Notes under the pieces: generated by a model
Told to the model about the DNA's origin: nothing
The model's database searches: none
What the model saw: the letters and a program-made list of their open reading frames with translations, nothing else
Shown here: one piece after another, positions 1 to 64,000 of the stretch
Numbering within the stretch: the first letter of the stretch is position 1
Layout of the letters: each line of letters begins with the position of its first letter
IMG/VR virus record: IMGVR_UViG_3300035701_000006
Span: 1-64,000 of that record
Reading direction: 5' to 3' (one strand)
From: a virus
DNA length: 64,000 nt
Translations under genes and position numbers: made by a program

Positions 1-519
1 CTTGAGGTCTTCAAGGTCGAGTTTAACAAGATCAATGGCGGCTCCTTCAGAATTTATGTCTCCCGTAAGGGAGCTTACAAAGTCGACAACGAAGTCCATA
101 ACACGAGGGAATGGGAGAAATACCTGTTCCTTGACTCGGATAGGCCATATGTCGATTTCATTCAGCGCGTAAGCGATTCCAAGGAGCAGCTGCAGAAATT
201 TCTTTACGAGCAGAAGCTGACTGGCAAGAAGGTCTACGGCTACGGCGCCTCTACGAAAGGCCAAGTCACTATGCAGTATTGCGGGATTACCCCGGACCTC
301 ATGGAGGCCGTCGCCGAGCGGAATCCGGAGAAGTATGGTTTGTACACTCCAGGCACCAACGTCCGCATCTGTTCGGAGGACGAGATGAGGGCTGCGAAAC
401 CGGATTTCCTCGTGATCTTCCCCTGGCACTTCCTGCCGGAATTCAAGGACAGGGAGAAGCAGCTGATAGATTCCGGCACGAAGCTCGTTGTGCCTCTACC
501 CAGGTTTGAGATCATATGA
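1..519 (+). CDS. SAM-dependent sugar C-methyltransferase-like protein, C-terminal part
   Basis: Open from base 1 in frame 1, so the gene begins upstream of the window and only about 172 residues are visible. The region carries the hallmarks of the C-terminal domain found in sugar C-methyltransferases (NovU/TylC3 type, Methyltransf_14): a YGYGASTKG motif, a VAERNPEKYGLYTPGT stretch, then a DFLVIFPWHF strand near the end. In that family this domain follows a SAM-binding core and acts on nucleotide-linked deoxysugars. The next gene starts inside its stop (ATGA). Family assignment is firm from motifs; the substrate is unknown. Confidence 0.8.
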   Translation, partial: LEVFKVEFNKINGGSFRIYVSRKGAYKVDNEVHNTREWEKYLFLDSDRPYVDFIQRVSDSKEQLQKFLYEQKLTGKKVYGYGASTKGQVTMQYCGITPDLMEAVAERNPEKYGLYTPGTNVRICSEDEMRAAKPDFLVIFPWHFLPEFKDREKQLIDSGTKLVVPLPRFEII

Positions 520-1163
520 TATTACTTGTTGGTGGGCATATTCCTAAACTGCTAGCTCGGCAGAAGGAATATGAACATTGCCTACAGAAGAATCTAGAGA
601 ATCTGCTGATTCAGAGAGTGTACTTATTCGTCGAGGATGATTTCGACGGATATATGAGGCAGATTAACCCGGACCTACTTAAGCATGGGAAGCTGAAAAT
701 TATCAAGCATCAGAAGAGAGTCACTTTCTTAGAACTCTTCACATTTGCCAACACTCTCGAGAGCGGTACGTTGGTAGCCATCTGTAATTCAGATATGTAT
801 CTCGATGCCTCAATAAGTAACCTTTCTGGTTTCAATATGGACGGCGTGTTCATCGCCCTTGGTAGGGCGTTTGACGTTACGAACGGGCCCATGGTCGAGT
901 GTGATCCGCGCAGGTGGTGTGACTGTCAGGATACCTGGATAGTCAAGACGCCAGCAACCATCAAGAATTGCGACTTCTATCTGGGCGTTAAGGGTTGCGA
1001 CAATAGGCTTATCTTCGAAGCTAGGACAGCAGGTCACAGGGTCATCAATCCAGTGACTGCGATCAAGAGCTACCACGTACACGCTAGCTTATATAGGACG
1101 CACGATAGCGTTGCTCCGGTTCCTGGCCCGTATCAGCACTGTCACGATTTTCAGCTCAAATAA
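516..1163 (+). CDS. Glycosyltransferase-like protein of the CDNR/SYHxH family
   Basis: A 215-residue protein whose ATG overlaps the upstream stop. It shares a clear pattern with the protein at 6971-7657: LFVEDDF near residue 40, a CNSDMYLD acidic motif near 90 (candidate metal/nucleotide-binding DxD-like site), QDTWIV, GCDNRLIFE near 165, and a final NPVTAIKSYHVHAS segment. Proteins with this pattern occur beside glycosyltransferases and FkbM methyltransferases in phage and bacterial glycan clusters, so a GT-A-like sugar transferase is the best guess. No transmembrane segment or signal peptide is visible. The specific reaction is not inferable. Confidence 0.55.
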   Translation: MILLVGGHIPKLLARQKEYEHCLQKNLENLLIQRVYLFVEDDFDGYMRQINPDLLKHGKLKIIKHQKRVTFLELFTFANTLESGTLVAICNSDMYLDASISNLSGFNMDGVFIALGRAFDVTNGPMVECDPRRWCDCQDTWIVKTPATIKNCDFYLGVKGCDNRLIFEARTAGHRVINPVTAIKSYHVHASLYRTHDSVAPVPGPYQHCHDFQLK

Positions 1164-1186
1164 ATGTTGGAATGGGAGGGTAAGGA

Positions 1187-1822
1187 ATGCCATTCTACGG
1201 AGAACATAGCACCGATCAGGTCATTAGATCATTCTTCCCGGATTTATCACATAAGGGGACGTTCATTGATGTGGGAGCTGGCAAACCAGACTTCTTGTCA
1301 TTATCGAGGCATTTCAAGGAATCAGGATGGACAGTGGTCTGCATTGAGGCAAATCCCGCATTCGCGAAGCTCCACCGAGACGCAGGCAACAGGATCGTAG
1401 AATGCGCTGCTTCTAATTATAACGCCGACAGCGTCGATTTCACGGTTTGCAAGACTCACTTGCATGGCTTGGGTGGTATTGTAACGATGGAGGCGGCTTC
1501 CGCGTTAAAATCGACCGTGAGGTATCAGAAGGCCGGGGCCGTGACGAGCGGTGAAATCATAAAGGTGAAGGTTAGGACTCTGGACGCAATATTGGCTGAA
1601 ATGCCAGACATAAAATCAACCGATGTCGTGACCATTGATGTCGAGGGTGGTGAGCTGGATGTGCTGGGTGGGTTCACGCAGAGGCGTCTATATCCGCATT
1701 TGTTTATAATCGAGTGTCTGTTTGAAGACAGAATCGGCCAAGATATGGCTTTGATGAATTCGCTAGGTTACAAATTCGTAACCCATCAGGTCTATAACTA
1801 TTTCTATCTTAGAACTTCTTAA
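1187..1822 (+). CDS. FkbM family SAM-dependent methyltransferase
   Basis: 211 residues with the FkbM layout: GTFIDVGAGKPDFLS (SAM-binding motif I, about residues 25-40), CIEANPAFAKLH (acidic residue that binds the SAM ribose), a central variable part, then VVTIDVEGGELDVLGGF near residue 150, which is the FkbM signature. FkbM enzymes mostly O-methylate sugars or polyketides. A purine-rich stretch lies just before the ATG. The 3' end overlaps the convergent gene at 1809 by 14 bases, marking the border between the first plus-strand block and the minus-strand block. Confidence 0.85.
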   Translation: MPFYGEHSTDQVIRSFFPDLSHKGTFIDVGAGKPDFLSLSRHFKESGWTVVCIEANPAFAKLHRDAGNRIVECAASNYNADSVDFTVCKTHLHGLGGIVTMEAASALKSTVRYQKAGAVTSGEIIKVKVRTLDAILAEMPDIKSTDVVTIDVEGGELDVLGGFTQRRLYPHLFIIECLFEDRIGQDMALMNSLGYKFVTHQVYNYFYLRTS

Positions 1823-2468
1823 ACGTCAGAATGCCAAATGTATATCTGAAGCCTGGGAACGGAGTAAAATACCCTTCCTGGATGACGGGCTCTGGCGCTG
1901 CCCAATCTGGCTCTTCGGTTAGCATTAATCCGCTCTGGTTGAATATGGCGATCATGGTGTAGACATCGGCCTTGCTCAGGATGTTCCAGGGTAACCCATA
2001 CAACTGATTGCCAATGGCTGCGGTTGATATCTTGGGATCCCAGTAATCGAACGTCACATATAGCTTACCGCCCATCTTCAGTATCCGTCTTACCTCTGGC
2101 GCCAGAAGCCTCGCATCAACATTGTGTTCTATGACTGACAGACATGTGATATTCTGGAATGAATTGTCTCCAAAGGTAGTCTTCATGATGTTCCCGACTG
2201 CATAATTGACCCCGGGAACTGGGTGGTCTGGTCCTCTCAAGTCGATACCGAACTTGTTCCCCACTACACCTTTTTGGATTACGTTGTGTAGGATATACGA
2301 CTCGCTACTGCCCATGTCCAAGAAATCGCCATCGGATAAATCGGACATGACGTGTGCGAGATCCCAGTTTTTACACTCCAAGATGTGTGGTAGCAGCTTG
2401 TGCTCAATAAGGTACTGCGTCGATTCGTTGACGTCCGCGCGCGACTTCAGAAATTCGCACATTTTCAT
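1809..2468 (-). CDS. Class I SAM-dependent methyltransferase (Methyltransf_11 type)
   Basis: About 219 residues starting MKMCEFLKSR. I chose the ATG at 2468 because it overlaps the upstream stop (ATGA) and has GGAGGAAAG just before it; a longer reading frame exists but would lie inside the neighbouring gene. The motif FLDMGSSESY (SAM motif I), IDLRGPDHP, then NSFQNITCLSVIEHNV and a ILKMGGKLYVTFDYW strand give the usual order of a class I fold. The spacing fits Methyltransf_11 enzymes, which often methylate sugars in glycan clusters. Last gene of the minus-strand block. Confidence 0.75.
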   Translation of the reverse strand: MKMCEFLKSRADVNESTQYLIEHKLLPHILECKNWDLAHVMSDLSDGDFLDMGSSESYILHNVIQKGVVGNKFGIDLRGPDHPVPGVNYAVGNIMKTTFGDNSFQNITCLSVIEHNVDARLLAPEVRRILKMGGKLYVTFDYWDPKISTAAIGNQLYGLPWNILSKADVYTMIAIFNQSGLMLTEEPDWAAPEPVIQEGYFTPFPGFRYTFGILTFKKF

Positions 2469-3226
2469 GACTTTCCTCCAGCCGAATAGGTTTGCGCAAC
2501 CTGGTATTTTGGAATGGCTGAGTTTGCCCAACACCACGCGCAGGGCAAATAGGTCTGGTAGGGCATTCGAACAGGCCGGCTTGGATCGTACTGGGACAGT
2601 GGAATGCTATATTTCTTATGGTCAACCTTAGCACGGACGCAGGCATCGAAGAGTGGCGGGCCGCAATATGGGTAGACTACTCCTTTGTAGTACATCGGAC
2701 CGGCACAACCGCAGACTCCGAAGGATGGATACGGGAAATGTTCTGGCCTTATGACGTCGAACGTTGGTTTGGGTAAGTACCCATACTTTCCGGGATGTTT
2801 TAATAGGATGGACTCGTCTATTGGATACCCGTACATGCTGATGAATAATAGAGTTATTTTATCCCAGACATCATCGGCGATGATACGTAATAGCTTACCG
2901 TTGGTGACTGACTGAATTCCGAATCTTTCCGAGGCATTTCTAAGCATTACGCCGTTTACGGCATCGCTGTCTGTGAGTTTACTATCGGCGACCAGACGAA
3001 CGGCATCGTTGAAGTGGCGCCACAGAAGCGGTTCAGCTGAACCGTGGAAGGCAACATTTCCTATTTTGCAGTCGATCCTGCGGAAGTGGTCTATCATGGT
3101 CTGAATATCTTCTAGGCTCATCTGATAAGTCGGGTCATCATCTCGCATACCTTGGTGGGCACAATGCTCACACTTATTCTGGCACATGTTGCATGACTCT
3201 ATTAAGATCTGGCGCAGTCCTATCAT
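2465..3226 (-). CDS. Radical SAM protein with C-terminal cysteine-rich region (paralogue of 6294-6974)
   Basis: 253 residues. The radical SAM cluster motif CX3CX2C is visible as CQNKCEHC near residue 18, followed by HGSAEPLL, equivalent to the glycine-rich GGEP motif. The C-terminal third holds VCGCAGPMYYKG, YCGPPLFDACV and PCAWCWAN, seven or more cysteines that could hold an auxiliary Fe-S cluster. The same late motifs occur in the protein at 6294-6974, so the two are paralogues. A GGAGG site precedes the ATG. Substrate unknown; the surrounding sugar enzymes suggest a glycan or nucleotide-sugar, but a peptide substrate is possible. Confidence 0.8.
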   Translation of the reverse strand: MIGLRQILIESCNMCQNKCEHCAHQGMRDDDPTYQMSLEDIQTMIDHFRRIDCKIGNVAFHGSAEPLLWRHFNDAVRLVADSKLTDSDAVNGVMLRNASERFGIQSVTNGKLLRIIADDVWDKITLLFISMYGYPIDESILLKHPGKYGYLPKPTFDVIRPEHFPYPSFGVCGCAGPMYYKGVVYPYCGPPLFDACVRAKVDHKKYSIPLSQYDPSRPVRMPYQTYLPCAWCWANSAIPKYQVAQTYSAGGKS

Positions 3227-3238
3227 CTAACGCCTCCG

Positions 3239-4219
3239 CTATTTAAGAGCATACCGAATGAGACTCGAGTCGATGTCAAAGACGTTTTTAATGCCGCACT
3301 GCGTTGTTGAGTACCAGTGTATTATACCTTTGTCCAGCGTGCAAGTGAATTTAGCCTGTGGGCCGGCTACGGCCAGGATTTCCGACAAGGGTCTTTGTGA
3401 ATAGTTGGGACTACACGTGATATCGAACGCAATGTCCACACCAAGCTCTGTGGACTTGCGCATTGCCTCGCGAACTTGCGCGTCGCTATCGTTGTGACTA
3501 AACAGAATATATTTCCATAGCAGCTTGGTTGCGCTACCGCTTGAACGACAACACGCAGTTAACGCCTTGGCAAAATCAATGGCTTTTTCAAAACTGCCGC
3601 CTCTGCGATATGAGGCATACGATGCTTGATCAACGCCGTCGATGGACATTTTTATAAGACTGGCACCGCAGTTTGCAATATCGGCTGCCTTGCTCGGTGG
3701 GAAATTGGCGTTTGTGTCGATTATGACATAGCACGACGGATATAAGTCTCTGACGAGCCGTATCATGAGCGGCAACTCTGGATTTAGTAGAGGTTCTCCA
3801 TAACCAACGAAGATCGCATCGTTTACCTTGATGTTCGAGGTAGACAGTTCGGAAAGCATTTTTCGGAAGATGTCGATTGGGAGTACACGTCTAGTCTTGG
3901 TTGGTTGTTCAATAGTAGATGTGCAATAGGGGCAGGAGAGCTGGCAGAAGTTGACTGGCTCTATGTGTATGTCGATGCCTTGCTCCATTTGAAGTTCAGA
4001 AGTTAGTCGCACAAAACACTTGGTGCAGTGGGGGAAAGGTTCTCGGCCTGCCGCGAAGCTTGCGCGAACATACTGTAATAACGGCCCCCGCATGAATTCC
4101 CCGACGTGCTGCGTATTGGCGTCGCCAATTTCTGAATGATAGCCGATGTTACATTCGCAGGCTAATTTCCCTGACGCTTTTAGGAAGAGCCCGGCGCACA
4201 TACGACAAGACTTAAACAT
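3239..4219 (-). CDS. Radical SAM protein with an N-terminal SPASM-like domain
   Basis: 326 residues. The core motif CQLSCPYC lies near residue 93, then GYGEPLLNPEL near 140 and KMSIDGVDQASY near 190, as in SPASM-type radical SAM enzymes. Unusually, the cysteine-rich segment sits before the core: SCRMCAG at the start, ACECNIGYHSEIGD near 20-33 and PFPHCTKCF near 62-70, matching the spacing of a SPASM domain that is normally at the C-terminus. The protein is therefore possibly a permuted SPASM enzyme. It lies between two other cluster genes with gaps of about 10 bases, so it is cotranscribed with them. Confidence 0.8.
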   Translation of the reverse strand: MFKSCRMCAGLFLKASGKLACECNIGYHSEIGDANTQHVGEFMRGPLLQYVRASFAAGREPFPHCTKCFVRLTSELQMEQGIDIHIEPVNFCQLSCPYCTSTIEQPTKTRRVLPIDIFRKMLSELSTSNIKVNDAIFVGYGEPLLNPELPLMIRLVRDLYPSCYVIIDTNANFPPSKAADIANCGASLIKMSIDGVDQASYASYRRGGSFEKAIDFAKALTACCRSSGSATKLLWKYILFSHNDSDAQVREAMRKSTELGVDIAFDITCSPNYSQRPLSEILAVAGPQAKFTCTLDKGIIHWYSTTQCGIKNVFDIDSSLIRYALK

Positions 4220-4229
4220 TTTCCGCTTC

Positions 4230-5255
4230 CTAAAGGCGAGAAATTATTTCTTGGATCCGGCAGGTTGGGGTGTGCTTATCCCGAGCTATCTTACTATTCT
4301 CTAAGCCCCGCTGCCTGGACTGGTCATAGTTGGCGAGTATGTGGCAATGATAGGAACGAATTTTCTGGGCATCCTCGGGAGACCATTCAAAGAACGTAAA
4401 GACATTACCCCATTCTGCGAGGAGTTTCCTGCTGAGAACCCTATCTGGAGCGGGTAGGGCCACGATCGGAAGAGATCCGCAAGCCATAATCTCAAAAGTC
4501 CTAGTGCTGATCCCAGCAAAGGGCGATCTCATGTTCACGCCTATTGCATAAGAACTGAACGCTTTTGCCAGGGCAGCTGTGGTGCTTTCGCAGGTAGAGT
4601 CGTTATATGGCGCTCTCTGCATTGAAACTAGTTCAAACGCGAAAGGGTAAAGCTTTATAAACTCATATCGCGGCCAGTGCGGTTGACCGACGAAGGCTGC
4701 CCCATTCAATGGCCTTTCGACCATGGGTTTAAACATGTCAGTATCAACGCAAGAAGGGAGCCAGGAGGATTTTATTTCGTTATCATTGAGCCATTTGACA
4801 TCTACTTCATCTTGCGCGAAGACGTGGTCGAAGCATTTGAAATGCTCAGCCAGACTCGTAGTCGAATTACTTTGTGCACCTTTATGAAGATACTTCGGAT
4901 AATTATCTAATAGCCATGTGCTCCCCGCCTTTGCCCATGCCCTTGCACCGAACGGGTCGTCTAGCGATTCCATGATGAATGCGAGGAATCGCTTCCCGGT
5001 CTGTTGTTTAAGTTTCGCTATCGCTTCTCTCTTTTCCGGCGTCCCAAAGATTTGGGTCCTGTGGTGTTCTGGGGCCAGCATTACAACGTATTCGGACGGG
5101 CCGTCGAATAGCGCCTGGTAGTTTGCTGGATTGTACCAACTTTCTAGATCGCCGTTTTTCCCCAAGTAACCCATCTTTCGGAATGCGTTAACATAACCCC
5201 ACGTGTAGGTCCAGGCGTTGAAAGGAGTATTCCAAACATAAACGTCGAACTTCAT
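4230..5255 (-). CDS. GT-B glycosyltransferase (Glyco_trans_1_2/CgeB-like), copy 1
   Basis: 341 residues, the same length as the adjacent copy at 5265-6290 and closely similar along its whole length, so this is a tandem duplication. N-terminal MKFDVYVWNTPFNAWTY; central FAQDEVDVKWL and PSCVDTDMFKP (the CVDxxxF element common in CgeB/DUF3880 glycosyltransferases); C-terminal GISTRTFEIMACGSLPIV, the E-x-x-A-C-G nucleotide-sugar-binding loop of GT4-like enzymes. No membrane segment. Donor and acceptor cannot be read from the sequence. Confidence 0.75.
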   Translation of the reverse strand: MKFDVYVWNTPFNAWTYTWGYVNAFRKMGYLGKNGDLESWYNPANYQALFDGPSEYVVMLAPEHHRTQIFGTPEKREAIAKLKQQTGKRFLAFIMESLDDPFGARAWAKAGSTWLLDNYPKYLHKGAQSNSTTSLAEHFKCFDHVFAQDEVDVKWLNDNEIKSSWLPSCVDTDMFKPMVERPLNGAAFVGQPHWPRYEFIKLYPFAFELVSMQRAPYNDSTCESTTAALAKAFSSYAIGVNMRSPFAGISTRTFEIMACGSLPIVALPAPDRVLSRKLLAEWGNVFTFFEWSPEDAQKIRSYHCHILANYDQSRQRGLENSKIARDKHTPTCRIQEIISRL

Positions 5256-5264
5256 ATCACACTC

Positions 5265-6290
5265 TCAGAAATGGGAGATGATCTCCTGAATCCGATGGGC
5301 TGGAGTATGCTTCTTCAAGATCAATTTGTTATTCTCCAGGCCCCGCTGCCTGGATTGGTCATAATGACCGATTATGTGGCAATGATATCCTTGTATCTTG
5401 GCCCTATCTTCTAGCGACCATTCATTAAACGTAAAGACGTTGCCCCAACTCGCGAGGAGGTTCCTGCTTTGAATTCTGTCCGGAGCGGGTAGGGTAACGA
5501 TAGGAAGGACGCCGCAGGCCATTAACTCGAAGGTTCTCATGGTAATTCCGGCGAAAGGCGATTTCATATTCACGCCTATTAGGTAGGAGCTGAACGCTTT
5601 TACCAGGGCAGCTGTGGTATTACTGCTGTCCGGGTCGTCGAACGAAGCCCTTGGCACTGAGACAAGATCAAAGCCAAAAGGATAAGCAGCAATCAAGTCG
5701 CCTCGTGGCCAGTATAGCATGCCGATAAAAACCGCTTTATTTTGCGGCTTTTCTACCATCGGCTTGAACATATCAGGATCGACACACGCCGGAATCCAGA
5801 ATGCATTTACTCCATTGCTTTTCAGCCAATCCGCATCAACCTCATCTTGCGCGAAGACATAATCGAGGCATTTGAATTGTTCAGCCAGATTCGTGGTCGT
5901 CTGCCATTGCGCTTGTTGGTGGGGGTGCTTCCCGTAATTATCCAACAACCATGTGCTCCCCGCCTTTGCCCATGCCTTTGCACCGAACGGGTCAACTAAC
6001 GTCTCGAAAATTAAGCCGATGAGCTTCTTGCCAGTCTGCTGCTTAAGTCTAAGGATTGCCTCTCTTTTTTCTGGTGTCCCGAAAATTTCAGTCCTGTGAT
6101 GTTCGGGGGCTATCATGAAGACATATTCAGATGGACCGTCAAACAGCGACGCATAGTTGGCTGGATCATGCCATAACTTTATGTCGCCACTCTTCCCAAG
6201 GTAGTCCATCTTTCGGAATGCGTTGATATAACCATTCGTATAAGTCCAAGCATTGTACTGAATGTTGAAGACATAGACATCGAATTTCAT
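5265..6290 (-). CDS. GT-B glycosyltransferase (Glyco_trans_1_2/CgeB-like), copy 2
   Basis: 341 residues, tandem paralogue of 4230-5255. Shared landmarks are MKFDVYVFNIQYNAWTY, FAQDEVDADWL, PACVDPDMFKP and GITMRTFELMACGVLPIV. Differences cluster in the middle of each half, as expected if the two copies now use different sugars. AGGTGAAG lies 2 bases before the ATG and the gene follows the radical SAM gene after only 3 bases, so they are translated from one message. A more distant third member sits at 12391-13251. Confidence 0.75.
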   Translation of the reverse strand: MKFDVYVFNIQYNAWTYTNGYINAFRKMDYLGKSGDIKLWHDPANYASLFDGPSEYVFMIAPEHHRTEIFGTPEKREAILRLKQQTGKKLIGLIFETLVDPFGAKAWAKAGSTWLLDNYGKHPHQQAQWQTTTNLAEQFKCLDYVFAQDEVDADWLKSNGVNAFWIPACVDPDMFKPMVEKPQNKAVFIGMLYWPRGDLIAAYPFGFDLVSVPRASFDDPDSSNTTAALVKAFSSYLIGVNMKSPFAGITMRTFELMACGVLPIVTLPAPDRIQSRNLLASWGNVFTFNEWSLEDRAKIQGYHCHIIGHYDQSRQRGLENNKLILKKHTPAHRIQEIISHF

Positions 6291-6293
6291 TCT

Positions 6294-6974
6294 TCACCTG
6301 AATTTATGCAGTACCGTTTCTGTCGCGGTAGAAAAAGTGTCGTTAGACCAGCACCATTCACACGGCGGATTTAATGCGTAGGCTACCCCTGGGTCCCATT
6401 TTTCGATGTCAACTGCGAACAAGAACGGATCCACTCCTATCCTCTTGGCCGCGTCAAACACCGGAGGTCCACAACGCGGGAATATTTTCCTTTTGAAATA
6501 GCACGGCCCGCAGCATGAGCAACTGCCAGTTACGGTACGCGGGTATTTGTCAATCTTATAGACTATCTCTCTGGGCAATACTATGATGCGTTCCTTAAAC
6601 TTCTTTACTATCTCTTCATTAATAACTACGCCGGGGTAACGGCTCCAAAACACGGAAAGATATGGCCACACATCTTCTTCGATCGCTTTCAACGCGATTC
6701 CGTTTGTGACTAGTTCAATTTTATTAAACAAGCCGCTTTTCACAAATAACCTAATCGCTTGATTAAAAAGCTTCCACAGCAGTGGTTCGCCTGGTCCATG
6801 GATATGCAGGATGTTTACCCTGGAGTTCAGAACTTTCAGGCGGTTGATTAACGCCTCCATATCTCTTAGCGTGGCGGCGTATTTTGGGTCGATGTCTCGA
6901 GCGCCTTGACACACACATAGCTCGCAGGTGAGTTGACACGGGCTACAGACATCTAATAGGATTCTCTGGATCAT
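6294..6974 (-). CDS. Radical SAM protein with C-terminal cysteine-rich region (paralogue of 2465-3226)
   Basis: 226 residues. Radical SAM motif CQLTCELC near residue 13; HGPGEPLLWKLFNQAIRLF corresponds to HGSAEPLLWRHFNDAVRLV of the paralogue. C-terminal SCSCCGPCYFKRK, RCGPPVFDAAKR and PCEWCWSN repeat the paralogue's putative auxiliary-cluster ligands. The start overlaps the stop of the upstream gene (ATGA). Function unknown; a member of the minus-strand glycan operon. Confidence 0.8.
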   Translation of the reverse strand: MIQRILLDVCSPCQLTCELCVCQGARDIDPKYAATLRDMEALINRLKVLNSRVNILHIHGPGEPLLWKLFNQAIRLFVKSGLFNKIELVTNGIALKAIEEDVWPYLSVFWSRYPGVVINEEIVKKFKERIIVLPREIVYKIDKYPRTVTGSCSCCGPCYFKRKIFPRCGPPVFDAAKRIGVDPFLFAVDIEKWDPGVAYALNPPCEWCWSNDTFSTATETVLHKFR

Positions 6975-7657
6975 TTCATGAATTCAGAGATTAAATCATA
7001 GGGCGGACTTACAAACAGTGTGGGACCCGGAACGCAATCAATATCTCGCCTGTAAGTCCTTACGCCAGTCAGATGACAATGATAAGAATATATGTCGTTA
7101 GCGGGATTGATCGGTCTTAAGTTTATGTTCTGAAATTCATAAGCTATTCTATTATCACACCTCTGAATACCCATAAAGAAATTCGCATTGCTCATTTTCT
7201 TTATCGGCGGTTGGAAGATCCATGTATCCTGCGAGTAGCCGTGCATTGCCGGTGTTAGATGAAATAACCCACCATGCCCGTCTAGTATTTCTATCTTGCT
7301 TAGACATACTGCATATTTTGTGAAATCTATTTTCTGGAGCAATTCCAGCGTGCCATCGTAATGGATATCACAATTAGAGACCATCGCTAAGTTCTTAATG
7401 TTCTGGTTGGCATAGTCTATCAATTCCTGATACGTGTGCCTCTTATGTGTATGAAGCACTTCTACTTTGGGATCACCCCATAACTCCCTTAGTCGTACCG
7501 CTTCTGCCCATGGGCAAGTCTCAAGGCGGGCATCCTCCACGAACAAATCGATCTTGGTTATGAATTTATTTATGACGTTTTGGTATAAAACTGCACAGAA
7601 CTCTGCGAGACGCGCTGGGGTTGGTGGCAAATGGTAGCAGACGATTTGTGTTATCAC
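6971..7657 (-). CDS. Glycosyltransferase-like protein of the CDNR/SYHxH family
   Basis: 228 residues from a GTG start that overlaps the preceding stop. Paralogue of 516-1163: DLFVEDARL, VSNCDIHYDGTL, SQDTWIFQPP, MGIQRCDNRIAYEF and NPANDIYSYHCHLTG occur in the same order. The SNCDIHYD acidic motif is a candidate metal/nucleotide-sugar site. Two copies of this family, one in each transcription block, support a shared pathway for the blocks. Reaction not known. Confidence 0.55.
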   Translation of the reverse strand: MITQIVCYHLPPTPARLAEFCAVLYQNVINKFITKIDLFVEDARLETCPWAEAVRLRELWGDPKVEVLHTHKRHTYQELIDYANQNIKNLAMVSNCDIHYDGTLELLQKIDFTKYAVCLSKIEILDGHGGLFHLTPAMHGYSQDTWIFQPPIKKMSNANFFMGIQRCDNRIAYEFQNINLRPINPANDIYSYHCHLTGVRTYRRDIDCVPGPTLFVSPPYDLISEFMK

Positions 7658-8436
7658 CTGTATTGTTCTAAAAATGGAGACAAGATACTCCAGCTCCGGG
7701 CGGCGTCATAGTTACGCTGGCCAATCAGGTGTTGGACGCAAGGTGGATGCGGCCCATGATAGTTGGGGCTCTTCTTGCACCATTCAATAGATGCGAATCT
7801 CTGTTCCGGCGTCTGGGCGTGGCCTAGATAAAGCTTGTGGTGATTCACGGCTTTGACCGCAACCTGATTGTCAAAGCAATAACTATAGCGATGTATCGTT
7901 CCGCCTTCCAGAGGCCATAGGGCGAAATTGTTGCCACCAGGAGGCCAGCAACCATCACCCTGATCAAGGCCTTTTTGCTGATTTGAATAAATTCGGGGAG
8001 CCTCGCCATATCCGTACCCCTGGCCACCGTCGAAGTTAAAATTCCCCCAGAAATGCCTCATTTTGAAGGCGAGCGGACGCGCGCTGAGATTATAACAGTC
8101 CTCGCAAAGAATTTCGCATGCCTGCAGGTTGAGGACAAACGGCGTGGTGCATTGGGAAATCAGTTCCTGAGTGGCGATTCCAATAGCAGTACCTCCGGTC
8201 TCGGGTCGCCATCTTCCAGGCACGACATCGACCTTGGCGTACTTAACTAGCGTTTGAAATGCCTCCATCGTATTATCGGTGCATCCATAATTTCCTACGA
8301 GAAAATTGCATCCCAGAGGTAGCGCGGAAACAAAAGACTCGAGAAACGGATAATAGAGTGACATGAGATTATGAGCAACGACGATGATCGTTAATTTAGA
8401 ATTCTCCGGTGAAGGAGTCCATTTTATTTTATGCAT
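7654..8436 (-). CDS. GT2-like glycosyltransferase
   Basis: 260 residues. The N-terminus SKLTIIVVAHNLMSLYYPFLESF followed by NYGCTDNTMEAFQTL resembles the start of GT2 (GT-A) enzymes, where the first strand and a D-x-S-x-D-x-T helix bind the nucleotide. The usual central DxD is not obvious; LNLQACEIL stands where it would be expected. The remaining part is rich in Gly, Tyr and Trp. It overlaps the upstream gene by 13 bases. GT2 assignment is moderate. Confidence 0.5.
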   Translation of the reverse strand: MHKIKWTPSPENSKLTIIVVAHNLMSLYYPFLESFVSALPLGCNFLVGNYGCTDNTMEAFQTLVKYAKVDVVPGRWRPETGGTAIGIATQELISQCTTPFVLNLQACEILCEDCYNLSARPLAFKMRHFWGNFNFDGGQGYGYGEAPRIYSNQQKGLDQGDGCWPPGGNNFALWPLEGGTIHRYSYCFDNQVAVKAVNHHKLYLGHAQTPEQRFASIEWCKKSPNYHGPHPPCVQHLIGQRNYDAARSWSILSPFLEQYR

Positions 8437-9212
8437 AGTTTCTCTCTCAACACCGCTACCAGATTTTCATAGGTATGAACGACGACTGCCGAATTGTCCC
8501 AGATCGTCCACGGATAGATATACCCCATGAAAATGCGAGGCTTTCCAAGATTGTGTCTCGTGTAGGTGCAGGCATTCGCGCCGCTGGCCTGAGTAATGAA
8601 AGCGATGCACTTGTTGCTCAAATCGGACATTATCAAAAGGTTGTAAGAAGAGCCATCGTACACGTTTGGTAGTTTGACCTGCGGGTTCGCGGAACATAAG
8701 AAGTTATACTGCGGAAACGTAGTTGCCAAGTTATGAATATAGGCACCAACGCCGTGATTACACTGTCCGGACAGGGCGGGGCCATTTTCAACATATATGG
8801 TGCCTGGGGCACAGAGCGTGCTGAGATCGCGCAGTTGTAGTACTGGTGGCTCAGTTGGAAGATCCAGGAACGTGTTCGTATTATGCATGTGAATCTGTCT
8901 ATTGAAGGTGTGGACCTGATTCACATGCGTCAATCCATAGACATTTAGGATGTCTGGGAAAATGCCGAACCACATGTTGAAAAATTCGAAATCTTTGGGG
9001 CATTCGGGTGTTGGCGTCGGAGACCCATACCCCAGGGGATAGCGTTCGCAGCCGAAGATCTTCACTCCATAGTCCTGCCAGAGGTACATCATAGGGGTAG
9101 GGCACTGGAGTAGAATGTTGGCGCCCGGAAACTTCTTAATGACCGCGTCTATGGCGACCCTTGTCAGCAATACGTCGCCGCTGTGTAAGCTATTGTGGAT
9201 GAAGAAGTTCAT
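8424..9212 (-). CDS. GT9/heptosyltransferase-like glycosyltransferase
   Basis: 262 residues, first gene of the minus-strand block. The N-terminus HSGDVLLTRVAIDAVIKKFPGANILL matches the GDxLLxxPxIxALxxxxPxAxI pattern of ADP-heptose:LPS heptosyltransferases (GT9). A later GVGAYIHNLATTFPQYNFLCSAN and ITQASGANACT may form the C-terminal Rossmann half. It is somewhat shorter than typical GT9 enzymes. Divergent from 9240, with 27 bases between the two starts. Confidence 0.5.
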   Translation of the reverse strand: MNFFIHNSLHSGDVLLTRVAIDAVIKKFPGANILLQCPTPMMYLWQDYGVKIFGCERYPLGYGSPTPTPECPKDFEFFNMWFGIFPDILNVYGLTHVNQVHTFNRQIHMHNTNTFLDLPTEPPVLQLRDLSTLCAPGTIYVENGPALSGQCNHGVGAYIHNLATTFPQYNFLCSANPQVKLPNVYDGSSYNLLIMSDLSNKCIAFITQASGANACTYTRHNLGKPRIFMGYIYPWTIWDNSAVVVHTYENLVAVLREKLCIK

Positions 9213-9239
9213 GTTGTTTATCTTTTAGTACATACTTAC
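9213..9239. promoter_or_regulatory. Divergent intergenic region with late-box-like GTACATAC
   Basis: The 27 bases between the divergent starts at 9212 and 9240 must hold the 5' ends of both transcripts unless promoters lie inside the genes. They are AT-rich and contain AGTACATAC on the plus strand, one base off the GTACATAA box seen before structural operons. No -35/-10 pair for sigma70 is evident. Weak call. Confidence 0.3.
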
Positions 9240-10097
9240 ATGCGCATTCTCACATTCGGACACGATGGTCAAGATGGGTATTATCTGGAGAGGCTGTGTA
9301 GGCAGAGGGAATGGGGATTTTATGGGGTGTCGCGCAAGAGCGGGTTTGTAACTGGCGACGTCTCTGATATGAGAGTCGTGCGGACAGCCATCTCGCAGAC
9401 AAACCCGGATGCTATCATAAACTTGGCGGCCAACAGCAGCATACAGCACCGGGCGGTCCTCGAGAATAATAGGACGATAGTAACCGGGAATCTCAATATC
9501 CTGGAGGCTGCCTATGAACATGACAAGGACGTTCGGGTCTTTGTCACGGGTAGCGGTCTCCAATTCAAGAATAACGGCAATCCTGTTGCCTGGAGCGATC
9601 CATTTGAGGGCAGAGATCCTTATTCCGTGGCGAGGATTGCCTCGGTTTACCAGGCTCGCTATTACCGGTCGCTTGGTATGCAGGTCTACGTGGGGTATCT
9701 CTTCCACCATGAGAGTCCACTAAGGAATAAGTCCTGCGTTAGCCAAATGACATTGAATGCCGCGAAGAAACGCGAGCGGTTCTCTATCGGCGACGTCGAC
9801 GTGAAGAAGGAATGGGGTTTTGCCGGCGACATAGCTGACGGGATAATGACCCTCCTATGTCAGAGCCAGGTATTTGAGGCCACGATTGGAACTGGGGTGG
9901 CGCACTCCATTAAAGACTGGATGTCATTGTGCTTTTCTCGTTTCGGGCTGAACTGGGAGGATTATTGGGACCCTGTCCCAGGCTATGCTCCTGATTTTTC
10001 AACGCTGATCTCCGACACTAGGGTCATGGATAAGCTCGGATGGCGCCACAAGACGGACCTGCCTGGACTCCTGGAGATCATGGATCATGGAACGTAA
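9240..10097 (+). CDS. GDP-mannose 4,6-dehydratase-like SDR with altered active site
   Basis: 285 residues from the ATG at 9240; an upstream ATG in frame at 9195 would overlap the divergent gene and lacks the nucleotide-binding start. GHDGQDGYYL (7-16) is the GxxGxxG NAD(P) site as in GMD, and INLAANSSI (60-68) and LFHHESPLR match GMD. The catalytic set is degraded: where GMD has T-S-E the sequence reads G104-S105-G106, and Y-x3-K is Y128-S-V-A-R132. Only the Tyr remains. The protein may be a related SDR with changed chemistry or a non-catalytic form. First gene of the second plus-strand block. Confidence 0.7.
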   Translation: MRILTFGHDGQDGYYLERLCRQREWGFYGVSRKSGFVTGDVSDMRVVRTAISQTNPDAIINLAANSSIQHRAVLENNRTIVTGNLNILEAAYEHDKDVRVFVTGSGLQFKNNGNPVAWSDPFEGRDPYSVARIASVYQARYYRSLGMQVYVGYLFHHESPLRNKSCVSQMTLNAAKKRERFSIGDVDVKKEWGFAGDIADGIMTLLCQSQVFEATIGTGVAHSIKDWMSLCFSRFGLNWEDYWDPVPGYAPDFSTLISDTRVMDKLGWRHKTDLPGLLEIMDHGT

Positions 10098-10752
10098 GAT
10101 AATGCTACTATGGCCGACAGTAAGGCCACAGCAATGCAGGGAGATGTTTTGCAAATGGGTGAGTCTTGCAGTACACCCGCAGAATGTTAAAATCAAGATC
10201 GCCGTGAATACGCAGGCTCAGCGAGAGATTTTGGGCGAATTTGGCGACGTCATGGTTACAGGGGATGACAGGCCAGGCGCTGCCTACCCCTCATATTGTC
10301 TTACGCAATCTGTCTGGGGTCTTGCCGCAACGGATGTCGTCATTCTTGCAACTGATGACATGCAGCCACCCAAGTCCTGGGACGCCTGGGTCCTGGAGCA
10401 ATTCGAAGGGTTCGACGGGTGTCTCATGGTGAACGACGGATACCAGACGGGCGAGTGTGTGACCTTGCCCATCATGACGTATAGCTGCCTGCTCCGTCTG
10501 AACAAGATCATTTTTCATCCGGCTTATTCACACAATTTCGTTGACAGCGAGCTTTACGACGTGTGTTCCGGGCTTGGCCTGCTCAAGAATTTGAGAGGGC
10601 CAGACCAGCCGATCTTCGAACATGTTCACTGGGCTGCCGGCAAGCGTGCGACTGACGAGCATGACGACCGCGTGAAGGTGCTATTCTGGGCCGATAAAGA
10701 AAAATATCTAAATCGGAAAAGCCTGCCGATTGTAGAAAGGCTGAAAGCGTGA
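10087..10752 (+). CDS. GT-A-like glycosyltransferase
   Basis: 221 residues, overlapping the previous stop by 11 bases. WPTVRPQQCREMFCKWV at the start, ILATDDMQPPKSWD near 85-98 (DD motif in the DxD position) and HNFVDSELYDVCSGLGLL near 150 resemble the donor-binding and acceptor-side features of small GT2-like enzymes. No membrane segment. Sugar specificity unknown. Confidence 0.5.
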   Translation: MERKIMLLWPTVRPQQCREMFCKWVSLAVHPQNVKIKIAVNTQAQREILGEFGDVMVTGDDRPGAAYPSYCLTQSVWGLAATDVVILATDDMQPPKSWDAWVLEQFEGFDGCLMVNDGYQTGECVTLPIMTYSCLLRLNKIIFHPAYSHNFVDSELYDVCSGLGLLKNLRGPDQPIFEHVHWAAGKRATDEHDDRVKVLFWADKEKYLNRKSLPIVERLKA

Positions 10753-11816
10753 AGTTCTTCAACATCGACCTGCACGTGGCGGTCATCGAAGACGTCGCCA
10801 GGATGCTCCAGGAGCTCGGGCACGAGGTGACCAGCATTAACATGTCCGGTCACAATTGGGTCTTCGGTCGGCAGCCGGCGACCGGCTTCGGACCCGTGAA
10901 TACACAGACGTGGCAGTCAGTCACCCCGGATCAGTTTTTCGGTGCGACATATAATCAGCTCAAGGAATTCGGCGGCTTCATCGCAACCTATCCGCCGTCC
11001 CTGAGCCAGATCTACGAGCGGTTTGGCAAGCCCATCATCTGCGTGATTCCGATCCGGTACGAGTATCCTTACCACGGCAACCCGGACGCGTGGCGGGCCC
11101 TGAATGCGTTCTTCCTGAGGATGCACGCGTACAGAAAGATAGTTTTCGTGGCCAATGGCATGTACGACAGCGAGTATTTTCACCATTTTACCGGCATTAA
11201 GCCCTTACTCATCCAGAGCCTGTGCGAGTACGTCGGAGTCAACTACGCGCCCGAGTACGACACGGCGCTTATCATGGACACCAGGTCCAACGCCGCGGTT
11301 AATGAATGCGTCGAGGCGGTTCCGCAGGCAAGGCCTGTTCGCGCCGTCTATGGCCGGTTCCAGTGGTCGGACCTGACAAAGCACAAGGCCCTCATCCATA
11401 TCCCTTTCAACAGCGGGTCCATGTCGTTCTCGGAACACTATTATATGAACATCCCCATCTTCGTGCCCTCAAAAGATTTCTTACTGGATCTCCACAAGAG
11501 GCATAGCGTCCTGAACGAGATCTCATGGAACGGCACCTTTGGATTACAACCCAAGTCCTGTATCGAGGGTGTCAGGACGGACATGCCAGATCCGAACGAT
11601 TATGTCAATCCGGAGACTGTCAGGATCTGGATGGACCTCAATGACTTCTACCAGTTGCCCTACATCATCCAGTTCTCGTCATTCTGCGACCTGAAGCAGA
11701 AGCTCTTGAGCACGGATCTCGCCGACGTCAGCAAGAAGATGCAGGTTTTCAACCAGTCCAGGAAGGCGATCATCCGGAAGGCTTGGATGAGAGCCCTTGC
11801 AAAGGTGGGGATATGA
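10749..11816 (+). CDS. Putative GT-B glycosyltransferase
   Basis: 355 residues from a GTG start overlapping the upstream TGA. The N-terminus MKFFNIDLHVAVIEDVARMLQELGHEV looks like the first Rossmann unit of a GT-B enzyme, and HIPFNSGSMSFSEHYYMNIPIFV near 220 resembles the C-terminal nucleotide-sugar loop with an acidic residue before a bound helix. Lacks the canonical E-x7-E. Codons become more GC-rich from here on. Assigned mostly by context and fold pattern. Confidence 0.45.
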   Translation: MKFFNIDLHVAVIEDVARMLQELGHEVTSINMSGHNWVFGRQPATGFGPVNTQTWQSVTPDQFFGATYNQLKEFGGFIATYPPSLSQIYERFGKPIICVIPIRYEYPYHGNPDAWRALNAFFLRMHAYRKIVFVANGMYDSEYFHHFTGIKPLLIQSLCEYVGVNYAPEYDTALIMDTRSNAAVNECVEAVPQARPVRAVYGRFQWSDLTKHKALIHIPFNSGSMSFSEHYYMNIPIFVPSKDFLLDLHKRHSVLNEISWNGTFGLQPKSCIEGVRTDMPDPNDYVNPETVRIWMDLNDFYQLPYIIQFSSFCDLKQKLLSTDLADVSKKMQVFNQSRKAIIRKAWMRALAKVGI

Positions 11817-12394
11817 CCGTAGAAATCCACCCGATCGGCGTCATGCGTACGACACCAAGCTCGGCAGGCTGGATTGGCATGTGCTGGAATGCCGATCGGA
11901 CTTGCTTATATGAGACGGTTCTCGAGGCCAAGCCAAAGTTAATCTTCGAGGTTGGTACTTGGCTCGGCGGCGGAAGTACGATGTATCTAGCCAAAGGCCT
12001 TCAAAAGAACGGGTTTGGCGAACTTCACACATCTGAAATCGATGCAGCCATCCACCAGCAGGCTTTGGCGAATTATCAGGCCGAATTCCCGGAGCTGCTT
12101 CCCTTCGTGAAGTTCCATCTGGGCAACAGCCTGGAAGTCTTTCCTCCGGTCTTGGTAGGCAAATCCATAGACGTCATCTTCCTGGACGGAGCCGAGAACG
12201 CCGAGGAATCCGTGCGTCAATTCTTGATGTTCGAGCCTTTCACGCACCCGGAATCTATTCTCATGGCTCATGACTGGAACACGGAGAAGATGCGGTCGCT
12301 CCGACCCATTCTCGAAAGTTCCAAGGTCTGGAAGATCTTGAAGGTCATTGGTCCTCCGGAAAGCGTAGGCTTCGTTAAAGCAGTCCGTCTATGA
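11813..12394 (+). CDS. Class I SAM-dependent methyltransferase (Methyltransf_24 type)
   Basis: 193 residues from the ATG at 11813, which overlaps the upstream stop (ATGA); an earlier in-frame ATG at 11783 lies inside the neighbour. LIFEVGTWLGGGSTMYLA is SAM motif I, ELHTSEIDAAIHQQA binds the ribose, DVIFLDGAENAEESVRQF is the D-G-x-H/E element typical of Methyltransf_24, and ILMAHDWN follows. Enzymes with this layout often O-methylate sugars or peptides. Confidence 0.75.
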   Translation: MTVEIHPIGVMRTTPSSAGWIGMCWNADRTCLYETVLEAKPKLIFEVGTWLGGGSTMYLAKGLQKNGFGELHTSEIDAAIHQQALANYQAEFPELLPFVKFHLGNSLEVFPPVLVGKSIDVIFLDGAENAEESVRQFLMFEPFTHPESILMAHDWNTEKMRSLRPILESSKVWKILKVIGPPESVGFVKAVRL

Positions 12395-13251
12395 GAATTC
12401 TGATTGCGGACCGGCTTCTAACGGGACGCCCTCACGCGGATTGGAAGGAAGGGTGGGAGTTATATTATGCCTTCAGAAACCTGGGCATAAGCGCATCCAT
12501 CGCTGGTCCGGGCTGTCCGATGCCAGAGAAGGACATACCAGACGTCGCCAGCCTGTACGATTTTGTCATCATCGTTGATAATTACCCACAGGGTGCTTGG
12601 ACGTGGTGGGATTGGGCGGCTATCAAGATTCCGAAGCTGTTCTATGCTATCGATACCCACGTAAAGGAGTTCCGTGCCTGGGTACCCGGGTTTGTCGAGA
12701 TGACGAAGATGGACGTTGTGGCCCTGAACAATCCCCGAGATTCGTCGCTCTTCCCCGGTCGGAAGACGTTTTGGCTTCCATACGCCGCCTCGAGGAATTT
12801 CGGCGGCGATAGCGTTGTTCAACGGGAGCGCGACGTCGCCTTCATTGGCGGGCCGAACAAGGAGAGGACAGAACTGTTCGATAGCCTTGGTGGTGTTACG
12901 ACGATATCTGCCTTTGGCGACGACTATCTTCGGGAAATGCGTAAGTCCAGGATTTGTTTGAACCTCCCCATAAGCTACGACATCAACGCCAAATACTTCG
13001 AAATACCCGCTTCTGGTACGTTTATGCTGGCTAAAGCGCATGAAGAGCTGCAATCGATCCTACACAAAGACATGCAGGAGATGTTCTGGAAGGACGAGCA
13101 GGACCTCAAGGATAAGATATTATACTACCTCGCTCATGATTCGGAGCGGGAGGGTCTGGCGACCAGCGCCAGGAAGTATATCCTCGCCGAGCACAGCTGG
13201 GAGAACAGGGCGAAGCTCATCCTTTCACAGATGGGATTTGAGCAAAGATAA
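12391..13251 (+). CDS. GT-B glycosyltransferase (Glyco_trans_1_2/CgeB-like), distant third copy
   Basis: 286 residues, overlapping the preceding stop. ADRLLTGRPHADWKEGWEL at the start, LPYAASRNF, DVAFIGGPNKERTELFDSL and FEIPASGTFMLAKAHEEL near 205-220 give the same architecture as the two tandem enzymes at 4230-6290, shorter by about 55 residues. Last gene of the glycan cluster; the tail-tube genes begin 37 bases later behind a late-type box. Confidence 0.65.
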   Translation: MRILIADRLLTGRPHADWKEGWELYYAFRNLGISASIAGPGCPMPEKDIPDVASLYDFVIIVDNYPQGAWTWWDWAAIKIPKLFYAIDTHVKEFRAWVPGFVEMTKMDVVALNNPRDSSLFPGRKTFWLPYAASRNFGGDSVVQRERDVAFIGGPNKERTELFDSLGGVTTISAFGDDYLREMRKSRICLNLPISYDINAKYFEIPASGTFMLAKAHEELQSILHKDMQEMFWKDEQDLKDKILYYLAHDSEREGLATSARKYILAEHSWENRAKLILSQMGFEQR

Positions 13252-13264
13252 CCTGAGGCATATA

Positions 13265-13272
13265 GTAAATAA
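13265..13272 (+). promoter_or_regulatory. Late-promoter-like box GTAAATAA before tail tube 1
   Basis: GTAAATAA followed by CTC, close to the T4 late promoter TATAAATACT. It lies 15 bases before the tail-tube ATG at 13288, with AGGAGG in between. Member of the recurring box family described in the findings. Confidence 0.4.
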
Positions 13273-13287
13273 CTCAGGAGGAATGCG

Positions 13288-13830
13288 ATGCCTGGTTTCA
13301 ACATTATCGGCAGCGAAGTGGACCACCAGGGTCTCAAGGTGCCGTCTGCTAACATCGAGACCAGAAGGACGCATCGGTGGGTCTTTGCGCTCCTTCAGCC
13401 CATGACGGACGCGTCTCTCGTCATCCTGAAGAAGGCTGCGCGACCCAGCTTCAACTTCGACGAAGTCGAGATGCACCACGACCAGGAAGTCTCCTGGTTT
13501 GCTGGTAAGCAGAAGTGGGACGCGATCGAGCTCGAGTGGTACGACGCCGAGCAGGATCCGGAGGTTTCCGGCGGCATCTACGACTGGCTGAACGCCGTTA
13601 CCGATCTGCGAAACGTCAAGGTCTCGAAGCCCAGTAAGTTCCCGTCCGGCTACAAATCCAGGGGCGAGCTCCACATGACGGATGGCCAGGGCAGCTCCAC
13701 GGAGAAGTGGACCATTCACAACGTGTGGCCGTCGAAGGTCAATTGGAATACGCTCGATTACACCTCCTCGGAAATACAGACAATCGCTGTCACCATCCGT
13801 TATGACCGGGCGACAAGATTGGATCAGTAG
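13288..13830 (+). CDS. Tail tube protein 1 (T4 gp19-like)
   Basis: 180 residues with a strong AGGAGG site. Starts MPGFNIIGSEVD, contains NIETRRTHRWVF and a central KWDAIELEWYD, then KWTIHNVWPSKVNW and YTSSEIQTIAVTIRYD, the order seen in gp19-like tail tubes where the last strands form the tube wall. Two paralogues follow immediately. The gene is bounded downstream by an intrinsic terminator, so it may be transcribed as an abundant short message, which would fit the major tube subunit. Confidence 0.8.
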   Translation: MPGFNIIGSEVDHQGLKVPSANIETRRTHRWVFALLQPMTDASLVILKKAARPSFNFDEVEMHHDQEVSWFAGKQKWDAIELEWYDAEQDPEVSGGIYDWLNAVTDLRNVKVSKPSKFPSGYKSRGELHMTDGQGSSTEKWTIHNVWPSKVNWNTLDYTSSEIQTIAVTIRYDRATRLDQ

Positions 13831-13854
13831 ATGCGTCGTGAGCTAGCCGGTAAT

Positions 13855-13887
13855 GAGGACCCTGGTGACAGGGTCCTCTTTGTATTT
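13855..13887 (+). terminator. Intrinsic terminator between tail tube 1 and 2
   Basis: Perfect 10-bp stem GAGGACCCTG/CAGGGTCCTC with a GTGA tetraloop, followed by TTTGTATTT. It sits between two paralogous tail-tube genes, so it would lower transcription of copies 2 and 3 relative to copy 1. Confidence 0.9.
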
Positions 13888-13895
13888 GGAACCTT

Positions 13896-14435
13896 ATGCC
13901 TGGTTTCAATATCATAGGTAGAGAGGTCAGTCCTTCCGCGAACGCGTCCATAGAGACGCGCCGTCGACACCGTTGGGCGTTTTCCGTCACCAGTGCTCCA
14001 CTGGGCATGAATTCCTACCTCAGGGACATTACGGTTTATGCCCTGAAGGTTGACAGGCCTAAGGCCGTCATCGACAAGATCCTGGTCCATCATGGACAGG
14101 ATGTCATCTACATCCCGGGCAAGAGCAAGTGGGAGCCCGTTGAGGTAACATTCTACGAAACGGAAAATCCCGATGCGACGAAGGCGCTCTACAGCTGGCT
14201 TTGGACCGTCGTGAACTTCAACCTGTCAGTGCTCAAGAAGGAGTTCCGGTCCGAGGCTAGGATCGACATGCTGGACGGCGGTGGCAACTCGACATGGGTC
14301 GCCACGCTAAAGAATGCCTGGCCCGTTCAGATAAGTATGGAGTCGCTGGACTACTCGTCCTCGGAAATTGCCAAGACGACGATGACCGTGAGCTATGATA
14401 AGGCCGACATGTCCCATTCAGAATCAGTTGAATAA
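13896..14435 (+). CDS. Tail tube protein 2 (T4 gp19-like paralogue)
   Basis: 179 residues. MPGFNIIGREVS and SIETRRRHRWAF are nearly the same as in copy 1, and KWEPVEVTFYE, NAWPVQISMESLDY and SSSEIAKTTMTVSYD follow in order. Shine-Dalgarno is weak; GTATTTGG, a possible variant late box, overlaps the terminator tail just upstream. Its stop overlaps the next ATG (TAATG). Likely a second tube or tube-end protein. Confidence 0.75.
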   Translation: MPGFNIIGREVSPSANASIETRRRHRWAFSVTSAPLGMNSYLRDITVYALKVDRPKAVIDKILVHHGQDVIYIPGKSKWEPVEVTFYETENPDATKALYSWLWTVVNFNLSVLKKEFRSEARIDMLDGGGNSTWVATLKNAWPVQISMESLDYSSSEIAKTTMTVSYDKADMSHSESVE

Positions 14436-14941
14436 TGCCCGGATTCAAAGTCTTCGGCACGGAACAGGGCGTCGCGGTCCCAAACGTGCTGCTCAAGCAC
14501 CAATGGGAGATCGTCAAGCTAGGTCCTATCCAGATCAACGACACGTCCCCCGCGAGATATGCTAAGGAAGTCGAGCTGCCTAAGATCTCATTCGAAGAGG
14601 AGCAGGTCCGCGGCGCTGCCCTCATCTACAAGTTCGCTTCGATGGCCAAGTGGGAGGACGTGAACGTCACGTTCTACGACACGGAAGGTCTTGCCGCGCA
14701 GATAGAATCCTGGCGCAAGCTCGTCTACTCTGACGAGAACGGAATCGGCCTCGCATCTGACTACAAGCAGACGAGCAAGTTCAGGCTCATTGACCGCGAC
14801 GCAAGCGGTAGCACCCTCGTGATGTTCACACTCAATAATAGCTGGCCGAAGACCATAGGCTACGGTCAGCTCACCTACACGGACAGTGACGCCAAGATCA
14901 TTAGCCTCACCCTCAGCTACGACTACGCTGTCATCGAGTAG
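14435..14941 (+). CDS. Tail tube protein 3 (gp19-like, divergent)
   Basis: 168 residues, translationally coupled to copy 2. MPGFKVFGTEQG, LLKHQWEIVKLG, KWEDVNVTFYD, NNSWPKTIGYGQLTY and LTLSYDYAVIE mirror copies 1 and 2 but with greater divergence and without the IETRR element. In tailed phages such divergent tube paralogues can form specialised rings at the ends of the tube; that role here is inference. Confidence 0.7.
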   Translation: MPGFKVFGTEQGVAVPNVLLKHQWEIVKLGPIQINDTSPARYAKEVELPKISFEEEQVRGAALIYKFASMAKWEDVNVTFYDTEGLAAQIESWRKLVYSDENGIGLASDYKQTSKFRLIDRDASGSTLVMFTLNNSWPKTIGYGQLTYTDSDAKIISLTLSYDYAVIE

Positions 14942-14958
14942 TCTGCGCACCCTCCGTA

Positions 14959-14966
14959 GTACATAA
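14959..14966 (+). promoter_or_regulatory. Late-promoter-like box GTACATAA before gp26-like gene
   Basis: GTACATAA in the 49-base gap after tail tube 3. It lies 24 bases before the GTG start, with the AAGGAGAT ribosome site in between, which is good geometry for a -10-type element. Identical octamers occur at 41973, 45327 and 53830. Confidence 0.45.
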
Positions 14967-14990
14967 CGCCGGATCATAAGGAGATACCCT

Positions 14991-15956
14991 GTGGACGAGA
15001 AGCAGAAGGACCTTCAGCAGCCGGTTGCCGACATCAGCAGCGTCCTGAGGCCGGGGATGAAGGCGGAAGACCTCCTGGATGCCGTCCTAAATTCCAGGGA
15101 CATCATCCCGTGGGAGCCCGTGGCCCTTCCGAGCCAGGGCGCCTACTACAAGGGCGAAAAGGGCGAGCCGCTTATGCCGGACGGGATGGTGCAGGTGAGG
15201 CCGATGGGTATCTTCGCGGATAAGGCGCTGGCGACCGCCAGGCTCGCCCAGAGCGGCAAGTCGCTGGATTGGCTGTTCAGAAAGTGCGTGAAGCTGCCGG
15301 AGGGATTCGACCCCCTCGATCTCATCATTGGCGACCGCATTTTCCTGTTGTATTACCTGCGCGGTATCACGCACGGTCCGGAGTATGAATTCATCGTGAA
15401 GTGCAGCAATGCAGACTGCGGCAAGTCGTCCGAGCAGTTCTACAACCTGTCAGATCTGATCCGGACCGTCGTGCCGCCGAACGAGTCGCTGGGCCAGGAG
15501 CCGTTCAAGGTCCCGCTGCCGTACATGTCCAAGGTGACGAAGCAAGAGTTCTATGTTGGCGTCAGGTTGCTGCGCGGCAAGGACACGCAGGATATCATCA
15601 CGCGCAGAAACTTCCAGAACATGATCAAGCCCCGGGTGGCCAGGCCCAAGTCGGACGTCGACCAGCTCAACATCGGCGGCGTTAACGAGACCCTCGACGA
15701 GACCGTCTCCAAGAACCTGCAGCTCGTCATCGTGCACGTCATGGGCATTCCGGACAGGAGCAAGATCGAGAAGTTCGTGGAGCAGATGCACTCTGAGGAC
15801 ACGGCGACGGTGCGGGAATTCCTGCGTGAGAATTCGCCTGGAATCGACACGCAGCTCGTGATCACGTGCCCGCATTGCGGCATCGAGACGACGGTCGATA
15901 TGCCGATAACGGAATCCTTTTTTCGTCCATCGCGGAAGCGAAGAACTGGACAATGA
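14991..15956 (+). CDS. Baseplate hub assembly protein (T4 gp26-like, T4_baseplate family)
   Basis: 321 residues from a GTG preceded by AAGGAGAT. PWEPVALPSQGAYY and VQVRPMGIFADKALAT near the N-terminus, then GDRIFLLYYLRGITHGPEYEF, are typical of the PF12322-type baseplate protein. Two cysteine pairs, KCSNADCG near 137-143 and TCPHCG near 293-298, could bind zinc. In T4, gp26 helps assemble the central hub. The reading frame ends soon after a run of six T, and an open frame continues for about 75 codons in the +1 register (next entry), suggesting a longer frameshifted product. Confidence 0.8.
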   Translation: MDEKQKDLQQPVADISSVLRPGMKAEDLLDAVLNSRDIIPWEPVALPSQGAYYKGEKGEPLMPDGMVQVRPMGIFADKALATARLAQSGKSLDWLFRKCVKLPEGFDPLDLIIGDRIFLLYYLRGITHGPEYEFIVKCSNADCGKSSEQFYNLSDLIRTVVPPNESLGQEPFKVPLPYMSKVTKQEFYVGVRLLRGKDTQDIITRRNFQNMIKPRVARPKSDVDQLNIGGVNETLDETVSKNLQLVIVHVMGIPDRSKIEKFVEQMHSEDTATVREFLRENSPGIDTQLVITCPHCGIETTVDMPITESFFRPSRKRRTGQ

Positions 15957-16149
15957 GTGGTTCCACATTATGGAGCAAAGCTTCCAGCTGAAGTATTTTG
16001 GGAGGTATTCGCTGTTCGAGCAGGACCTTATGACGGCGGAGGAACGCAACTGGAATCTCAAGAGGCTTGATAGGCAGATTAAGGAGGAGAATAAGCAATC
16101 CCAGCGCGGAGCCACCTCACCTCACGTCCCCAGACCACCTCACGCATAG
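15910..16149 (+). CDS. Probable frameshift extension of the gp26-like protein (or 59-aa ORF from 15970)
   Basis: This frame is open from 15910 to the TAG at 16149 and is +1 relative to the gp26-like gene. It reads VHRGSEELDNEWFHI then MEQSFQLKYFGRYSLFEQ, LMTAEERNWNLKRL, a small helical domain with the aromatic-R-W/Y-R-L ending seen in C-terminal tail-assembly extensions. The first internal ATG (15970) has no ribosome site, and protein-like sequence continues upstream of it. Slippage on CCTTTTTTC (15916-15924), P-site TTT to TTT, would yield a fusion of about 385 residues. Alternative: independent 59-residue gene. Confidence 0.55.
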   Translation, partial: RNPFFVHRGSEELDNEWFHIMEQSFQLKYFGRYSLFEQDLMTAEERNWNLKRLDRQIKEENKQSQRGATSPHVPRPPHA

Positions 16150-16185
16150 CTGCCTCAAAGATAACGTGATCATCTTGGAGCTCAT

Positions 16186-16971
16186 ATGGCTTGTCCAGAT
16201 CCAGGTTATGCTGCCCGCGTGTCTGCGAGGCAGGGCTTACCGGTCAACCTGTGCGTAACGTTCTATAGGAATGGGATCACGACAGATCCATGCCTCTTCA
16301 CGAGGATCGACATCTACCGGTCAGCTGTCTGCGAAGAGAATCTCGTTGCACAAATCCCAATCCCGCCTGGCACAGGCTATCCCGCTCCGATCGAACAGGT
16401 CCTAGATTCGTTCGGAAACCCCATGCCGGGACAGTACTGCTTGCCGTTCCTCATCCCGAAGGAGTTCGTGCAGGACATCTATTTCGACGTCTGGAGGTTC
16501 ATTCCGGATGTCGATTCCAATACGGACGTCAACGATGAGAGCATCTGGCTGTGTCAGGCGAGTAGGTTCTGGGTTTCGCCGGACGCTTGGTTCATGGATG
16601 ATGGGCTCCAGACGATTCGATTCGGCTTTGAACCACTTGACCTGAAGTTCAGAAAGCCGGAGAAGAGGGTTCTCGAGGTAGGCATTACGCCTCTTCCGCT
16701 GTACGACTTCGACTTCAATCTGACGATGCCAATCATTCCGCAATTGAAGGCATATGTTAAAGTAGAGACGGAAAACTGTGAATTATTGGTGGATGACGAA
16801 CCTTGCGCGATCGGGTTGAGGCAAGGCTCTTACAGGCACAGCCCGTTCGTCGTGCAGTTCCTGCTCGATACGTCTCGGTTCATAATCGGGACATATCGCT
16901 ATCAGATCAGGGTGGATCTCCCGAACGGACAGAGTCGCATCAGCGAGAAGTTTACCTTTACAGTAAGCTGA
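16186..16971 (+). CDS. Unknown beta-rich protein, probable virion component
   Basis: 261 residues with GGAG upstream. I do not recognise the family. The sequence is soluble, rich in beta-prone stretches (LQTIRFGFEPLDLKF, YRYQIRVDLPNGQSR, EKFTFTVS) and ends like an immunoglobulin-type domain; seven cysteines are scattered. Placement between a baseplate assembly gene and 16973, in the structural strand direction, suggests a tail or baseplate accessory protein. Confidence 0.5.
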   Translation: MACPDPGYAARVSARQGLPVNLCVTFYRNGITTDPCLFTRIDIYRSAVCEENLVAQIPIPPGTGYPAPIEQVLDSFGNPMPGQYCLPFLIPKEFVQDIYFDVWRFIPDVDSNTDVNDESIWLCQASRFWVSPDAWFMDDGLQTIRFGFEPLDLKFRKPEKRVLEVGITPLPLYDFDFNLTMPIIPQLKAYVKVETENCELLVDDEPCAIGLRQGSYRHSPFVVQFLLDTSRFIIGTYRYQIRVDLPNGQSRISEKFTFTVS

Positions 16972-16972
16972 C

Positions 16973-17386
16973 ATGCCTAAGATAAGCGACCTGATGGTTG
17001 GCGACGCTATCGGCATTCGCGGCGCGGATGCAGGTCATGAGGAGTATGGCAGGATTCAGGGCGTCATCACGGACATCCAACCGGATACGATCACCATCAT
17101 GACAGGCGGGGTGGGTGAGGTAAGTCTGGAAAAGAACAAGATAAACCTCAATAAGGCGGTCATCAAGAAATGCATCCAGAGCGACTTCGACAGACGATTT
17201 CTGTCAGGCTGCGTCATGGAGGATTTCGAGGCACGTCTCGGGAGGAAGCTCGGCAGAAGGAAGCAGAAGTTGGCGGATAAGGAGGCGAAGAAAATCTCAC
17301 ACAATATCGTCATTCCCGCTACGCAGGGCAAGTTCCAAGCCACCAGGATGGACGGGCTACCGACGCCGGATAAGCTTAGGTTCTAG
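16973..17386 (+). CDS. Unknown protein with beta-barrel-like N-terminus
   Basis: 137 residues. The first 55 residues (MVGDAIGIRGAD, GVITDIQPDTITIMTGG) look like a small SH3/KOW-type barrel, and the second half is basic and helical (RKLGRRKQKLADKEAKK). No family recognised. It follows the previous stop after one base. Its 3' end overlaps the convergent ATPase gene by 30 bases. Confidence 0.5.
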   Translation: MPKISDLMVGDAIGIRGADAGHEEYGRIQGVITDIQPDTITIMTGGVGEVSLEKNKINLNKAVIKKCIQSDFDRRFLSGCVMEDFEARLGRKLGRRKQKLADKEAKKISHNIVIPATQGKFQATRMDGLPTPDKLRF

Positions 17387-17923
17387 ACTCGACATCACAT
17401 AAGACAGCATATCCGACACCTCATTGCGGTGGAATTCTCTAAAGTCTTGTCCGTGGAATCGCTTGACTTGTATCATGATCTCCTTGTCGATCCGCTTCGC
17501 TGTCCTCAACGATTCGTAGCGACCGTGCCTGTCATAGGAACCCTTGCGCTTGAGTACGATGTTGATGTTACTCCGCTCCTTGATGAATCCGCCGACGATC
17601 TCGTCGATGCCGCGGACCATATGCGGCTTCTTTGGGAAATAGATGCGACCGTAGACGGCTGACAGGACGACGGGTGAGTCGGTGACGACGATCTTCACGC
17701 CGGCCTTTATGAGCCGGAATTCCTCCTGGACTTGCTTGGCCATGATGTAGATCTGGTCATAGTCTATGATCTGCCGCTTTTCGTAGGCCCAGTTCTTCAC
17801 GTATTCTCTGGCCATCTCGCATCGTATGCCGCGCACCTTGAGCTCGTTGAACAGCATAGCCGCGAGCGTTGACTTGCCGCTTCCGGGACCACCGTACATG
17901 TTGATGCAGGTTGTCATGGTCAT
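17357..17923 (-). CDS. P-loop ATPase/kinase (AAA_28, NadR-like)
   Basis: 188 residues from the ATG at 17923, chosen because AGGGAAAG lies 10 bases upstream and because the Walker A motif MYGGPGSGKST follows at once; the longer open frame would add an unrelated leader. REYVKNWAYEKRQ, DQIYIMAKQVQEE and VVTDSPVVLSAVYG are typical of phage AAA_28 proteins, thought to be small-molecule or polynucleotide kinases. C-terminal RKGSYDRHGRYESL may be a lid. Divergent from the zinc-ribbon/primase pair. Confidence 0.75.
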   Translation of the reverse strand: MTMTTCINMYGGPGSGKSTLAAMLFNELKVRGIRCEMAREYVKNWAYEKRQIIDYDQIYIMAKQVQEEFRLIKAGVKIVVTDSPVVLSAVYGRIYFPKKPHMVRGIDEIVGGFIKERSNINIVLKRKGSYDRHGRYESLRTAKRIDKEIMIQVKRFHGQDFREFHRNEVSDMLSYVMSSLEPKLIRRR

Positions 17924-17956
17924 GAGATACTTTCCCTGAGTGACATTCTGTGTTAT

Positions 17957-17964
17957 GTATTTAA
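17957..17964 (+). promoter_or_regulatory. Late-type box GTATTTAA between divergent ATPase and zinc-ribbon genes
   Basis: GTATTTAA lies 5 bases before the plus-strand ATG at 17970. The same segment read on the minus strand gives ATACATAAC, similar to the GTACATAAC box, so one AT-rich stretch may serve both directions. No sigma70 pair seen. Confidence 0.35.
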
Positions 17965-17969
17965 TAACT

Positions 17970-18245
17970 ATGAAGAAGAAAGAAGTGAAAGTCGTCTTTG
18001 TCGAATTCGGCCCCGCCATCCTCCCTTGTAGGTATTGCGAACGAAAGGCGCAGATCACCAACGTACTCTCTTCGCAGCCTATGTCTTACGGCGCTCCAAT
18101 CTACGTCTGCAGGTGCGGCAAGAGAATGATCCTAAACTTTGAAGGGAAGCTCATTGCTATTCAAACCAAAACAAGAACAAATAGAATCCTGGATTCAGGC
18201 GCACTTCCCGAAGTTCAAGCGCCGAAAGAACGGCGAAGAGTATGA
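17970..18245 (+). CDS. Small zinc-ribbon protein upstream of primase
   Basis: 91 residues from MKKKEVKVVFVEFG; an earlier in-frame ATG at 17940 would cross the promoter-like box. LPCRYCERK near 18-26 and YVCRCGKRM near 47-55 form a CxxC...CxCG zinc ribbon. It overlaps the primase by about 90 bases in another frame, so its C-terminal tail is partly dictated by the primase coding sequence. It may supply the zinc module that the primase lacks; that is inference. Confidence 0.55.
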   Translation: MKKKEVKVVFVEFGPAILPCRYCERKAQITNVLSSQPMSYGAPIYVCRCGKRMILNFEGKLIAIQTKTRTNRILDSGALPEVQAPKERRRV

Positions 18246-19146
18246 CGTACCCAATCCCCTAGATGGCGACGGCGGGATGCATCTCGGGGTCAACACCAAG
18301 AAGGGCGTCTGTCACGATTGGCGACCGGGTCATCACAGCGCCGACGGGTCGTTCCTCAAGCTCGTGTCGAAGTACCGCGGCATATCCTTCCACGAGGCAA
18401 TCCGCGAGGTCTGCGGCATAGAGGTAGACCTCCGTAGCCTTCTCAGGACGGAGGAGACAGCCCCCGAAGCAGCCCCGTCGTTGATCAAGCTGCCCGATTC
18501 GACGCCATTCGCAAGCGGGGAGGGAGGTAAGATCAGGCAGATAGCCCTGAACTACCTCAAGTCGCGTGGCGTGTCAGAGGAGATGGCTTCCAGCAGGAAG
18601 CTCACATTCACCCCGTCGAAGATCGTGTTCCCCTATTTCGAGTATGGGGAACTGGTCTACTGGCAGTCGCGGGAGACCCTTCGGAAGGTGTTTGACTTCC
18701 CGGAGAATACGACCAAGGACCACTTCATCTATGGGTTTGACGACGTCGAGCCGTGTACCGATGTCATTGTCACCGAATCCATCTTCTGCGCGCTTGCGCT
18801 CGGCGAGAATGCTGTCGCGACGGGCGGCGCGTCCATGGGTGATATGCAGGTGAGAAAGATCAAGGCGCTGAGGCCGGAGCGGGTCATCCTGGCGCCTGAC
18901 AACGACGACGCCGGTAAGAAATCGCTGTTTGACAACTTCTTCAAGCTCGAGCCGTTCTTCTCCAGTAAGATCTTCTATAGCGTGCCACCGAAGACGTCCG
19001 CGGCCTGTGGTATCTTGAGCGGTGCCAAGGATTGGTCGGAGATCGGCGAGAAGATCGGGTGGGACAAGCCGAGGAAGGTGTATGAGGCTGGCTTGAAGGC
19101 GCTTAACCAGACGGAGTTGATGCTTGGATCTGTCCGCGCTTTTTAA
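18154..19146 (+). CDS. DNA primase with Toprim domain and degenerate zinc motif
   Basis: About 330 residues. There is no early ATG; the TTG at 18154 has AAGGG 7 bases upstream and is preferred over the TTG at 18139. The N-terminal region (YDVPNPLDGDGG, GVCHDWRPGHHSADGSFLKL) aligns with the CHC2/gp61-type zinc finger but has lost most cysteines. The Toprim domain is clear: VIVTESIFCALAL near 203 with the conserved Glu, ATGGASMG, and LAPDNDDAG near 247 with DxD. It would make RNA primers for phage replication. Confidence 0.8.
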   Translation: MLFKPKQEQIESWIQAHFPKFKRRKNGEEYDVPNPLDGDGGMHLGVNTKKGVCHDWRPGHHSADGSFLKLVSKYRGISFHEAIREVCGIEVDLRSLLRTEETAPEAAPSLIKLPDSTPFASGEGGKIRQIALNYLKSRGVSEEMASSRKLTFTPSKIVFPYFEYGELVYWQSRETLRKVFDFPENTTKDHFIYGFDDVEPCTDVIVTESIFCALALGENAVATGGASMGDMQVRKIKALRPERVILAPDNDDAGKKSLFDNFFKLEPFFSSKIFYSVPPKTSAACGILSGAKDWSEIGEKIGWDKPRKVYEAGLKALNQTELMLGSVRAF

Positions 19147-19417
19147 GTTCGTGCTTGCTGACGATTGTTGACCTATCCTTCCTGATGGTCTTGATCCCGC
19201 TCTTGGCCGCCGCCACGTTCTGCTTTATCCAGTTCACGCGTTCCGGGAGGTTCATCTTATTCAGGGCATCGGTGGCGATGAGGACCCTGTTGGCTTCGAT
19301 CGGCGTGATGCCCGACACCAGCATGCCGACGTGCTTGTCGACGGTCTCGCCCAACATGAGTAGGTGGACGTATTGCCGCTTATCTTCGTTCTGGTAGCGT
19401 ACCCAGGCAAGATCCAT
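19103..19417 (-). CDS. Unknown small protein
   Basis: 104 residues, family not recognised. It is mostly helical with a basic C-terminal half (KTIRKDRSTIVSKHELKKRG). The start lies just after the stop of the 19419-20135 gene and the 3' end overlaps the convergent primase by 44 bases. Last gene of a four-gene minus-strand group. Confidence 0.5.
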   Translation of the reverse strand: MDLAWVRYQNEDKRQYVHLLMLGETVDKHVGMLVSGITPIEANRVLIATDALNKMNLPERVNWIKQNVAAAKSGIKTIRKDRSTIVSKHELKKRGQIQASTPSG

Positions 19418-19418
19418 G

Positions 19419-20135
19419 TCACTTCGCCTGATGCGGAGCTATCATTTCGCGAAGATGCCGCATGCTGTCCACGATAGCGGTGACATGCGGCTTGGTGAGG
19501 TTCTTCTTTGTCCAGTGCTCCTCGATATATTTTTGGAGCTCGCGAATGGCAACGTCAGGTACGAATTCGCAGATTCCGTCAAGGTCCGTTGCGACGGCTC
19601 CTATCTCGAGGATTCTCAATTCTTCGACGCGGTTATCGTCAGATATGAAGTCGCCCATCTTGGCCTTGCCCCAGAGCTTCGGGACTGACATCTGTGAGAC
19701 GATCCTCACGTCGAAAGCCCGCACGGGCACTTGTAGGACGTCGATGAAGATGGAGGCGATCCACCCGCCGAGGAACTCGAATGGCATCCGCATCTTTTCC
19801 CCATCGAACGTGTCGAAGAAGTTTCGTTCACGTACGGTAGCGACAACTCCCTTGAACCATCCGTCCTTGGCTAAGTCGTCAAGGTTCATCTTTTTGTTGC
19901 CTGTCCCAGCCAAGCTGGCCCCTATCATGAGCCTGAGACTCTGATATAGGCCAGGGCCGGGATTCTTCTCGATCTCTTTGGTATCGAAAGTGGACGTGAC
20001 GCTCTCGTCGAACTTGACGCGGGCAAGCCACTGGAGTGCGAAGCGGTTATACGTTTCGACGACCTTTTGCCCCTCTGGCAACTTCTTCAGGATATCCTGC
20101 ATCAGATTATATACTTTCTTTGCGTCTTTGTCCAT
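19419..20135 (-). CDS. Unknown protein, 238 residues
   Basis: Start taken at MDKDAKKVYNLM (20135), because the frame upstream translates a hairpin region into a low-complexity RRK/PPLLAGEEA sequence. Contains NPGPGLYQSLRLMIGASLAG near 65, a DTFDGEKMRMPFEFLGGW stretch and a C-terminal helical part. Soluble, no recognised motif. Neighbours on the same strand are also unknown, so context does not help. Confidence 0.5.
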   Translation of the reverse strand: MDKDAKKVYNLMQDILKKLPEGQKVVETYNRFALQWLARVKFDESVTSTFDTKEIEKNPGPGLYQSLRLMIGASLAGTGNKKMNLDDLAKDGWFKGVVATVRERNFFDTFDGEKMRMPFEFLGGWIASIFIDVLQVPVRAFDVRIVSQMSVPKLWGKAKMGDFISDDNRVEELRILEIGAVATDLDGICEFVPDVAIRELQKYIEEHWTKKNLTKPHVTAIVDSMRHLREMIAPHQAK

Positions 20136-20157
20136 AAGGTCTCTCAGTCCTCTTCGT

Positions 20158-20184
20158 GCCTCCTCTCCAGCGAGGAGAGGAGGC
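20158..20184. repeat. 11-bp inverted repeat between two minus-strand genes
   Basis: GCCTCCTCTCC and GGAGAGGAGGC separated by AGCGA form a perfect hairpin in the spacer between the genes at 20197-20682 and 19419-20135. It has no U-tract on either side, so it is more likely an RNA-processing or stability element, or an attenuating structure, than a plain terminator. Confidence 0.6.
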
Positions 20185-20196
20185 CTGGAGGGGGCT

Positions 20197-20682
20197 TTAC
20201 GCCTCGACATCGCGCAGGATGTTGAGCATGCCGCAGAGGTACTGGGTCGTCTTCGCCACGTCCAGGTCGCGGATGAACTTCTCGACCTCGGCCGCCGTGG
20301 GCATACGCACTTCGATGCCCATCGTGTTGCCGAGGTCGCCGTGGCTGTCCAGGTGGCGCGCGTCGGCGTTGACGCACATGAACGGGAAGCCCAGGGTGTA
20401 GTTGTGGCCGCCGGCCTTCCCCGTGGGTACGGACAGCGAGCCGATGACCCACGGCTGCTTCTGCTCAGGGATCTTCTCCCCGGACAGCTCTTCGATCAGC
20501 GCCCTCACGGCAGTCGCCTGACAGCCGAAGGGCTGGCAGAGCGCGGCGAGCCTCTGCGCCTTGGGTGAGGCTGCCACCCCCGTCCCCCAGCGCTTCTTGG
20601 TCATCGCCCGGATGACCTTGCCGATCAGAGCCCTCTCCCGATTCTCCGCGACGGACTTCGGCACCCCAATAAATGTTGCCAC
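20197..20682 (-). CDS. Unknown protein, 161 residues
   Basis: Begins with GTG (MATFIGVPKSV); no strong ribosome site, and an internal ATG at 20604 is an alternative. A compact GHNYTLGFPFMCVNADARH and LDSHGDLGNTMGIEVRMP lie in the middle. Family not recognised. Its codons are strongly GC-rich. Part of the minus-strand group. Confidence 0.5.
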   Translation of the reverse strand: MATFIGVPKSVAENRERALIGKVIRAMTKKRWGTGVAASPKAQRLAALCQPFGCQATAVRALIEELSGEKIPEQKQPWVIGSLSVPTGKAGGHNYTLGFPFMCVNADARHLDSHGDLGNTMGIEVRMPTAAEVEKFIRDLDVAKTTQYLCGMLNILRDVEA

Positions 20683-20720
20683 ATTAGTGACAACGGGTTA
20701 AGAAAAAGGTGGCTTTGGTG

Positions 20721-21275
20721 TCACATCTTCCGCAGAGGGGACATTTTTCGGTTCACGTAGGCTGCGGTAGCCCCGGCGGCGACCCCAGCCAGGATGGGCG
20801 GGCCCGCCTTCTTGGCGACTTCCTTCGCAAGGCTCCAGACGAGCATCAGAACCACCCCAGGGAACCAGACGGCGTAATAAAGCGCGTACTTCGGGGTGAA
20901 TACGTAATGGTTGGTCGGCTGGACATAGCCGCCGGGATGCATGGCATCTGTCCAGGCCATGTCTCCGGTTTCGGCGATCGCGGTCAGGATGTCGATCTTG
21001 AGGTCGACGCGCATGAACTCCAGGCCCATGCAGATGGCGAGCCAGGCGGCGATCAGCCCAACAACCCCAGCGCTGGGGATAAGACCCTTCGCGAGGAACG
21101 AGAGTTTGGGTAGGACGAACGGCAGGATGGAGACACCAGCGATGGTCAGGATCGTGTACGAGAACTTCAAGCCGAAGATAAGGTTGGCTGCGAGCATGGC
21201 TGGCACCAGGATCTTCAGGATGCCGCCGACCCGGAGCCTTTCCGTGACCTTCTCTACGGCCTGAGGGGTTTCCAT
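20721..21275 (-). CDS. Integral membrane protein of unknown function
   Basis: 184 residues from the ATG at 21275, which has GGAAGGAGA 6 bases upstream; the longer frame is not needed. Four hydrophobic segments are visible: about residues 20-40 (ILKILVPAMLAANLIFGL), 42-60, 68-88 (SAGVVGLIAAWLAICMG) and 128-150 (YALYYAVWFPGVVLMLVW). The short basic C-terminus ends NRKMSPLRKM. Not clearly a holin, since it is long and far from any endolysin. Divergent from the baseplate operon. Confidence 0.6.
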   Translation of the reverse strand: METPQAVEKVTERLRVGGILKILVPAMLAANLIFGLKFSYTILTIAGVSILPFVLPKLSFLAKGLIPSAGVVGLIAAWLAICMGLEFMRVDLKIDILTAIAETGDMAWTDAMHPGGYVQPTNHYVFTPKYALYYAVWFPGVVLMLVWSLAKEVAKKAGPPILAGVAAGATAAYVNRKMSPLRKM

Positions 21276-21325
21276 CGTGGTTCTCCTTCCACATTTATGG
21301 TACCAAGCGGACGGCACACGGTCAA

Positions 21326-21333
21326 GTATATAA
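21326..21333 (+). promoter_or_regulatory. Late-type box GTATATAA directly before the hub gene
   Basis: TCAAGTATATAAGG ends 3 bases before the ATG at 21337, and no Shine-Dalgarno fits in between. If it is a -10 element the transcript would start inside or at the gene; it may instead be a translation-initiation AT-rich leader. Confidence 0.3.
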
Positions 21334-21336
21334 GGT

Positions 21337-22629
21337 ATGGCAGACAAAGCAGTTGGCCTGGCTCCGACGGTCTCCCTCAAAATAGAGGGGGGCGAGGACT
21401 TTAGCAAGAACTTCGAGAGTCTCGAATGGGCTTCCTTTATAAACAGCGGTTACATCGTCAGGGCCAGGGTAGTCGACCCGTTCTTCAGCATCCTTCGCGA
21501 CCGTCTTGGGGAGTATCTTGAAGGCGCTAGGAAGGAACCCACCCCTCTTGAGTTCCAGATCGCATGGCCCGACAATGACCCGACGCAGAAAAGGATCTGC
21601 TATCTGGCATATCTGAATGGTCAAGGTACCCTCGAGAGGGGCAAGGTAGAGTTTCTCGGCATCGACCCACCGAGTTGGTGGTTGAACGCGGGCGACTCGG
21701 ATGGTAGTGCCTGGGGTAGGGACGACGGGAACGGTACGGAGTCAGGCCGCGTGAGCGATGTCATAAAGTCCGTGATCAAGAAGTATACCCAGCGAGACAA
21801 GAATCCCCAAAAGATTGAAGTTGACGTGACGCAGACGAACGACTCGGAGGAGAATACGTGGTGGATGATGAAGATGGATCCGAAGACATTCATCGCTTCT
21901 CTTCTAGAATGGTCTTCGTCCATCACGCCGCAGAAATCGGCTTGGGTCGTCGCTAGCGTCGATAGGAAGATTGTCATAAAGGAACAGGCATCCATGCCGG
22001 ATAGCCTGCCGGTCGACAAGAAGGATTTTGGCATCTTCAACGTCAACACAAGCATTCCGGGTTCCTCAGACGTCAAGCATTTTGAGATCCTGGCCAACAA
22101 CGTCATCTCCGTCTTCCAAACTAAGCTTATAACGCAGGGTATATCCGCCGTGTCTGGACAGTTCATTGACAAGATTACGGAGGAAAAGAAGTCAACCGTC
22201 GATGACGAGAATACGTCTGCGAAGCTCAATGTCTCGAACCTGGGTCCTGACCGAGCCTTCAAGAAGCCGGAGAGCGACATCAAGTGGTCGACGTCGATCC
22301 GGGCGATCCCAGAGTTCAGCGCTGGTGACCTCGGTATCCAGTATGTTGACTATCTGGACGGGCGAGCCAGAACCATGTTCATGGATATGCTGAACATGGT
22401 CATGCGGATCAAGATCAGGGTCAACGGCGACAGGCGGTTTGATGACAGCACGATCCTGGGGGCGTCGACGCTGACCCTGTCGTGGAAGGATGCCTGCTTC
22501 GAGACGCCCTATTTCCTATCCGGGAAGTGGATCATCTACGGGTTTCATCACATCGTCACGAGGCGGCAGTGGTGGACGGATCTCTACCTCTATCGCCTAG
22601 ATTACGACGCAGAGGCCAAGAAGATCTAA
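21337..22629 (+). CDS. Baseplate central hub protein (T4 gp27/gpD-like)
   Basis: 430 residues. Begins LAPTVSLKIEGGEDFSK, then YIVRARVVDPFF, has a central KMDPKTFIASLLEW part and ends with a beta-rich segment (FLSGKWIIYGFHHIVTRRQW, TDLYLYRLDYD) typical of hub proteins that form the trimer on which the tube is built. It precedes the tape measure gene and follows no other hub candidate. Called from pattern and gene order; weaker than the gp25 or gp6 calls. Confidence 0.6.
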   Translation: MADKAVGLAPTVSLKIEGGEDFSKNFESLEWASFINSGYIVRARVVDPFFSILRDRLGEYLEGARKEPTPLEFQIAWPDNDPTQKRICYLAYLNGQGTLERGKVEFLGIDPPSWWLNAGDSDGSAWGRDDGNGTESGRVSDVIKSVIKKYTQRDKNPQKIEVDVTQTNDSEENTWWMMKMDPKTFIASLLEWSSSITPQKSAWVVASVDRKIVIKEQASMPDSLPVDKKDFGIFNVNTSIPGSSDVKHFEILANNVISVFQTKLITQGISAVSGQFIDKITEEKKSTVDDENTSAKLNVSNLGPDRAFKKPESDIKWSTSIRAIPEFSAGDLGIQYVDYLDGRARTMFMDMLNMVMRIKIRVNGDRRFDDSTILGASTLTLSWKDACFETPYFLSGKWIIYGFHHIVTRRQWWTDLYLYRLDYDAEAKKI

Positions 22630-22633
22630 CTCC

Positions 22634-22641
22634 AAATATAT
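22634..22641 (+). promoter_or_regulatory. AAATATAT element before tape measure gene
   Basis: CAAATATATCTT immediately before the ATG at 22645. The same CAAATATATC string lies before the terminase ATG at 42021. No Shine-Dalgarno is present, so this could be a late promoter or an AT-rich translation enhancer. Confidence 0.3.
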
Positions 22642-22644
22642 CTT

Positions 22645-25600
22645 ATGCCAGGCGACATCAACGAATATGCTCTGTCGATGGAGCTGGCCCTCTCGGCCGG
22701 ACCTGCCTTAAAGACCATCGCGAGCCTCACCAAGAAACTGGAGACGGTTGAACAGCAGATCCAGCGCATCGGCGATAAGTTCGTCCAGATCTTCCAGGAG
22801 AAGATGTCCACCGCCATCAAGATCGTCCCAGAGATAGCGACAGTCACTACGCCAGTTATCGGGATGATCGACGTAGACAAGGACTCGATGACGAGGTTCA
22901 GCGAGAAGGTCAGAGTCAGTTTGACGACGGCGATCAGGGAATCCGTCGCTGCTGGGTTCAAGGATCTTCCGCCCGTAGGAGCACTACCTGCGCCACCTGC
23001 GGTACCGCCGATGCCACCACCAGCACCGCCGGTGCCGGTCCCGGGAGCAGACATCGCCGCCGAGATGGCCGCGCTCGCAGGCAAGATGGCGGAAGAGATT
23101 GCCAGCGCTGTGGGTCCTGCCCTGGCTGCTGCCATCAAAGGCGCTGGTCCGAGCTTTGACAGCTTGACCGCCGAGGGCATGGAGTTCAGCAACAAAATCA
23201 CAGGCGCGTTGGATAAGGCGAAGAGCGAGGAAATACCGCTCAGCGCTATTACCTACTTCCAAGAAGCTGAGAGAATCCTTAAGGACATCAAGCCGCAGCT
23301 AGAAGCTCTTAAGTTCCCCATGGAGAAGTGGGAGAAGTATAACGACGAGGTCAAGAAAGGAATAAGGGATCAGCTAAAGGACGTCAAGTCCTATGGCAAG
23401 GGATTTGAGGATGCGTATGATGAGATAACGTCTCTACAGGAGGAATATGTTGAGGCGGATGTCTACACGATAAAGAATGCGCTTGTGAGCAATAAGCTGG
23501 CCGAGAAACAACTGGCTACCATACAAAGCCTGCGTGATGCTAATATCATCGGCCCTGATCTGATGGAGAAGGAGCTAGAACTCCGCAAGGCTGTTGGAGC
23601 CTTTGACACAAAGCACTGGGAGAAAGAGCTCAGCACTCAGCAGATGCGAGAGAAGCATCAGAGGACGCAGAGGAAGCATCAGGAGCAACTGAACGCCATG
23701 GTCGAGGAGGGCTTCGGCGCGTTCCTTATTCAGAAGTATGTTGTCGATTCGAACCTCATCGGCAGGGCGATGGATTATGTTGGTGGAAAGTCACTGTCGT
23801 TGAGTGGCTCGATAAAGACCGGCTTTACTGCGGTTGGTGGGTGGATTGAAAAGAGTGTGGTTGCCTGGTCCATGGATCTGAACAGGTTTGCCGAGAATGC
23901 TCAGAGGTCCGGTAAGGCTGTGCCGGCTGCCATAGCGAAGGGGCTTCGCGCGACGATGATGGCACCTTTCAATGCGCTGACCTGGATGGTTGGTAAATTC
24001 CGCAAGTTAATACCAACGAATCCGGGTACGGAGCCGTTTATCAAGAGTGGAGAATCCATTGCGAAGGCAATGGGGAAAGGCATCAACAATGAGTCGGACG
24101 TGCCGAAGCAGCTTCTGAAGTTGCTTGTCGGCGACATGGCCTCGACGTTGCTTGGACAGGAAAAGAAGGTTGGGAATGCCGCCGAGGCGGTCGCCAAGAG
24201 CGCGGTTCCGAAGCCGGAACCAGCAGCCGGCGAAGGCTTTAGGGCGATGATGACCAACATCTCTGCCGGGATTGGGATATTCACGGCTACGGTGATGGCG
24301 ATCCCCTGGATTGCCATCGCCAAGCTTGCCGTCATCGGGGTCATCATTACGGGGATGCTGACGGCCATGGTCGCGCTGGCAGGCTGGCTTGCATCTTCCG
24401 GCGTTATGGGGGTCGTCGCGCTTATAGCGCTGACTGGCGCTGCGATCGGTTTTGCTTACGCCGTCGGCCTGTTGGCCGCTGCGTTACCCGCGCTGGCAGT
24501 GGGAGGTGCCGCGGCCATTCCGGTCCTTCTGACGCTCGCGCTTGTGATTGGCGTCCTCGCCCTATCCGTAGTTGCCATAACCGCGTTTGTCAATGCCATT
24601 ACGAATCTCTTCAAGGCATTCTCCGAGAATATCACGGCAGGCTTCGCCTTCGTCGGGTTCATGTATGCGCTAATTCCTGCGCTGCTCGGGCTTGGTGTTG
24701 CCATTCTCGGGTTCAGTGTAATGTTGCTCGCTTCGATGATTCCGATTGCAGCCGCAGTGGCCATTGGCGCAGCCTTACTCGGTCCGGCTGTGTTCTTCGC
24801 CTTGACGATGACGATCATAGCGGGTGGCGTGGCCGTGTTTGCCGCGGCGATTACTGCTCTTGGGGCAGGAATATCTGCCTTCACGGCGTCGGTAGGTAAT
24901 CTTGGTGGGGCGCTGACGAACATCACGACTGCCGTCGGTGCATTCGGTGTTGCAATCGTTGGATTCGCCCTTGGGCTTGGTGCTGCATTAGCTCTGCTTC
25001 TACCGAGCATCCTCATGATGCCGGTCATTATTGCTGGGCTCATCGCATTCGGCGCAGGACTGCTTGGTTCTATGATCTTGCTGTCCATTGCCATGTTCTT
25101 TGGGACGGCGGCCGTCGAGTGGCTGACGTCGTTCGGCCTGGCCCTCAAAAACATTTCCGACGCTATCGTGGCGATGGGAAGCCCGGGTGAGAAGATGAGG
25201 GAGATCGCCGGCGGCATAAACGCGCTCATGAGCGTGAAGGTCAATCCGTTTGCCGTCGTCGGTATGTTCATGGTGGCGGCTGGGCTTGGTGCTCTTGGCG
25301 ATGCTTCTACGCAAGCTGCCAGTGGCATTCAAGCGCTTGCCGGTGCCGGAACGACCATTACAGGTGTCGTGGATGAGGTCATTGCTAAGGAGAAGGACTT
25401 CGATAGGGCCGCTGGTATCGTCGAGAGGTTCGGCAACAAGATGTCCGTCGCGTTCGATAAGGTTTCTGAGAAGGCCGTCGCTGGTCCGTTCTCCGCGGAA
25501 TCAACGGCCAAGGCCGAGACCGTCACGACGGTCCAGATCACGAGCGACATGGCTAGGAGGACCTCAGAATCCAATCGGCAGACGCTCGATGCTCTGACTG

Positions 25601-25749
25601 CCATAAAAGAGACGCTAGAAAAGATAATGGTAACGGCCGGGAGTGACGAGCTCAAGAAGATCATAAGCGCGCTTGAAACGTTCCTGCCACAAATTGCTGA
25701 AGGGCGTGGCGGCGGACTCGTTGATGACATTAACAGGTGGAAAACGTAG
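22645..25749 (+). CDS. Tail tape measure protein
   Basis: 1034 residues, the usual size and composition for a tape measure. N-terminal helical part (ALKTIASLTKKLETVEQQIQ), a proline-rich linker near 110-135, long coiled-coil stretches near 190-360, then a hydrophobic block near 545-870 with many Gly/Ala-rich segments (IAIAKLAVIGVIITGMLT) and a C-terminal helical region. It sets tail length during assembly; a common rule of about 0.15 nm per residue would give a tail near 150 nm. Confidence 0.85.
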   Translation: MPGDINEYALSMELALSAGPALKTIASLTKKLETVEQQIQRIGDKFVQIFQEKMSTAIKIVPEIATVTTPVIGMIDVDKDSMTRFSEKVRVSLTTAIRESVAAGFKDLPPVGALPAPPAVPPMPPPAPPVPVPGADIAAEMAALAGKMAEEIASAVGPALAAAIKGAGPSFDSLTAEGMEFSNKITGALDKAKSEEIPLSAITYFQEAERILKDIKPQLEALKFPMEKWEKYNDEVKKGIRDQLKDVKSYGKGFEDAYDEITSLQEEYVEADVYTIKNALVSNKLAEKQLATIQSLRDANIIGPDLMEKELELRKAVGAFDTKHWEKELSTQQMREKHQRTQRKHQEQLNAMVEEGFGAFLIQKYVVDSNLIGRAMDYVGGKSLSLSGSIKTGFTAVGGWIEKSVVAWSMDLNRFAENAQRSGKAVPAAIAKGLRATMMAPFNALTWMVGKFRKLIPTNPGTEPFIKSGESIAKAMGKGINNESDVPKQLLKLLVGDMASTLLGQEKKVGNAAEAVAKSAVPKPEPAAGEGFRAMMTNISAGIGIFTATVMAIPWIAIAKLAVIGVIITGMLTAMVALAGWLASSGVMGVVALIALTGAAIGFAYAVGLLAAALPALAVGGAAAIPVLLTLALVIGVLALSVVAITAFVNAITNLFKAFSENITAGFAFVGFMYALIPALLGLGVAILGFSVMLLASMIPIAAAVAIGAALLGPAVFFALTMTIIAGGVAVFAAAITALGAGISAFTASVGNLGGALTNITTAVGAFGVAIVGFALGLGAALALLLPSILMMPVIIAGLIAFGAGLLGSMILLSIAMFFGTAAVEWLTSFGLALKNISDAIVAMGSPGEKMREIAGGINALMSVKVNPFAVVGMFMVAAGLGALGDASTQAASGIQALAGAGTTITGVVDEVIAKEKDFDRAAGIVERFGNKMSVAFDKVSEKAVAGPFSAESTAKAETVTTVQITSDMARRTSESNRQTLDALTAIKETLEKIMVTAGSDELKKIISALETFLPQIAEGRGGGLVDDINRWKT

Positions 25750-25757
25750 GGTGACTC

Positions 25758-26390
25758 ATGGCTAACGGCGAGTTCAAGGAACTGTCCATTGCCGATGGTA
25801 AGGCCCTCGGTAGCGTCGGTATTATCGTCGTCGCGCAGGCGGGTACGAAGGACATCCCGCTTCAGTTCCCGCCAGCCATTGAAAGCGATGGTAAGGTTGC
25901 GAAGTGGGACGGGTCCGATCAGGGCGCTTATGAGCCCCTCAAGACGTACAACGGGTCAGATTCCAGGACGTTCAACGTTAAGCTGAAGTACGTCGTTGTA
26001 GGCGGGAAGTGGACGGCGAGTCGCATCGCACAGATAGGGCGCGATCTTAGGTCCTACTTCTATAATAGCACCTATCTCGGATACAAGGGATATCCGGTCG
26101 TAAAGATCTACGCGTATGGAGTGATTCCGATAGCAACGTCCGGCATACTAACGTGCCGCTTGATGAGTGTTAGCACGTCGTATAAGGGAGCCTTGATGAC
26201 CGACGACAGCAGCGGGAATCGGGTCATATTCAGTCTGATAACCGAGCACACTCTGAGCTTGGAAGCCGCGTCGCGCATCGAACCGGGTGTAATGGCTGGA
26301 TTGCTTGGAATGATGGGTGGGGCGGGGCAGAAGCTTGCGAAGTTTACTAGCCTTGCACTTACGCCATCTATCGCTCCGGAGTGGTACTAA
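25758..26390 (+). CDS. Baseplate/tail-tube junction protein (gp48/gp54-like candidate)
   Basis: 210 residues. Contains IPLQFPPAIESDGKVAKW near 30-47 and a YNGSDSRTFNVKLKYVV beta unit, then RIAQIGRDLRSYFY and YPVVKIYAYGVIP. This pattern recurs in phage proteins placed directly after the tape measure gene, where T4 has gp48 and gp54, the proteins that start tube polymerisation on the hub. Function is taken from position. Confidence 0.5.
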   Translation: MANGEFKELSIADGKALGSVGIIVVAQAGTKDIPLQFPPAIESDGKVAKWDGSDQGAYEPLKTYNGSDSRTFNVKLKYVVVGGKWTASRIAQIGRDLRSYFYNSTYLGYKGYPVVKIYAYGVIPIATSGILTCRLMSVSTSYKGALMTDDSSGNRVIFSLITEHTLSLEAASRIEPGVMAGLLGMMGGAGQKLAKFTSLALTPSIAPEWY

Positions 26391-26707
26391 TGCCCATTTC
26401 ATTGGACAGTCATAGCCGGTTCAAGGAGACGCAGCCGATCGTCGTCGACGGCAAGGAGACGTTCGGGATGTGGAAGATCCCGTCGTTTCTGACGCAGCCG
26501 ATGGACGAACAGCTCGACGTTGTCCGCGTGACAGTAGATAACACGAGGGCTGGGAGGATCGATCTTCTGGCCAGAGATCTGTACGGCTCCTATGTGTACG
26601 GGTGGATTCTTATCGCGTTCAACAAGCCGAAGAACCCGGTCGGTTGGCCCGCGACCGGCGAGGTTATTCGGGCCCCTTCCGCTAACATAGTTCTTTCCAA
26701 TCTCTAA
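26390..26707 (+). CDS. Baseplate wedge protein with LysM-like fold (gp53-like candidate)
   Basis: 105 residues from the ATG at 26390, which overlaps the preceding stop (TAATG). TVDNTRAGRIDLLARDLYGSYVYGWILIAFN matches the pattern of gp53/LysM-like baseplate proteins, in which a short D-L-A-x-x-Y-G helix is followed by a W/Y-x-L-I strand. The gene also overlaps the next ATG. In T4, gp53 joins adjacent baseplate wedges. Confidence 0.55.
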   Translation: MPISLDSHSRFKETQPIVVDGKETFGMWKIPSFLTQPMDEQLDVVRVTVDNTRAGRIDLLARDLYGSYVYGWILIAFNKPKNPVGWPATGEVIRAPSANIVLSNL

Positions 26708-28881
26708 TGCGATCTACCCACCACCAAGACGGTGTTCAACAGGTCTGGGAGAAGTTCTTCACCGACAGGACACGGAACCTCAACGAGCGGTTCCAGGGTG
26801 TCTACAGGGCCGTCGTAGTCGAAACTAATGACCCGCTGCGGCACCATCGCGTGCGGGTTAGGGTGCCAGAACTCCACAATCATGACCTCAAGGCTGAGAA
26901 GCTTCCGTGGGCCGTCATAAGCCCGTGGTTTGGCGGTAGCGGCTGTGGCTCCTGGGTCAGCCCGTCGATCAACGATCTGGTTTGGGTCGAGTTCGAAAAA
27001 AGTCATCCGTACTTCCCCATCGTCATCGGCTTTGCAAATCCGACGCGTAGGAAGTTCTATGTCCTGGAGTCGGTCTATGGCCAGACACCCGTCGCGGTGG
27101 ATGTGACGGGGAAGCCCGCAGGAAAGCCGAAGCCGCAGGACTATCTAGAAGACTACATGCCTAAGGATAACCGGCCGATGAGCGTCGGCTGGAGGGACAG
27201 ATACGGCAGCTTCTTCGTCATGAATTCCGTCGGCTTCTTCCCCAAGGAGCATGACATCGATCCGAGCCCTGTCGGGCAGGATGCCATCTCGAAGAATGAC
27301 TTCAACTCGTCGAAGGACAAGCCGGAGGTCAACGAGCCCGATACGAAACTGATCGCTCTATGCTCGAAGTACGGCCATTACATGGTCCTCAATGACGTAG
27401 GGTACTCCTGGAAGAAGGACGAGAAGAAGGATCCGGCTAAAGGCGAATTTGAGGGAGACTTCGACAAGGACTTCGAATTTGAGGTCAACCGCGCTCAGTA
27501 CCTGCAGAGGCTGTTCAACGAGGACAAGCCTAAGGAGCGCGACCAGAGGCGCTTTGAGATCCGCACCCGCTACGGACATAAGCTGGAGATGCGAGACGTC
27601 GGTTGGGGTAACAAGCCTGGAAGCACTCGCGAGAATGAATATTCTAAAAGTAGGCAGCAGATAGCGGAGACTCCGACGGAGGAGAAGGACGAGCGCTGGT
27701 TCAAGCTCAGGACCAAGGGCGGCCACCTCGTCCAGATGTGGGACTACGGCAACGACCCCGTCGACGACGCGTACGTCAAGAGGGAGCTCATCAAGGAAGT
27801 TGGCGGGGCAACGGACGTCGACCAGGAAGACCAGTGGCAGGGACGCGGCGACGCTAGACAGATTCGGGTCGTGACGCGGTATGGATTCAAGTTCGTCCTT
27901 GATGATCGCGGGTCCGACAAGACGAACGCGACGGGGCTTGAGAATCCGCGCGGGAACGGCCTGTTGATCAAGGGTCGCCGCAAGGCCTTTGATGACCAGA
28001 GAGGATTCGGCATAGAGTTCAACGAGAAGGACGCCATCAACTCCGTAAAGATGTACTCGCCGAAGTCGAAGGTCCTCGAGATCAACGACCGCTACGATTA
28101 TATCATGCTGTGCACGGACATGGAGGGCCCCATCTCAGAACCCTGGCGGAACCTCTATGACAACGAGTTCACGCGTAGGCAGTCCATGACGTTCGATCCC
28201 GAGAGGAATACGTATCATCTGAAACTGGACAAGGCGAACGGATATATCCGGCTCGTTACGAAGGAGCAGCAAGGAATCGAAATGCGGGACGGAGTCGTCG
28301 GTGACACATGGGTTGAGACGCGGGATATTGAGGATCGCGGCCTTTGGTTCTCGAAGGATTATAGTGCCTCCGTGTTGAGGTCCAGGGAGGGCACGAAAAT
28401 CTTCATCGTTATGGATGATGCTGGAAACAACCTGCTCATCCAAAACAATGAAGATGGTATTCTGCAGATTTATGCGAAAGGTCCGATCCAGATAAAGTCT
28501 GACGATAGCATTAGTATGGAAGCCAATACGATCAGTCTCAAGGCGAAACAGCAGATCCAGATGGAAGGCGGCGGTGCCCATGCGTCCCTGAAGGGAGGCG
28601 TGTTCGGCGCGGATGTAACGGCCAGTTTCCCGAAGGTCTTGGGATACCTACCCAAAGCAGCCCCAGGCACCGGTACCCAATCATCGGCACCCGTATCCTG
28701 CTCCCCGCCGAGCATCACCAGGAAGTCATGGGCTACGTTACGGCCTGACAAATTTGACAAAGATAGGGGGAGGATCTCTCAGACGAAGCCGACCGACTTC
28801 GCGGAAGTAGACATCAAGGTCATCAGGGGACAGTCATCGGGGACGAGCAGTGATAATACGGTTTCCAACGGGAATGTATGA
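26707..28881 (+). CDS. Baseplate spike protein (gp5/VgrG-like) without a lysozyme domain
   Basis: 724 residues. The N-terminal OB-fold is clear: YRAVVVETNDPLRHHRVRVRV and SINDLVWVEFEKSHPYFPIV. From about 165 to 400 come five units with an [ST]-[RK]-Y-G-H-x3-M-x-D-V-G pattern (near 27197, 27364, 27568, 27715 and 27874), like the G-H/L-D-D-x-x-G units of gp5-type proteins. The C-terminal part (IYAKGPIQIKSDDSISMEA) looks like the beta-prism that forms the membrane-piercing needle. No T4-type lysozyme domain is present. Confidence 0.75.
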   Translation: MRSTHHQDGVQQVWEKFFTDRTRNLNERFQGVYRAVVVETNDPLRHHRVRVRVPELHNHDLKAEKLPWAVISPWFGGSGCGSWVSPSINDLVWVEFEKSHPYFPIVIGFANPTRRKFYVLESVYGQTPVAVDVTGKPAGKPKPQDYLEDYMPKDNRPMSVGWRDRYGSFFVMNSVGFFPKEHDIDPSPVGQDAISKNDFNSSKDKPEVNEPDTKLIALCSKYGHYMVLNDVGYSWKKDEKKDPAKGEFEGDFDKDFEFEVNRAQYLQRLFNEDKPKERDQRRFEIRTRYGHKLEMRDVGWGNKPGSTRENEYSKSRQQIAETPTEEKDERWFKLRTKGGHLVQMWDYGNDPVDDAYVKRELIKEVGGATDVDQEDQWQGRGDARQIRVVTRYGFKFVLDDRGSDKTNATGLENPRGNGLLIKGRRKAFDDQRGFGIEFNEKDAINSVKMYSPKSKVLEINDRYDYIMLCTDMEGPISEPWRNLYDNEFTRRQSMTFDPERNTYHLKLDKANGYIRLVTKEQQGIEMRDGVVGDTWVETRDIEDRGLWFSKDYSASVLRSREGTKIFIVMDDAGNNLLIQNNEDGILQIYAKGPIQIKSDDSISMEANTISLKAKQQIQMEGGGAHASLKGGVFGADVTASFPKVLGYLPKAAPGTGTQSSAPVSCSPPSITRKSWATLRPDKFDKDRGRISQTKPTDFAEVDIKVIRGQSSGTSSDNTVSNGNV

Positions 28882-29551
28882 TACGGTGCTGCCGAAGCTG
28901 CCCAGTGATTCTACGAGCATAACCTATACTATATCCAGCGAGGACCCTCCGCGATCGACGGAGACGTTCCAGGAGATCCCGATTGCCGAGGAAATCAAGG
29001 AAAGGCCAAAGCAGGAGTTCACGAGGGATGCCCTTGGTGAACTGGTCTTCACTGTCACGCAGGCGGCGCAGACTATAACCGGATCTGCCAAGAAGACATT
29101 CGAGGTGGGACAGCTTCTTGATTTCAGTCAGGATGTCGTAGCCGCCCCGACGACGACCTCTCCGTCGTACGTTGAAATCCGGCACGATACGAACAGGCTC
29201 GACCTGAGTTCCGTGGGGCTCAGCTCGGCTGAGGTCGTGGAATTGGTGGCGGCGTCCGAACTGAGAGAAGCGGAACTCGAGAAGCGGCTCACAGAGTTGA
29301 TCGAGCAGACTGCTGACATTGAAGTGAGGATCGTGGAGAACCAGAAGAACATCAACGAGGTTCAGAAGACTCTCGACGCAGCTGAGACGGCTATAACGGA
29401 GACCGGTTCCATCATCGTCGATAAGCTACGGGCGAAGCTTCAGCAGCTTGAGGGCGAGAAGCAGACGTTACTTAACCAGCTGTCGACGTATGATACCCTG
29501 ACGTCGCAGACGAGAGATGAGATGCTCAAGGTGAGTCAGCTCGTGAGGTAG
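28850..29551 (+). CDS. Unknown coiled-coil protein in the baseplate operon
   Basis: 233 residues from a GTG with GGGGA 6 bases upstream, overlapping the spike gene by 32 bases; an ATG at 28874 is an alternative. The second half is a long heptad-rich coiled coil (about residues 140-225: ELREAELEKRLTELIEQT, LRAKLQQLEGEKQTLLNQL). The first half is Ser/Thr-rich and probably extended. It may link baseplate or fibre parts, by position only. Confidence 0.5.
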   Translation: MIIRFPTGMYDTVLPKLPSDSTSITYTISSEDPPRSTETFQEIPIAEEIKERPKQEFTRDALGELVFTVTQAAQTITGSAKKTFEVGQLLDFSQDVVAAPTTTSPSYVEIRHDTNRLDLSSVGLSSAEVVELVAASELREAELEKRLTELIEQTADIEVRIVENQKNINEVQKTLDAAETAITETGSIIVDKLRAKLQQLEGEKQTLLNQLSTYDTLTSQTRDEMLKVSQLVR

Positions 29552-29553
29552 CT

Positions 29554-29964
29554 ATGGCGACATGGTTCGGATATAACGCGCCGTTTTACAACCCTGGCGG
29601 CAAGCCGTTGCAGAGGCAGGAGGACGCTCGTCTTATCAAGAACGACCTGCTTCAGCTCCTGCTGACCGTTCCAGGCGAGCGGTATAATGCGCCGGACTTC
29701 GGCGTGAACTTGAGGAACTATACGTTCGAGATGATCGACGAAATTGGATTAACGCTGCTTAGGGACGAGATCGCGTCGAAGATCGCGCTTTACGAACAGC
29801 GCGTCACGGTCAAGAACATCGACATTTCTGGGGAGCCGGACAAGAACTTCATGACGATCAAGATATTCGGATCATTGAACACTTTGCAGAACATTGACTT
29901 CAACGCAGAGCTGAATATCCCCTTGGTGACGACGGTAACTGCAGCGCCCCAGCAGCTGAGGTAA
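29554..29964 (+). CDS. Baseplate wedge protein (T4 gp25/gpW-like)
   Basis: 136 residues, full length for the GPW_gp25 family. LIKNDLLQLLLTVPGERYNAPDFG is the family core (L-x-T-x-x-G-E-R-x-x-x-P-x-F-G), followed by LRDEIASKIALYEQRVTVK. Gp25 proteins have a lysozyme-like fold without activity and anchor the sheath to the baseplate. Immediately followed by the gp6-like gene, the usual order. Confidence 0.9.
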   Translation: MATWFGYNAPFYNPGGKPLQRQEDARLIKNDLLQLLLTVPGERYNAPDFGVNLRNYTFEMIDEIGLTLLRDEIASKIALYEQRVTVKNIDISGEPDKNFMTIKIFGSLNTLQNIDFNAELNIPLVTTVTAAPQQLR

Positions 29965-29965
29965 T

Positions 29966-31558
29966 ATGGCGACAGAGAATACGATCATCAAGCTGCCGAC
30001 ATCCGTGGAAGAGATCGCGGTCTTGCTGCCGCCTTCTCAGCTGCGGAGGCTGGACTTCAGTGCCCTTGAGTTCACGTCGCTGAGGCGGGCAGCCGTGGAA
30101 TATCTCAAGACGTACTTCCCGAGCGATTTCAACGATTACGTGAAGAACAACGGGATCATCATGCTCGTGGAGCTCGTTTCTGGAATGGCGGCCCTTCTGG
30201 CTATGCGCGAGGACATCCTCGCGCGCGATGGCTTCATATCGACTGCAGAAGACGAGGAGGCGGTTAGCAATCATCTGCAGCTCATCGGCCAAGCTTTTAG
30301 GCGAGCAACCTCGGCTGTCGTGGACGTTGAGGTGTCGATCGGAATCGCTGCGCCGACGGATATCATCATTCAACCGGGCTTGCGGTTTACGTTGTCCGGT
30401 CCCGACGGGCAGCCGCTCTATTATGAAGTCTTCAGGGCTCCGAATGATTTCAAGAGCAATATCCAGATTCCGTCCGGCAAGCGGGGTATTGTTGCCTACG
30501 GAATAGAGGGCAAGTTTGGTGACCCTATCGTCGCAATATCAGCCGGCGGTCCCGATCAGATCGTGGAGATCGTCGCCGCGAACGTCCTTGATGAGCCTAT
30601 CATCATCGACGTGACGACGGGAGCAACGACGGTGACCTGGCGCAGGGTCAGCTTCCTTGAGCAGGCCGGTCCCAATGATGAGGTCTTTGAGGTTCAGTTC
30701 ACGTCGGATGGCGTCATGATCAAGTTTGGGAATGACGTAGCCGGTAAGGCGCCTCTAGCCGGACAGGGTATTAAGATCAGCTATCGGCAGGGTGGAGGGG
30801 TCCGCGGAAGGATCCCCGCTAACGCGATCAATGAGACGAGGCCGGTCCGTCCTCTTCCTCCTGCCAGCGCTGCGGTGGAGGTGCTACTCAGGAACCTTCA
30901 GCCGTCGTCTGGTGGCGAGGACAAGGAAACGCTCGACAACGCGAAAAAGCGCGCTCCGAGGGATTACGCTACGCACAACAATGCGGCTACGGCGCTGGAC
31001 TACGCAGAGATCGCTTCGACCTTCTCGCACCCCGTCTATGGCGCGGTGCTCAAGGCAGTAGCGACGATATTGACGAACATCAATGCAAACCTGGTGGACG
31101 TTTATGTCCTGGCGGCGGGTCCCAATGACGTTCCAGTGACGCCGAGTACTGGGCTGAAGGAAGGGCTCAGGTCGTTCCTTCGAGACAACAACGTCATGAC
31201 GGACGACGTTTCCGTCAAGGATGGTGGAGTCAAGCCGGTGCCGATCGAGATGGTCGTCGTCGTCAGTAGGAGCGGCGACGCGCCGACGGTGAAGGAACAG
31301 GTGAATTCTGCGATCTCTTCGTTCTTCGATATCGCGAACAGGGACATGGGCGCTGGTATGGACATCAGCCCGTTCCAGACCCTGATTCAGCAGATTCCTG
31401 GTGTCAAGAACGTGAACCTATATCAGCCGGCCGACGACATCATTTCGACGAAGAGCGCGTTTGAGGACGCACCGAACAGGATAGGGTATGCTCAGTTGCT
31501 CACGCTTGGTGCTCAGAACGTCAAGTTCTATCTCGAGAAGCCGCCGGGCGGCAGATGA
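29966..31558 (+). CDS. Baseplate wedge protein (T4 gp6/gpJ-like)
   Basis: 530 residues. Early landmarks are FPSDFNDYVKNNGIIMLVELVSG and AMREDILARDGFISTAEDEE, the gp6/J region with the helix pair that dimerises. Later IRGQGGGVRGRIPANAIN-type and NAKKRAPRDYATHNNAATALDY stretches fit the baseplate_J family. Gp6 forms the inner ring of the baseplate that holds the wedges together. Last gene of the baseplate operon; the next gene runs the other way. Confidence 0.85.
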   Translation: MATENTIIKLPTSVEEIAVLLPPSQLRRLDFSALEFTSLRRAAVEYLKTYFPSDFNDYVKNNGIIMLVELVSGMAALLAMREDILARDGFISTAEDEEAVSNHLQLIGQAFRRATSAVVDVEVSIGIAAPTDIIIQPGLRFTLSGPDGQPLYYEVFRAPNDFKSNIQIPSGKRGIVAYGIEGKFGDPIVAISAGGPDQIVEIVAANVLDEPIIIDVTTGATTVTWRRVSFLEQAGPNDEVFEVQFTSDGVMIKFGNDVAGKAPLAGQGIKISYRQGGGVRGRIPANAINETRPVRPLPPASAAVEVLLRNLQPSSGGEDKETLDNAKKRAPRDYATHNNAATALDYAEIASTFSHPVYGAVLKAVATILTNINANLVDVYVLAAGPNDVPVTPSTGLKEGLRSFLRDNNVMTDDVSVKDGGVKPVPIEMVVVVSRSGDAPTVKEQVNSAISSFFDIANRDMGAGMDISPFQTLIQQIPGVKNVNLYQPADDIISTKSAFEDAPNRIGYAQLLTLGAQNVKFYLEKPPGGR

Positions 31559-31846
31559 TCACCTCTGGCGGTCGATCCTCAAGTCCTGGTCCATCATCTC
31601 TCTGAACTTTCTTGTCGCGTAGGCAGCGAGGCGTGCTGCGTCATATACGTGCCCACGGAAGAAGACGATGGGTTCTAGCGGCTGAGATTTATGAACAGCG
31701 ATGACGACGACATTGTTGTAGTCGTCACCAAGCGCTCCTGCGACAGCCTTCGTCGTGGCATCTGCGAGGCTCTTGTGTGCTGTCGTCGTCTTGGTAACGA
31801 GCTTGCGGATCGCGGCGCTCGTCTTCTCACCCTTTGAGCCCTTCAT
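31559..31846 (-). CDS. Unknown small basic protein
   Basis: 95 residues with AAGGAGG upstream of the ATG. Mostly helical and basic (GSKGEKTSAAIRKLVTKTTT), with one central VVVIAVHKSQPLEPIVFF strand pair. No recognised motif. It converges on the gp6-like gene, abutting its stop. Confidence 0.5.
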   Translation of the reverse strand: MKGSKGEKTSAAIRKLVTKTTTAHKSLADATTKAVAGALGDDYNNVVVIAVHKSQPLEPIVFFRGHVYDAARLAAYATRKFREMMDQDLRIDRQR

Positions 31847-31876
31847 AAACCCTCCTTTATTGGGTTGTCGTATTTT

Positions 31877-32620
31877 ATGCTCATGAGTGAAATACAGGAC
31901 CCTAAGATAGCGAAGCTATGGTCTATTTACCAGTCCGCGATGTGGTACGTAGCAGGCAGGCGCGTGAATCTACCAAAGAATACGGATCCGACGAAGACGT
32001 ACCAGTACCGCTGGATGCAAGGGTTTGACAAGCAGCTTCACGTCATCGGCGCTGGGGATGCTCTTGCGGAGAAGATGATCTATGCCGTCGTCCGCTGGGC
32101 CAAGTCGCGTAACAAGCTGCAGATGGGGGCATCTATCCTTGCGATGCAGAAGGTCCTGCAGATCTGCCACGAGTCGCTCATCAAGGAAAGACACGCGGTC
32201 GTCGATTTCGGTCGTGAGCTCTTAGACAGTAAGAACTTCATTCTTCGCGAATGCGGTGGTCACCTTCGGCTGGAGGTCCTTGTACAGCAGAAGGCTGGCG
32301 GCTACGCAAACATCGTTTACTGGCTGAAGTCCAACAAGGTCTCATTCAACTACGCTTCTTTGTCCAGGATCTGCCACGATGCACTTAACGTCATCGAGCG
32401 CAGAGATCCGGACCAGCGCCGCGAGATGCCATCAAACCTGGAATTTCTGAAGCGCAGGCTTCGTATCTTATCTAGCGACCTCTTGCAAGGCATCGTCATC
32501 AACGAGCTGGCTGAGGACTTCATCGGAGGCCGTCATGAAATTCGAGCGGTTCTTCACGGAAAACAGCGATCTGGAATCCTTCACGCAGTGGAAAAAGGTA
32601 GACGTCAGACTCAAGGATGA
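31877..32620 (+). CDS. Unknown protein upstream of ribonucleotide reductase
   Basis: About 247 residues; start taken at ATG 31877 (ATG 31883 is equally possible), as neither has a good ribosome site. Aromatic-rich N-terminal half (LWSIYQSAMWYVAGR, YQYRWMQGFDKQLH), helical throughout. A CGTATTTTA stretch lies just upstream. It overlaps the reductase gene by 86 bases, so its last about 28 residues are coded twice. Not recognised; cotranscription with nrdJ is likely. Confidence 0.5.
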   Translation: MLMSEIQDPKIAKLWSIYQSAMWYVAGRRVNLPKNTDPTKTYQYRWMQGFDKQLHVIGAGDALAEKMIYAVVRWAKSRNKLQMGASILAMQKVLQICHESLIKERHAVVDFGRELLDSKNFILRECGGHLRLEVLVQQKAGGYANIVYWLKSNKVSFNYASLSRICHDALNVIERRDPDQRREMPSNLEFLKRRLRILSSDLLQGIVINELAEDFIGGRHEIRAVLHGKQRSGILHAVEKGRRQTQG

Positions 32621-35600
32621 AGAGACGGGTAAGGTCATCTACGACGTGAAGGGAGTGTGCGTTCCAGAGAAATACAGCAACGTGTCCGTTAACATTCTGG
32701 TCGGCAAGTACTTCCGGATGACTGGAGTGCCGAATAGCGTCGAGCCAGTGAACGAGAAGAACTTGAAGGGTCAGGACTTTCCCGATTGGCTCCGCAGGCG
32801 CAAACCAGTCTCTTCCAGCACGCCAGGGCCTGAAACGCACGCGCTCCAAGTCTTCACGAGGATGGCCGGGTTCTGGACATACTGGGGTTGGATGTACGGC
32901 TACTTCGACGAGGAAAAGGACGCCCGAGCGTTCTTCGACGAGAGCGTCTTCATGCTGGCGAACCAGATCGCCGCGCCGAACACGCCGCAGTTCTTCAATT
33001 CCGGCATCTACTGGGCCTACGGTTATAAAGGAGAGCCCAAGGGTTACTGGCGCGTGGACCCGGTGACTGGCGAATGTAAGCCGACGGACGGCCAGTACGA
33101 GTTCCCCGGCGTGCATGCCTGTCATCTTCTCGGCATCGGCGACCATCTCTTCTGCCCGGGTGGCGGCAACGGCATCTACGACAACGTGGTCATAGAGACG
33201 CGGTGCTTCGCCCAGGGCGGCGGGTGCGGATCGAACTTCTCGACCATCCGATCGAAGTACGAGAAGCTCAGTAACGGGAGTCATGCAACTGGGCTCATGA
33301 GCTTCCTGAAGGTTCTCGACAGGAGCGCGAGCGTCATCAAGTCGGGTAATTCCCAGCGCCGCAGTTCTAAGATGAACATCGTGAACATCGACCATCCGGA
33401 GGTCGAGGACTTCATCGACTGGAAGGTCAAGGAAGAAGAGAAGGTTGACGCGCTTATCACTGCCGGGTACAGCAACCACTACGAGGGAGAGGCTTATCAG
33501 ACGGTCTCCGGTCAGAGCTCTAACAACTCGATGCGGATTCCTAACCGCTTCATGGAAGCCGTCGCGAAGGACGAGGACTGGTCCTTGGTCGCGAGGACGA
33601 CGGGCGAGTCGACCAAGAAGGTGAAGGCCCGCAAGCTCTGGGAGCAGATCGTCAAGGCTGCTTGGAGGACAGGCGATCCTGGCGTCCAGTACGACGACCA
33701 CCACAACGACTGGAACACGTGTCCTGCCGACGGACGCTTGACGACGACGAACCCATGTAGCGAATATTCGTTCATCACGGACAGTTCATGCAACCTTGCG
33801 AGCCTCAACGCCCAGGCCTTCTTCGATCCCAGCAGGAACGATGAAGGCATTTCCCTGGGGTTCGATAGGGACGGATTCGCGTACGCCGCGAAGCACTGGG
33901 CAACCGTGCTTGACATAACGAACTCCGCTGCGCATCTGCCGTCCAAGGCCATTGCGGAGGGAACGTTCAAGTATAGGTCGATTGGCCTCGGCCATACGGG
34001 CATCGGCGCGGTCCTTATGCAGGCCGGTATCCCCTACGATAGCGACAGGGCATGTCACATCGTGGCGTCGTTGACCTCGCTCATGACAGCCGCTGCCTAC
34101 TTCAGGAGCGCAGAGCTTGCACAGTCGCTGGGTACGTTCCCGCGCTTTCAGGCCAACAAGGACCAGATGTTATCGGTCCTATCGCGCCACGCACTGCTCA
34201 CGGCGGGAAAGCCGATTGACCTCAAGACGACATATTGGATCATAGGCAACGTGCCGGGATGTTCCGAGATGCGCGATGCGGCGATCGCGCTATGGGACAA
34301 GGTCCTGGTCATGGGTGCGACATACGGGTTTCGCAATGCCTTCACTACGCTGATAGCCCCGAGCGGCACGATTGGGCTGCTTCTAGGATGCGACACGCTT
34401 GCCATAGAACCCGACTTCTCTATTGTGAAGTTCAAGAAGCTGTCCGGCGGCGGCACAATGAAGATCGTTAACGAATCGCTGAGCAAGGCCCTCGGGAACC
34501 TCGGGTACGCACCGGATCAGATCAAGGACATCCTGGCACACGTCCTTGGACACAACACCCTGGAAGGGGCCCCGAAGATCAACCGCGAGTCCTTGCTCGG
34601 TCTCGGCATCTCGCGCGAGGACGTCGACAAGATGGAGAAGAGCCTGGTCGGCAGTACGGAACTTAGATATGTCCTGTCCTTCCAGACGCTATCTGACGAG
34701 TCTAAACATGACGCCGTGATCGAAGCGTCTGACAAGAACATCTTCAAGAGGCTATTCACCAAGGAGGACTACGTCGAGGCTAACTTGTGGATCTGCGGCC
34801 ACGGGGCCCTTGAAGGTGCCCCGCATATCAGACCGGAGCACCTGCCGGTCTTCGACTGCGCTAATAAGAGCGGCTCCGGCAAGCGCTTCATTCGGCCTGA
34901 GGCCCATGTCAAGATGATGGCGGCCGTGATACCGTTCATTAGCGGGGCGATCTCGAAGACGGTTAACCTACCAAACACCGCGACGGAGGCCGACGTAAGC
35001 GGGATCTATATGATGTCGTTTAAGGAGGGCGTGAAGTGCATCGCTCTTTATCGCGACGGGTGTAAGCGGTCGCAGCCGCTGAACAATCCTGGTGATATGT
35101 CCTGGTGGGATGATTCAGCCTCACGGGCTAATGAGACCGTCCTGCGCGGTCAGCGCAAGCGCCCGCCGAAGAAGCGTATCGGAATAACGCAGGAGTTCAA
35201 GATCTATTCGGACAGCGGTGAGCATAAAGTTTGGGTGCAGACAGGCGAGTACGAGGACGGCCAGCTCTGTGAGATCTGGATAGACGTCAGCAAGGAGAAC
35301 ACAGACTTCCAGCGCGCCATGAAGTGGTGGGCCCGCGGCGTCAGCAACGCCATTCAATACGGACAGCCGCTTGAGGAGATCGCTGCGAGCTTCGTCCTCG
35401 AGGAGGGCGGCCCATCTGGCCGCACGGACAACCCGTACATCACGTTCTGCAAATCGATCCCGGACCTCGTGTTCAAGTTCCTGTCGATGGAGTACCTTGC
35501 GGACTTCAACTGGTGTCGTAAGAAACCGCCGATCCATGAACTGCGAGCGAGTCACTCGCAAAAGTTACTTACGGACATTGGTAAGAAGTACCAGGCTTCT

Positions 35601-35753
35601 AAGAAGGTCTTCCACCGTGTTGATGCACCGGTACTCACGGTTCATGTACGATCTCTCGACAGATGTCCGATCTGTGGCTCTACGAACATCATTCCGTTCC
35701 CATGCGCGACGTGCGCTTCCTGCGGTGCGACGCTTGGAGGGTGCAGTCCCTAG
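32535..35753 (+). CDS. nrdJ: Adenosylcobalamin-dependent (class II) ribonucleotide reductase
   Basis: 1072 residues, full length, with GGAGG before the ATG. It makes deoxynucleotides for phage DNA. Class II landmarks: AAPNTPQFFNSGIYW, VHACHLLGIGD (near 195), CFAQGGGCGSNFSTIRS, VIKSGNSQRRSSKM, VSGQSSNNSMR, NPCSEYSF near 407 (the N-x-C-x-E catalytic motif) followed by SSCNLASLN, and a GTIGLLLGCDTLAIEPD loop. The tail has HKVWVQTGEYEDGQL and ends in a CPICG...CATCASCG zinc ribbon (about 1047-1068). No N-terminal ATP cone. Only host-supplied B12 is needed, no separate small subunit. Confidence 0.93.
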   Translation: MKFERFFTENSDLESFTQWKKVDVRLKDEETGKVIYDVKGVCVPEKYSNVSVNILVGKYFRMTGVPNSVEPVNEKNLKGQDFPDWLRRRKPVSSSTPGPETHALQVFTRMAGFWTYWGWMYGYFDEEKDARAFFDESVFMLANQIAAPNTPQFFNSGIYWAYGYKGEPKGYWRVDPVTGECKPTDGQYEFPGVHACHLLGIGDHLFCPGGGNGIYDNVVIETRCFAQGGGCGSNFSTIRSKYEKLSNGSHATGLMSFLKVLDRSASVIKSGNSQRRSSKMNIVNIDHPEVEDFIDWKVKEEEKVDALITAGYSNHYEGEAYQTVSGQSSNNSMRIPNRFMEAVAKDEDWSLVARTTGESTKKVKARKLWEQIVKAAWRTGDPGVQYDDHHNDWNTCPADGRLTTTNPCSEYSFITDSSCNLASLNAQAFFDPSRNDEGISLGFDRDGFAYAAKHWATVLDITNSAAHLPSKAIAEGTFKYRSIGLGHTGIGAVLMQAGIPYDSDRACHIVASLTSLMTAAAYFRSAELAQSLGTFPRFQANKDQMLSVLSRHALLTAGKPIDLKTTYWIIGNVPGCSEMRDAAIALWDKVLVMGATYGFRNAFTTLIAPSGTIGLLLGCDTLAIEPDFSIVKFKKLSGGGTMKIVNESLSKALGNLGYAPDQIKDILAHVLGHNTLEGAPKINRESLLGLGISREDVDKMEKSLVGSTELRYVLSFQTLSDESKHDAVIEASDKNIFKRLFTKEDYVEANLWICGHGALEGAPHIRPEHLPVFDCANKSGSGKRFIRPEAHVKMMAAVIPFISGAISKTVNLPNTATEADVSGIYMMSFKEGVKCIALYRDGCKRSQPLNNPGDMSWWDDSASRANETVLRGQRKRPPKKRIGITQEFKIYSDSGEHKVWVQTGEYEDGQLCEIWIDVSKENTDFQRAMKWWARGVSNAIQYGQPLEEIAASFVLEEGGPSGRTDNPYITFCKSIPDLVFKFLSMEYLADFNWCRKKPPIHELRASHSQKLLTDIGKKYQASKKVFHRVDAPVLTVHVRSLDRCPICGSTNIIPFPCATCASCGATLGGCSP

Positions 35754-35756
35754 GCC

Positions 35757-35954
35757 ATGAGCGAGAATATCGTGGTCAAGAGTACGAAGCAGAAAATGCA
35801 GGCACTTCTTAACGCGCTCAAGGAGAATTCACTCACCATATTGGGCACGATGTGGGTAGGAGACAACAACGTCCTTATCCGCGTGAATCAGTCAGGGGCT
35901 GTCCCCGTCGCCAAGAAGATGGGATACGACGTTGTCAACTCTTGGGTTGATTAG
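35757..35954 (+). CDS. Unknown 65-residue protein
   Basis: Follows nrdJ after 3 bases and is probably cotranscribed. MSENIVVKSTKQKMQALLNAL begins a helix, then strands TILGTMWVGDNNVLIRV and a final VAKKMGYDVVNSW. A small alpha/beta protein with no recognised family. Confidence 0.5.
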   Translation: MSENIVVKSTKQKMQALLNALKENSLTILGTMWVGDNNVLIRVNQSGAVPVAKKMGYDVVNSWVD

Positions 35955-35956
35955 CC

Positions 35957-36163
35957 ATGGGCGATGAACTGAATTATGGCACGGTCCGCGTGATCAACGC
36001 CTTCGAACTTGATCGCGAGATGGACAAGCGCCCAGGCTGGAGGGTCATTAGCGTTAATGTAAACTCGTTTGGTGGCATGGGGTATCTCGTCTGGATAGAG
36101 CGAATAAAGAAAGTGGAAAAATCGGTCGAGTTCCAAGCTCTCGAGAGGGCTGAATCCGCTTAG
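35957..36163 (+). CDS. Unknown 68-residue protein
   Basis: Starts 2 bases after the previous stop. MGDELNYGTVRVINAFELDRE leads into strands WRVISVNVNSFGGMGYLVWI and a short charged tail. No motif recognised. Its stop overlaps that of the convergent phosphatase-like gene by 4 bases. Confidence 0.5.
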   Translation: MGDELNYGTVRVINAFELDREMDKRPGWRVISVNVNSFGGMGYLVWIERIKKVEKSVEFQALERAESA

Positions 36164-38349
36164 ATGTGCTGCATAAACGGCGGTGGGCCGGGGATGTCCA
36201 GCGTGAAGCTGAAGAATTCTCGAATCTGTGACTCGCTCGCGATCCATTCCTGATTCGCCTGCCTCGGATCGACGGGCCTGACAATGATCTTCCTTGGGCT
36301 ACCCTCGATCACATTGTAGACATACCACTCGCTTCCGACGAGCGAATTCCAGCGGTAAGACGCCTGCCTCATGGATAGCCTGACGCCGATCTGTAGCTGA
36401 TCCTTCTCGTCCTGTCGGATGTTGTGGATATTGGACGGCATCGGGGGCGGCGGTGGCGTCGGGCTCGGGATGAACCTTGTCTTTACGGTGGCGATGTTGG
36501 ACGGATAAGACGGGCATGCCGATTGCGACGGGGACGCGGGCTTCGATACGGCGAACACCCTGTAGAAATATGTTGTGTCCGGGCTGAGGTTATGGTCGGT
36601 GTAACGGACGGTTCGCTGTCCGCGTAAGCAGACGGACTCGCCTGACAGCACGCTGTTGATGAGCGTGAAGTCTGGCGACCCGATCTTCTGGCGCTCGACC
36701 CTGAAAAGCATCTCCTGATAGCTGTTGTCAAGCCAACTCAGCTCGACGGAGTATGGAGATATGCTACCGGCTTGCATACTGGTCGGCGCTGGTGGAACGT
36801 TCGCGTAGGTGGAGAAGTCGCTTTCGACGAAGTTCAGCGGGACGCCGTTCCCGCGTGATAGGCCGATTAGACCTCCGTTGCATCCGATGTCGAGATAAGT
36901 CAGTCTAATAATGCCATCGAAGAAGATCTCGATCTGGAAGCTGTTGATCGCTGGGATCTCTCCCGTTGAGGTGCCTAGATTTGCGAGCTTGTCGAAAGTC
37001 ACTACAACCCTATCCACGAGTTCCTTGAACAGGATCGTTCCACCGCCTCCGGCGAAGGCTGGATGCATGAGGTTGAACAGGCCAGAGATACGCGGCTTGT
37101 TGAAGTGGTGCTCGAAGGATTCCGCACTTTCCGTATCGCCGCCCCCGAACGTGATGTATCCATTCGATCCGACGAACATGGAGCTGTATTTCGTTCCGAA
37201 CAGGGGGATCATGGCGTGTGGGAAGTTTATTTGCTGGAAAGCGTCGTCTCCGAGGAGTAATTCTATGCTTCCGGACGGATTCGTGAGATAGTCCGTTACC
37301 GAATCCCTGCAGGCGAGATATGAACCATTGCCGTCCGGGGTGAAGGTTAGTGTCGTGTGATTTATGTCATTCAGCTTCGTCGTCGATATAACGACTTCCT
37401 CGCTCCCGATCTGGTCAGTCCCGACGTGTGTACTCCTGCGCTCAGTTGTGTACACCGTTCTGAAGAGCTCCGTGAAGAAATCATCACCGATCAGCATGTC
37501 GTTCAGTAGGACGCCGTCCGTGTATTCTTTCGTATATCCGAGCATGAACATGAAGGACGGAGAAATGTCGATCGACAGGTGGTAGTCTTCGCCAATGAGG
37601 TTCTGGGTTATGTCAGGACCATTCGCGACGAAGAAGGCGTGTCGTTCGGAATCGGTGGACCCGCCATGATCTTTCCAGTTCGGATCCGTTTCTCGGCCGT
37701 GATCCGTGGTCACAACGATATTGGTGTTCCCGCGCATGAGCGGATGGGCATTGACGAGGCTGACGATCTCGCCCACGTAAGCGTCGATCGCCTGGATGGC
37801 GAGAATATATCCGCCCCAGTCACTGGCGTGGGCCATCGTGTCCGGCGAGGCGTAGCTGACCGCGGAGATCTCAGGCGGGTTCACGCCGAGGCATTCTGTC
37901 TTGAACAGGGCGTGAGTCAGCGCATCGCTCCGATATCCGCCCGTACCGTCTCCATTCACTCCGGCGTTAACATAGGGTCTATAATCCTGGTAGGGCCCTG
38001 GCATGGTATTATTACCCATGCAGAACAGTTTGTCCTTTGAGAAGATGAATTTCGCTCGGTCGGTAAAGCCGTCTGCGGGATTAGACTTAATGCCCTTTGT
38101 ATATAGGTATTCCTGAGCAAAAGATGGGAAGTATGGAGATTGGGAGCCATCATTTGGGATATCTTCATAACGGCCGGTAAATATGCCGTCATGTCCTGGG
38201 ATCGTCGTTGAGATGGGACCCACGTACATTCTGGGGAGGGAAGTGCCCGTCAGAGCAAGGTCTGCTATGTTCGGGATATTGCCTGGGGCGTCCCAGGTCT
38301 CGCTATATCTCACGCCGTCCATGACTATAACGACGAGGTATTTCGCCAT
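36160..38349 (-). CDS. Alkaline-phosphatase-superfamily enzyme fused to beta and FN3 domains
   Basis: 729 residues, alone on the minus strand. Residues 1-295 form a type I phosphodiesterase/phosphopentomutase-like metalloenzyme: D11 in VVIVMDGVR, T48/T49 nucleophile in STTIPGHDGIFTG, D170 and H174 in SPDTMAHASD, D216-H217 in TTDHGRE and H228. About 300-490 is a beta-rich module (FVGSNGYITFGGGD), 495-590 a fibronectin III domain (PTSMQAGSISPYSVELSWLD ... TTYFYRVFAVS), then a proline linker and a C-terminal unknown domain. No signal peptide, which suits a virion-attached enzyme acting on cell-surface phosphate esters; that role is inference. Confidence 0.75.
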   Translation of the reverse strand: MAKYLVVIVMDGVRYSETWDAPGNIPNIADLALTGTSLPRMYVGPISTTIPGHDGIFTGRYEDIPNDGSQSPYFPSFAQEYLYTKGIKSNPADGFTDRAKFIFSKDKLFCMGNNTMPGPYQDYRPYVNAGVNGDGTGGYRSDALTHALFKTECLGVNPPEISAVSYASPDTMAHASDWGGYILAIQAIDAYVGEIVSLVNAHPLMRGNTNIVVTTDHGRETDPNWKDHGGSTDSERHAFFVANGPDITQNLIGEDYHLSIDISPSFMFMLGYTKEYTDGVLLNDMLIGDDFFTELFRTVYTTERRSTHVGTDQIGSEEVVISTTKLNDINHTTLTFTPDGNGSYLACRDSVTDYLTNPSGSIELLLGDDAFQQINFPHAMIPLFGTKYSSMFVGSNGYITFGGGDTESAESFEHHFNKPRISGLFNLMHPAFAGGGGTILFKELVDRVVVTFDKLANLGTSTGEIPAINSFQIEIFFDGIIRLTYLDIGCNGGLIGLSRGNGVPLNFVESDFSTYANVPPAPTSMQAGSISPYSVELSWLDNSYQEMLFRVERQKIGSPDFTLINSVLSGESVCLRGQRTVRYTDHNLSPDTTYFYRVFAVSKPASPSQSACPSYPSNIATVKTRFIPSPTPPPPPMPSNIHNIRQDEKDQLQIGVRLSMRQASYRWNSLVGSEWYVYNVIEGSPRKIIVRPVDPRQANQEWIASESQIREFFSFTLDIPGPPPFMQHI

Positions 38350-38366
38350 CTTGGTATTTCAGTCCT

Positions 38367-39896
38367 ATGCTAGTTAAGATCGTCGATAATCACTTCTTAT
38401 ATTTGGACCAGATAACGGCCCAACAAGATGAGATCATCTATAGGCACTTTAGTGCGAAGGATCCAGACGCGATCTATATTATAGATACGCTCGAACAGGA
38501 CTGGGACGGGTGGTACCGCAAGTACAATCGGCAGAAGCAGCGGATGGCGCTGCCATTCCTGGGCGAGCTGTTGACGCTCTGTAATGGCCATGGCTGGCCT
38601 GTGAGTGTGTTGGATAGGCGTCCCAAAATATGGACACCAGGCGAGGAAGACGTCAAGCCGGATATCCTTCCGGGCATCACACTATATGACTACCAGACGG
38701 AGGCTCTGAAGGCAGCGCTCAGGCATCCCATAGGGTGCTTCTTCCACACGACCGGAGCTGGTAAGACAGAGTTGATGGCTGCCCTTATCAGGCTGTTCAA
38801 ATGTTCCGCTCTCATCATATCTGAGAAGCTGGTTATCGTCGATCAGATCAAGAGGGTCATTGAGTTGCGCGAGGTCGCATCTGATGTCGGCGTCTTCTAT
38901 AGTGGGCGTACGCCGACGGGTCAGCTCGTCTGTGTAGGGTCCATTCAGTCCATTGCGTCTCCGTCGAAGCCGGTCCGGCAGCATGGGGTGAAGCAGGAGG
39001 AGTTCGACAAGAAGATGGGCCAGTATACTGCCAGATGCAGGCGCAGCAAGCATCTGCAGCAGTTGTTGCTTCCGAAATGTGAAATGCTGCTCGTAGACGA
39101 GTGTGATCTGGCCACAAGCACACAATACCGCCATCTTTTCAAGCTTTCGGAAGCCAGGAGGCGGTATGGTTTCTCCGGATCGATGGGAGATCCCAGTAAG
39201 CCCGTCCAGAATCTGGTGCTTAAGGAGAGGCTCGGTAGTATCATTCACAAGACGAACAGGCGGGAATTAGAGAAGCTCGGTCGTATCATACCCGTGAAGT
39301 ACATTATGATAGCGTTCGGGGAGGGAATGAGCAAGACGGACAAGACTGCCTACGACATCGCCATAAAGGAGCTTGAGAACAACCCGAATTTCATTCAGAC
39401 CATAGCGGGGATAGTGCGGGTGTATCCTAAGAGGACACTTATTCTGGTTGAGCACCGCGTACTTGGACACGCTCTTGAGCAGGCGATACCGGGGTCCGTG
39501 TTCATCCACGGCGATACCTCGAACAGTGCTAGATGGGAAGCAATTCACGACTTTGAGAATGACAAGCTGGATTGCCTAATAGGTGGCAAGATTATCAAGC
39601 GCGGACTTGACCTGAAAGGAGGCTGCGACAATCTGATCATCGCGCACGGCATGAAGGATATGGCAGATTTTGAGCAGAGGATCGGCAGAGCCATTAGAAA
39701 GAATAAGGAAGGGTTCGCCAGGGTCTTCGATTTCATGTTCTTACATAATACCCACCTGTACGGCCATTCGAGGGCAAGGTTGAAGTATTTAGCCAACATG
39801 GGTTATAACTCGGTCGTCGTATATCCGCAGGCTGATATCAGGATCGACGGCACATCCCTCATCCGATCGCGGTTCCGTGTGCCACATCAGAAGTAA
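38367..39896 (+). CDS. uvsW: UvsW-like superfamily 2 DNA helicase
   Basis: 509 residues. GITLYDYQTEALKAALRHP is the Q-like start of the core, HTTGAGKTELMAAL near 126 is Walker A, EMLLVDECDLA near 242 is the DExD box, RRYGFSGSMGD is motif III, and DLKGGCDNLIIAHG plus FEQRIGRAIRKNKEG near 430 is motif VI. The order and the N-terminal about 95-residue extension match T4 UvsW, which remodels branched DNA during recombination-dependent replication. Divergent from the phosphatase gene. Confidence 0.8.
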   Translation: MLVKIVDNHFLYLDQITAQQDEIIYRHFSAKDPDAIYIIDTLEQDWDGWYRKYNRQKQRMALPFLGELLTLCNGHGWPVSVLDRRPKIWTPGEEDVKPDILPGITLYDYQTEALKAALRHPIGCFFHTTGAGKTELMAALIRLFKCSALIISEKLVIVDQIKRVIELREVASDVGVFYSGRTPTGQLVCVGSIQSIASPSKPVRQHGVKQEEFDKKMGQYTARCRRSKHLQQLLLPKCEMLLVDECDLATSTQYRHLFKLSEARRRYGFSGSMGDPSKPVQNLVLKERLGSIIHKTNRRELEKLGRIIPVKYIMIAFGEGMSKTDKTAYDIAIKELENNPNFIQTIAGIVRVYPKRTLILVEHRVLGHALEQAIPGSVFIHGDTSNSARWEAIHDFENDKLDCLIGGKIIKRGLDLKGGCDNLIIAHGMKDMADFEQRIGRAIRKNKEGFARVFDFMFLHNTHLYGHSRARLKYLANMGYNSVVVYPQADIRIDGTSLIRSRFRVPHQK

Positions 39897-39906
39897 CCAT
39901 AGGCTA

Positions 39907-39936
39907 TTCATTAGAATTTTATGTTCGAATTATAAT
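39907..39936 (+). promoter_or_regulatory. Candidate sigma70-type promoter for the sigma factor gene
   Basis: A perfect TATAAT at 39931-39936 with a poor -35 (TTCATT, 39907-39912, 18-base spacer) in the 70-base gap before the gp55-like gene. Expression of a late sigma from a host-type promoter would make sense, but the -35 match is only 3 of 6. Confidence 0.4.
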
Positions 39937-39966
39937 GTATCTTAGTAGGGATTATTGGGATAGCCA

Positions 39967-40746
39967 ATGATACCTAGACCTATCAGGTCATTCCAAAGGC
40001 CCCACAACCATCCCCCCTGTCCCCCGCTGCCCGGTCAGCCCCAATTGGCTCCATTACCGCCGAAACCAAGAAATTACTACTTCGACAATGCGCACGTTGA
40101 AAGGCTTCTGACGAAGTACGTTGGTGGTGGATGCGTCGAGCTGGCTCTCCGCAATGAGATCATGAGTCACGCGATGGAGCTCATCCGCCAGATCATAAGG
40201 ACGCACAATCTACACATCATCTACCCGGGTCGAAATCAGGCATCGTTCAATGATCTCGTGCAGGTGGCTTGGTGTCAGATAGAATCCGCACTTTATAAAT
40301 TCATACCAGGTAAGGCGAAGGTCTTCAACCTCTGGTCACAGATCGCCAAGACAGTCATCTTGGCTCATATCAAGAAAGAAACTCGCGATAAGAAGAATGC
40401 GACTCCCTATAGCGGTCACCTGAACGAAAGGCACAAGGACGTACGATGCTTGACGTTGGATAGGTTTGTCCATGAGGCACACGAGATATTCAAATATAAT
40501 GATGAGTACCTTAAGATCGTCGCTGCCATAGAACTTCTGGGCGAGGAAGACGACAGGCCGCACGACGGCTTCATAGGGAAGCTGGCGAAGAAAGCAAGGG
40601 TGTCGAAATCTAAGGTGTCTTCGTTCATCAAGCTTATAAGGCTACGAGGTCATAACTTTACGGATTCCGGGATCAATGATAAGTCCAGGAGCATCTACGT
40701 CAGGCACTCAAAGGCACATTTCGACTCGGAAGATGACGAGGATTAA
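39967..40746 (+). CDS. Late-transcription sigma factor (T4 gp55-like)
   Basis: 259 residues. A proline-rich N-terminus (about 1-35) is followed by YYFDNAHVERLLTKYVGGG, a helical LRNEIMSHAMELIRQIIRTH, and SFNDLVQVAWCQIESALYKF then FNLWSQIAKTVILAHIKKETRDKKN. That order is region 2 of sigma70 as found in gp55-like phage sigma factors: core-binding helix, then the -10 recognition helix. Acidic C-terminus (FDSEDDED), which in gp55 contacts the sliding clamp. It would direct RNA polymerase to the phage's late promoters. Confidence 0.65.
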   Translation: MIPRPIRSFQRPHNHPPCPPLPGQPQLAPLPPKPRNYYFDNAHVERLLTKYVGGGCVELALRNEIMSHAMELIRQIIRTHNLHIIYPGRNQASFNDLVQVAWCQIESALYKFIPGKAKVFNLWSQIAKTVILAHIKKETRDKKNATPYSGHLNERHKDVRCLTLDRFVHEAHEIFKYNDEYLKIVAAIELLGEEDDRPHDGFIGKLAKKARVSKSKVSSFIKLIRLRGHNFTDSGINDKSRSIYVRHSKAHFDSEDDED

Positions 40747-40748
40747 AG

Positions 40749-41411
40749 ATGGCTATTCCTAAGTCTGTCAGAGAACGCATCCACCGCAAGAAGCGCCAGA
40801 AGAAGGTTGGCGTGAGCGACACTTCCACCAAGGGTCGCATCGTTCCCAAGAAGAGCGCCGATAACGATCCGATCCCGAAATACAGGCAGATCCAGGAGGC
40901 TCTGAACGCCCTTCGTGCCGGCGTCTCTCCGAAGCAAATCGTGGAGGAGTTAGACGAGAATGTCGTCGTGCAACTGAGCGAAGCTGTGTCGCGGCTGATG
41001 ACGATGCAACTCGGCGGGTGGTCCAAGGTGGACGACAAGTTCATCCACGATAGTGGCATTGTTATGAAGTCGGAGGCCCTCGTCAAGGCCGGTCTCGAGC
41101 TCAAGGAAGGGACCATCGTCATCGGCAAGACCGGCCAGCAGTTCATCTTCTGCGATAGGAACAGGCTCTATGAGATGCTCTCGTCGCTCTATAAGACGGT
41201 CCGCATCCTGGACCTTGAACGGAAGCTGGATCTGTTCACTGAGGCTAGGAGGATCATGGGCTCCGGCTACGGCGGTCCAGTCCCCATCTTGGTGAAGAAC
41301 AAGAGCAAGTGCATGCGGTGTGGCGGCGCCATAGAGGCCAATACGTGGGCTGAGTGGGAGAAAGGATACGGCGTCTCCCACATGGAATGCCCGCCAAGGG
41401 CGGAGCCATAA
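40749..41411 (+). CDS. Unknown protein with a C-terminal zinc motif
   Basis: 220 residues, 2 bases after the sigma factor gene. Highly basic N-terminus (RERIHRKKRQKKVG), a helical middle (QIVEELDENVVVQLSEAVS) and a cysteine motif CMRCGGAIE with a further cysteine near the end (HMECPP). Nucleic-acid binding is plausible from charge and zinc motif. The stop overlaps the next ATG (TAATG), tying it to the terminase genes. Confidence 0.5.
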   Translation: MAIPKSVRERIHRKKRQKKVGVSDTSTKGRIVPKKSADNDPIPKYRQIQEALNALRAGVSPKQIVEELDENVVVQLSEAVSRLMTMQLGGWSKVDDKFIHDSGIVMKSEALVKAGLELKEGTIVIGKTGQQFIFCDRNRLYEMLSSLYKTVRILDLERKLDLFTEARRIMGSGYGGPVPILVKNKSKCMRCGGAIEANTWAEWEKGYGVSHMECPPRAEP

Positions 41412-41980
41412 TGCCGGAAGACATGCCGGTTGACACTGAGCTTGTTGAACTCCTGGACTCTCTCACTAAGGAGAGGTCTAAGGGTGCTTTGCCAGCGCCT
41501 GCCTTATCTGTGCCGACGAACGGCACACCAGTGGAACCTCCCAAACCTGCGCCGCCCGCACCGACGAAGGATCTGGCACCCATCAATGAACCCGCCTCGG
41601 TAGATGTAATTCAGAATGCGGAAGACGATGAAGTTCGCAAGCTTATAGGTAGCTTCGTTGGTATCCGAGATGAGATCCTCGGAAACTACCGCAACGACAG
41701 GACCGACGTTGACAGGGCCATCTCCAAGTTCAGGGAAACCGTAGAGGGTGGCGGTGAAGTTACTACCGCGGTCGTCGAAGGTTACGTCAACGCTCTTAAG
41801 GTGAAGGCAGATATCAATTCGAACGCGATCCGGATGTTGGATGCCGTAGCTAGATTCCTTGCTGCCGGGAAGGGCACGAACATCTTCGTTCAGAACCAGG
41901 GCATCTCCGCCAAGGATCTCGACGCAATCCTGAACGCGCCGGCATACCCAGACGAAGTACGCCGTCAGCAGGGTACATAA
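41411..41980 (+). CDS. Putative small terminase subunit
   Basis: 189 residues from the ATG at 41411 overlapping the upstream stop; a longer in-frame start at 41354 lies within that gene. A Pro-rich linker (about 35-62) separates an N-terminal helix from a helical core EVRKLIGSFVGIRDEILGNY and VEGYVNALKVKADINSNAI. The call rests on size, helical core and position directly before the large terminase; T4 gp16 has a similar coiled middle. Moderate. Confidence 0.45.
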   Translation: MPEDMPVDTELVELLDSLTKERSKGALPAPALSVPTNGTPVEPPKPAPPAPTKDLAPINEPASVDVIQNAEDDEVRKLIGSFVGIRDEILGNYRNDRTDVDRAISKFRETVEGGGEVTTAVVEGYVNALKVKADINSNAIRMLDAVARFLAAGKGTNIFVQNQGISAKDLDAILNAPAYPDEVRRQQGT

Positions 41981-41985
41981 CCCTG
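41969..41985 (+). promoter_or_regulatory. Palindrome CAGGGTACATAACCCTG with late box, before terminase
   Basis: A perfect 6-bp inverted repeat (CAGGGT/ACCCTG) with a 5-base centre that contains the GTACATAA octamer (41973-41980) and the stop codon of the upstream gene. It lies 40 bases before the terminase ATG. It could be a late promoter overlapped by an operator, or a small RNA hairpin. Confidence 0.45.
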
Positions 41986-42020
41986 TTGGTCTGCTCCTCA
42001 TCGCTCTACAAATATATCAT

Positions 42021-43931
42021 ATGCTGACTATTGATGCCAAGCAGCGACAGATTATTAAGCGCACTCAGGGAAGCGCGCAGTACTTCATATCTCAGTTCTG
42101 CTGGCTCAAGCATCCGAAACTGGGTCCCATCAAGTTCAGCCTGTTCAGATATCAGTCAGAATGCCTTCTCGATTTCCTAACACGGAGATATTTAATCTTT
42201 TGGAAGACAAGGCAGGCAGGGATTAGTACGCTTGTCGGCGCCTATGCGCTCTGGTATGCGATGTTCGCTCCCGCGAGGACGGTACTGATCGTGTCGAAAC
42301 GCGACCTGGACGCCAAGGAATTCCTCACCAAGAACGTCAAGTTCGCCTATGATAAGCTACCTTCCTGGATGCAAGCCGTCTGGCCACGGGTCATCGACAA
42401 TGAACACGTCATAGGCTTTCCGAACGGTTCCAAGATCACGAGCTTATCGTCGAGCAAGGACACGCTCCGGTCGAACTCAGCATCCCTCGTCGTGCTGGAC
42501 GAAGTCGCGCACATGCCGAACATGGACGAGATGTGGTCAGCTGGCGCTCCTACCCTGCAGCACGCAGGGCAGTGCATCTGCATCGGGACTCCGAACGGAA
42601 TCGGCAACTGGTACTGGCAATCAGTGACTGATGCTCAGGAGGGGTATAACGATTTTAAGCTCATCAAGATAAACTGGTGGGACATGGACTGGCGTCTTGA
42701 GCATGATGACCCAGTCACGGGATTCAGGACCATTATCGCCCCGACCGATGATATCCGGGAAACCGTTACGGACGAAGAGCGGAAGAAATATGGAAAGCTC
42801 TGGAGCCCCTGGCTTGAGGAACAGTATCGAGTGCTGACCCAGCGAGGTGACGACAGGAAGTTCAGGCAGGAGGTCCTTGCTGAGTTCCTCGGCAGCGGTA
42901 ACACGGTCGTATCAACCTCAACCCTGACTACCATCAAGGAACAGCATTCCGACACGTTCACGTCTGTGGGCAACGCAGAATATGTGAACCCGTCAACGGA
43001 AGAGCGGACGGTCCTCGAGTTCGATAAGAAGTTCTGGATCTGGAAAAAGCCAGTACGCGGCACGACTGTTCAACCAAAGGCGAGCGCCTTGCGCGAGATA
43101 CATCTGAAAGGTCATGTGGCTGCGTCAGAGGTCCTAGAGGAGCCGCACGTTTATGTGGCGGGCGTCGATACCAGCACGGGGGATGGCTCCGACTTCTGCG
43201 CGGTGGTCGTCTGGGACGTGACAGAAGGGGAGCAGGTTGCGGAGCTCAAGATCCGGGTGACGCCGCGCATTCTGGCGATGATGGCGGATTACATCGGCAG
43301 GTACTACAACAACGCGCTTCTCGTCGTCGAGCGCACTGGCATCGGCGCGACCACGGTCGAGGATCTTGAGAACATACTCTATTACCCGAACCTCTACAGG
43401 CCAAAGAAGTCGAACGGCAAGATGGGCAAGACCGGGTTCAACACGAGTCCTAGCTCGAAGCCTCTCCTGAACAAGGCCATCGTAGATAACATTGGTACTG
43501 ACGGCTTCAAGGTGAATTCGTTCAGGCTCTACAAGGAACTCTGCATCTACGTTCACTTGTCCGGCGGAAGGACGGGGAACGAGCCTGGAACGGGAAACAC
43601 GGACGACCTCGTTATGGCAGCTGCAATGGGGCTCATCGGGATCAACGAGGCGGCGGCCCGCACGTCACAGGTCCTACCGCCGTTCAAGCCCCAGGATGAT
43701 CCGCGCTTGGAATATGCCGGTAGGACTGAACAGGACGTTCTGAATGACGAAAAGAAAAAGGAAGAATTCGCCGTGAAGGGCGGCCCTGGGGTTCTCATGC
43801 CGTACATAGCTGCTGATGCGTCTGATTTCACGGCAGAGGACGAGTATAACAAGTTCGTTAGGCAGCTTGGTGGCGTCCCGATGTTGAAGTCGATGCCAAC
43901 AGTCACGAACAGGAAACATGTCATAAGGTAA
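42021..43931 (+). CDS. Terminase large subunit (packaging ATPase/nuclease)
   Basis: 636 residues. Preceded by CAAATATATCAT rather than a ribosome site. ATPase domain: FWKTRQAGIST near 60-70 (variant Walker A), SLVVLDEVAHMPN near 157 (Walker B plus catalytic Glu) and CIGTPNGIGNWYW (motif III). Nuclease domain: AGVDTSTGDGSDF near 380, VVERTGIGATTVED near 435 and NTDDLVMAAAMGLIG near 530 supply the three acidic metal ligands of the RNase H fold. It cuts concatemers and pumps DNA into the prohead through the portal at 45368. Confidence 0.93.
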   Translation: MLTIDAKQRQIIKRTQGSAQYFISQFCWLKHPKLGPIKFSLFRYQSECLLDFLTRRYLIFWKTRQAGISTLVGAYALWYAMFAPARTVLIVSKRDLDAKEFLTKNVKFAYDKLPSWMQAVWPRVIDNEHVIGFPNGSKITSLSSSKDTLRSNSASLVVLDEVAHMPNMDEMWSAGAPTLQHAGQCICIGTPNGIGNWYWQSVTDAQEGYNDFKLIKINWWDMDWRLEHDDPVTGFRTIIAPTDDIRETVTDEERKKYGKLWSPWLEEQYRVLTQRGDDRKFRQEVLAEFLGSGNTVVSTSTLTTIKEQHSDTFTSVGNAEYVNPSTEERTVLEFDKKFWIWKKPVRGTTVQPKASALREIHLKGHVAASEVLEEPHVYVAGVDTSTGDGSDFCAVVVWDVTEGEQVAELKIRVTPRILAMMADYIGRYYNNALLVVERTGIGATTVEDLENILYYPNLYRPKKSNGKMGKTGFNTSPSSKPLLNKAIVDNIGTDGFKVNSFRLYKELCIYVHLSGGRTGNEPGTGNTDDLVMAAAMGLIGINEAAARTSQVLPPFKPQDDPRLEYAGRTEQDVLNDEKKKEEFAVKGGPGVLMPYIAADASDFTAEDEYNKFVRQLGGVPMLKSMPTVTNRKHVIR

Positions 43932-43940
43932 AGATAGCGT

Positions 43941-44219
43941 ATGCCGACTCTTCTCAGACTTGCCTGCCCGCATTGTCTCGCAGAGAATTGCGTGCAGCCT
44001 GAATTTAATTTCGTGCAGATGGGCGTCTGCGAGAAGTGCGGTAAATTCTTCCAATACACGGTCGCTGTGAGGGAGATAACCCCATCCAACAGCGGGGAGA
44101 TCAATTCAGGCTCTTGGAAGATCATCTGCGCCCCTTCCATCGAGGAAATACATCCGAACGGCGGTATCTTATATAGAAGTTCCGAACCGGAACAGCCTGA
44201 TGATGGGCAACCAAAATGA
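43941..44219 (+). CDS. Small zinc-ribbon protein
   Basis: 92 residues. ACPHCLAENC near 8-17 and GVCEKCGKFFQY near 28-40 form a treble-clef or ribbon zinc site. The rest is polar. It lies between terminase and portal and overlaps the next gene by 4 bases. Function unknown. Confidence 0.5.
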   Translation: MPTLLRLACPHCLAENCVQPEFNFVQMGVCEKCGKFFQYTVAVREITPSNSGEINSGSWKIICAPSIEEIHPNGGILYRSSEPEQPDDGQPK

Positions 44220-44641
44220 CTGAGATTATTCTGTCGCCGCCAGTACCCGATTCTATTGCAAACATGGTCGACCTCGTCGAGTGGCTCAAGCTCCTGCGTC
44301 TCTGGATACAGGGAGCCGAAATGCCATGGTCGATCGCAACTACGACGAATACGGTACTGACGGCTAGTGACTGGAACGCTTCGGGGATTCTGACTGTAAT
44401 CGTTGATGCATCGGGCGGGAACAGAATAGTGACGCTGCCCAATTCGTCAACGGTACAGAACAGAATAGTCACGATCAAGAAGACCGATCCGTCAACGAAT
44501 ACCGTTACGATCGATGGGCATGATGGTACGAACACTGGGATAGATGGTGCCTTCACTCTAGTATTCAATCTTCAATACCAGAGCTTCTCGCTTCAGTCGA
44601 TAGGCATAGGAACTGATCCGCCAGACTGGTACATTATCTGA
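44216..44641 (+). CDS. Beta-rich probable virion protein
   Basis: 141 residues. A short helix (MVDLVEWLKLLRLWIQG) then repeated Asn/Thr/Ile strands (GNRIVTLPNSSTVQNRIVT, STNTVTIDGHDGTNTG), the composition of phage fibre or decoration proteins with beta-solenoid character. No specific family. Position next to head genes favours a head decoration or neck-fibre role. Confidence 0.45.
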   Translation: MTEIILSPPVPDSIANMVDLVEWLKLLRLWIQGAEMPWSIATTTNTVLTASDWNASGILTVIVDASGGNRIVTLPNSSTVQNRIVTIKKTDPSTNTVTIDGHDGTNTGIDGAFTLVFNLQYQSFSLQSIGIGTDPPDWYII

Positions 44642-44649
44642 GGCTCGTT

Positions 44650-45072
44650 ATGACTTATATGCCTCGGCAGTACAAATACAGCTCGATCAGAAAGACTGAT
44701 GGGAGTTATTATGGGGCTGGCGGTACCCCGATTATTGTCCCTGGAACGACTATTTCGTTCTTGAAGGTCGGATCCGGCGACGTCCTTTTCTGGGTTGGGG
44801 CGACTAGCAACGCCAGTGGGATGATCCCTGACGTACTGCTGTATGTCGTCGTTGATGGGGCCATACAACTTCCATTGTCTGCGGACACAATCTACACGTT
44901 CGTATCCGATGTCGCCGCTCCATTTGTGGACCTGTCTGGGCATACTTTCATGAGCGGCCTTGCCGCTGGACCCCATACGGCTGCGATTTACATCAGTACT
45001 GTGACAGGTTTTGGTGCTGGGGTAATGGCAGATGCGTCCATGCCACTGAACTTCACCGTTGGGTACCCGTAA
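44650..45072 (+). CDS. Beta-rich probable virion protein
   Basis: 140 residues, Gly/Ser/Thr/Val-rich with many short strands (GTTISFLKVGSGDVLFWVG, PDVLLYVVVDGAIQLPL) and an Ig- or jelly-roll-like ending (SMPLNFTVGYP). Not recognised. Paired with 44216-44641, probably as small structural proteins. Confidence 0.45.
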   Translation: MTYMPRQYKYSSIRKTDGSYYGAGGTPIIVPGTTISFLKVGSGDVLFWVGATSNASGMIPDVLLYVVVDGAIQLPLSADTIYTFVSDVAAPFVDLSGHTFMSGLAAGPHTAAIYISTVTGFGAGVMADASMPLNFTVGYP

Positions 45073-45082
45073 GGGACGAGTT

Positions 45083-45301
45083 ATGAAATGCACGGAAGTT
45101 GCAAAGGGTGTGCGGGATGTGGCTGGCCTAAACAAGGCCTTGAAGGGAGCAACACCTCCGTTTGACGTTGCTGGCATCGGTAGCGATGCGAAGAGTAAGA
45201 CACACGTCTGGCTGAACGATCGCGAGACGAAGGATCCGACACCGTACGTGATGGCTTGGGTAGATCCACCTCCGAAGTCGCTTCTGCGCACACCGCCGTA
45301 G
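45083..45301 (+). CDS. Unknown 72-residue protein
   Basis: Start taken at ATG 45083 (MKCTEVAKGVRD); the in-frame ATG at 45059 lies inside the preceding gene. VWLNDRETKDPTPYVMAWVD is the most ordered part. Polar, no motif recognised. Followed by a 66-base gap that carries the portal's late-type box. Confidence 0.4.
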   Translation: MKCTEVAKGVRDVAGLNKALKGATPPFDVAGIGSDAKSKTHVWLNDRETKDPTPYVMAWVDPPPKSLLRTPP

Positions 45302-45326
45302 GTCTTGACCATCGGCGTCCGCAAAA

Positions 45327-45334
45327 GTACATAA
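45327..45334 (+). promoter_or_regulatory. Late-promoter-like box GTACATAA before portal
   Basis: GCAAAAGTACATAAGC lies 33 bases before the portal ATG in the only gap between terminase-side genes and the portal. Same octamer as at 14959, 41973 and 53830. Confidence 0.45.
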
Positions 45335-45367
45335 GCATGGCTCGCTGAGTCCATATCTGGACGAGTT

Positions 45368-48100
45368 ATGGGCTTCCAACTCTGGGATCGGTTATCAGCC
45401 CTCGCACGACAGGCTCAGGTCTACGGCCAGGAGAGGCTGTTCACTAGCCAGACAAACCTTGATCGCATCATATCCGGCGGCGAATTGCTCGACTTTGGTA
45501 AACAGCACGCCATTCTCGAGCAGACGAACCTTCAGATCAACCGCCTCGAACGCTACAAGGACTTCGATCAGATGGACGAAGTCGGCGAGGTCTCGATGGG
45601 CCTCGACATGTACTGCCTCTCCGGCGATACAAAGATCCCGCTCCTTGACGGTACGAGTCCGACTATCAAGGAGCTGGCTGAATCCAATCGCCGCGAATAT
45701 TGGCTCTACTCTTTCGATGCCGAAACCGGAGAATATGTGCCAGGCCGCGCTTATGGCGCACACATTAGCGGTAGGAATGCAGATCTTGTAGAGGTCGAGT
45801 TTGACGATGGACTTAAGCTTCGCGTCACGGCCAGTCATAAGTTCCTAACGCGAGATGGGTATATGAAGGCGGCTGATCTGAAACCAGGACAATCCATAGT
45901 ACCACTTTATAAGACGAATTCGTTGTCGGAATCTGAAACTCGTGAAACGAGGCGCTGCGGATCTGATCAGCGCAAGATGGCGGAGAAGGGGTATGAGTTC
46001 ATAAGAATGACGACAGGCGTTTGGAAGCCGACGCACCATTGGGTATATGAGGCCATCTTTGGCGAGCGTAAGGGTATTATTCATCACGAAAATCTGGCGA
46101 AAGGCAACAACGATCCAGCGAATCTGAAGCTGAAGACCTGGGCAGAACACCAGCGGATTCATATGGCCTTGGGTAGAAATCTACCTCCCGAGGTTATGGA
46201 AGCGAAGAGGAAGAAATGCTCAGAGAGAGTCAGAGCAAAATGGCAAGACCCAGAATACAGACTCAAGCTAAGAGGGCATTGCCAAGAGATGATGCAGTTG
46301 ATGTATCATCGCGGTCTTGCCTTCAGACGCAAAGAAGAATATTCTAGGGTCGGTTGGGAAGAGCTGGAGAGATACGCGCAGAGCGGCGGTTCTCTGAGAG
46401 GTATAAGGATCATCGCACGCAGCCTACAGTGTGCCGATCGTGTCATAAACAGGATTCTCGACAGGCGAAATATTGACCTAGAGACCCTGCGCAGGTCGGC
46501 GGTCGGTAATCATAAAATTGTTGCTGTAATGCCCTGTGGTGTTGCTGCGGAGGTCTATGATCTCTATGTCGAGAAACATCACTGTTTCGCCGCCGGCGAC
46601 GGCAAATCATGGGTCATCGTCCATAACTCGGACGAGGGTACCGTCACGGATTCCGAGCGGAAGCATACCGTGATGGTGCGGGCGAAATCCAAGCGCGTTA
46701 AGGAAGAGATTGAGGACCTACTCTACAACATCCTCAACATCGACAGTTTCTCCCGTCCCGCCATTCGGTACCTGTGCAAGTATGGCGATGCGCCGTTTGA
46801 GATTATCCCGTCTAAGAATCGCGATGCCGTCGCCTCGTTGAAGTTCATGAACGTCTATAACTTCACGCGCGTGGAGACGAAGTTTGGGGACCTGGTGGGC
46901 TTCTTCTACCAGGACGAGATCATGGCGACCCCGATCTTTTTGCATCCGTGGTCCGTCATGCACCTGCGTCTGACCAGTTTCGAGAACATCTACCACCCTT
47001 ACGGCCGCGGCATTCTTGACCCGGCGCGCAAATCCTTCAAGCAGTTGAGGTTGATGGAGGACGCCGCGCTCATCTACCGCATTACCCGTGCTCCGGAACG
47101 CCGCATCTTCAAGATCCCCGTGGGCATGATTCCTGCCAAGGAAATCTCGGGGTACATGGAGATCATCGCCCGCCAGTTCAAGAAGCGCCGTCTGTTCAAT
47201 CCGGCGACCGGGGAGCTCGACGAGAGATGGTCGCCTCTGATCCAGGAAGACGATTACTGGCTGCCTGTGAGGCCGGATGGCAGCGGCCCTGACGTGACGA
47301 CGCTGCCTGGCGGCCAGAATCTCGATCAGATTGCTGACATCGTCTACTTCAAGAAGAAGATGATGTCAGCCATGAAGGTCCCGTTCGTCAAGGCGGGGCT
47401 ATCAGAGTCGACTGGCGAGGAATCGTCGAGGCCTGCCTCTCATATTTCTCCTGAGTTTGCGAAGTCTGTGCAATGGGTGCAGCGCGAGTTCCTGACAGGA
47501 CTCAAGAAGGCCTGCATTGTGCACCTGGCTCTGCGCGGCCATAAGCTAGGCGACTTCAAGAACTTCGACCTCTTCATGACGGCATCTAGCGCCATAGATG
47601 AGCTCTATCGCATAGAGACGTGGAAGTCGAGGGCAGACGTCATCGGGAGCTTGAAGGATACGGAACTGTTCCCTGATGCCTGGATTCTGCGCAACTTTAC
47701 TGACATGACGGAAGAAGAAGTTGTGCAGCTTCAGAAGGAAAAGGCAGCCGCCGCTCCTCCGCCTGAGGAGGGAGATGAAGGCATGCCGTCGCTGCCCGAA
47801 GGATACGACGCGAAGGCGGAGAATAAGCTCATTACGGAATGGCGGCAACTCGAATCTACTCTTATCCCTGTCGAGAAGGAGCGGGTCTTCACGAACGGCT
47901 TCCTGAAGCTCCTCAGCGAAGGGCAGTTTGACGGACTTGAGGCAGGGAATAAGAAAGTAGAGCCCAAGGCGGATGGAAAGCTCATTACGGAGGCGAGGGA
48001 CGCGACCAAGGCCCTCATTGAGATGAAGAAGGAGTTCGTGAAGCGGCGCGTCGTCATACAGGATGAACCCACAGAGGAAGACCTACCGCCCCTGAGATGA
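45368..48100 (+). CDS. Portal protein interrupted by an intein
   Basis: 910-residue precursor. The exteins form a T4 gp20-like portal of about 572 residues: N-terminal QLWDRLSALARQAQVYGQER, EVGEVSMGLDMY, then SDEGTVTDSERKHTVMV, LLYNILNIDSFSRPAIR, HPYGRGILDPARKSFKQLRL, YRITRAPERRIFKIPVG and FKKKMMSAMKVPFVKA. The portal ring is the DNA entry channel and docking site for the terminase and neck. Residues 83-420 are the intein. Splicing would join Y82 to S421 at the conserved D-x-Y-S/A-D/E segment. C-terminal about 60 residues are helical and charged. Confidence 0.9.
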   Translation: MGFQLWDRLSALARQAQVYGQERLFTSQTNLDRIISGGELLDFGKQHAILEQTNLQINRLERYKDFDQMDEVGEVSMGLDMYCLSGDTKIPLLDGTSPTIKELAESNRREYWLYSFDAETGEYVPGRAYGAHISGRNADLVEVEFDDGLKLRVTASHKFLTRDGYMKAADLKPGQSIVPLYKTNSLSESETRETRRCGSDQRKMAEKGYEFIRMTTGVWKPTHHWVYEAIFGERKGIIHHENLAKGNNDPANLKLKTWAEHQRIHMALGRNLPPEVMEAKRKKCSERVRAKWQDPEYRLKLRGHCQEMMQLMYHRGLAFRRKEEYSRVGWEELERYAQSGGSLRGIRIIARSLQCADRVINRILDRRNIDLETLRRSAVGNHKIVAVMPCGVAAEVYDLYVEKHHCFAAGDGKSWVIVHNSDEGTVTDSERKHTVMVRAKSKRVKEEIEDLLYNILNIDSFSRPAIRYLCKYGDAPFEIIPSKNRDAVASLKFMNVYNFTRVETKFGDLVGFFYQDEIMATPIFLHPWSVMHLRLTSFENIYHPYGRGILDPARKSFKQLRLMEDAALIYRITRAPERRIFKIPVGMIPAKEISGYMEIIARQFKKRRLFNPATGELDERWSPLIQEDDYWLPVRPDGSGPDVTTLPGGQNLDQIADIVYFKKKMMSAMKVPFVKAGLSESTGEESSRPASHISPEFAKSVQWVQREFLTGLKKACIVHLALRGHKLGDFKNFDLFMTASSAIDELYRIETWKSRADVIGSLKDTELFPDAWILRNFTDMTEEEVVQLQKEKAAAAPPPEEGDEGMPSLPEGYDAKAENKLITEWRQLESTLIPVEKERVFTNGFLKLLSEGQFDGLEAGNKKVEPKADGKLITEARDATKALIEMKKEFVKRRVVIQDEPTEEDLPPLR
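45614..46627 (+). mobile_element. HNH-type intein in the portal gene
   Basis: 338 codons from C1 (CLSGDTKIPLLDG, block A) to the terminal VIVHN with Ser as +1 residue. Block B is LKLRVTASHKFLTRDGYMK followed by LKPGQSI; block F is VYDLYVEKHHCFAAGDG. Between them lies an HNH_3-type nuclease (IIHHENLAKGNNDPANLKL) and an RVRAKWQDPEYRLKLRG segment resembling NUMOD3 DNA-binding modules. All splicing residues are present, so it is probably active. The middle is visibly more A/T-rich than the exteins, fitting recent mobility. Confidence 0.92.
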
Positions 48101-48110
48101 TATTCTAGTC

Positions 48111-48118
48111 AAATATAG
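48111..48118 (+). promoter_or_regulatory. AAATATAG element before the 1146-aa gene
   Basis: TCAAATATAGTATTAAATC fills the short gap between portal and the next gene and ends directly at the ATG. No Shine-Dalgarno fits. Member of the AT-rich box family. Confidence 0.3.
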
Positions 48119-48127
48119 TATTAAATC

Positions 48128-51100
48128 ATGTTAAGGGAACTGCTCATGCCTAGGCCCATCGTTACGATGGACGCGCGTAAGTTTCTTCACACGATCAATG
48201 AGTCCGCTCAGAGTCGTGTGAACTTCTTCTCCAGGCTCATATCTGAGCTGGGAAAGAAGGAGCAAGGCAGTTGGGCGTTGACCGCCCTTGGGCCTAAGTC
48301 CCTTGTCTTTGAGGACAAGGGAACGGGCGACTTCTTCACGGCAGACATCACGCCGAAGATGCACAATCGCTTCGAGGTCAGCGGCATCAAGAAGGTGCAG
48401 ATCGTCGAGGCCAAGAAGGGCGAGGCCTTCCGCAAGGCCTGCTCTGAGCTGATCGATGCCCTGTGCGAGGACGACACCAAGAGCGCCGACGGCGCTTTTT
48501 CCAAGATCGAGGCGTTCAGGTTCCGCTCCCGGGCCATCCCGGAGAGCGGAGTCGTCGCCACCCGCGACGGCGAGGTGCGCCGCGTGAAGGTCACCGACGG
48601 GATCTTCACGGAGGGCATCCGCAAGTCCATCGTCGAGAGCTTTGTCGGCGCGGTCAAGGACGACGTCGTGCTGGAGAAGGGCCGCGTCGTCAGGGCCATT
48701 CTCGGCGACGGCACCGAGAAGTTCGACATTCCCATCAACGAGATGACCCGTCGCAGGGTGGTCGCCAGGCACATGAAGGTCTTCGCCGAGGACGCCTACA
48801 AGAGTGATGCGTTCCAGAGCAAGGTCATTTCGTGGGCCGGACTCGTCTGCGAGGACAAGATCGTCGACGCCGTACAGGATGCTGCCAAGTTCCTTCGCGA
48901 GTACCAAGAGTTCTGCCTCCTGACCCTGCCGGAGACCCGCGAGCTGGTGTCGAACTCCCTCGCGGCGAAGGGCCAGTTCAACCAGAGGCTGGCGGAGGAC
49001 GTCGGCCTCATGGTGTTCCGCACGAGCTTGAAGGTCAATCGCGGCGACATCGTCGAGAGCTGGGAAAGGACTGCGAAGCGGGCCGAGGATATGGATCTCC
49101 TCGAAAGGGCGAAGTCCCTCACGGAGTCCAAGGACTTCGAGAAGGACTACCAGAGCCTGCTCGGGTACCTCTTCACGGAGGAAGAGGGATCGAAGACGAC
49201 TCGCCACAAGGCGTATCACAACAGCCTGAAGATCATCCGCAGCGTGGTCGGCAAGATCGAAGGCAACGAAGAGATGCTCGCCGCGATGGACGACCTCATC
49301 GCGAAGTTCGACCGCGACAAGATGGACGACGCAACCCTCTACGAGGTGGAGGATCTGCTCGCTTCCATCAGCTCTGAGCTCATCACTGCGATCGGGCAGC
49401 TGGGCGGGGCTGAGATGCCTCCGATGGGCGGCGCTCCTGAGGGCCTCGAGGGTGAGGCTCCTGAGGGCCTCGAGGGTGGAGCTCCTGAGTCTGCTGTCGA
49501 GCTCCCGCCCATGGGTGGCGAGGGCGAGGGTGAAGAGGGCGGCCTTGAGGGCCTAGAGGGTCTCGACCTCGGCGGCGGCGAGGAAGAGAAGGGCGAGGAA
49601 GAGAAGCCCAAGGAAGAGAAGCCCAAGGAAGAGAAGCCCAAGAAGGAGAAGAAGGAGAAGAAGGAAGAGTCCAAGGACGAGGATGGCGACAAGAAAGACG
49701 AGCCCAAGGACGAGTCCAAGGACGAGGATGGCGACAAGAAGGACGAGGAGCCCATCGAGGGTATGAGCGAGAGCCAGCTCAAGGAAGAGCTCGAGGGTTG
49801 GCGGGCCAACCATGCCACCTTCATCCTCGAGGACGGCGTGGACGACTGCATGCATCAGCTCTCGCGCTACGTCAAGCGCAGCCAGGCCGTCAAGAATGAG
49901 GAAGTGACCAAGGGCTTCAAGGCCATCGTGGGCCTCTACGAGGCAGCGGCCGAGGCCGCCCTCGCTGATCCGTACGGCACTGGGCCGGATCTGGGCGACC
50001 CCGCCCCGAAGATCAGCCTCGCGTACCCCTACAAGGGTGGCAAGCAGCCCTCTGACAAGGACGTCCAGAGGGTGAAGTGCCCCAGCTGCAAGTGGTGGCT
50101 CGGAGAGGCCGCCGATGACGTGCAGAAGACCATCACCAAGAAGGTCGTCGCCCACGAGTCCGTCGACTGCCCCAAGTGCGGCACCAAGCTCGTGACTGAG
50201 GATGACGACATCACCGACCCCGATGCGTCCGATTACAGCGGCGATGTCAAGATGCCGCATTCGAACATCGGCGAGGGCAAGCACTCTGACTGCGCCAAGA
50301 TTCTCCAGGAAGAGCTCGACACCTACAACGGCGACATCGATCTCGTCATTGAGGCGATGGAAGACGACCCTACAAAGTGGAAGAAGATGTGGAGCTCCCT
50401 CACGGGCGATCGCACGCACAAGATGACGGCCTGCATGAGGGCGATGAAGGGCAAGGTCGAGAACCCTGCCGCCTTCTGCAACAAGCTCGCGCAGGTCGCT
50501 GAGGACAAGGACGTCACCGATCCGAGCAAGAAGGACTTCGGCAACGATATCAAGATGCCGCACGGGAACGACGGGCACAAGGATGAGAAGGGTGGCCTTG
50601 GTGACCGTACTGCCAAGGAGATGAAGCCCGCCAACATCGGGGCTGGCGGCATCACCGAAGACGACACCAAGTGCAGGAAGTGCCCCAAGTGTGGCGCGAC
50701 GATCCTCGGCGAGGCCCTCACCTGCTCGAAGTGCGAGACCGGCATGACGAAGACCGAGGACAAGGACATCACCGATCCGAGCAAGAAGCAGTTCGCAGGC
50801 GACATCAAGATGCCGCATTCGAACATCGGCGAGGGTAAGTGCCCTGACTGCGGCGGCAAGCTGGTCATCGACGAGGCGGATGACGCGCAGGTCGCGGTCT
50901 GCGAGGGCGACTGCGACGTCCTTTACGAGGCCAAGTGCCCGACCTGCGACACCAAGCTCGGTAAGGGCGGCTACTGCATCTCGTGCCGCAAGAAGTGCGC
51001 AGCCGAGGACCAGTTCAAGTGGGGCACCCGGCGCCGCCGTTACGGCTTCCGCCGGTCCACCATCAACCAGCTCGAGGCGGAGTCCATCGAGTCTCCGTCT

Positions 51101-51568
51101 GAGCAGGCCCTGAGTGAGCACATCGACAGCGTGATCGCCGACATCGCGAAGGAGATGGAAGGCATCGCCGAGGACAAGGACATTACCAGCCCCGAGAAGG
51201 GCTCGTACTCCGGCGACACGGCTATGCCTCACTCCAACAAGGGGCATGACGTCCAGGGTACTCCCAAGGTCGGCGACGTTCTGAAGACCGGGCAGACCGC
51301 CAAGGGGTCTCCGACCCTGGCTGAGACCGGCGACAAGCCCGGCGAGACCAAGACCGAGGCTACGGATGCCGAGGTGAATGCCATCGCGGCCCAGGTCAAG
51401 GTCGAGGACAAGGACATCACCGACCCGAGCAAGAAGGACTTCGGCAACGACATCAAGATGCCGCACGGGAACGACGGGCACAAGGAGCAGGGCGGCGGGC
51501 TGGTGAACCCGAAGCTCCAGGATATCAAGCCCGCCAACATCAGTGGCGGTGGTCAGACGGTGGGGTAA
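48128..51568 (+). CDS. Large repeat- and cysteine-rich protein between portal and prohead protease
   Basis: 1146 residues, family not recognised. Residues 1-435 are a globular, mostly helical part (VTMDARKFLHTINESAQSR; VVARHMKVFAEDAYKSDAF). About 436-560 is Gly/Glu/Pro/Lys low complexity with KEEKP repeats. From 690 to the end come five units of consensus E-D-K-D-I-T-D-P-S-K-K-x-F-x-x-D-I-K-M-P-H-x-N (50198, 50501, 50756, 51170, 51404), interleaved with zinc-ribbon cysteine pairs (CPSC/CPKC, CPKC/CSKC, CPDC, CPTC/CISC). A helical HIDSVIADIAKEME and a DPTKWKKMWSSL segment also occur. Position suggests an internal head, core or maturation protein. Confidence 0.6.
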   Translation: MLRELLMPRPIVTMDARKFLHTINESAQSRVNFFSRLISELGKKEQGSWALTALGPKSLVFEDKGTGDFFTADITPKMHNRFEVSGIKKVQIVEAKKGEAFRKACSELIDALCEDDTKSADGAFSKIEAFRFRSRAIPESGVVATRDGEVRRVKVTDGIFTEGIRKSIVESFVGAVKDDVVLEKGRVVRAILGDGTEKFDIPINEMTRRRVVARHMKVFAEDAYKSDAFQSKVISWAGLVCEDKIVDAVQDAAKFLREYQEFCLLTLPETRELVSNSLAAKGQFNQRLAEDVGLMVFRTSLKVNRGDIVESWERTAKRAEDMDLLERAKSLTESKDFEKDYQSLLGYLFTEEEGSKTTRHKAYHNSLKIIRSVVGKIEGNEEMLAAMDDLIAKFDRDKMDDATLYEVEDLLASISSELITAIGQLGGAEMPPMGGAPEGLEGEAPEGLEGGAPESAVELPPMGGEGEGEEGGLEGLEGLDLGGGEEEKGEEEKPKEEKPKEEKPKKEKKEKKEESKDEDGDKKDEPKDESKDEDGDKKDEEPIEGMSESQLKEELEGWRANHATFILEDGVDDCMHQLSRYVKRSQAVKNEEVTKGFKAIVGLYEAAAEAALADPYGTGPDLGDPAPKISLAYPYKGGKQPSDKDVQRVKCPSCKWWLGEAADDVQKTITKKVVAHESVDCPKCGTKLVTEDDDITDPDASDYSGDVKMPHSNIGEGKHSDCAKILQEELDTYNGDIDLVIEAMEDDPTKWKKMWSSLTGDRTHKMTACMRAMKGKVENPAAFCNKLAQVAEDKDVTDPSKKDFGNDIKMPHGNDGHKDEKGGLGDRTAKEMKPANIGAGGITEDDTKCRKCPKCGATILGEALTCSKCETGMTKTEDKDITDPSKKQFAGDIKMPHSNIGEGKCPDCGGKLVIDEADDAQVAVCEGDCDVLYEAKCPTCDTKLGKGGYCISCRKKCAAEDQFKWGTRRRRYGFRRSTINQLEAESIESPSEQALSEHIDSVIADIAKEMEGIAEDKDITSPEKGSYSGDTAMPHSNKGHDVQGTPKVGDVLKTGQTAKGSPTLAETGDKPGETKTEATDAEVNAIAAQVKVEDKDITDPSKKDFGNDIKMPHGNDGHKEQGGGLVNPKLQDIKPANISGGGQTVG
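49598..49642 (+). repeat. Three tandem copies of a 15-bp unit
   Basis: GAAGAGAAGCCCAAG repeated three times in frame, coding E-E-K-P-K units within the charged linker of the 1146-residue protein. Part of a longer Lys/Glu region ending near 49750. Such in-frame units expand and contract by replication slippage. Confidence 0.85.
50198..51483 (+). repeat. Five dispersed coding repeats of about 80 bp
   Basis: Starts near 50198, 50501, 50756, 51170 and 51404. Each codes the D-[IV]-T-[DS]-P ... [DA]-[IVT]-[KA]-M-P-H-[SG]-N unit; copies 2 and 5 are nearly identical in DNA (GACTTCGGCAACGA, ATCAAGATGCCGCACGGGAA), copy 1 and 4 more diverged. Spacers of 170-330 bases hold the zinc motifs. Coding repeats, not a CRISPR. 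Confidence 0.85.
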
Positions 51569-51616
51569 TGCTCATGGAGGTCGCCCCAACCAGGGCCCCA
51601 CCTCCCCCCGGGAAGA

Positions 51617-51649
51617 AGAGGCCGTCGCGCAAGCGGCGGCCTCTTTTCT
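51617..51649 (+). terminator. Intrinsic terminator after the 1146-aa gene
   Basis: AGAGGCCG pairs with CGGCCTCT, with an inner 3-bp stem and GCAA loop, followed by TTTTCTAT. It lies in the 132-base gap between the 1146-aa gene and the prohead protease, so the protease operon needs its own promoter. Confidence 0.9.
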
Positions 51650-51662
51650 ATCAGGGCTGCGC

Positions 51663-51670
51663 AAAAATAG
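51663..51670 (+). promoter_or_regulatory. AAAAATAG late-type box before prohead protease
   Basis: CGCAAAAATAGTAG lies 13 bases after a strong terminator and 31 bases before the protease ATG, with an AGGAGAT ribosome site between. The position makes a promoter here almost necessary; this is the only AT-rich element. Confidence 0.45.
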
Positions 51671-51700
51671 TAGAAGAGGCAGTAGCACAGGAGATCAACC

Positions 51701-52381
51701 ATGAAGGCGACCATTGACAGGAACTACGTGTTTTCGACCGGCGACATCCCCGATGGGATGCAGCTGATCACGGACTCCATGCCCTTCGAGGTGCTCGAGG
51801 TCAAGAGCGTCATTCTCGAGGGCGCAGGGCAGAAGGAACCGGTGATGCGGATCACCGGGATCTTCCAGAGGTCCGACAAGAAGAATGCCAATGGTCGCAT
51901 TTACACGCAGGATGTCCTTCATGAGGCCGTCGAATCCGTGCAGGAGGACATCAAGAGCCGTCGCGTCCTTGGGGAGCTTGACCATCCGGCTGACGCCAAG
52001 CTGCACATGGACAGGGCCTCCCACCTCATTACCAAGATCTGGATGGACGGTCCCATCGTCATGGGAGAGGCGGAGATCCTTCATAAGCTGCCCTGTGGCG
52101 AGATGCTCAAGGCGCTGTTTGAGCACAAGGTTCAGATCGGCATCAGCTCCCGTGGGATCGGCGACATGTCCGTGGAAGAGGACGACGGCGGGAACGAGGT
52201 GTACAAGGTCCAGCCCGGCTACAAGTTCGTGACCTGGGATGCCGTTGCGGAGCCCAGCGTTCCTGGCGGCCAGCTGATGGTCATGGAATCCCGCCAGAAG
52301 ATCCGCAAGGCCTCTGAGGACGCTCGCCGCCAGCACGAGAAGATGATCGTCGAAGAGGTGCGGAAGCGTTTCAATGCATGA
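51701..52381 (+). CDS. Prohead core protease (T4 gp21-like)
   Basis: 226 residues, full length. The Ser-His-Asp type catalytic set is visible: GELDHP near 92-97 (His), IGISSRGIG near 147-155 (Ser) and WDAVAEPSVPGG near 178 (Asp region). MRITGIFQRSDKKNANGRIY at the start of the core is typical of the family. The enzyme sits in the scaffold, cleaves capsid and core proteins during head maturation and then itself. Strong AGGAGAT site. Followed by an overlapping gene. Confidence 0.9.
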   Translation: MKATIDRNYVFSTGDIPDGMQLITDSMPFEVLEVKSVILEGAGQKEPVMRITGIFQRSDKKNANGRIYTQDVLHEAVESVQEDIKSRRVLGELDHPADAKLHMDRASHLITKIWMDGPIVMGEAEILHKLPCGEMLKALFEHKVQIGISSRGIGDMSVEEDDGGNEVYKVQPGYKFVTWDAVAEPSVPGGQLMVMESRQKIRKASEDARRQHEKMIVEEVRKRFNA

Positions 52382-52767
52382 ACCTCGCAACGGACGAGAT
52401 CGTTGAGATTGTAAGGCGCGAGGTCATAGACCCGACCTTCGGTGACAAATCCAACTGGACCCGGGTCGGGTCCTTATTCAAGACGGTCGTCGAAGTGGAA
52501 GACGCACGATTCTTGCGAGAAGCCGGTCCCTCGTTTCTCCAGGACATCTCCGGATATTCCGTCGGCGTCATGCCCTGGGACGGCGCAAACGATGCCGAAT
52601 ACTGCATAGAATCTGGTAGGCCCGCAGAAGGCGTCATTGCCAAGTTCGTCATATCTGCCACTCCCAAGCCTAAGATGCATCGGACGGGAGCGGTGCTTGG
52701 GATCAGATCCGCTCCAAGCAAAGTTCCTACTGGAAACGAGATCCAGCAGATCGCTGACATGATGTGA
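52378..52767 (+). CDS. Unknown protein in head operon
   Basis: 129 residues overlapping the protease stop by 4 bases. LATDEIVEIVRREVIDPTFG is an N-terminal helix; SGYSVGVMPWDGANDAEYC and a C-terminal TGNEIQQIADMM follow. The family is not recognised. Between protease and scaffold, so a minor head or core protein is possible. Confidence 0.5.
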   Translation: MNLATDEIVEIVRREVIDPTFGDKSNWTRVGSLFKTVVEVEDARFLREAGPSFLQDISGYSVGVMPWDGANDAEYCIESGRPAEGVIAKFVISATPKPKMHRTGAVLGIRSAPSKVPTGNEIQQIADMM

Positions 52768-52774
52768 GGCTGTC

Positions 52775-53236
52775 ATGGACGACTCCCGCAGGTTCCAGAC
52801 GATCCTTGAGTTCATCCTTGCCGATCCGCATGAGGTTGCAAGCGTCATCCAGAATACCATGGCCTCCAGCGTCATCTGGGTCAACGTGAGAAGGACAGAC
52901 GTCACGCCGGGGCCGGATCCGGATACGGCGTTTCCACTGACCACGAGCACGATAGACGTGCGGAAGGACCCCAGGAGCGGGATTTCCGTGTCGGGTACCA
53001 TTCGCGAGGCTGGAGATGCTGTCCAGATAGATGAGGCTAACGCTGACTTCGACATGGGTAATAACGTTGCCAAGTTCCTCATCCTGGGTGCATATTTCCT
53101 GTCAAAGTCGTTCTTCCGAAATAAAGATACCGCAGAATATAGGCAATACGACCTGAAGCAGCTGCTTCTGATGCTCCAAAGAAGGTGGAATGGCATAACG
53201 GACGCGGTTTATGGCGGTGAAAAATGGCAGCATTGA
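52775..53236 (+). CDS. Unknown protein in head operon
   Basis: 153 residues. N-terminal helix MDDSRRFQTILEFILADP, a strand region AFPLTTSTIDVRKD, and a helical FLILGAYFLSKSFFRNKD. Not recognised. Overlaps the next gene by 13 bases. Confidence 0.5.
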   Translation: MDDSRRFQTILEFILADPHEVASVIQNTMASSVIWVNVRRTDVTPGPDPDTAFPLTTSTIDVRKDPRSGISVSGTIREAGDAVQIDEANADFDMGNNVAKFLILGAYFLSKSFFRNKDTAEYRQYDLKQLLLMLQRRWNGITDAVYGGEKWQH

Positions 53237-53487
53237 CGCCTGAGAAGATGCCGGAGAGGATAAAAGAGTGGCTCCGGGAGCATCCCGGAATGGTGGATAG
53301 CATACTCGCGAATCCGGAAAGCAAGGGGTGGCTCGAGCAGCTGCTCAATGATGTCTATGCGGGGCCCGCGGGAGAAAAGACGAGGCAGGCCATCCGCAGC
53401 GAAGCTTTGCGACTGGCCGGCATTCGAAAGAAGATGAAGGACGCCGGGATGGAAGCAAGGATCGACGGCCAGCTCGGAGGCATATAA
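53224..53487 (+). CDS. Unknown small helical protein
   Basis: 87 residues, all helix-prone and amphipathic (MPERIKEWLREHPGMVDSI; TRQAIRSEALRLAGIRKK). Small charged helical proteins at this place often belong to the prohead core, but no family match is claimed. The stop overlaps the next ATG. Confidence 0.5.
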   Translation: MAALTPEKMPERIKEWLREHPGMVDSILANPESKGWLEQLLNDVYAGPAGEKTRQAIRSEALRLAGIRKKMKDAGMEARIDGQLGGI

Positions 53488-53792
53488 TGCTCACCAGCGT
53501 CCAGCGTAGGAAGGCAAGATATATCATCAGCGAGGCTGTTGAGCAGCTTCCGATCATCATCAAGGAACTGGCAGCCCACATTAAGAAGCTCCAGGAGAGC
53601 ATCAAGGAATTCAAGCGCATCAACCCGGAAGGCGACGTGACTCAGTTCGTCCCGAAGGACATCGATAGGCTGGCTGGTGGTGTCAAGATGAACAGCTTCA
53701 TCAACTGGAAGGCGTTGTTCGACTCCGTGAAGCTGCCCATGACGGGTCCGAAGCCGCCAGTGTCACCAGCACCAGAAAGGCCGATGATATAG
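53487..53792 (+). CDS. Unknown small helical protein
   Basis: 101 residues, with a long helix (residues 4-45, YIISEAVEQLPIIIKELA ... LQESIKEFKR) and a Pro-rich end (GPKPPVSPAPERP). Overlaps the preceding gene by one base (TAATG). Possibly a core component by context. Confidence 0.5.
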   Translation: MLTSVQRRKARYIISEAVEQLPIIIKELAAHIKKLQESIKEFKRINPEGDVTQFVPKDIDRLAGGVKMNSFINWKALFDSVKLPMTGPKPPVSPAPERPMI

Positions 53793-53829
53793 GCTGTAGT
53801 TCAGCAATTGAGATAGAGATGATACTGAA

Positions 53830-53853
53830 GTACATAATCTAGTCAAAAATAAC
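53830..53853 (+). promoter_or_regulatory. Two late-type boxes (GTACATAA and CAAAAATAAC) before scaffold gene
   Basis: GTACATAA at 53830-53837 and CAAAAATAAC at 53844-53853 in the 100-base gap before the scaffold gene, with GGAGGGAG ahead of its ATG at 53893. Strong expression is expected for scaffold and capsid. Confidence 0.5.
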
Positions 53854-53892
53854 TGTAAATTCGCCCATCAAATTCCTGGCACGGAGGGAGCA

Positions 53893-54600
53893 ATGGATAA
53901 GATCCGCGAGCTGCTCAAGAAGATCGGCGCCTCCGAGGAGCTGGCCACCCAGATCATGGAGGAGCTCGATCGGTACACGACTTCCTCCCGCGAGAAGCTC
54001 GAGACGGAGTATCAAGTCAGGATTCAGAAGGCGAAGAAAGTGTGTCTGGAGGAGGTCGCGAAGGAGAAGGCTCGCATCGCCCACAAGGTCGAAGTATTCC
54101 TCGAGAGCAAGGCGGCGTCCATCGAGCGTGCGGCGGCCAGGCAGAGGGCCATTGAAGAGTCCGCTGCTGTTGCGGCGCTTCGCAAGGTCAAGGGAGCCTT
54201 GGGCGTCGAGAACGGCAATAGCGAGGAACTCCAGGCCCTCCAAAGGAAACTGGCCCGCATCGCCGAGCAGGCGAACGCCCTGAAGGAGGAGCGTGATCAC
54301 GCGGTCGAGAAGGCCAACCAGGCCAACAAGATCGCGTCTCGCGTCGTTCGCAGGGCCAGGCTCCTGGAGGCGAAGGCTCCGGAGACGAAGCCCGAGGCCA
54401 AGCCCGCCAAGGTCGTGACCGAGGACGAGGGCGTGGCCGGACTCGCCGCCGCTAGGACTGCCACGGCGGAGCCGAAGACGAGCGTCGTGAGCGTCGCTGA
54501 CGTTCCTCCCGTCGTAGCGCCCGTCGCCGCCAGGATGACGGCGACTGTCCCCAACTCGCCTGAGGACATCGCCAACTCGATGGACAGGGAAGTGGCGTAA
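53893..54600 (+). CDS. Prohead core scaffolding protein (gp22-like)
   Basis: 235 residues, full-length scaffold size. Residues 1-165 are almost wholly charged coiled coil (LETEYQVRIQKAKKVCLEEV; RKLARIAEQANALKEERDH), followed by a flexible Pro/Ala/Glu tail and a SPEDIANSMDREVA end. It sits just before the major capsid gene, as gp22 does before gp23. It would guide capsid assembly and be degraded by the protease at 51701. Confidence 0.8.
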   Translation: MDKIRELLKKIGASEELATQIMEELDRYTTSSREKLETEYQVRIQKAKKVCLEEVAKEKARIAHKVEVFLESKAASIERAAARQRAIEESAAVAALRKVKGALGVENGNSEELQALQRKLARIAEQANALKEERDHAVEKANQANKIASRVVRRARLLEAKAPETKPEAKPAKVVTEDEGVAGLAAARTATAEPKTSVVSVADVPPVVAPVAARMTATVPNSPEDIANSMDREVA

Positions 54601-54629
54601 GCGTAACCCAAACATTCGAGGATGTACAG

Positions 54630-56156
54630 ATGACGGCCATGATCACCGAGGAAGTCAGGCAGGCGAAGCTCCTGTCTGAATCCAAGAAGAACGAGACGAT
54701 CCGGCGTTGGGCCCCGGTGCTCCGGAAGTGCACGGAGATCGGCCCCAAGAAGATGAGCACGTTCGCTCAGCTTCTCGAGAACCAGCACAGGGCATGGGCG
54801 CCAGGTGGCTCCCGCCTCCTCTTCGAGGAGACGACGACCACGAACAACATCGCGGACTTCACCAGGTTCGCGCTGCCGCTCCTGCGCAAGAGCTACCCGA
54901 AGCTGATCGCTGACAACCTGGTAGGCGTTCAGCCGATGTCCCAGCCGGCAAGCCTGATCTTCTACATCAGGTACCGCTACGCCCTGAACAAGGGCATGAC
55001 CCGGGCCGGCACGCAGATCATGCGCCAGAACACGGCGCAGCAGTTCGCTCGCCAGAACGGCTGGGCGATGGATCCGTACTACAGCTCCCAGACGGTCAAG
55101 GGCGAGGAAGCCACGATCGGACCAGGCGGCGGCGTGGTCACGGCTACGCTCGTGCACAAGCCCGTGCTCGCCGGCACGGTCGTCGTGAACGTCTACGAGG
55201 CGGACACCGACTCCTGCCTCGAGCCGACCCCCTGCCTGCAGGTCGGGTTCGACTCGACGGGTCATGCGGACACCGTGCTGGTCGGTTCCGGCACCGGCTG
55301 TCCGGCGGGCGTCGTGGTTGACACCACGACAAGCGGCGGGACGTTCTTCGACCACAGCTCGGCCCAGGTCCAGGTCACGCTGACCTCCGGCAACCTGACC
55401 GGCCTGGTCGCCAGGGTCGACTACGAGTTCGACCTGGAGAACAACCCCTTCCAGCCCGAGGTCACGCTCTCCATCGACTCCGACAGCGTGTCGGCAGTCA
55501 CCCGGAAGCTCAAGACCAGCTGGTCGCTGGAAGCCGCTCAGGACCTCAAGGCGGTGCACAACATCGACGCTGAGAGCACCCTGACGGACCTCATGGCCGA
55601 CGAGATGGTCGCCGAGATCGACCGCGAGATCATCAACGACCTCATCATCGCCGCCTCGATCCGCGCCACGCACAACTTCGCCACCGCGGCGGGGGCGAGC
55701 GTGAACTTCACGGATCGCAACATCGCGCTGCTGTACAAGGTGCTGGAAGTCGCCAACGTCATCCACAGGACGACCCTCCGCGGGCCGGCCAACTGGATGG
55801 TCACCTCGGCCGACATCGCCAGCAAGTTCGAGCAGCTGAACGACTTCAGGGGCTCGGACGCTCTCGCGCAGGACGGGATCGACATCGGGATCACCAGCGC
55901 CGGGACGGTTCAGGGGAAGATCAAGCTGTACAAGGACCCCCTCTTCCCGAACTGCAAGATCCTGATGGGCTTCAAGGGCAACAGCGTGCTGGATGCGGGC
56001 TACTTCTATGCGCCCTACATTCCCCTGCTGTCCACGCCGACCGTGCTGGACCCCAACAGCTTCACCCCGAACAAGGGCATAATGACGCGTTACGGAAAAA
56101 AGCTCATCGAGGACGGTGGGCTTTACTACGGCGTGGTTACGGTCTCGAATTTGTAA
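54630..56156 (+). CDS. Major capsid protein (T4 gp23-like)
   Basis: 508 residues. NIADFTRFALPLLRKSYPKL, then LVGVQPMSQPASLIFYIRYR is the clear gp23 signature; further QFARQNGWAMDP, LKTSWSLEAAQDLKAVHNID (gp23 has the same W-S-x-E-x-x-Q-D-L-x-A element), EIDREIINDLI and a final YGKKLIEDGGLYYGVVTV. The HK97-fold shell protein, cleaved near its N-terminus by the prohead protease. Very uniform GC-rich codons, fitting high expression. Followed by a strong terminator. Confidence 0.95.
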   Translation: MTAMITEEVRQAKLLSESKKNETIRRWAPVLRKCTEIGPKKMSTFAQLLENQHRAWAPGGSRLLFEETTTTNNIADFTRFALPLLRKSYPKLIADNLVGVQPMSQPASLIFYIRYRYALNKGMTRAGTQIMRQNTAQQFARQNGWAMDPYYSSQTVKGEEATIGPGGGVVTATLVHKPVLAGTVVVNVYEADTDSCLEPTPCLQVGFDSTGHADTVLVGSGTGCPAGVVVDTTTSGGTFFDHSSAQVQVTLTSGNLTGLVARVDYEFDLENNPFQPEVTLSIDSDSVSAVTRKLKTSWSLEAAQDLKAVHNIDAESTLTDLMADEMVAEIDREIINDLIIAASIRATHNFATAAGASVNFTDRNIALLYKVLEVANVIHRTTLRGPANWMVTSADIASKFEQLNDFRGSDALAQDGIDIGITSAGTVQGKIKLYKDPLFPNCKILMGFKGNSVLDAGYFYAPYIPLLSTPTVLDPNSFTPNKGIMTRYGKKLIEDGGLYYGVVTVSNL

Positions 56157-56185
56157 CCGTGACCGCTCCAATCTGGACGTAATGG

Positions 56186-56220
56186 AAAGGCCCGGAAGGA
56201 AACTTCCGGGCCTTTTCTTT
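56186..56220 (+). terminator. Intrinsic terminator after major capsid gene
   Basis: 13-bp stem AAAGGCCCGGAAG/CTTCCGGGCCTTT with a GAAA tetraloop and a TTTTCTTTT run. Textbook Rho-independent terminator that ends the head operon. Confidence 0.95.
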
Positions 56221-56241
56221 TGTATGTAGGAATATCTTACC

Positions 56242-56249
56242 GTATTTAA
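56242..56249 (+). promoter_or_regulatory. GTATTTAA box before HNH endonuclease gene
   Basis: ACCGTATTTAAAC lies just after the capsid terminator and 5 bases before the HNH gene's ATG at 56255, with no ribosome site between. Same box as at 56841, 17957 and 63927. Confidence 0.35.
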
Positions 56250-56254
56250 ACAAT

Positions 56255-56830
56255 ATGAGAAAATGCGTGAAATGTGGTACATCTGAGTTGGCGTGTGTTT
56301 TCAAACCGCGCGCCAATGTTTGTATGGAATGCCATAAGGAATACATGCGGAAATATAGGCTGAAGAATAGGGAGAGGCTTAGCAAGCTAGTGATGGAATG
56401 GAAGAACAAGAACAGGGATAAGTACAGAGATTCTTGCAGGGCGCACTATGCCACGGAGGAAGGGAAGCGGAAGCATGTAGTCAGGGTTGAGAGGACGTTT
56501 CGTTCCTGGCTATCACATTTGACAAGTAGATCTCGGATGCGGAATCCGGGGCCTCACGATCCTAAGGACCCTGAGCGTAGAGAATTCAACATAGACCTGG
56601 ACTACGTGATGGGGATCCTTGAACGTCAAAAGCATCACTGCGCATTGACTGGCCTTCCTTTGACCCATAGATTTAATGACCTTTATGCCGCCTCAGTTGA
56701 CAGAATAGATTCTTCAAAAGGACACATCAAGGGGAACATCCAGATTATCTGTTCGGCTATCAACTTTGCCAAGCGCAGTCATTCTAATGAGGGCATGATC
56801 AAGTTCATTAGAGATCTCCGTTCTCAGTAG
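56255..56830 (+). CDS. Free-standing HNH homing endonuclease
   Basis: 191 residues. N-terminal zinc site (MRKCVKCGTSELACVF, ANVCMECHKEYM) and basic helix, then the HNH nuclease: HHCALTGLPL near 125, AASVDRIDSSKGHIKGNIQII near 145 (D-R-I-D then N), FAKRSHS. The arrangement matches mobile HNH genes of phages that also carry a zinc-finger DNA-binding N-terminus. A/T-rich relative to the capsid gene before it and separated from it by a terminator, so it looks like an independent insertion. Confidence 0.85.
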   Translation: MRKCVKCGTSELACVFKPRANVCMECHKEYMRKYRLKNRERLSKLVMEWKNKNRDKYRDSCRAHYATEEGKRKHVVRVERTFRSWLSHLTSRSRMRNPGPHDPKDPERREFNIDLDYVMGILERQKHHCALTGLPLTHRFNDLYAASVDRIDSSKGHIKGNIQIICSAINFAKRSHSNEGMIKFIRDLRSQ

Positions 56831-56840
56831 TCTTCTTTCC

Positions 56841-56848
56841 GTATTTAA
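56841..56848 (+). promoter_or_regulatory. GTATTTAA box heading the small-gene region
   Basis: CCGTATTTAACCC 35 bases before the ATG at 56884, whose AAGGAG site lies between. Good geometry for a promoter -10 element of the box family. Confidence 0.4.
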
Positions 56849-56883
56849 CCCAACGTTGACTACCAAGACAAGGAGAACGTGTC

Positions 56884-57219
56884 ATGTGGTACGTCCAAAC
56901 TTCCGCAGAACACGGAAACGAGGCTGTTCCCACAGAGAATGAGCTGAGAAAATCCATTGCCAGAACTTATTGGAAGGCTGAACAGCGATGGAAAAGCTGG
57001 CGTGGGCAGCATCCCAAGGATTCAAGACCGGGTATTAATTATTCTGGTTCTTCCGAAGAGGATGGCATTGCTAACGATTGGCGAGCCTTCGATGTCTTGT
57101 TTAAGTCGTGGAAATCTCGCCATCTGGTTCCCTCTGGGTATTTCTGGGGTATTGGATATCCCAGTCATGAGCCGGAATTGATGAAGAGCGCATATTACGC
57201 GAAGAAGGGCCAGCCATGA
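56884..57219 (+). CDS. Unknown 111-residue protein
   Basis: Good AAGGAG site. ELRKSIARTYWKAEQRWKSW begins a Trp-rich helix; NDWRAFDVLFKSWKSRHLVP and GYFWGIGYPSHEPELM follow. High aromatic content, no recognised motif. First of an overlapping series of small genes. Confidence 0.5.
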   Translation: MWYVQTSAEHGNEAVPTENELRKSIARTYWKAEQRWKSWRGQHPKDSRPGINYSGSSEEDGIANDWRAFDVLFKSWKSRHLVPSGYFWGIGYPSHEPELMKSAYYAKKGQP

Positions 57220-57455
57220 CCCACAAGGAAGCCTGGGCAGAGCGCAACGCCATCTGGAAGGCCACCGAAGAGGAGAAGGACAGGCACAAGAAAGCGCTCG
57301 AGGAGCTTGAAGCCAGAATGGCTCAACTAAAGAAGATTTGTCCCCACGAAGAGGTGTACTCCTACTCAGGGACTCCATACGACTCCGGCGGATATTCCTG
57401 TGAAGTTACCAAGGATTTCGGATTTGACAAGCCCCAACACTCGAGGGTCGTCTAA
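57216..57455 (+). CDS. Unknown 79-residue protein with coiled coil
   Basis: Overlaps the previous stop by 4 bases. A charged coiled coil (residues 3-40, WKATEEEKDRHKKALEELEA) is followed by KICPHEEVYSYSGTPYDSGG with single Cys residues. No family known. Confidence 0.5.
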   Translation: MTHKEAWAERNAIWKATEEEKDRHKKALEELEARMAQLKKICPHEEVYSYSGTPYDSGGYSCEVTKDFGFDKPQHSRVV

Positions 57456-57550
57456 TGTGGGCTCTCTGGCTTGCCGTGGGGTTCGTGGCGGGACTTATTG
57501 CCATGTTCCTATTCTTTTGTATCTTCTTCATGAAGCCGCCCTTTAGGTGA
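57455..57550 (+). CDS. 31-residue single-pass membrane peptide
   Basis: ATG at 57455 overlaps the upstream stop (TAATG); TGA at 57548-57550. MWALWLAVGFVAGLIAMFLF then FCIFFMKPPFR: one transmembrane helix with a short basic tail. Too short for ordinary gene finding, but the coupled start and neat membrane profile make it believable. Possible regulator or holin-like peptide; no further evidence. Confidence 0.5.
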   Translation: MWALWLAVGFVAGLIAMFLFFCIFFMKPPFR

Positions 57551-57557
57551 TAGGATA

Positions 57558-57836
57558 ATGCCTACTCAGGAAGAGATCATCGACGCGCTGGTCCTGGTGC
57601 TGTCGGCCCAGCGGGCCGCTTGTATAGAAGATTTCGATGCGTACAAAAATGCCGGTCGGCTTCTAGACGCTCGTGCCGGAGAGATCTTATACGCCAGGCG
57701 CAGGAAGCTAGAGGAGGAGAAGGCCAAGTCCGACGAGACGGTCTACGGTGTCGCCCTCGTCACCGTACCCCGGAAGCTCCGGAGCGACCGCGGCAAGTCG
57801 CGCGGTCCTCTGCATAAGAAGGCGAGAGGCAAGTAA
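57558..57836 (+). CDS. Unknown 92-residue protein
   Basis: A helical N-terminal two thirds (EEIIDALVLVLSAQRAACIE, RAGEILYARRRKLEEEKAK) and a very basic C-terminus (RKLRSDRGKSRGPLHKKARGK) that could bind nucleic acid. Not recognised. Confidence 0.5.
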   Translation: MPTQEEIIDALVLVLSAQRAACIEDFDAYKNAGRLLDARAGEILYARRRKLEEEKAKSDETVYGVALVTVPRKLRSDRGKSRGPLHKKARGK

Positions 57837-57849
57837 ATGCGGCCATTAC

Positions 57850-58005
57850 ATGACCTTCGGCTGCGAGTGCAAGTGCGAGCCGAAGTGCATAACTCCGACG
57901 AACGAGCAGATAGCCGCCTTAAACGCGCGGCTCAAGGAGGACCTAAAGGACGTGAAGAGATACGAGGCGCCAAAGGGAGCACAAGGCTTGCAGGGATATC
58001 GTTAG
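57850..58005 (+). CDS. Small cysteine-rich protein, 51 residues
   Basis: MTFGCECKCEPKC near the start gives four cysteines in nine residues, a possible metal knot, followed by a helix (NEQIAALNARLKEDLKDV). A longer overlapping frame from 57837 looks like a shadow, since it is extremely Arg-rich and runs into the next gene. Moderate support only. Confidence 0.4.
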   Translation: MTFGCECKCEPKCITPTNEQIAALNARLKEDLKDVKRYEAPKGAQGLQGYR

Positions 58006-58014
58006 GACTAAAAT

Positions 58015-59043
58015 ATGGGTGGCACTCAGGGCTGGCAGGACGCTCCGTTGTCGTCGGATGCGCAGAGGTTCATCTCGGAACTTCCCACGACGGCGAAGGG
58101 CTGGTTCCTCAGGTTCCTTCGGGAGTTCGTCACCGGCGCAGGCGAGATGCGCGGGAACGACCTCCCGGACGGTTGCGAGCATCAGCACAATTACCAGGAG
58201 TACCTCAAGTTCGCCTACGACAAGCACCTGGAAATCGTCCTGACGCCGGACATCATCTGGTTCACGCTCTTGTGCGAGGTCGCCCGGATCGTCGACAAGG
58301 ACCCGGAAGCCTACAGGGACAAATTCACGACGTCGAATGAGAAGATCCAGATCCAGGTTCGTACAGAAACTCCTCAGGACCTCACGACGTATATCGGCCA
58401 GATCATGAAGCGGCTCAGGAATTACGTCCCAGGCGGTCTGGCAGACAAGATTCTGGTCGAGTTCACGACGGGGACGCTATCCTCCACGTTGGCCCTCCGT
58501 TCAGCTTTCGCCGACATGATAAGGCATTATTACGGCTACCAGGGCTGCGGGGGCTATCAGGGGCCGCCCTACGTGCTTCCAAAAGGCGACATCCCTGAGG
58601 TCCACCTGGAGGGTACCGCGGAGGACTGGGGAAAGATCGTGGATGGCTGGACAGCGGTCTGGCAGACGGTCTTCACGGGCGACAATCCCTTGATGATCGG
58701 ATATATCGATGACGTGATCGACATCCTCACGAGGCTGGAAGATATGGCGAGGGGGGTACATCAGCCGGCCGGAGACCAGCACTTTCTCCGAAGGATCTTC
58801 TATGAGGAAGGGAATATGTCTACCCGGCTGACGACGACCTCTGGGTGGTTCCTGAAGCTGCTTGCACCTGCGGGGATCAAGGTCAAGAGCGCCCTGGAGC
58901 ATGTCGCCCGGGTGCCGTACAGCGCGTCATACGACGACGGTAGGGCGGAGAACCTCATCCTGGCAGCCGGTCTCTTCTCGAGGCGGTTGGACGGCAATGT
59001 GCTGCGGCCCGAATTCAACCACGTCATCTACAGCGTGAGGTAA
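58015..59043 (+). CDS. DUF4419-like protein
   Basis: 342 residues. The order NYQEYLKFAYDKHLEIVLTPDIIWFTLL, RDKFTTSNEKIQIQVRTET, VEFTTGTLSSTLALRSAF, YYGYQGCGGYQGPPYVLP and EGTAEDWGKIVDGW follows DUF4419, known mostly from fungi and bacteria, with F-A-Y-x-x-H, P-D-x-x-W and G-T-x-x-D-W landmarks. No biochemical role is known for the family. It is the largest gene of the small-gene region and well GC-adapted, so it is long resident. Assignment by pattern only. Confidence 0.6.
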   Translation: MGGTQGWQDAPLSSDAQRFISELPTTAKGWFLRFLREFVTGAGEMRGNDLPDGCEHQHNYQEYLKFAYDKHLEIVLTPDIIWFTLLCEVARIVDKDPEAYRDKFTTSNEKIQIQVRTETPQDLTTYIGQIMKRLRNYVPGGLADKILVEFTTGTLSSTLALRSAFADMIRHYYGYQGCGGYQGPPYVLPKGDIPEVHLEGTAEDWGKIVDGWTAVWQTVFTGDNPLMIGYIDDVIDILTRLEDMARGVHQPAGDQHFLRRIFYEEGNMSTRLTTTSGWFLKLLAPAGIKVKSALEHVARVPYSASYDDGRAENLILAAGLFSRRLDGNVLRPEFNHVIYSVR

Positions 59044-59048
59044 CTGAT

Positions 59049-59240
59049 ATGCGAAGATGGGGAATGCAGCTCATAGACTGCAAGAGGACTCACTGGTGGA
59101 AGCTGTCGTTCTTCTGGTTCCCGTACGTCTACGTCGCGTTCAACGTAGTCGGCGGCGGAGGGCTGCGCAAGTATCGCTACGTTGAGATCTGTACTAGATT
59201 CATGAAGAAAGGATGGTACTTTACCTGGGACACGGCATGA
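59049..59240 (+). CDS. Unknown 63-residue aromatic-rich protein
   Basis: Very rich in Trp, Phe, Tyr and basic residues (THWWKLSFFWFPYVYVAFNV), which could form a membrane-associated hairpin. Ends YFTWDTA. The stop overlaps the next ATG (ATGA). No family recognised. Confidence 0.5.
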   Translation: MRRWGMQLIDCKRTHWWKLSFFWFPYVYVAFNVVGGGGLRKYRYVEICTRFMKKGWYFTWDTA

Positions 59241-59836
59241 ATAAAGAAGGCGTGATCAGGACATACATCGAGATGGAGAAGAAGGACCTGGAGACGAAGA
59301 GCCTGCGTCACCCGAACTGGTGGGACTCGCCGGAAGGCAAGAAATATCGCCTGGAGGCAAGCCAGCGGTCCGAGAAGTGGTGGTCCAGCCCGGAAGGCAT
59401 GACCCACCGGAAGAAGATGGAAGAATTCTGGCGGGATAGGGGAGCTGACGCCTCGAGCAAGAGAAAAACGAAGTACTGGTGGAAGGTCAAGGCCTACGCC
59501 AAACAGCACGGCTTGACCGTGCCGGAAGCGCAGAGCCAGCTAAGGGACAGGACGCTGAAGCAGCGGAAGTACAGGCTGCGCTACAAGAGCGTCATGGAGG
59601 AACGCGGCCTCATCATGAACTGGATCCGGCTCACGAAGGAGAACGACGCGCTCATCTGCAGCGCCAGGAAGAGGCTCGACACGACCAAGCACGTCATCGT
59701 GAACGCGGCCATAAGGTTCTTCCTGCTCAACGACGCTGACATACCGAACGGCGACAGGCTGGCGGGGAGTTCCAGGGAGAGATGGCATCCGGACAATACG
59801 CGGAGAAAACATGGAGACGGACAACCCACGCTATGA
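59237..59836 (+). CDS. Unknown basic protein with paired SPEG motifs
   Basis: 199 residues from the ATG at 59237 that overlaps the prior stop. Two units, NWWDSPEGKKYRLEASQRS and KWWSSPEGMTHRKKMEEFW, repeat about 24 residues apart, like the W-x-S/D-x-E-x-R units of NUMOD3-type DNA-binding modules. The rest is basic and helical (KRKTKYWWKVKAYAKQHG) with a C-terminal helical pair (RLDTTKHVIVNAAIRFFL). No nuclease motif. DNA binding is a reasonable guess. Confidence 0.5.
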   Translation: MNKEGVIRTYIEMEKKDLETKSLRHPNWWDSPEGKKYRLEASQRSEKWWSSPEGMTHRKKMEEFWRDRGADASSKRKTKYWWKVKAYAKQHGLTVPEAQSQLRDRTLKQRKYRLRYKSVMEERGLIMNWIRLTKENDALICSARKRLDTTKHVIVNAAIRFFLLNDADIPNGDRLAGSSRERWHPDNTRRKHGDGQPTL

Positions 59837-60044
59837 TCTAGCAGCTTTGGTGAGAGACATCCAACTCTCCCTGAAGTGTTACATCGGGATGAATCCGGAC
59901 GGTAAGTATGAGGATGCCGTAGAGTTCGCGCTGAAGGATGTCATGAAGGCGACGAGGGGCAGCATGAACCCTGCGGTGGTCAGGACGATCATCCAGCTGG
60001 AGAGATCGGTCTTCAAAGACTCCAAATACCTGCTGCCATGCTAG
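59811..60044 (+). CDS. Unknown 77-residue protein
   Basis: Overlaps the previous gene by 26 bases; CGGAG precedes its ATG. Helical throughout (YDLAALVRDIQLSLKC, AVVRTIIQLERSVFKDS). No motif recognised. Confidence 0.45.
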   Translation: METDNPRYDLAALVRDIQLSLKCYIGMNPDGKYEDAVEFALKDVMKATRGSMNPAVVRTIIQLERSVFKDSKYLLPC

Positions 60045-60052
60045 GAGGGGTT

Positions 60053-60319
60053 ATGGGTAACGAAGATGCAAAGTGCGGGCCGCCCTGCCGGGAGAAGTAC
60101 TGGAGCGAGATCGATGCCGAGGAGAAGTGTCAGCGGCTCCGTGTCGAAATCAAGCGGCAATATCGGCTGATAGTCGAGATGATGGAAATATTGCGGAAGC
60201 TCTCGAAGCATAGTCACGACGCGCAGGGGAAGCCGTCCGTAGCGATCGAACCTGTCTATGACGGTCCGGGCGGCCCATATCCCGGTAAGGACGACAGGGA
60301 CGAAGAGGTCTATTTCTGA
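60053..60319 (+). CDS. Unknown 88-residue protein
   Basis: Start taken at ATG 60053, with AGGAGGGG upstream; the in-frame ATG at 60038 overlaps that site. Cys pair CGPPC near the start, then a helical LRVEIKRQYRLIVEMMEIL and a Gly/Asp-rich end. Function unknown. Confidence 0.5.
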   Translation: MGNEDAKCGPPCREKYWSEIDAEEKCQRLRVEIKRQYRLIVEMMEILRKLSKHSHDAQGKPSVAIEPVYDGPGGPYPGKDDRDEEVYF

Positions 60320-60326
60320 GGGTGCT

Positions 60327-60590
60327 ATGTACTGCCAAAGGTGCGGACGCGTCCTGGATACGTTCGAGCAGAGGATTGGCTACTGTCGCGACTGCGACGT
60401 TCCACGCTTGCTCGAGGAAATCCGGAATAGGATGGGATTCCAGCCTGTCACCCCGGATAAGGATGGTATCATTACGATCACGACCCGTCCGATCGTCAGG
60501 CAATGGGTTGACGGCGTTGAAATGCCAGCGTCCCCATCTATGGACGGGTCGAGTTGTGCATCCTGCGGCCATTCCGTGGGTCACGAGTAG
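60327..60590 (+). CDS. Small zinc-ribbon protein
   Basis: 87 residues from MYCQRCGRVLDTFEQ. Pairs CQRCG (3-7), YCRDCD near 20 and CASCGHSVGH at the end give six cysteines for one or two zinc sites. IITITTRPIVRQWVDG forms the central strands. No family recognised; phage early regions often hold such proteins. Confidence 0.5.
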   Translation: MYCQRCGRVLDTFEQRIGYCRDCDVPRLLEEIRNRMGFQPVTPDKDGIITITTRPIVRQWVDGVEMPASPSMDGSSCASCGHSVGHE

Positions 60591-60614
60591 TCGTCCATCC
60601 CGTGCTACCAATGA

Positions 60615-60643
60615 TTGACAGCTTGATGCCTCTGTGGTATCAT
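60615..60643 (+). promoter_or_regulatory. Sigma70-type promoter TTGACA-17-TATCAT
   Basis: Consensus -35 TTGACA (60615-60620), exact 17-base spacer, -10 TATCAT (60638-60643). It lies in the 93-base gap before the zinc-finger gene at 60684, leaving a leader of about 34 bases with a GGAGG site. Best host-type promoter in the window, marking an early operon. Confidence 0.8.
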
Positions 60644-60683
60644 GTATTTGATGGACAAAGAACCCATCATTGGAGGCTCGGCT

Positions 60684-60923
60684 ATGGAGAAATGTGCGAA
60701 GTGCGACAGGGAGTTCAAGACCACGCAGGGCGCGGCGGTCCATCGTGCTCGGATGCACAGCAAGCGCGCCAGGGCCAGGAAGGCCGCCAATGCCCGCTGG
60801 GCCAAGGTGCGGGCCGCGAAGAAGGCAGAGAAGGCACCCCGCGCTATCCGCGGAGCGATGCCCGTCATGATCCGGTTCTGTCCGCATTGCGGACATGAGA
60901 TCCCGAACGCCATCATCAGCTGA
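60684..60923 (+). CDS. Zinc-finger protein (C2H2 plus CxxC end)
   Basis: 79 residues from MEKCAKCDREFK, chosen for the GGAGG 9 bases upstream and because an earlier ATG would begin inside the promoter region. CAKCDREFKTTQGAAVHRARMH is a C2H2 finger (C-x2-C-x12-H-x4-H); a basic linker (KRARARKAANARWAKVRAAKK) and a second half-site CPHCGH follow. Probably binds DNA and may regulate early transcription. First gene of the operon driven by the promoter at 60615. Confidence 0.7.
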   Translation: MEKCAKCDREFKTTQGAAVHRARMHSKRARARKAANARWAKVRAAKKAEKAPRAIRGAMPVMIRFCPHCGHEIPNAIIS

Positions 60924-60954
60924 TCCACAACCCACAACAACAGAATCGACAACC

Positions 60955-60968
60955 GGCACCTTGGTGCC
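60955..60968 (+). terminator. Weak hairpin GGCACC-TT-GGTGCC
   Basis: Short inverted repeat followed by TCATTTTA, between the zinc-finger gene and the HTH gene. Could be a weak terminator or attenuator; only five or six base pairs with a two-base centre. Confidence 0.4.
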
Positions 60969-60987
60969 TCATTTTACGGAGGTCTGT

Positions 60988-61227
60988 ATGTTGGACCGCG
61001 TCACGCGCTCGTCGATCATCTATTTCGGCGAGCGCGGGTTCCACGCGAGCCTGATCGCCGATAAGACGGGCCTGGAGAAGGGGCAGGTCTACTACGCCTG
61101 CCGCAAGCTGGGCATCCGTCTCCGGGATTACCGGAACGGCTTGGGCGAGGTCGCCGAGCGCATCGTCGCCGTCGCGCCGTGCGTCCGCGTCAGAACCGTT
61201 CGTCGTCGTCAACGAGTCACGGCCTAG
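60988..61227 (+). CDS. Small helix-turn-helix protein
   Basis: 79 residues; CGGAGG 6 bases before the ATG. RSSIIYFGERGFHASLIADKTGLEKGQVYYACRKLGI reads as a homeodomain-like or resolvase-type HTH (residues 7-44), followed by a basic tail (RVRTVRRRQRV). Likely a DNA-binding regulator of the early region. Confidence 0.6.
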   Translation: MLDRVTRSSIIYFGERGFHASLIADKTGLEKGQVYYACRKLGIRLRDYRNGLGEVAERIVAVAPCVRVRTVRRRQRVTA

Positions 61228-61264
61228 TAAGTCCAAGGCCGTGACGTAGCGAGCGGGAGCAGCT

Positions 61265-62524
61265 ATGACGGACAAGCTGAAGGTTCTTGTCGTAGGTGGT
61301 GACGACAGGAGCATCACAGACGAAGTGCGGGAGCGGCTGGACGTCATCCACGTCCAAAGCAACAAGCCGCTCCAGTCCGTCCTCGCCCCCGACGCGAAGG
61401 CAGTCATCGCGATCTCCCGGTTCATGTCGGGAACCATGTTCGACAAGGCGAGGGAGGCAAGCAGACGTCGAGGAATCCCATTTATCCAGGCTAAGACGGG
61501 CAACTACGTCATTTCAGTTTTGGTCAAGCGCGGCCTTCTCACTGCTACTCCTCCGCGACCCAAGCAAGCGACCCCACCCGACCAGACTACTCCCACACCA
61601 ACTCCATCGACCTCTGCAACCGGAATCGCAGTGGACAAGCTGTGGGACCTTTATGGCGGGGCGGCTGGGGACGCGATCCGGGACGGGCTCAGTGAAGGCG
61701 AAGTCTTTACGCACGAGGAAATGATCGATCTACTCACGCTGATCGGCCTTCCGCCATCCGATTGCGAAAACCATCTGATGCCTGAACTCAGGGTGCGAGG
61801 GCTTATCGAGAGGGTGTCAGACACCGAGTGGAAGAGGCCGGGCACGACCATCCATAGGAGAGGAACGCGGGCGCACCTCAAGCCTGCTTGGGAAGCGATA
61901 TCGGCGAAGTCAATCAAAGAGAACGATCGCCTTGCCGGGCTTTTGGCTGGATTGCCAGAGGGACCCTATAGGAGCGTGAACCAGTTCCGGGACATTACGG
62001 GCAGTTTCGCAGAATTCACGAGCAGGGGTGGCAAGCCCCTTACCTGGGACCGGATAAATAAGATTATCGAACGGGCGCAGCAATTGGGTGTCGTGCTCAA
62101 GAACGGCGATGATGATCAATTCCACATAAAGCACGATGCCTCCGTGAAGCTCACGCAAACCAAGGGGCACTGGCAAATCGGGCCGAAGCCTGCCGCTGAG
62201 GTTGTTGCGAAGCCCGACGAGAAGTCGACGCCGAATGAGATTCATGCTACGCTCATAAAGTTCTATAGCGGGAAGCTCAGGGAATCCGGCATGGGTGTCC
62301 CTTCTCTGGAATGGATTAAGGGCCTTGTGCCGGCGGAACATTGGAACGAGTGCGCCGCACGAAGCTGTGCCAAGCTGTCGTCGAACACGAGCTTCAAACA
62401 ATATCTGGACATGCGGGAGCGCATGCCGGAGGATCTGTGGGATCAGCTGGCCTGGTACACCCTGCGGGGTTTGTCGATCGACAACCTGCTTCCATTTGCC
62501 GAGGCGATAAATGGGCGCAGTTAA
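61265..62524 (+). CDS. DUF2325-like/winged-helix fusion protein of unknown function
   Basis: 419 residues. The N-terminal 90 residues (LKVLVVGGDDRSITDEVRERL, HVQSNKPLQSVLAPDAKAVIAISRF, EASRRRGIPFI) match the DUF2325 Rossmann-like pattern. A Pro/Thr linker (about 95-120) leads to helical segments with winged-helix features (EEMIDLLTLIGLPPSDCEN; RDITGSFAEFTSRGG; TWDRINKIIERAQQLGVVL) and a C-terminal all-helical domain. No catalytic motif. It may be a DNA-binding protein with a ligand or partner domain. Overlaps the next gene by 14 bases. Confidence 0.5.
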   Translation: MTDKLKVLVVGGDDRSITDEVRERLDVIHVQSNKPLQSVLAPDAKAVIAISRFMSGTMFDKAREASRRRGIPFIQAKTGNYVISVLVKRGLLTATPPRPKQATPPDQTTPTPTPSTSATGIAVDKLWDLYGGAAGDAIRDGLSEGEVFTHEEMIDLLTLIGLPPSDCENHLMPELRVRGLIERVSDTEWKRPGTTIHRRGTRAHLKPAWEAISAKSIKENDRLAGLLAGLPEGPYRSVNQFRDITGSFAEFTSRGGKPLTWDRINKIIERAQQLGVVLKNGDDDQFHIKHDASVKLTQTKGHWQIGPKPAAEVVAKPDEKSTPNEIHATLIKFYSGKLRESGMGVPSLEWIKGLVPAEHWNECAARSCAKLSSNTSFKQYLDMRERMPEDLWDQLAWYTLRGLSIDNLLPFAEAINGRS

Positions 62525-63314
62525 CCAGAAAATAACAAAGACCATCTTCCTCGACATAAGGGAGAGGGTCAGGGCTGCTAAGGATCAGCCCGCGTTCATT
62601 ATTGCCAGCGAGATCGTCAAGGATTATCCGCAATTTGCCAATAACACGGTCACGGAATATGTTACTATCTTAAAGACGGCAAGCGATTTCTTGCTAGATT
62701 TGTACCTGCGGGGAAAGGTGTCGCTCAGCGTTCTCAAGATATTGGCTCGCGAGACTTTGAGTAAGAGCACGAAGCATTTGTCTGACCACGGCACGCAGGA
62801 TTTTCTTGCTCGGGAATTTCTTGCGAGGAAGCTGACGAGGATCCACCTTAAGCGTTTGAAGGGTTTCATGCGCAACGGTGATAGCGCGGCTGAAGCCCTT
62901 ATGAAGGCAACTGGCGAGATGCCTGCGAAGCGGGTGAAGGTGTCGACCAAGAACCTTGACAAGATGCTGGATGAGATCAACAAGCTCGGCATACGATTCC
63001 GTACCAAGGTCGCGTTCGTCAACGACATGCTGCCGGTGTCCGTATTTGATGTAAGAAACGTTTTGAATTTCTTCGAACGCGTCTATATGTTCAGACACAT
63101 TCTTAAGGAGCAATTCGACTTTGTTGATAAGCGAGTGCGTGAATATCTCGATGGGTTGGGCAAGTTGCAAAGGAACCAGGCGGAATTAGCCGCCGCAAAG
63201 AAAGGAGCCGCTGATGTGTCCGAGGGAGAAGGCGCCGGATCGTCGGTTCATGATGCTGGATCGGTTCTTCAGGATCGCCCCTGTGAAGTACAAGGCGAAG
63301 GACGGGAGCGGTAG
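62511..63314 (+). CDS. Unknown helical protein
   Basis: 267 residues. ARETLSKSTKHLSDHGTQDF and LTRIHLKRLKGFMRNGDS look like HTH-type helices, and VSTKNLDKMLDEINKLGIRF plus a coiled C-terminal part follow. Its last about 33 residues overlap the next gene by 101 bases and look composition-driven. Possibly a ParB/HTH-like DNA-binding protein, but this is weak. Confidence 0.45.
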   Translation: MGAVNQKITKTIFLDIRERVRAAKDQPAFIIASEIVKDYPQFANNTVTEYVTILKTASDFLLDLYLRGKVSLSVLKILARETLSKSTKHLSDHGTQDFLAREFLARKLTRIHLKRLKGFMRNGDSAAEALMKATGEMPAKRVKVSTKNLDKMLDEINKLGIRFRTKVAFVNDMLPVSVFDVRNVLNFFERVYMFRHILKEQFDFVDKRVREYLDGLGKLQRNQAELAAAKKGAADVSEGEGAGSSVHDAGSVLQDRPCEVQGEGRER

Positions 63315-63882
63315 GACGGTCGTCGTCGAGCATCGTATCGGGCGCGCGGCGGGTCATTTCACGAAGAATGACCTGATGCTCAAGACCGGACTGGAGCAGG
63401 AGTACAGCGAGGACTGCTCCCAGATGGCTCGCCGCATCAAGGACCGGAAGTCCCTGCGCAGGTGGGAGAAAGGCGAGTACACGAGACAGCAGGGCCGCAT
63501 GGGTAGGATGGTCGATTCCTATCGGAAATTCCTCGCTCAGTTCTACGAGGTCCAGGGCCTCGTCCCCAGGATGGTCTTTGTTCCGCATGACAAGGACAAT
63601 ATCATCTTCATCCAGGGGCTGGTCAATACCGGAACCCACTCGCTTGTCGCTGGGGAGGCCGAAGACACGGCGGCTTGGACCGACGCCACGCAGCGCAAGA
63701 ACAAGCCGTCCCACGAGAGGTACGAGGAGAGTATTGCCCAGGCCAAGGCGCTCCTGCGGCTCCCGAGCATCAACAAGGACCTGGAGCATCGCCTGCGTCT
63801 GCTCGCGTCCGGCGAGCTGCCGCCGCTGCTGGAAGGGCCCAAGGATAAGAAGAAGGGCGACAAGGAGCCCGACAAGAAGTAA
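63214..63882 (+). CDS. Unknown basic protein
   Basis: 222 residues; AAGGAG 8 bases before the ATG. RFFRIAPVKYKAKDGSGRTVVVEH is a beta start, CSQMARRIKDRKSLRRWEKG a basic helix, and RLPSINKDLEHRLRLLASGEL ends before a Lys/Asp-rich tail (PKDKKKGDKEPDKK). Family not recognised. Confidence 0.5.
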   Translation: MCPREKAPDRRFMMLDRFFRIAPVKYKAKDGSGRTVVVEHRIGRAAGHFTKNDLMLKTGLEQEYSEDCSQMARRIKDRKSLRRWEKGEYTRQQGRMGRMVDSYRKFLAQFYEVQGLVPRMVFVPHDKDNIIFIQGLVNTGTHSLVAGEAEDTAAWTDATQRKNKPSHERYEESIAQAKALLRLPSINKDLEHRLRLLASGELPPLLEGPKDKKKGDKEPDKK

Positions 63883-63885
63883 GCG

Positions 63886-63930
63886 ATACGATCACCCAGA
63901 GGTAGATACCCTGGCATTGGGTGATCGTAT
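63886..63930. repeat. 13-bp perfect inverted repeat next to a GTATTTAA box
   Basis: ATACGATCACCCA (63886-63898) and TGGGTGATCGTAT (63918-63930) with a 19-base spacer. The right arm runs into GTATTTAA (63927-63934), so the structure may be an operator for that promoter-like box or a terminator stem without a U-tract. Confidence 0.7.
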
Positions 63931-63934
63931 TTAA
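63927..63934 (+). promoter_or_regulatory. GTATTTAA box before the last gene
   Basis: Overlaps the right arm of the inverted repeat and the AAGGAG site of the gene at 63945, so if it is a -10 element the message would start at or after that site. Confidence 0.3.
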
Positions 63935-63944
63935 GGAGATAGGG

Positions 63945-64000
63945 ATGGTGCCAGGGTGCGTGACCGAGGCGCTCTGTACCGAAGTCAAGAATGTCTTGCT
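63945..64000 (+). CDS. Start of an unknown gene, cut by the window end
   Basis: ATG with AAGGAG 6 bases upstream; visible residues MVPGCVTEALCTEVKNVL. Nothing can be said about function. Confidence 0.5.
   Translation, partial: MVPGCVTEALCTEVKNVL

Follow-up and report, generated by a model that had tools for sequence, protein, structure and literature searches.

The 1146-residue protein encoded at positions 48128 to 51568 of the window, the analyzed stretch that comprises the first 64 kb of a 137-kb IMG/VR virus contig, is probably a digested prohead core protein, belonging to the transient inner core around which the head is assembled, and a greatly enlarged functional counterpart of T4 gp67/gp68, as judged from its sequence. 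This reading is preferred because both the position of the gene and the spread of the putative protease sites resemble those of the T4 gp22/gp67/gp68 group; we infer its presence in the core and its actual cutting. The likeness to gp67/gp68 is one of function only, because membership in those families was tested by sequence and no significant match was obtained. The protein represents a new family, with a probable function of a known type. Core proteins belong to the less well understood components of T4-type capsid assembly, and those of T4 at the portal-protease slot are small.

The gene is one uninterrupted frame of 1146 codons on the plus strand, as are the other window features for which a coordinate range is given here, and lies between the portal and prohead protease genes, as the sequence-only reading had stated. 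Its neighbors were also as claimed: the upstream gene encodes a gp20-type portal protein with an HNH intein (45368 to 48100; Pfam Portal_T4, 2.3e-62; Intein_splicing, 2.8e-13), and the downstream gene encodes an S77 prohead protease, the proposed cutter of the 1146-residue protein (51701 to 52381; Pfam Peptidase_S77, 1.3e-23). The surroundings have the order of a T4-type head module, with TerL at 42021, the portal, the 1146-residue protein, the protease, four small genes, a 235-residue coiled-coil scaffold at the gp22 position (53893 to 54600, assigned by position and conservation) and the gp23-type major capsid protein (MCP; 54630 to 56156; Gp23, 6.5e-80). The gene therefore lies within the portal-protease-scaffold-MCP block, as a T4-type prohead core gene should. 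The HNH-endonuclease intein occupies about residues 90 to 420 of the portal. Among the other loci described below, intein-like long open reading frames (ORFs) were seen in L008 (TerL) and in L012 and L022 (portal), and L023 has an insert in its S77 protease. Directly 3' of the MCP gene, a frame at 56255 to 56830 has an HNH-like C-terminal sequence and is perhaps a homing endonuclease.

Relatives were found by searching IMG/VR with the N-terminal domain, and a scan for the MPHxN codon pattern added the loci L043 and L047. Besides the copy on the window's contig, the domain search gave about 20 IMG/VR loci that encode a relative, some of them near-duplicates. The carriers are T4-like environmental phages whose contigs range from a few kb to 370 kb; no relative was found in GTDB genomes, so a host clue is absent. 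The portal-X-protease order, X being the protein under study, was kept at every locus with a sequenced flank, and the scaffold and MCP genes came next where sequenced; an extra gene lies between X and the protease in L014/L016 and, by coordinates, in L043. The proteins in this slot are roughly 800 to 1300 residues long, modular and quickly changing. Identities were 70 to 83% for the MCP, 48 to 67% for the portal, 44 to 52% for the protease and 32 to 45% for the N-terminal domain; the N-terminal domain of L043, a complete protein of 1143 residues, is 67% identical to that of the window, and L047 is a C-terminal part. The relatives have in common an alpha/beta N-terminal domain of ~420 residues. 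The acidic tail behind it contains repeats that differ by lineage: M(G/D/S)KPxGKG in L008/L009/L010/L022/L024/L025, KMDVQGGxAIGKG in L021 (weaker versions in L014), and RMDDLQGxGG...DGRKG in L019/L020/L029.

T4-type S77 proteases cut after hydrophobic-x-Glu (hxE). The prohead protease of SPN3US cuts after A-x-E (PMC10052503). In the window phage group, alignment of the MCP revealed that its N-terminus keeps an L-x-E↓(D/E) boundary where one is expected. Hydrophobic residues (LIVMF) were counted around each Glu and compared with shuffles within 20-residue blocks, by which local composition was controlled. At offset -2 (P3), to which the peak was confined, the 1146-residue protein had 40 against 25.6 expected (z 3.7) and ranked first among the 53 window ORFs, the remainder of which had a mean z of 0.37 (sd 0.97). 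The motif was spread over the whole length of the protein, the N-terminal domain included. The predicted fold of that domain in the AlphaFold2 model calls for caution on digestion, since it may shield the cut sites there.

The same signature was obtained across the family. In the N-terminal domain of 15 orthologs, the profile peaked at -2 (observed/expected [o/e] 1.83, z 13.1), the next largest positive z being 3.8 at +6. Pooled z values over orthologs are inflated by common ancestry, but each ortholog was positive singly (z 2.0 to 5.7). Counts centered on Asp or Lys had no -2 peak. In the middle and tail part, the -2 peak was weaker (o/e 1.33, z 5.5) and +2 was also raised (z 4.0). The orthologs stood clearly above the portal, TerL and MCP of their own phages (o/e 1.09, 1.25 and 1.32), the TerL and MCP values being small excesses that advise caution in reading the signature. 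The scaffold family at the gp22 position also had a -2 peak (z 7.7), and P1' in the core protein was enriched for S, D and A. When the count was calibrated on T4, gp22 gave o/e 1.82 (z 4.0) and Alt gave 0.79 (z -0.9), whereas 14 other proteins had a mean z of 0.4 and a maximum of 2.5; the pooled T4 core proteins reached z 4.2 versus 0.9 in controls. Against this gp22 and Alt calibration, the 1146-residue protein has hxE sites above expectation along its chain. The P3-offset test is a simple, homology-free way to recognize digested core proteins, and could be applied to other uncultured phages that encode an S77 protease to find theirs.

Residues 1 to 424 (48128 to 49399) form the conserved N-terminal domain, delimited by alignment and modeled by AlphaFold2 with a mean pLDDT of 76 and a pTM of 0.56; its MDARKF block is invariant across the 15-row alignment. 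This region had been described as helical, which was correct for part of it but not for the whole, since the model is mixed alpha/beta. It is followed by an acidic low-complexity linker with tandem repeats (residues 425 to 538, 49400 to 49741; net charge -26 over 425 to 545) and a three-helix module that most relatives keep (residues 545 to 613, 49760 to 49966; block pLDDT mostly 90 to 96). Past residue 613, the model consists of modules of moderate confidence (residues 720 to 791, the cysteine sets, and residues 992 to 1014) with segments below 50 between them. Residues 720 to 791 are a predicted helical cassette (50285 to 50500), in place of which L043 has an unrelated one, and residues 992 to 1014 are the predicted helix IDSVIADIAKEM (51101 to 51169), whose IDxVIxxI pattern recurs in many, not all, relatives. 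The conserved basic motif AAEDQFKWGTRRRRYGFRRSTIN (residues 958 to 980, 50999 to 51067) has a start that fits an hxE↓D cut site, and is kept near the C-terminus of most but not all relatives as E(D/A/S)QYK...G(Y/F)KKSxIN. All orthologs have an acidic tail, with net charges of -23 to -106. On the basis of the model, the tail is best read as small modules (a three-helix bundle, putative zinc ribbons, a basic peptide and a helix) strung on unstructured acidic linkers.

The described alternation of five MPHxN units with four zinc-ribbon-like CxxC sets was confirmed in the 1146-residue frame. Set 1 comprises C651/C654/C681/C684 (50078 to 50179), set 2 C849/C852/C855 and C866/C869 (50672 to 50734), set 3 C905/C908 and C925/C929 (50840 to 50914), and set 4 C937/C940 and C950/C953/C957 (50936 to 50998). 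All four were below the Pfam threshold: for the zinc ribbon families Zn_Ribbon_1, Zn_ribbon_3 and DZR, the best score was 21.9 bits, against curated cut-offs of 25 to 25.8. The ribbons are dispensable in the family, because the L008 relative has no CxxC at all.

The five direct-repeat copies, 80 nt each, encode EDDDITDP...MPHSN (unit 1, residues 691 to 713, 50198 to 50266), EDKDVTDP...MPHGN (unit 2, residues 792 to 814, 50501 to 50569), EDKDITDP...MPHSN (unit 3, residues 877 to 899, 50756 to 50824), EDKDITSP...MPHSN (unit 4, residues 1015 to 1037, 51170 to 51238) and EDKDITDP...MPHGN (unit 5, residues 1093 to 1115, 51404 to 51472), at irregular spacings of 303, 255, 414 and 234 nt. Across the 137-kb record, the MPHxN codon pattern had five forward matches, all in this gene, and no reverse match; the reversed control pattern had none. 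Copies 2 and 5 are the closest pair, as had been noted, but "near-identical" is a little strong for 90% DNA identity over 80 nt with one exact block of 35 nt; the other pairs are 57 to 82% identical. The DFGNDIKMPHGNDGHK text common to copies 2 and 5 of the window phage is specific to it, and copies 2 and 5 of L043 do not have it in common, which fits a homogenization after the window/L043 split. Of the recent duplication or gene conversion previously suggested, gene conversion fits this pattern.

The sequence-only reading had proposed looking for the unit in other phages and had named its loss in close relatives as a point against a role. Only the window phage and the phages closest to it carry the unit: the window phage and L043 have five units each in identical order, and L047 retains the last two. 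The objection holds by half, with MPHxN absent in the more distant relatives and other repeats in its place. All 12 units keep M-P-H-x-N while the codons differ, so the motif is subject to purifying selection. Between units 1 and 2, the window phage and L043 have wholly different modules, and the units therefore border exchangeable cassettes. All five units of the window phage lie within low-confidence segments of the AlphaFold2 model (<50), a pattern like that of disordered stretches that link small modules. Given their invariance in three phages and this low model confidence, the repeats may be binding peptides, as had been suggested. A perfect hxE cut site at the beginning of each unit was considered but abandoned, P3 being hydrophobic in only about half of the 12.

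That no family could be recognized was borne out. Neither Pfam nor PHROG gave anything convincing for the whole protein or for any N-terminal domain member, the best PDB sequence match had E 0.55, and Foldseek searches of the N-terminal domain model against viral models and the PDB yielded no match with an E value of 0.001 or below, the best viral one having E 0.03; a local Foldseek match to a 635-residue "prohead protease" was set aside as sub-threshold. By tblastn against INPHARED, the full-length protein was unmatched at E ≤ 0.01, and the two halves had only matches at E ≥ 2. For the gp67 family (PHROG 1064/683), hhalign gave E 0.42 and PHROG no match; homology is not supported by that E value, the suggestive placement at residues 105 to 131 notwithstanding. 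The 1146-residue protein and the N-terminal domain members were also unmatched by the gp68 family (PHROG 1049), which T4 gp68 itself matches at 1.7e-71.

The T4 protease breaks gp22, gp67 and gp68 down to peptides, whereas Alt and the internal proteins (IPs) are only trimmed; of the IPs, IPI is stated to be injected (PMC9958956). The T4 genes for gp22, gp67 and gp68 adjoin gp21, and the portal-protease gap holds gp67 (80 residues) and gp68 (141 residues); the corresponding cyanophage gap contains a single gp67-like protein, about 93 to 115 residues long. The gp67 types share the slot and an acidic C-terminal part with the 1146-residue protein, but are far shorter and have neither zinc ribbons nor repeats. 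T4 gp68 shares the slot, but has a basic C-terminus instead of an acidic tail. The major scaffold gp22, digested during maturation, has a similarly strong hxE peak along its chain, but its slot in the window is already filled by the protein at 53893, which a PHROG scan did not match to the 1146-residue protein. In the 595-kb phage LR756511, a 616-residue protein occupies the same slot (L012:5346-7196), and its N-terminal segment aligns with the N-terminal domain over 76 columns (hhalign E 2e-4); it is shorter, has no zinc ribbons, and carries short tail repeats of its own, WPxLxNPY instead of MPHxN.

In the proposed mechanism, the N-terminal domain would assemble inside the prohead together with the portal, the scaffold and the capsid protein. 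The S77 protease from the adjoining downstream gene would then cut the protein at many hxE sites, and by the time DNA is packaged most of it would have left as peptides. The MPHxN units would be linker peptides between exchangeable modules, probably short multi-copy docking motifs. A variant of this scheme, considered improbable, is a protease-released polyprotein in which repeated MPHxN docking linkers would load a string of exchangeable mini-proteins (zinc ribbons and helical cassettes) into the prohead; S77 would release these at hxE↓D sites, and a portion of them would reach the host.

The head role and the core-protein option of the sequence-only reading are supported by the conserved gene position and the gp22-like signature; its other option, an internal protein ejected with DNA, is less favored and seems unlikely, if the least so of the alternatives. 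Such a protein would be packaged, perhaps trimmed, and enter the host with DNA, where the zinc ribbons and MPHxN would act on host targets. Fragments that survive digestion of a core protein might also be ejected. The gene lies inside the head module, its exchangeable, fast-changing modules look like cargo, and both T4 and SPN3US possess ejected proteins (PMC9958956, PMC10052503). T4 Alt and IPI to IPIII are likewise located inside the head, with precursors cut by an S77-type protease, but they are encoded away from the portal-protease gap, and the ejected Alt has no hxE enrichment along its chain, whereas the 1146-residue protein has it over its full length. In addition, the tail is highly acidic, and no enzyme-like domain was found by Pfam or by Foldseek against viral models and the PDB.

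It is doubtful that the protein stays in the mature head as a lasting structural component, attached for instance to the portal or the inner capsid surface with the repeats as capsid-binding motifs: the gene adjoins the portal gene in every relative and conserved peptides are repeated, but the protease-site enrichment argues against permanence, and repeats that are swapped between lineages with MCPs 70 to 83% identical would be unusual if they fitted the MCP lattice directly. Least probable is that the hxE enrichment is a by-product of helices or composition, silent on cutting, in a head assembly factor of another function. Acidic helix-rich proteins could carry such patterns, the orthologs are related by descent, and two T4 non-core proteins reached z 2.5. 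Against this, the N-terminal domain excess falls at -2 with little at +2, where amphipathic helices would give ±3 and ±4; local composition was controlled by the block shuffling, the Asp- and Lys-centered profiles have no -2 peak, and P1' prefers S, D and A.

Several minor observations were made in the head modules. After the protease, L009:12468-14717 (749 residues) and L010:12148-13878 (576 residues) encode proteins in which DUF3008 scores above the Pfam cut-off and which also have cysteine pairs and an acidic tail. They represent another modular protein in a similar style; no counterpart was found at the corresponding place in the window. The gp22-position scaffolds L010:15464-16306, L022:10179-11012 and L025:12373-13200 contain a CxC...CxxC insert resembling a zinc ribbon, which is missing from the scaffold of the window. 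An endonuclease-like ORF starting MIDW, with CxxC pairs, lies between TerL and the portal in L010:4710-6020 and L043:3255-4880 and is absent from that place in the window. The gp67-like proteins of S-RIM50 (L030:4973-5254) and S-RIM14 (L035:198-527) end in DGRMPHESP and DGRMPHDPP, resembling the MPHxN unit; MPH occurred in 2 of 10 sampled cyanophage gp67-like tails, which may be a lead on MPHxN, possibly by chance. Ahead of TerL, a 220-residue ORF at 40749 to 41411 has the second highest hxE enrichment in the window (z 2.8) and could be another protease-cut head protein, or a chance result.
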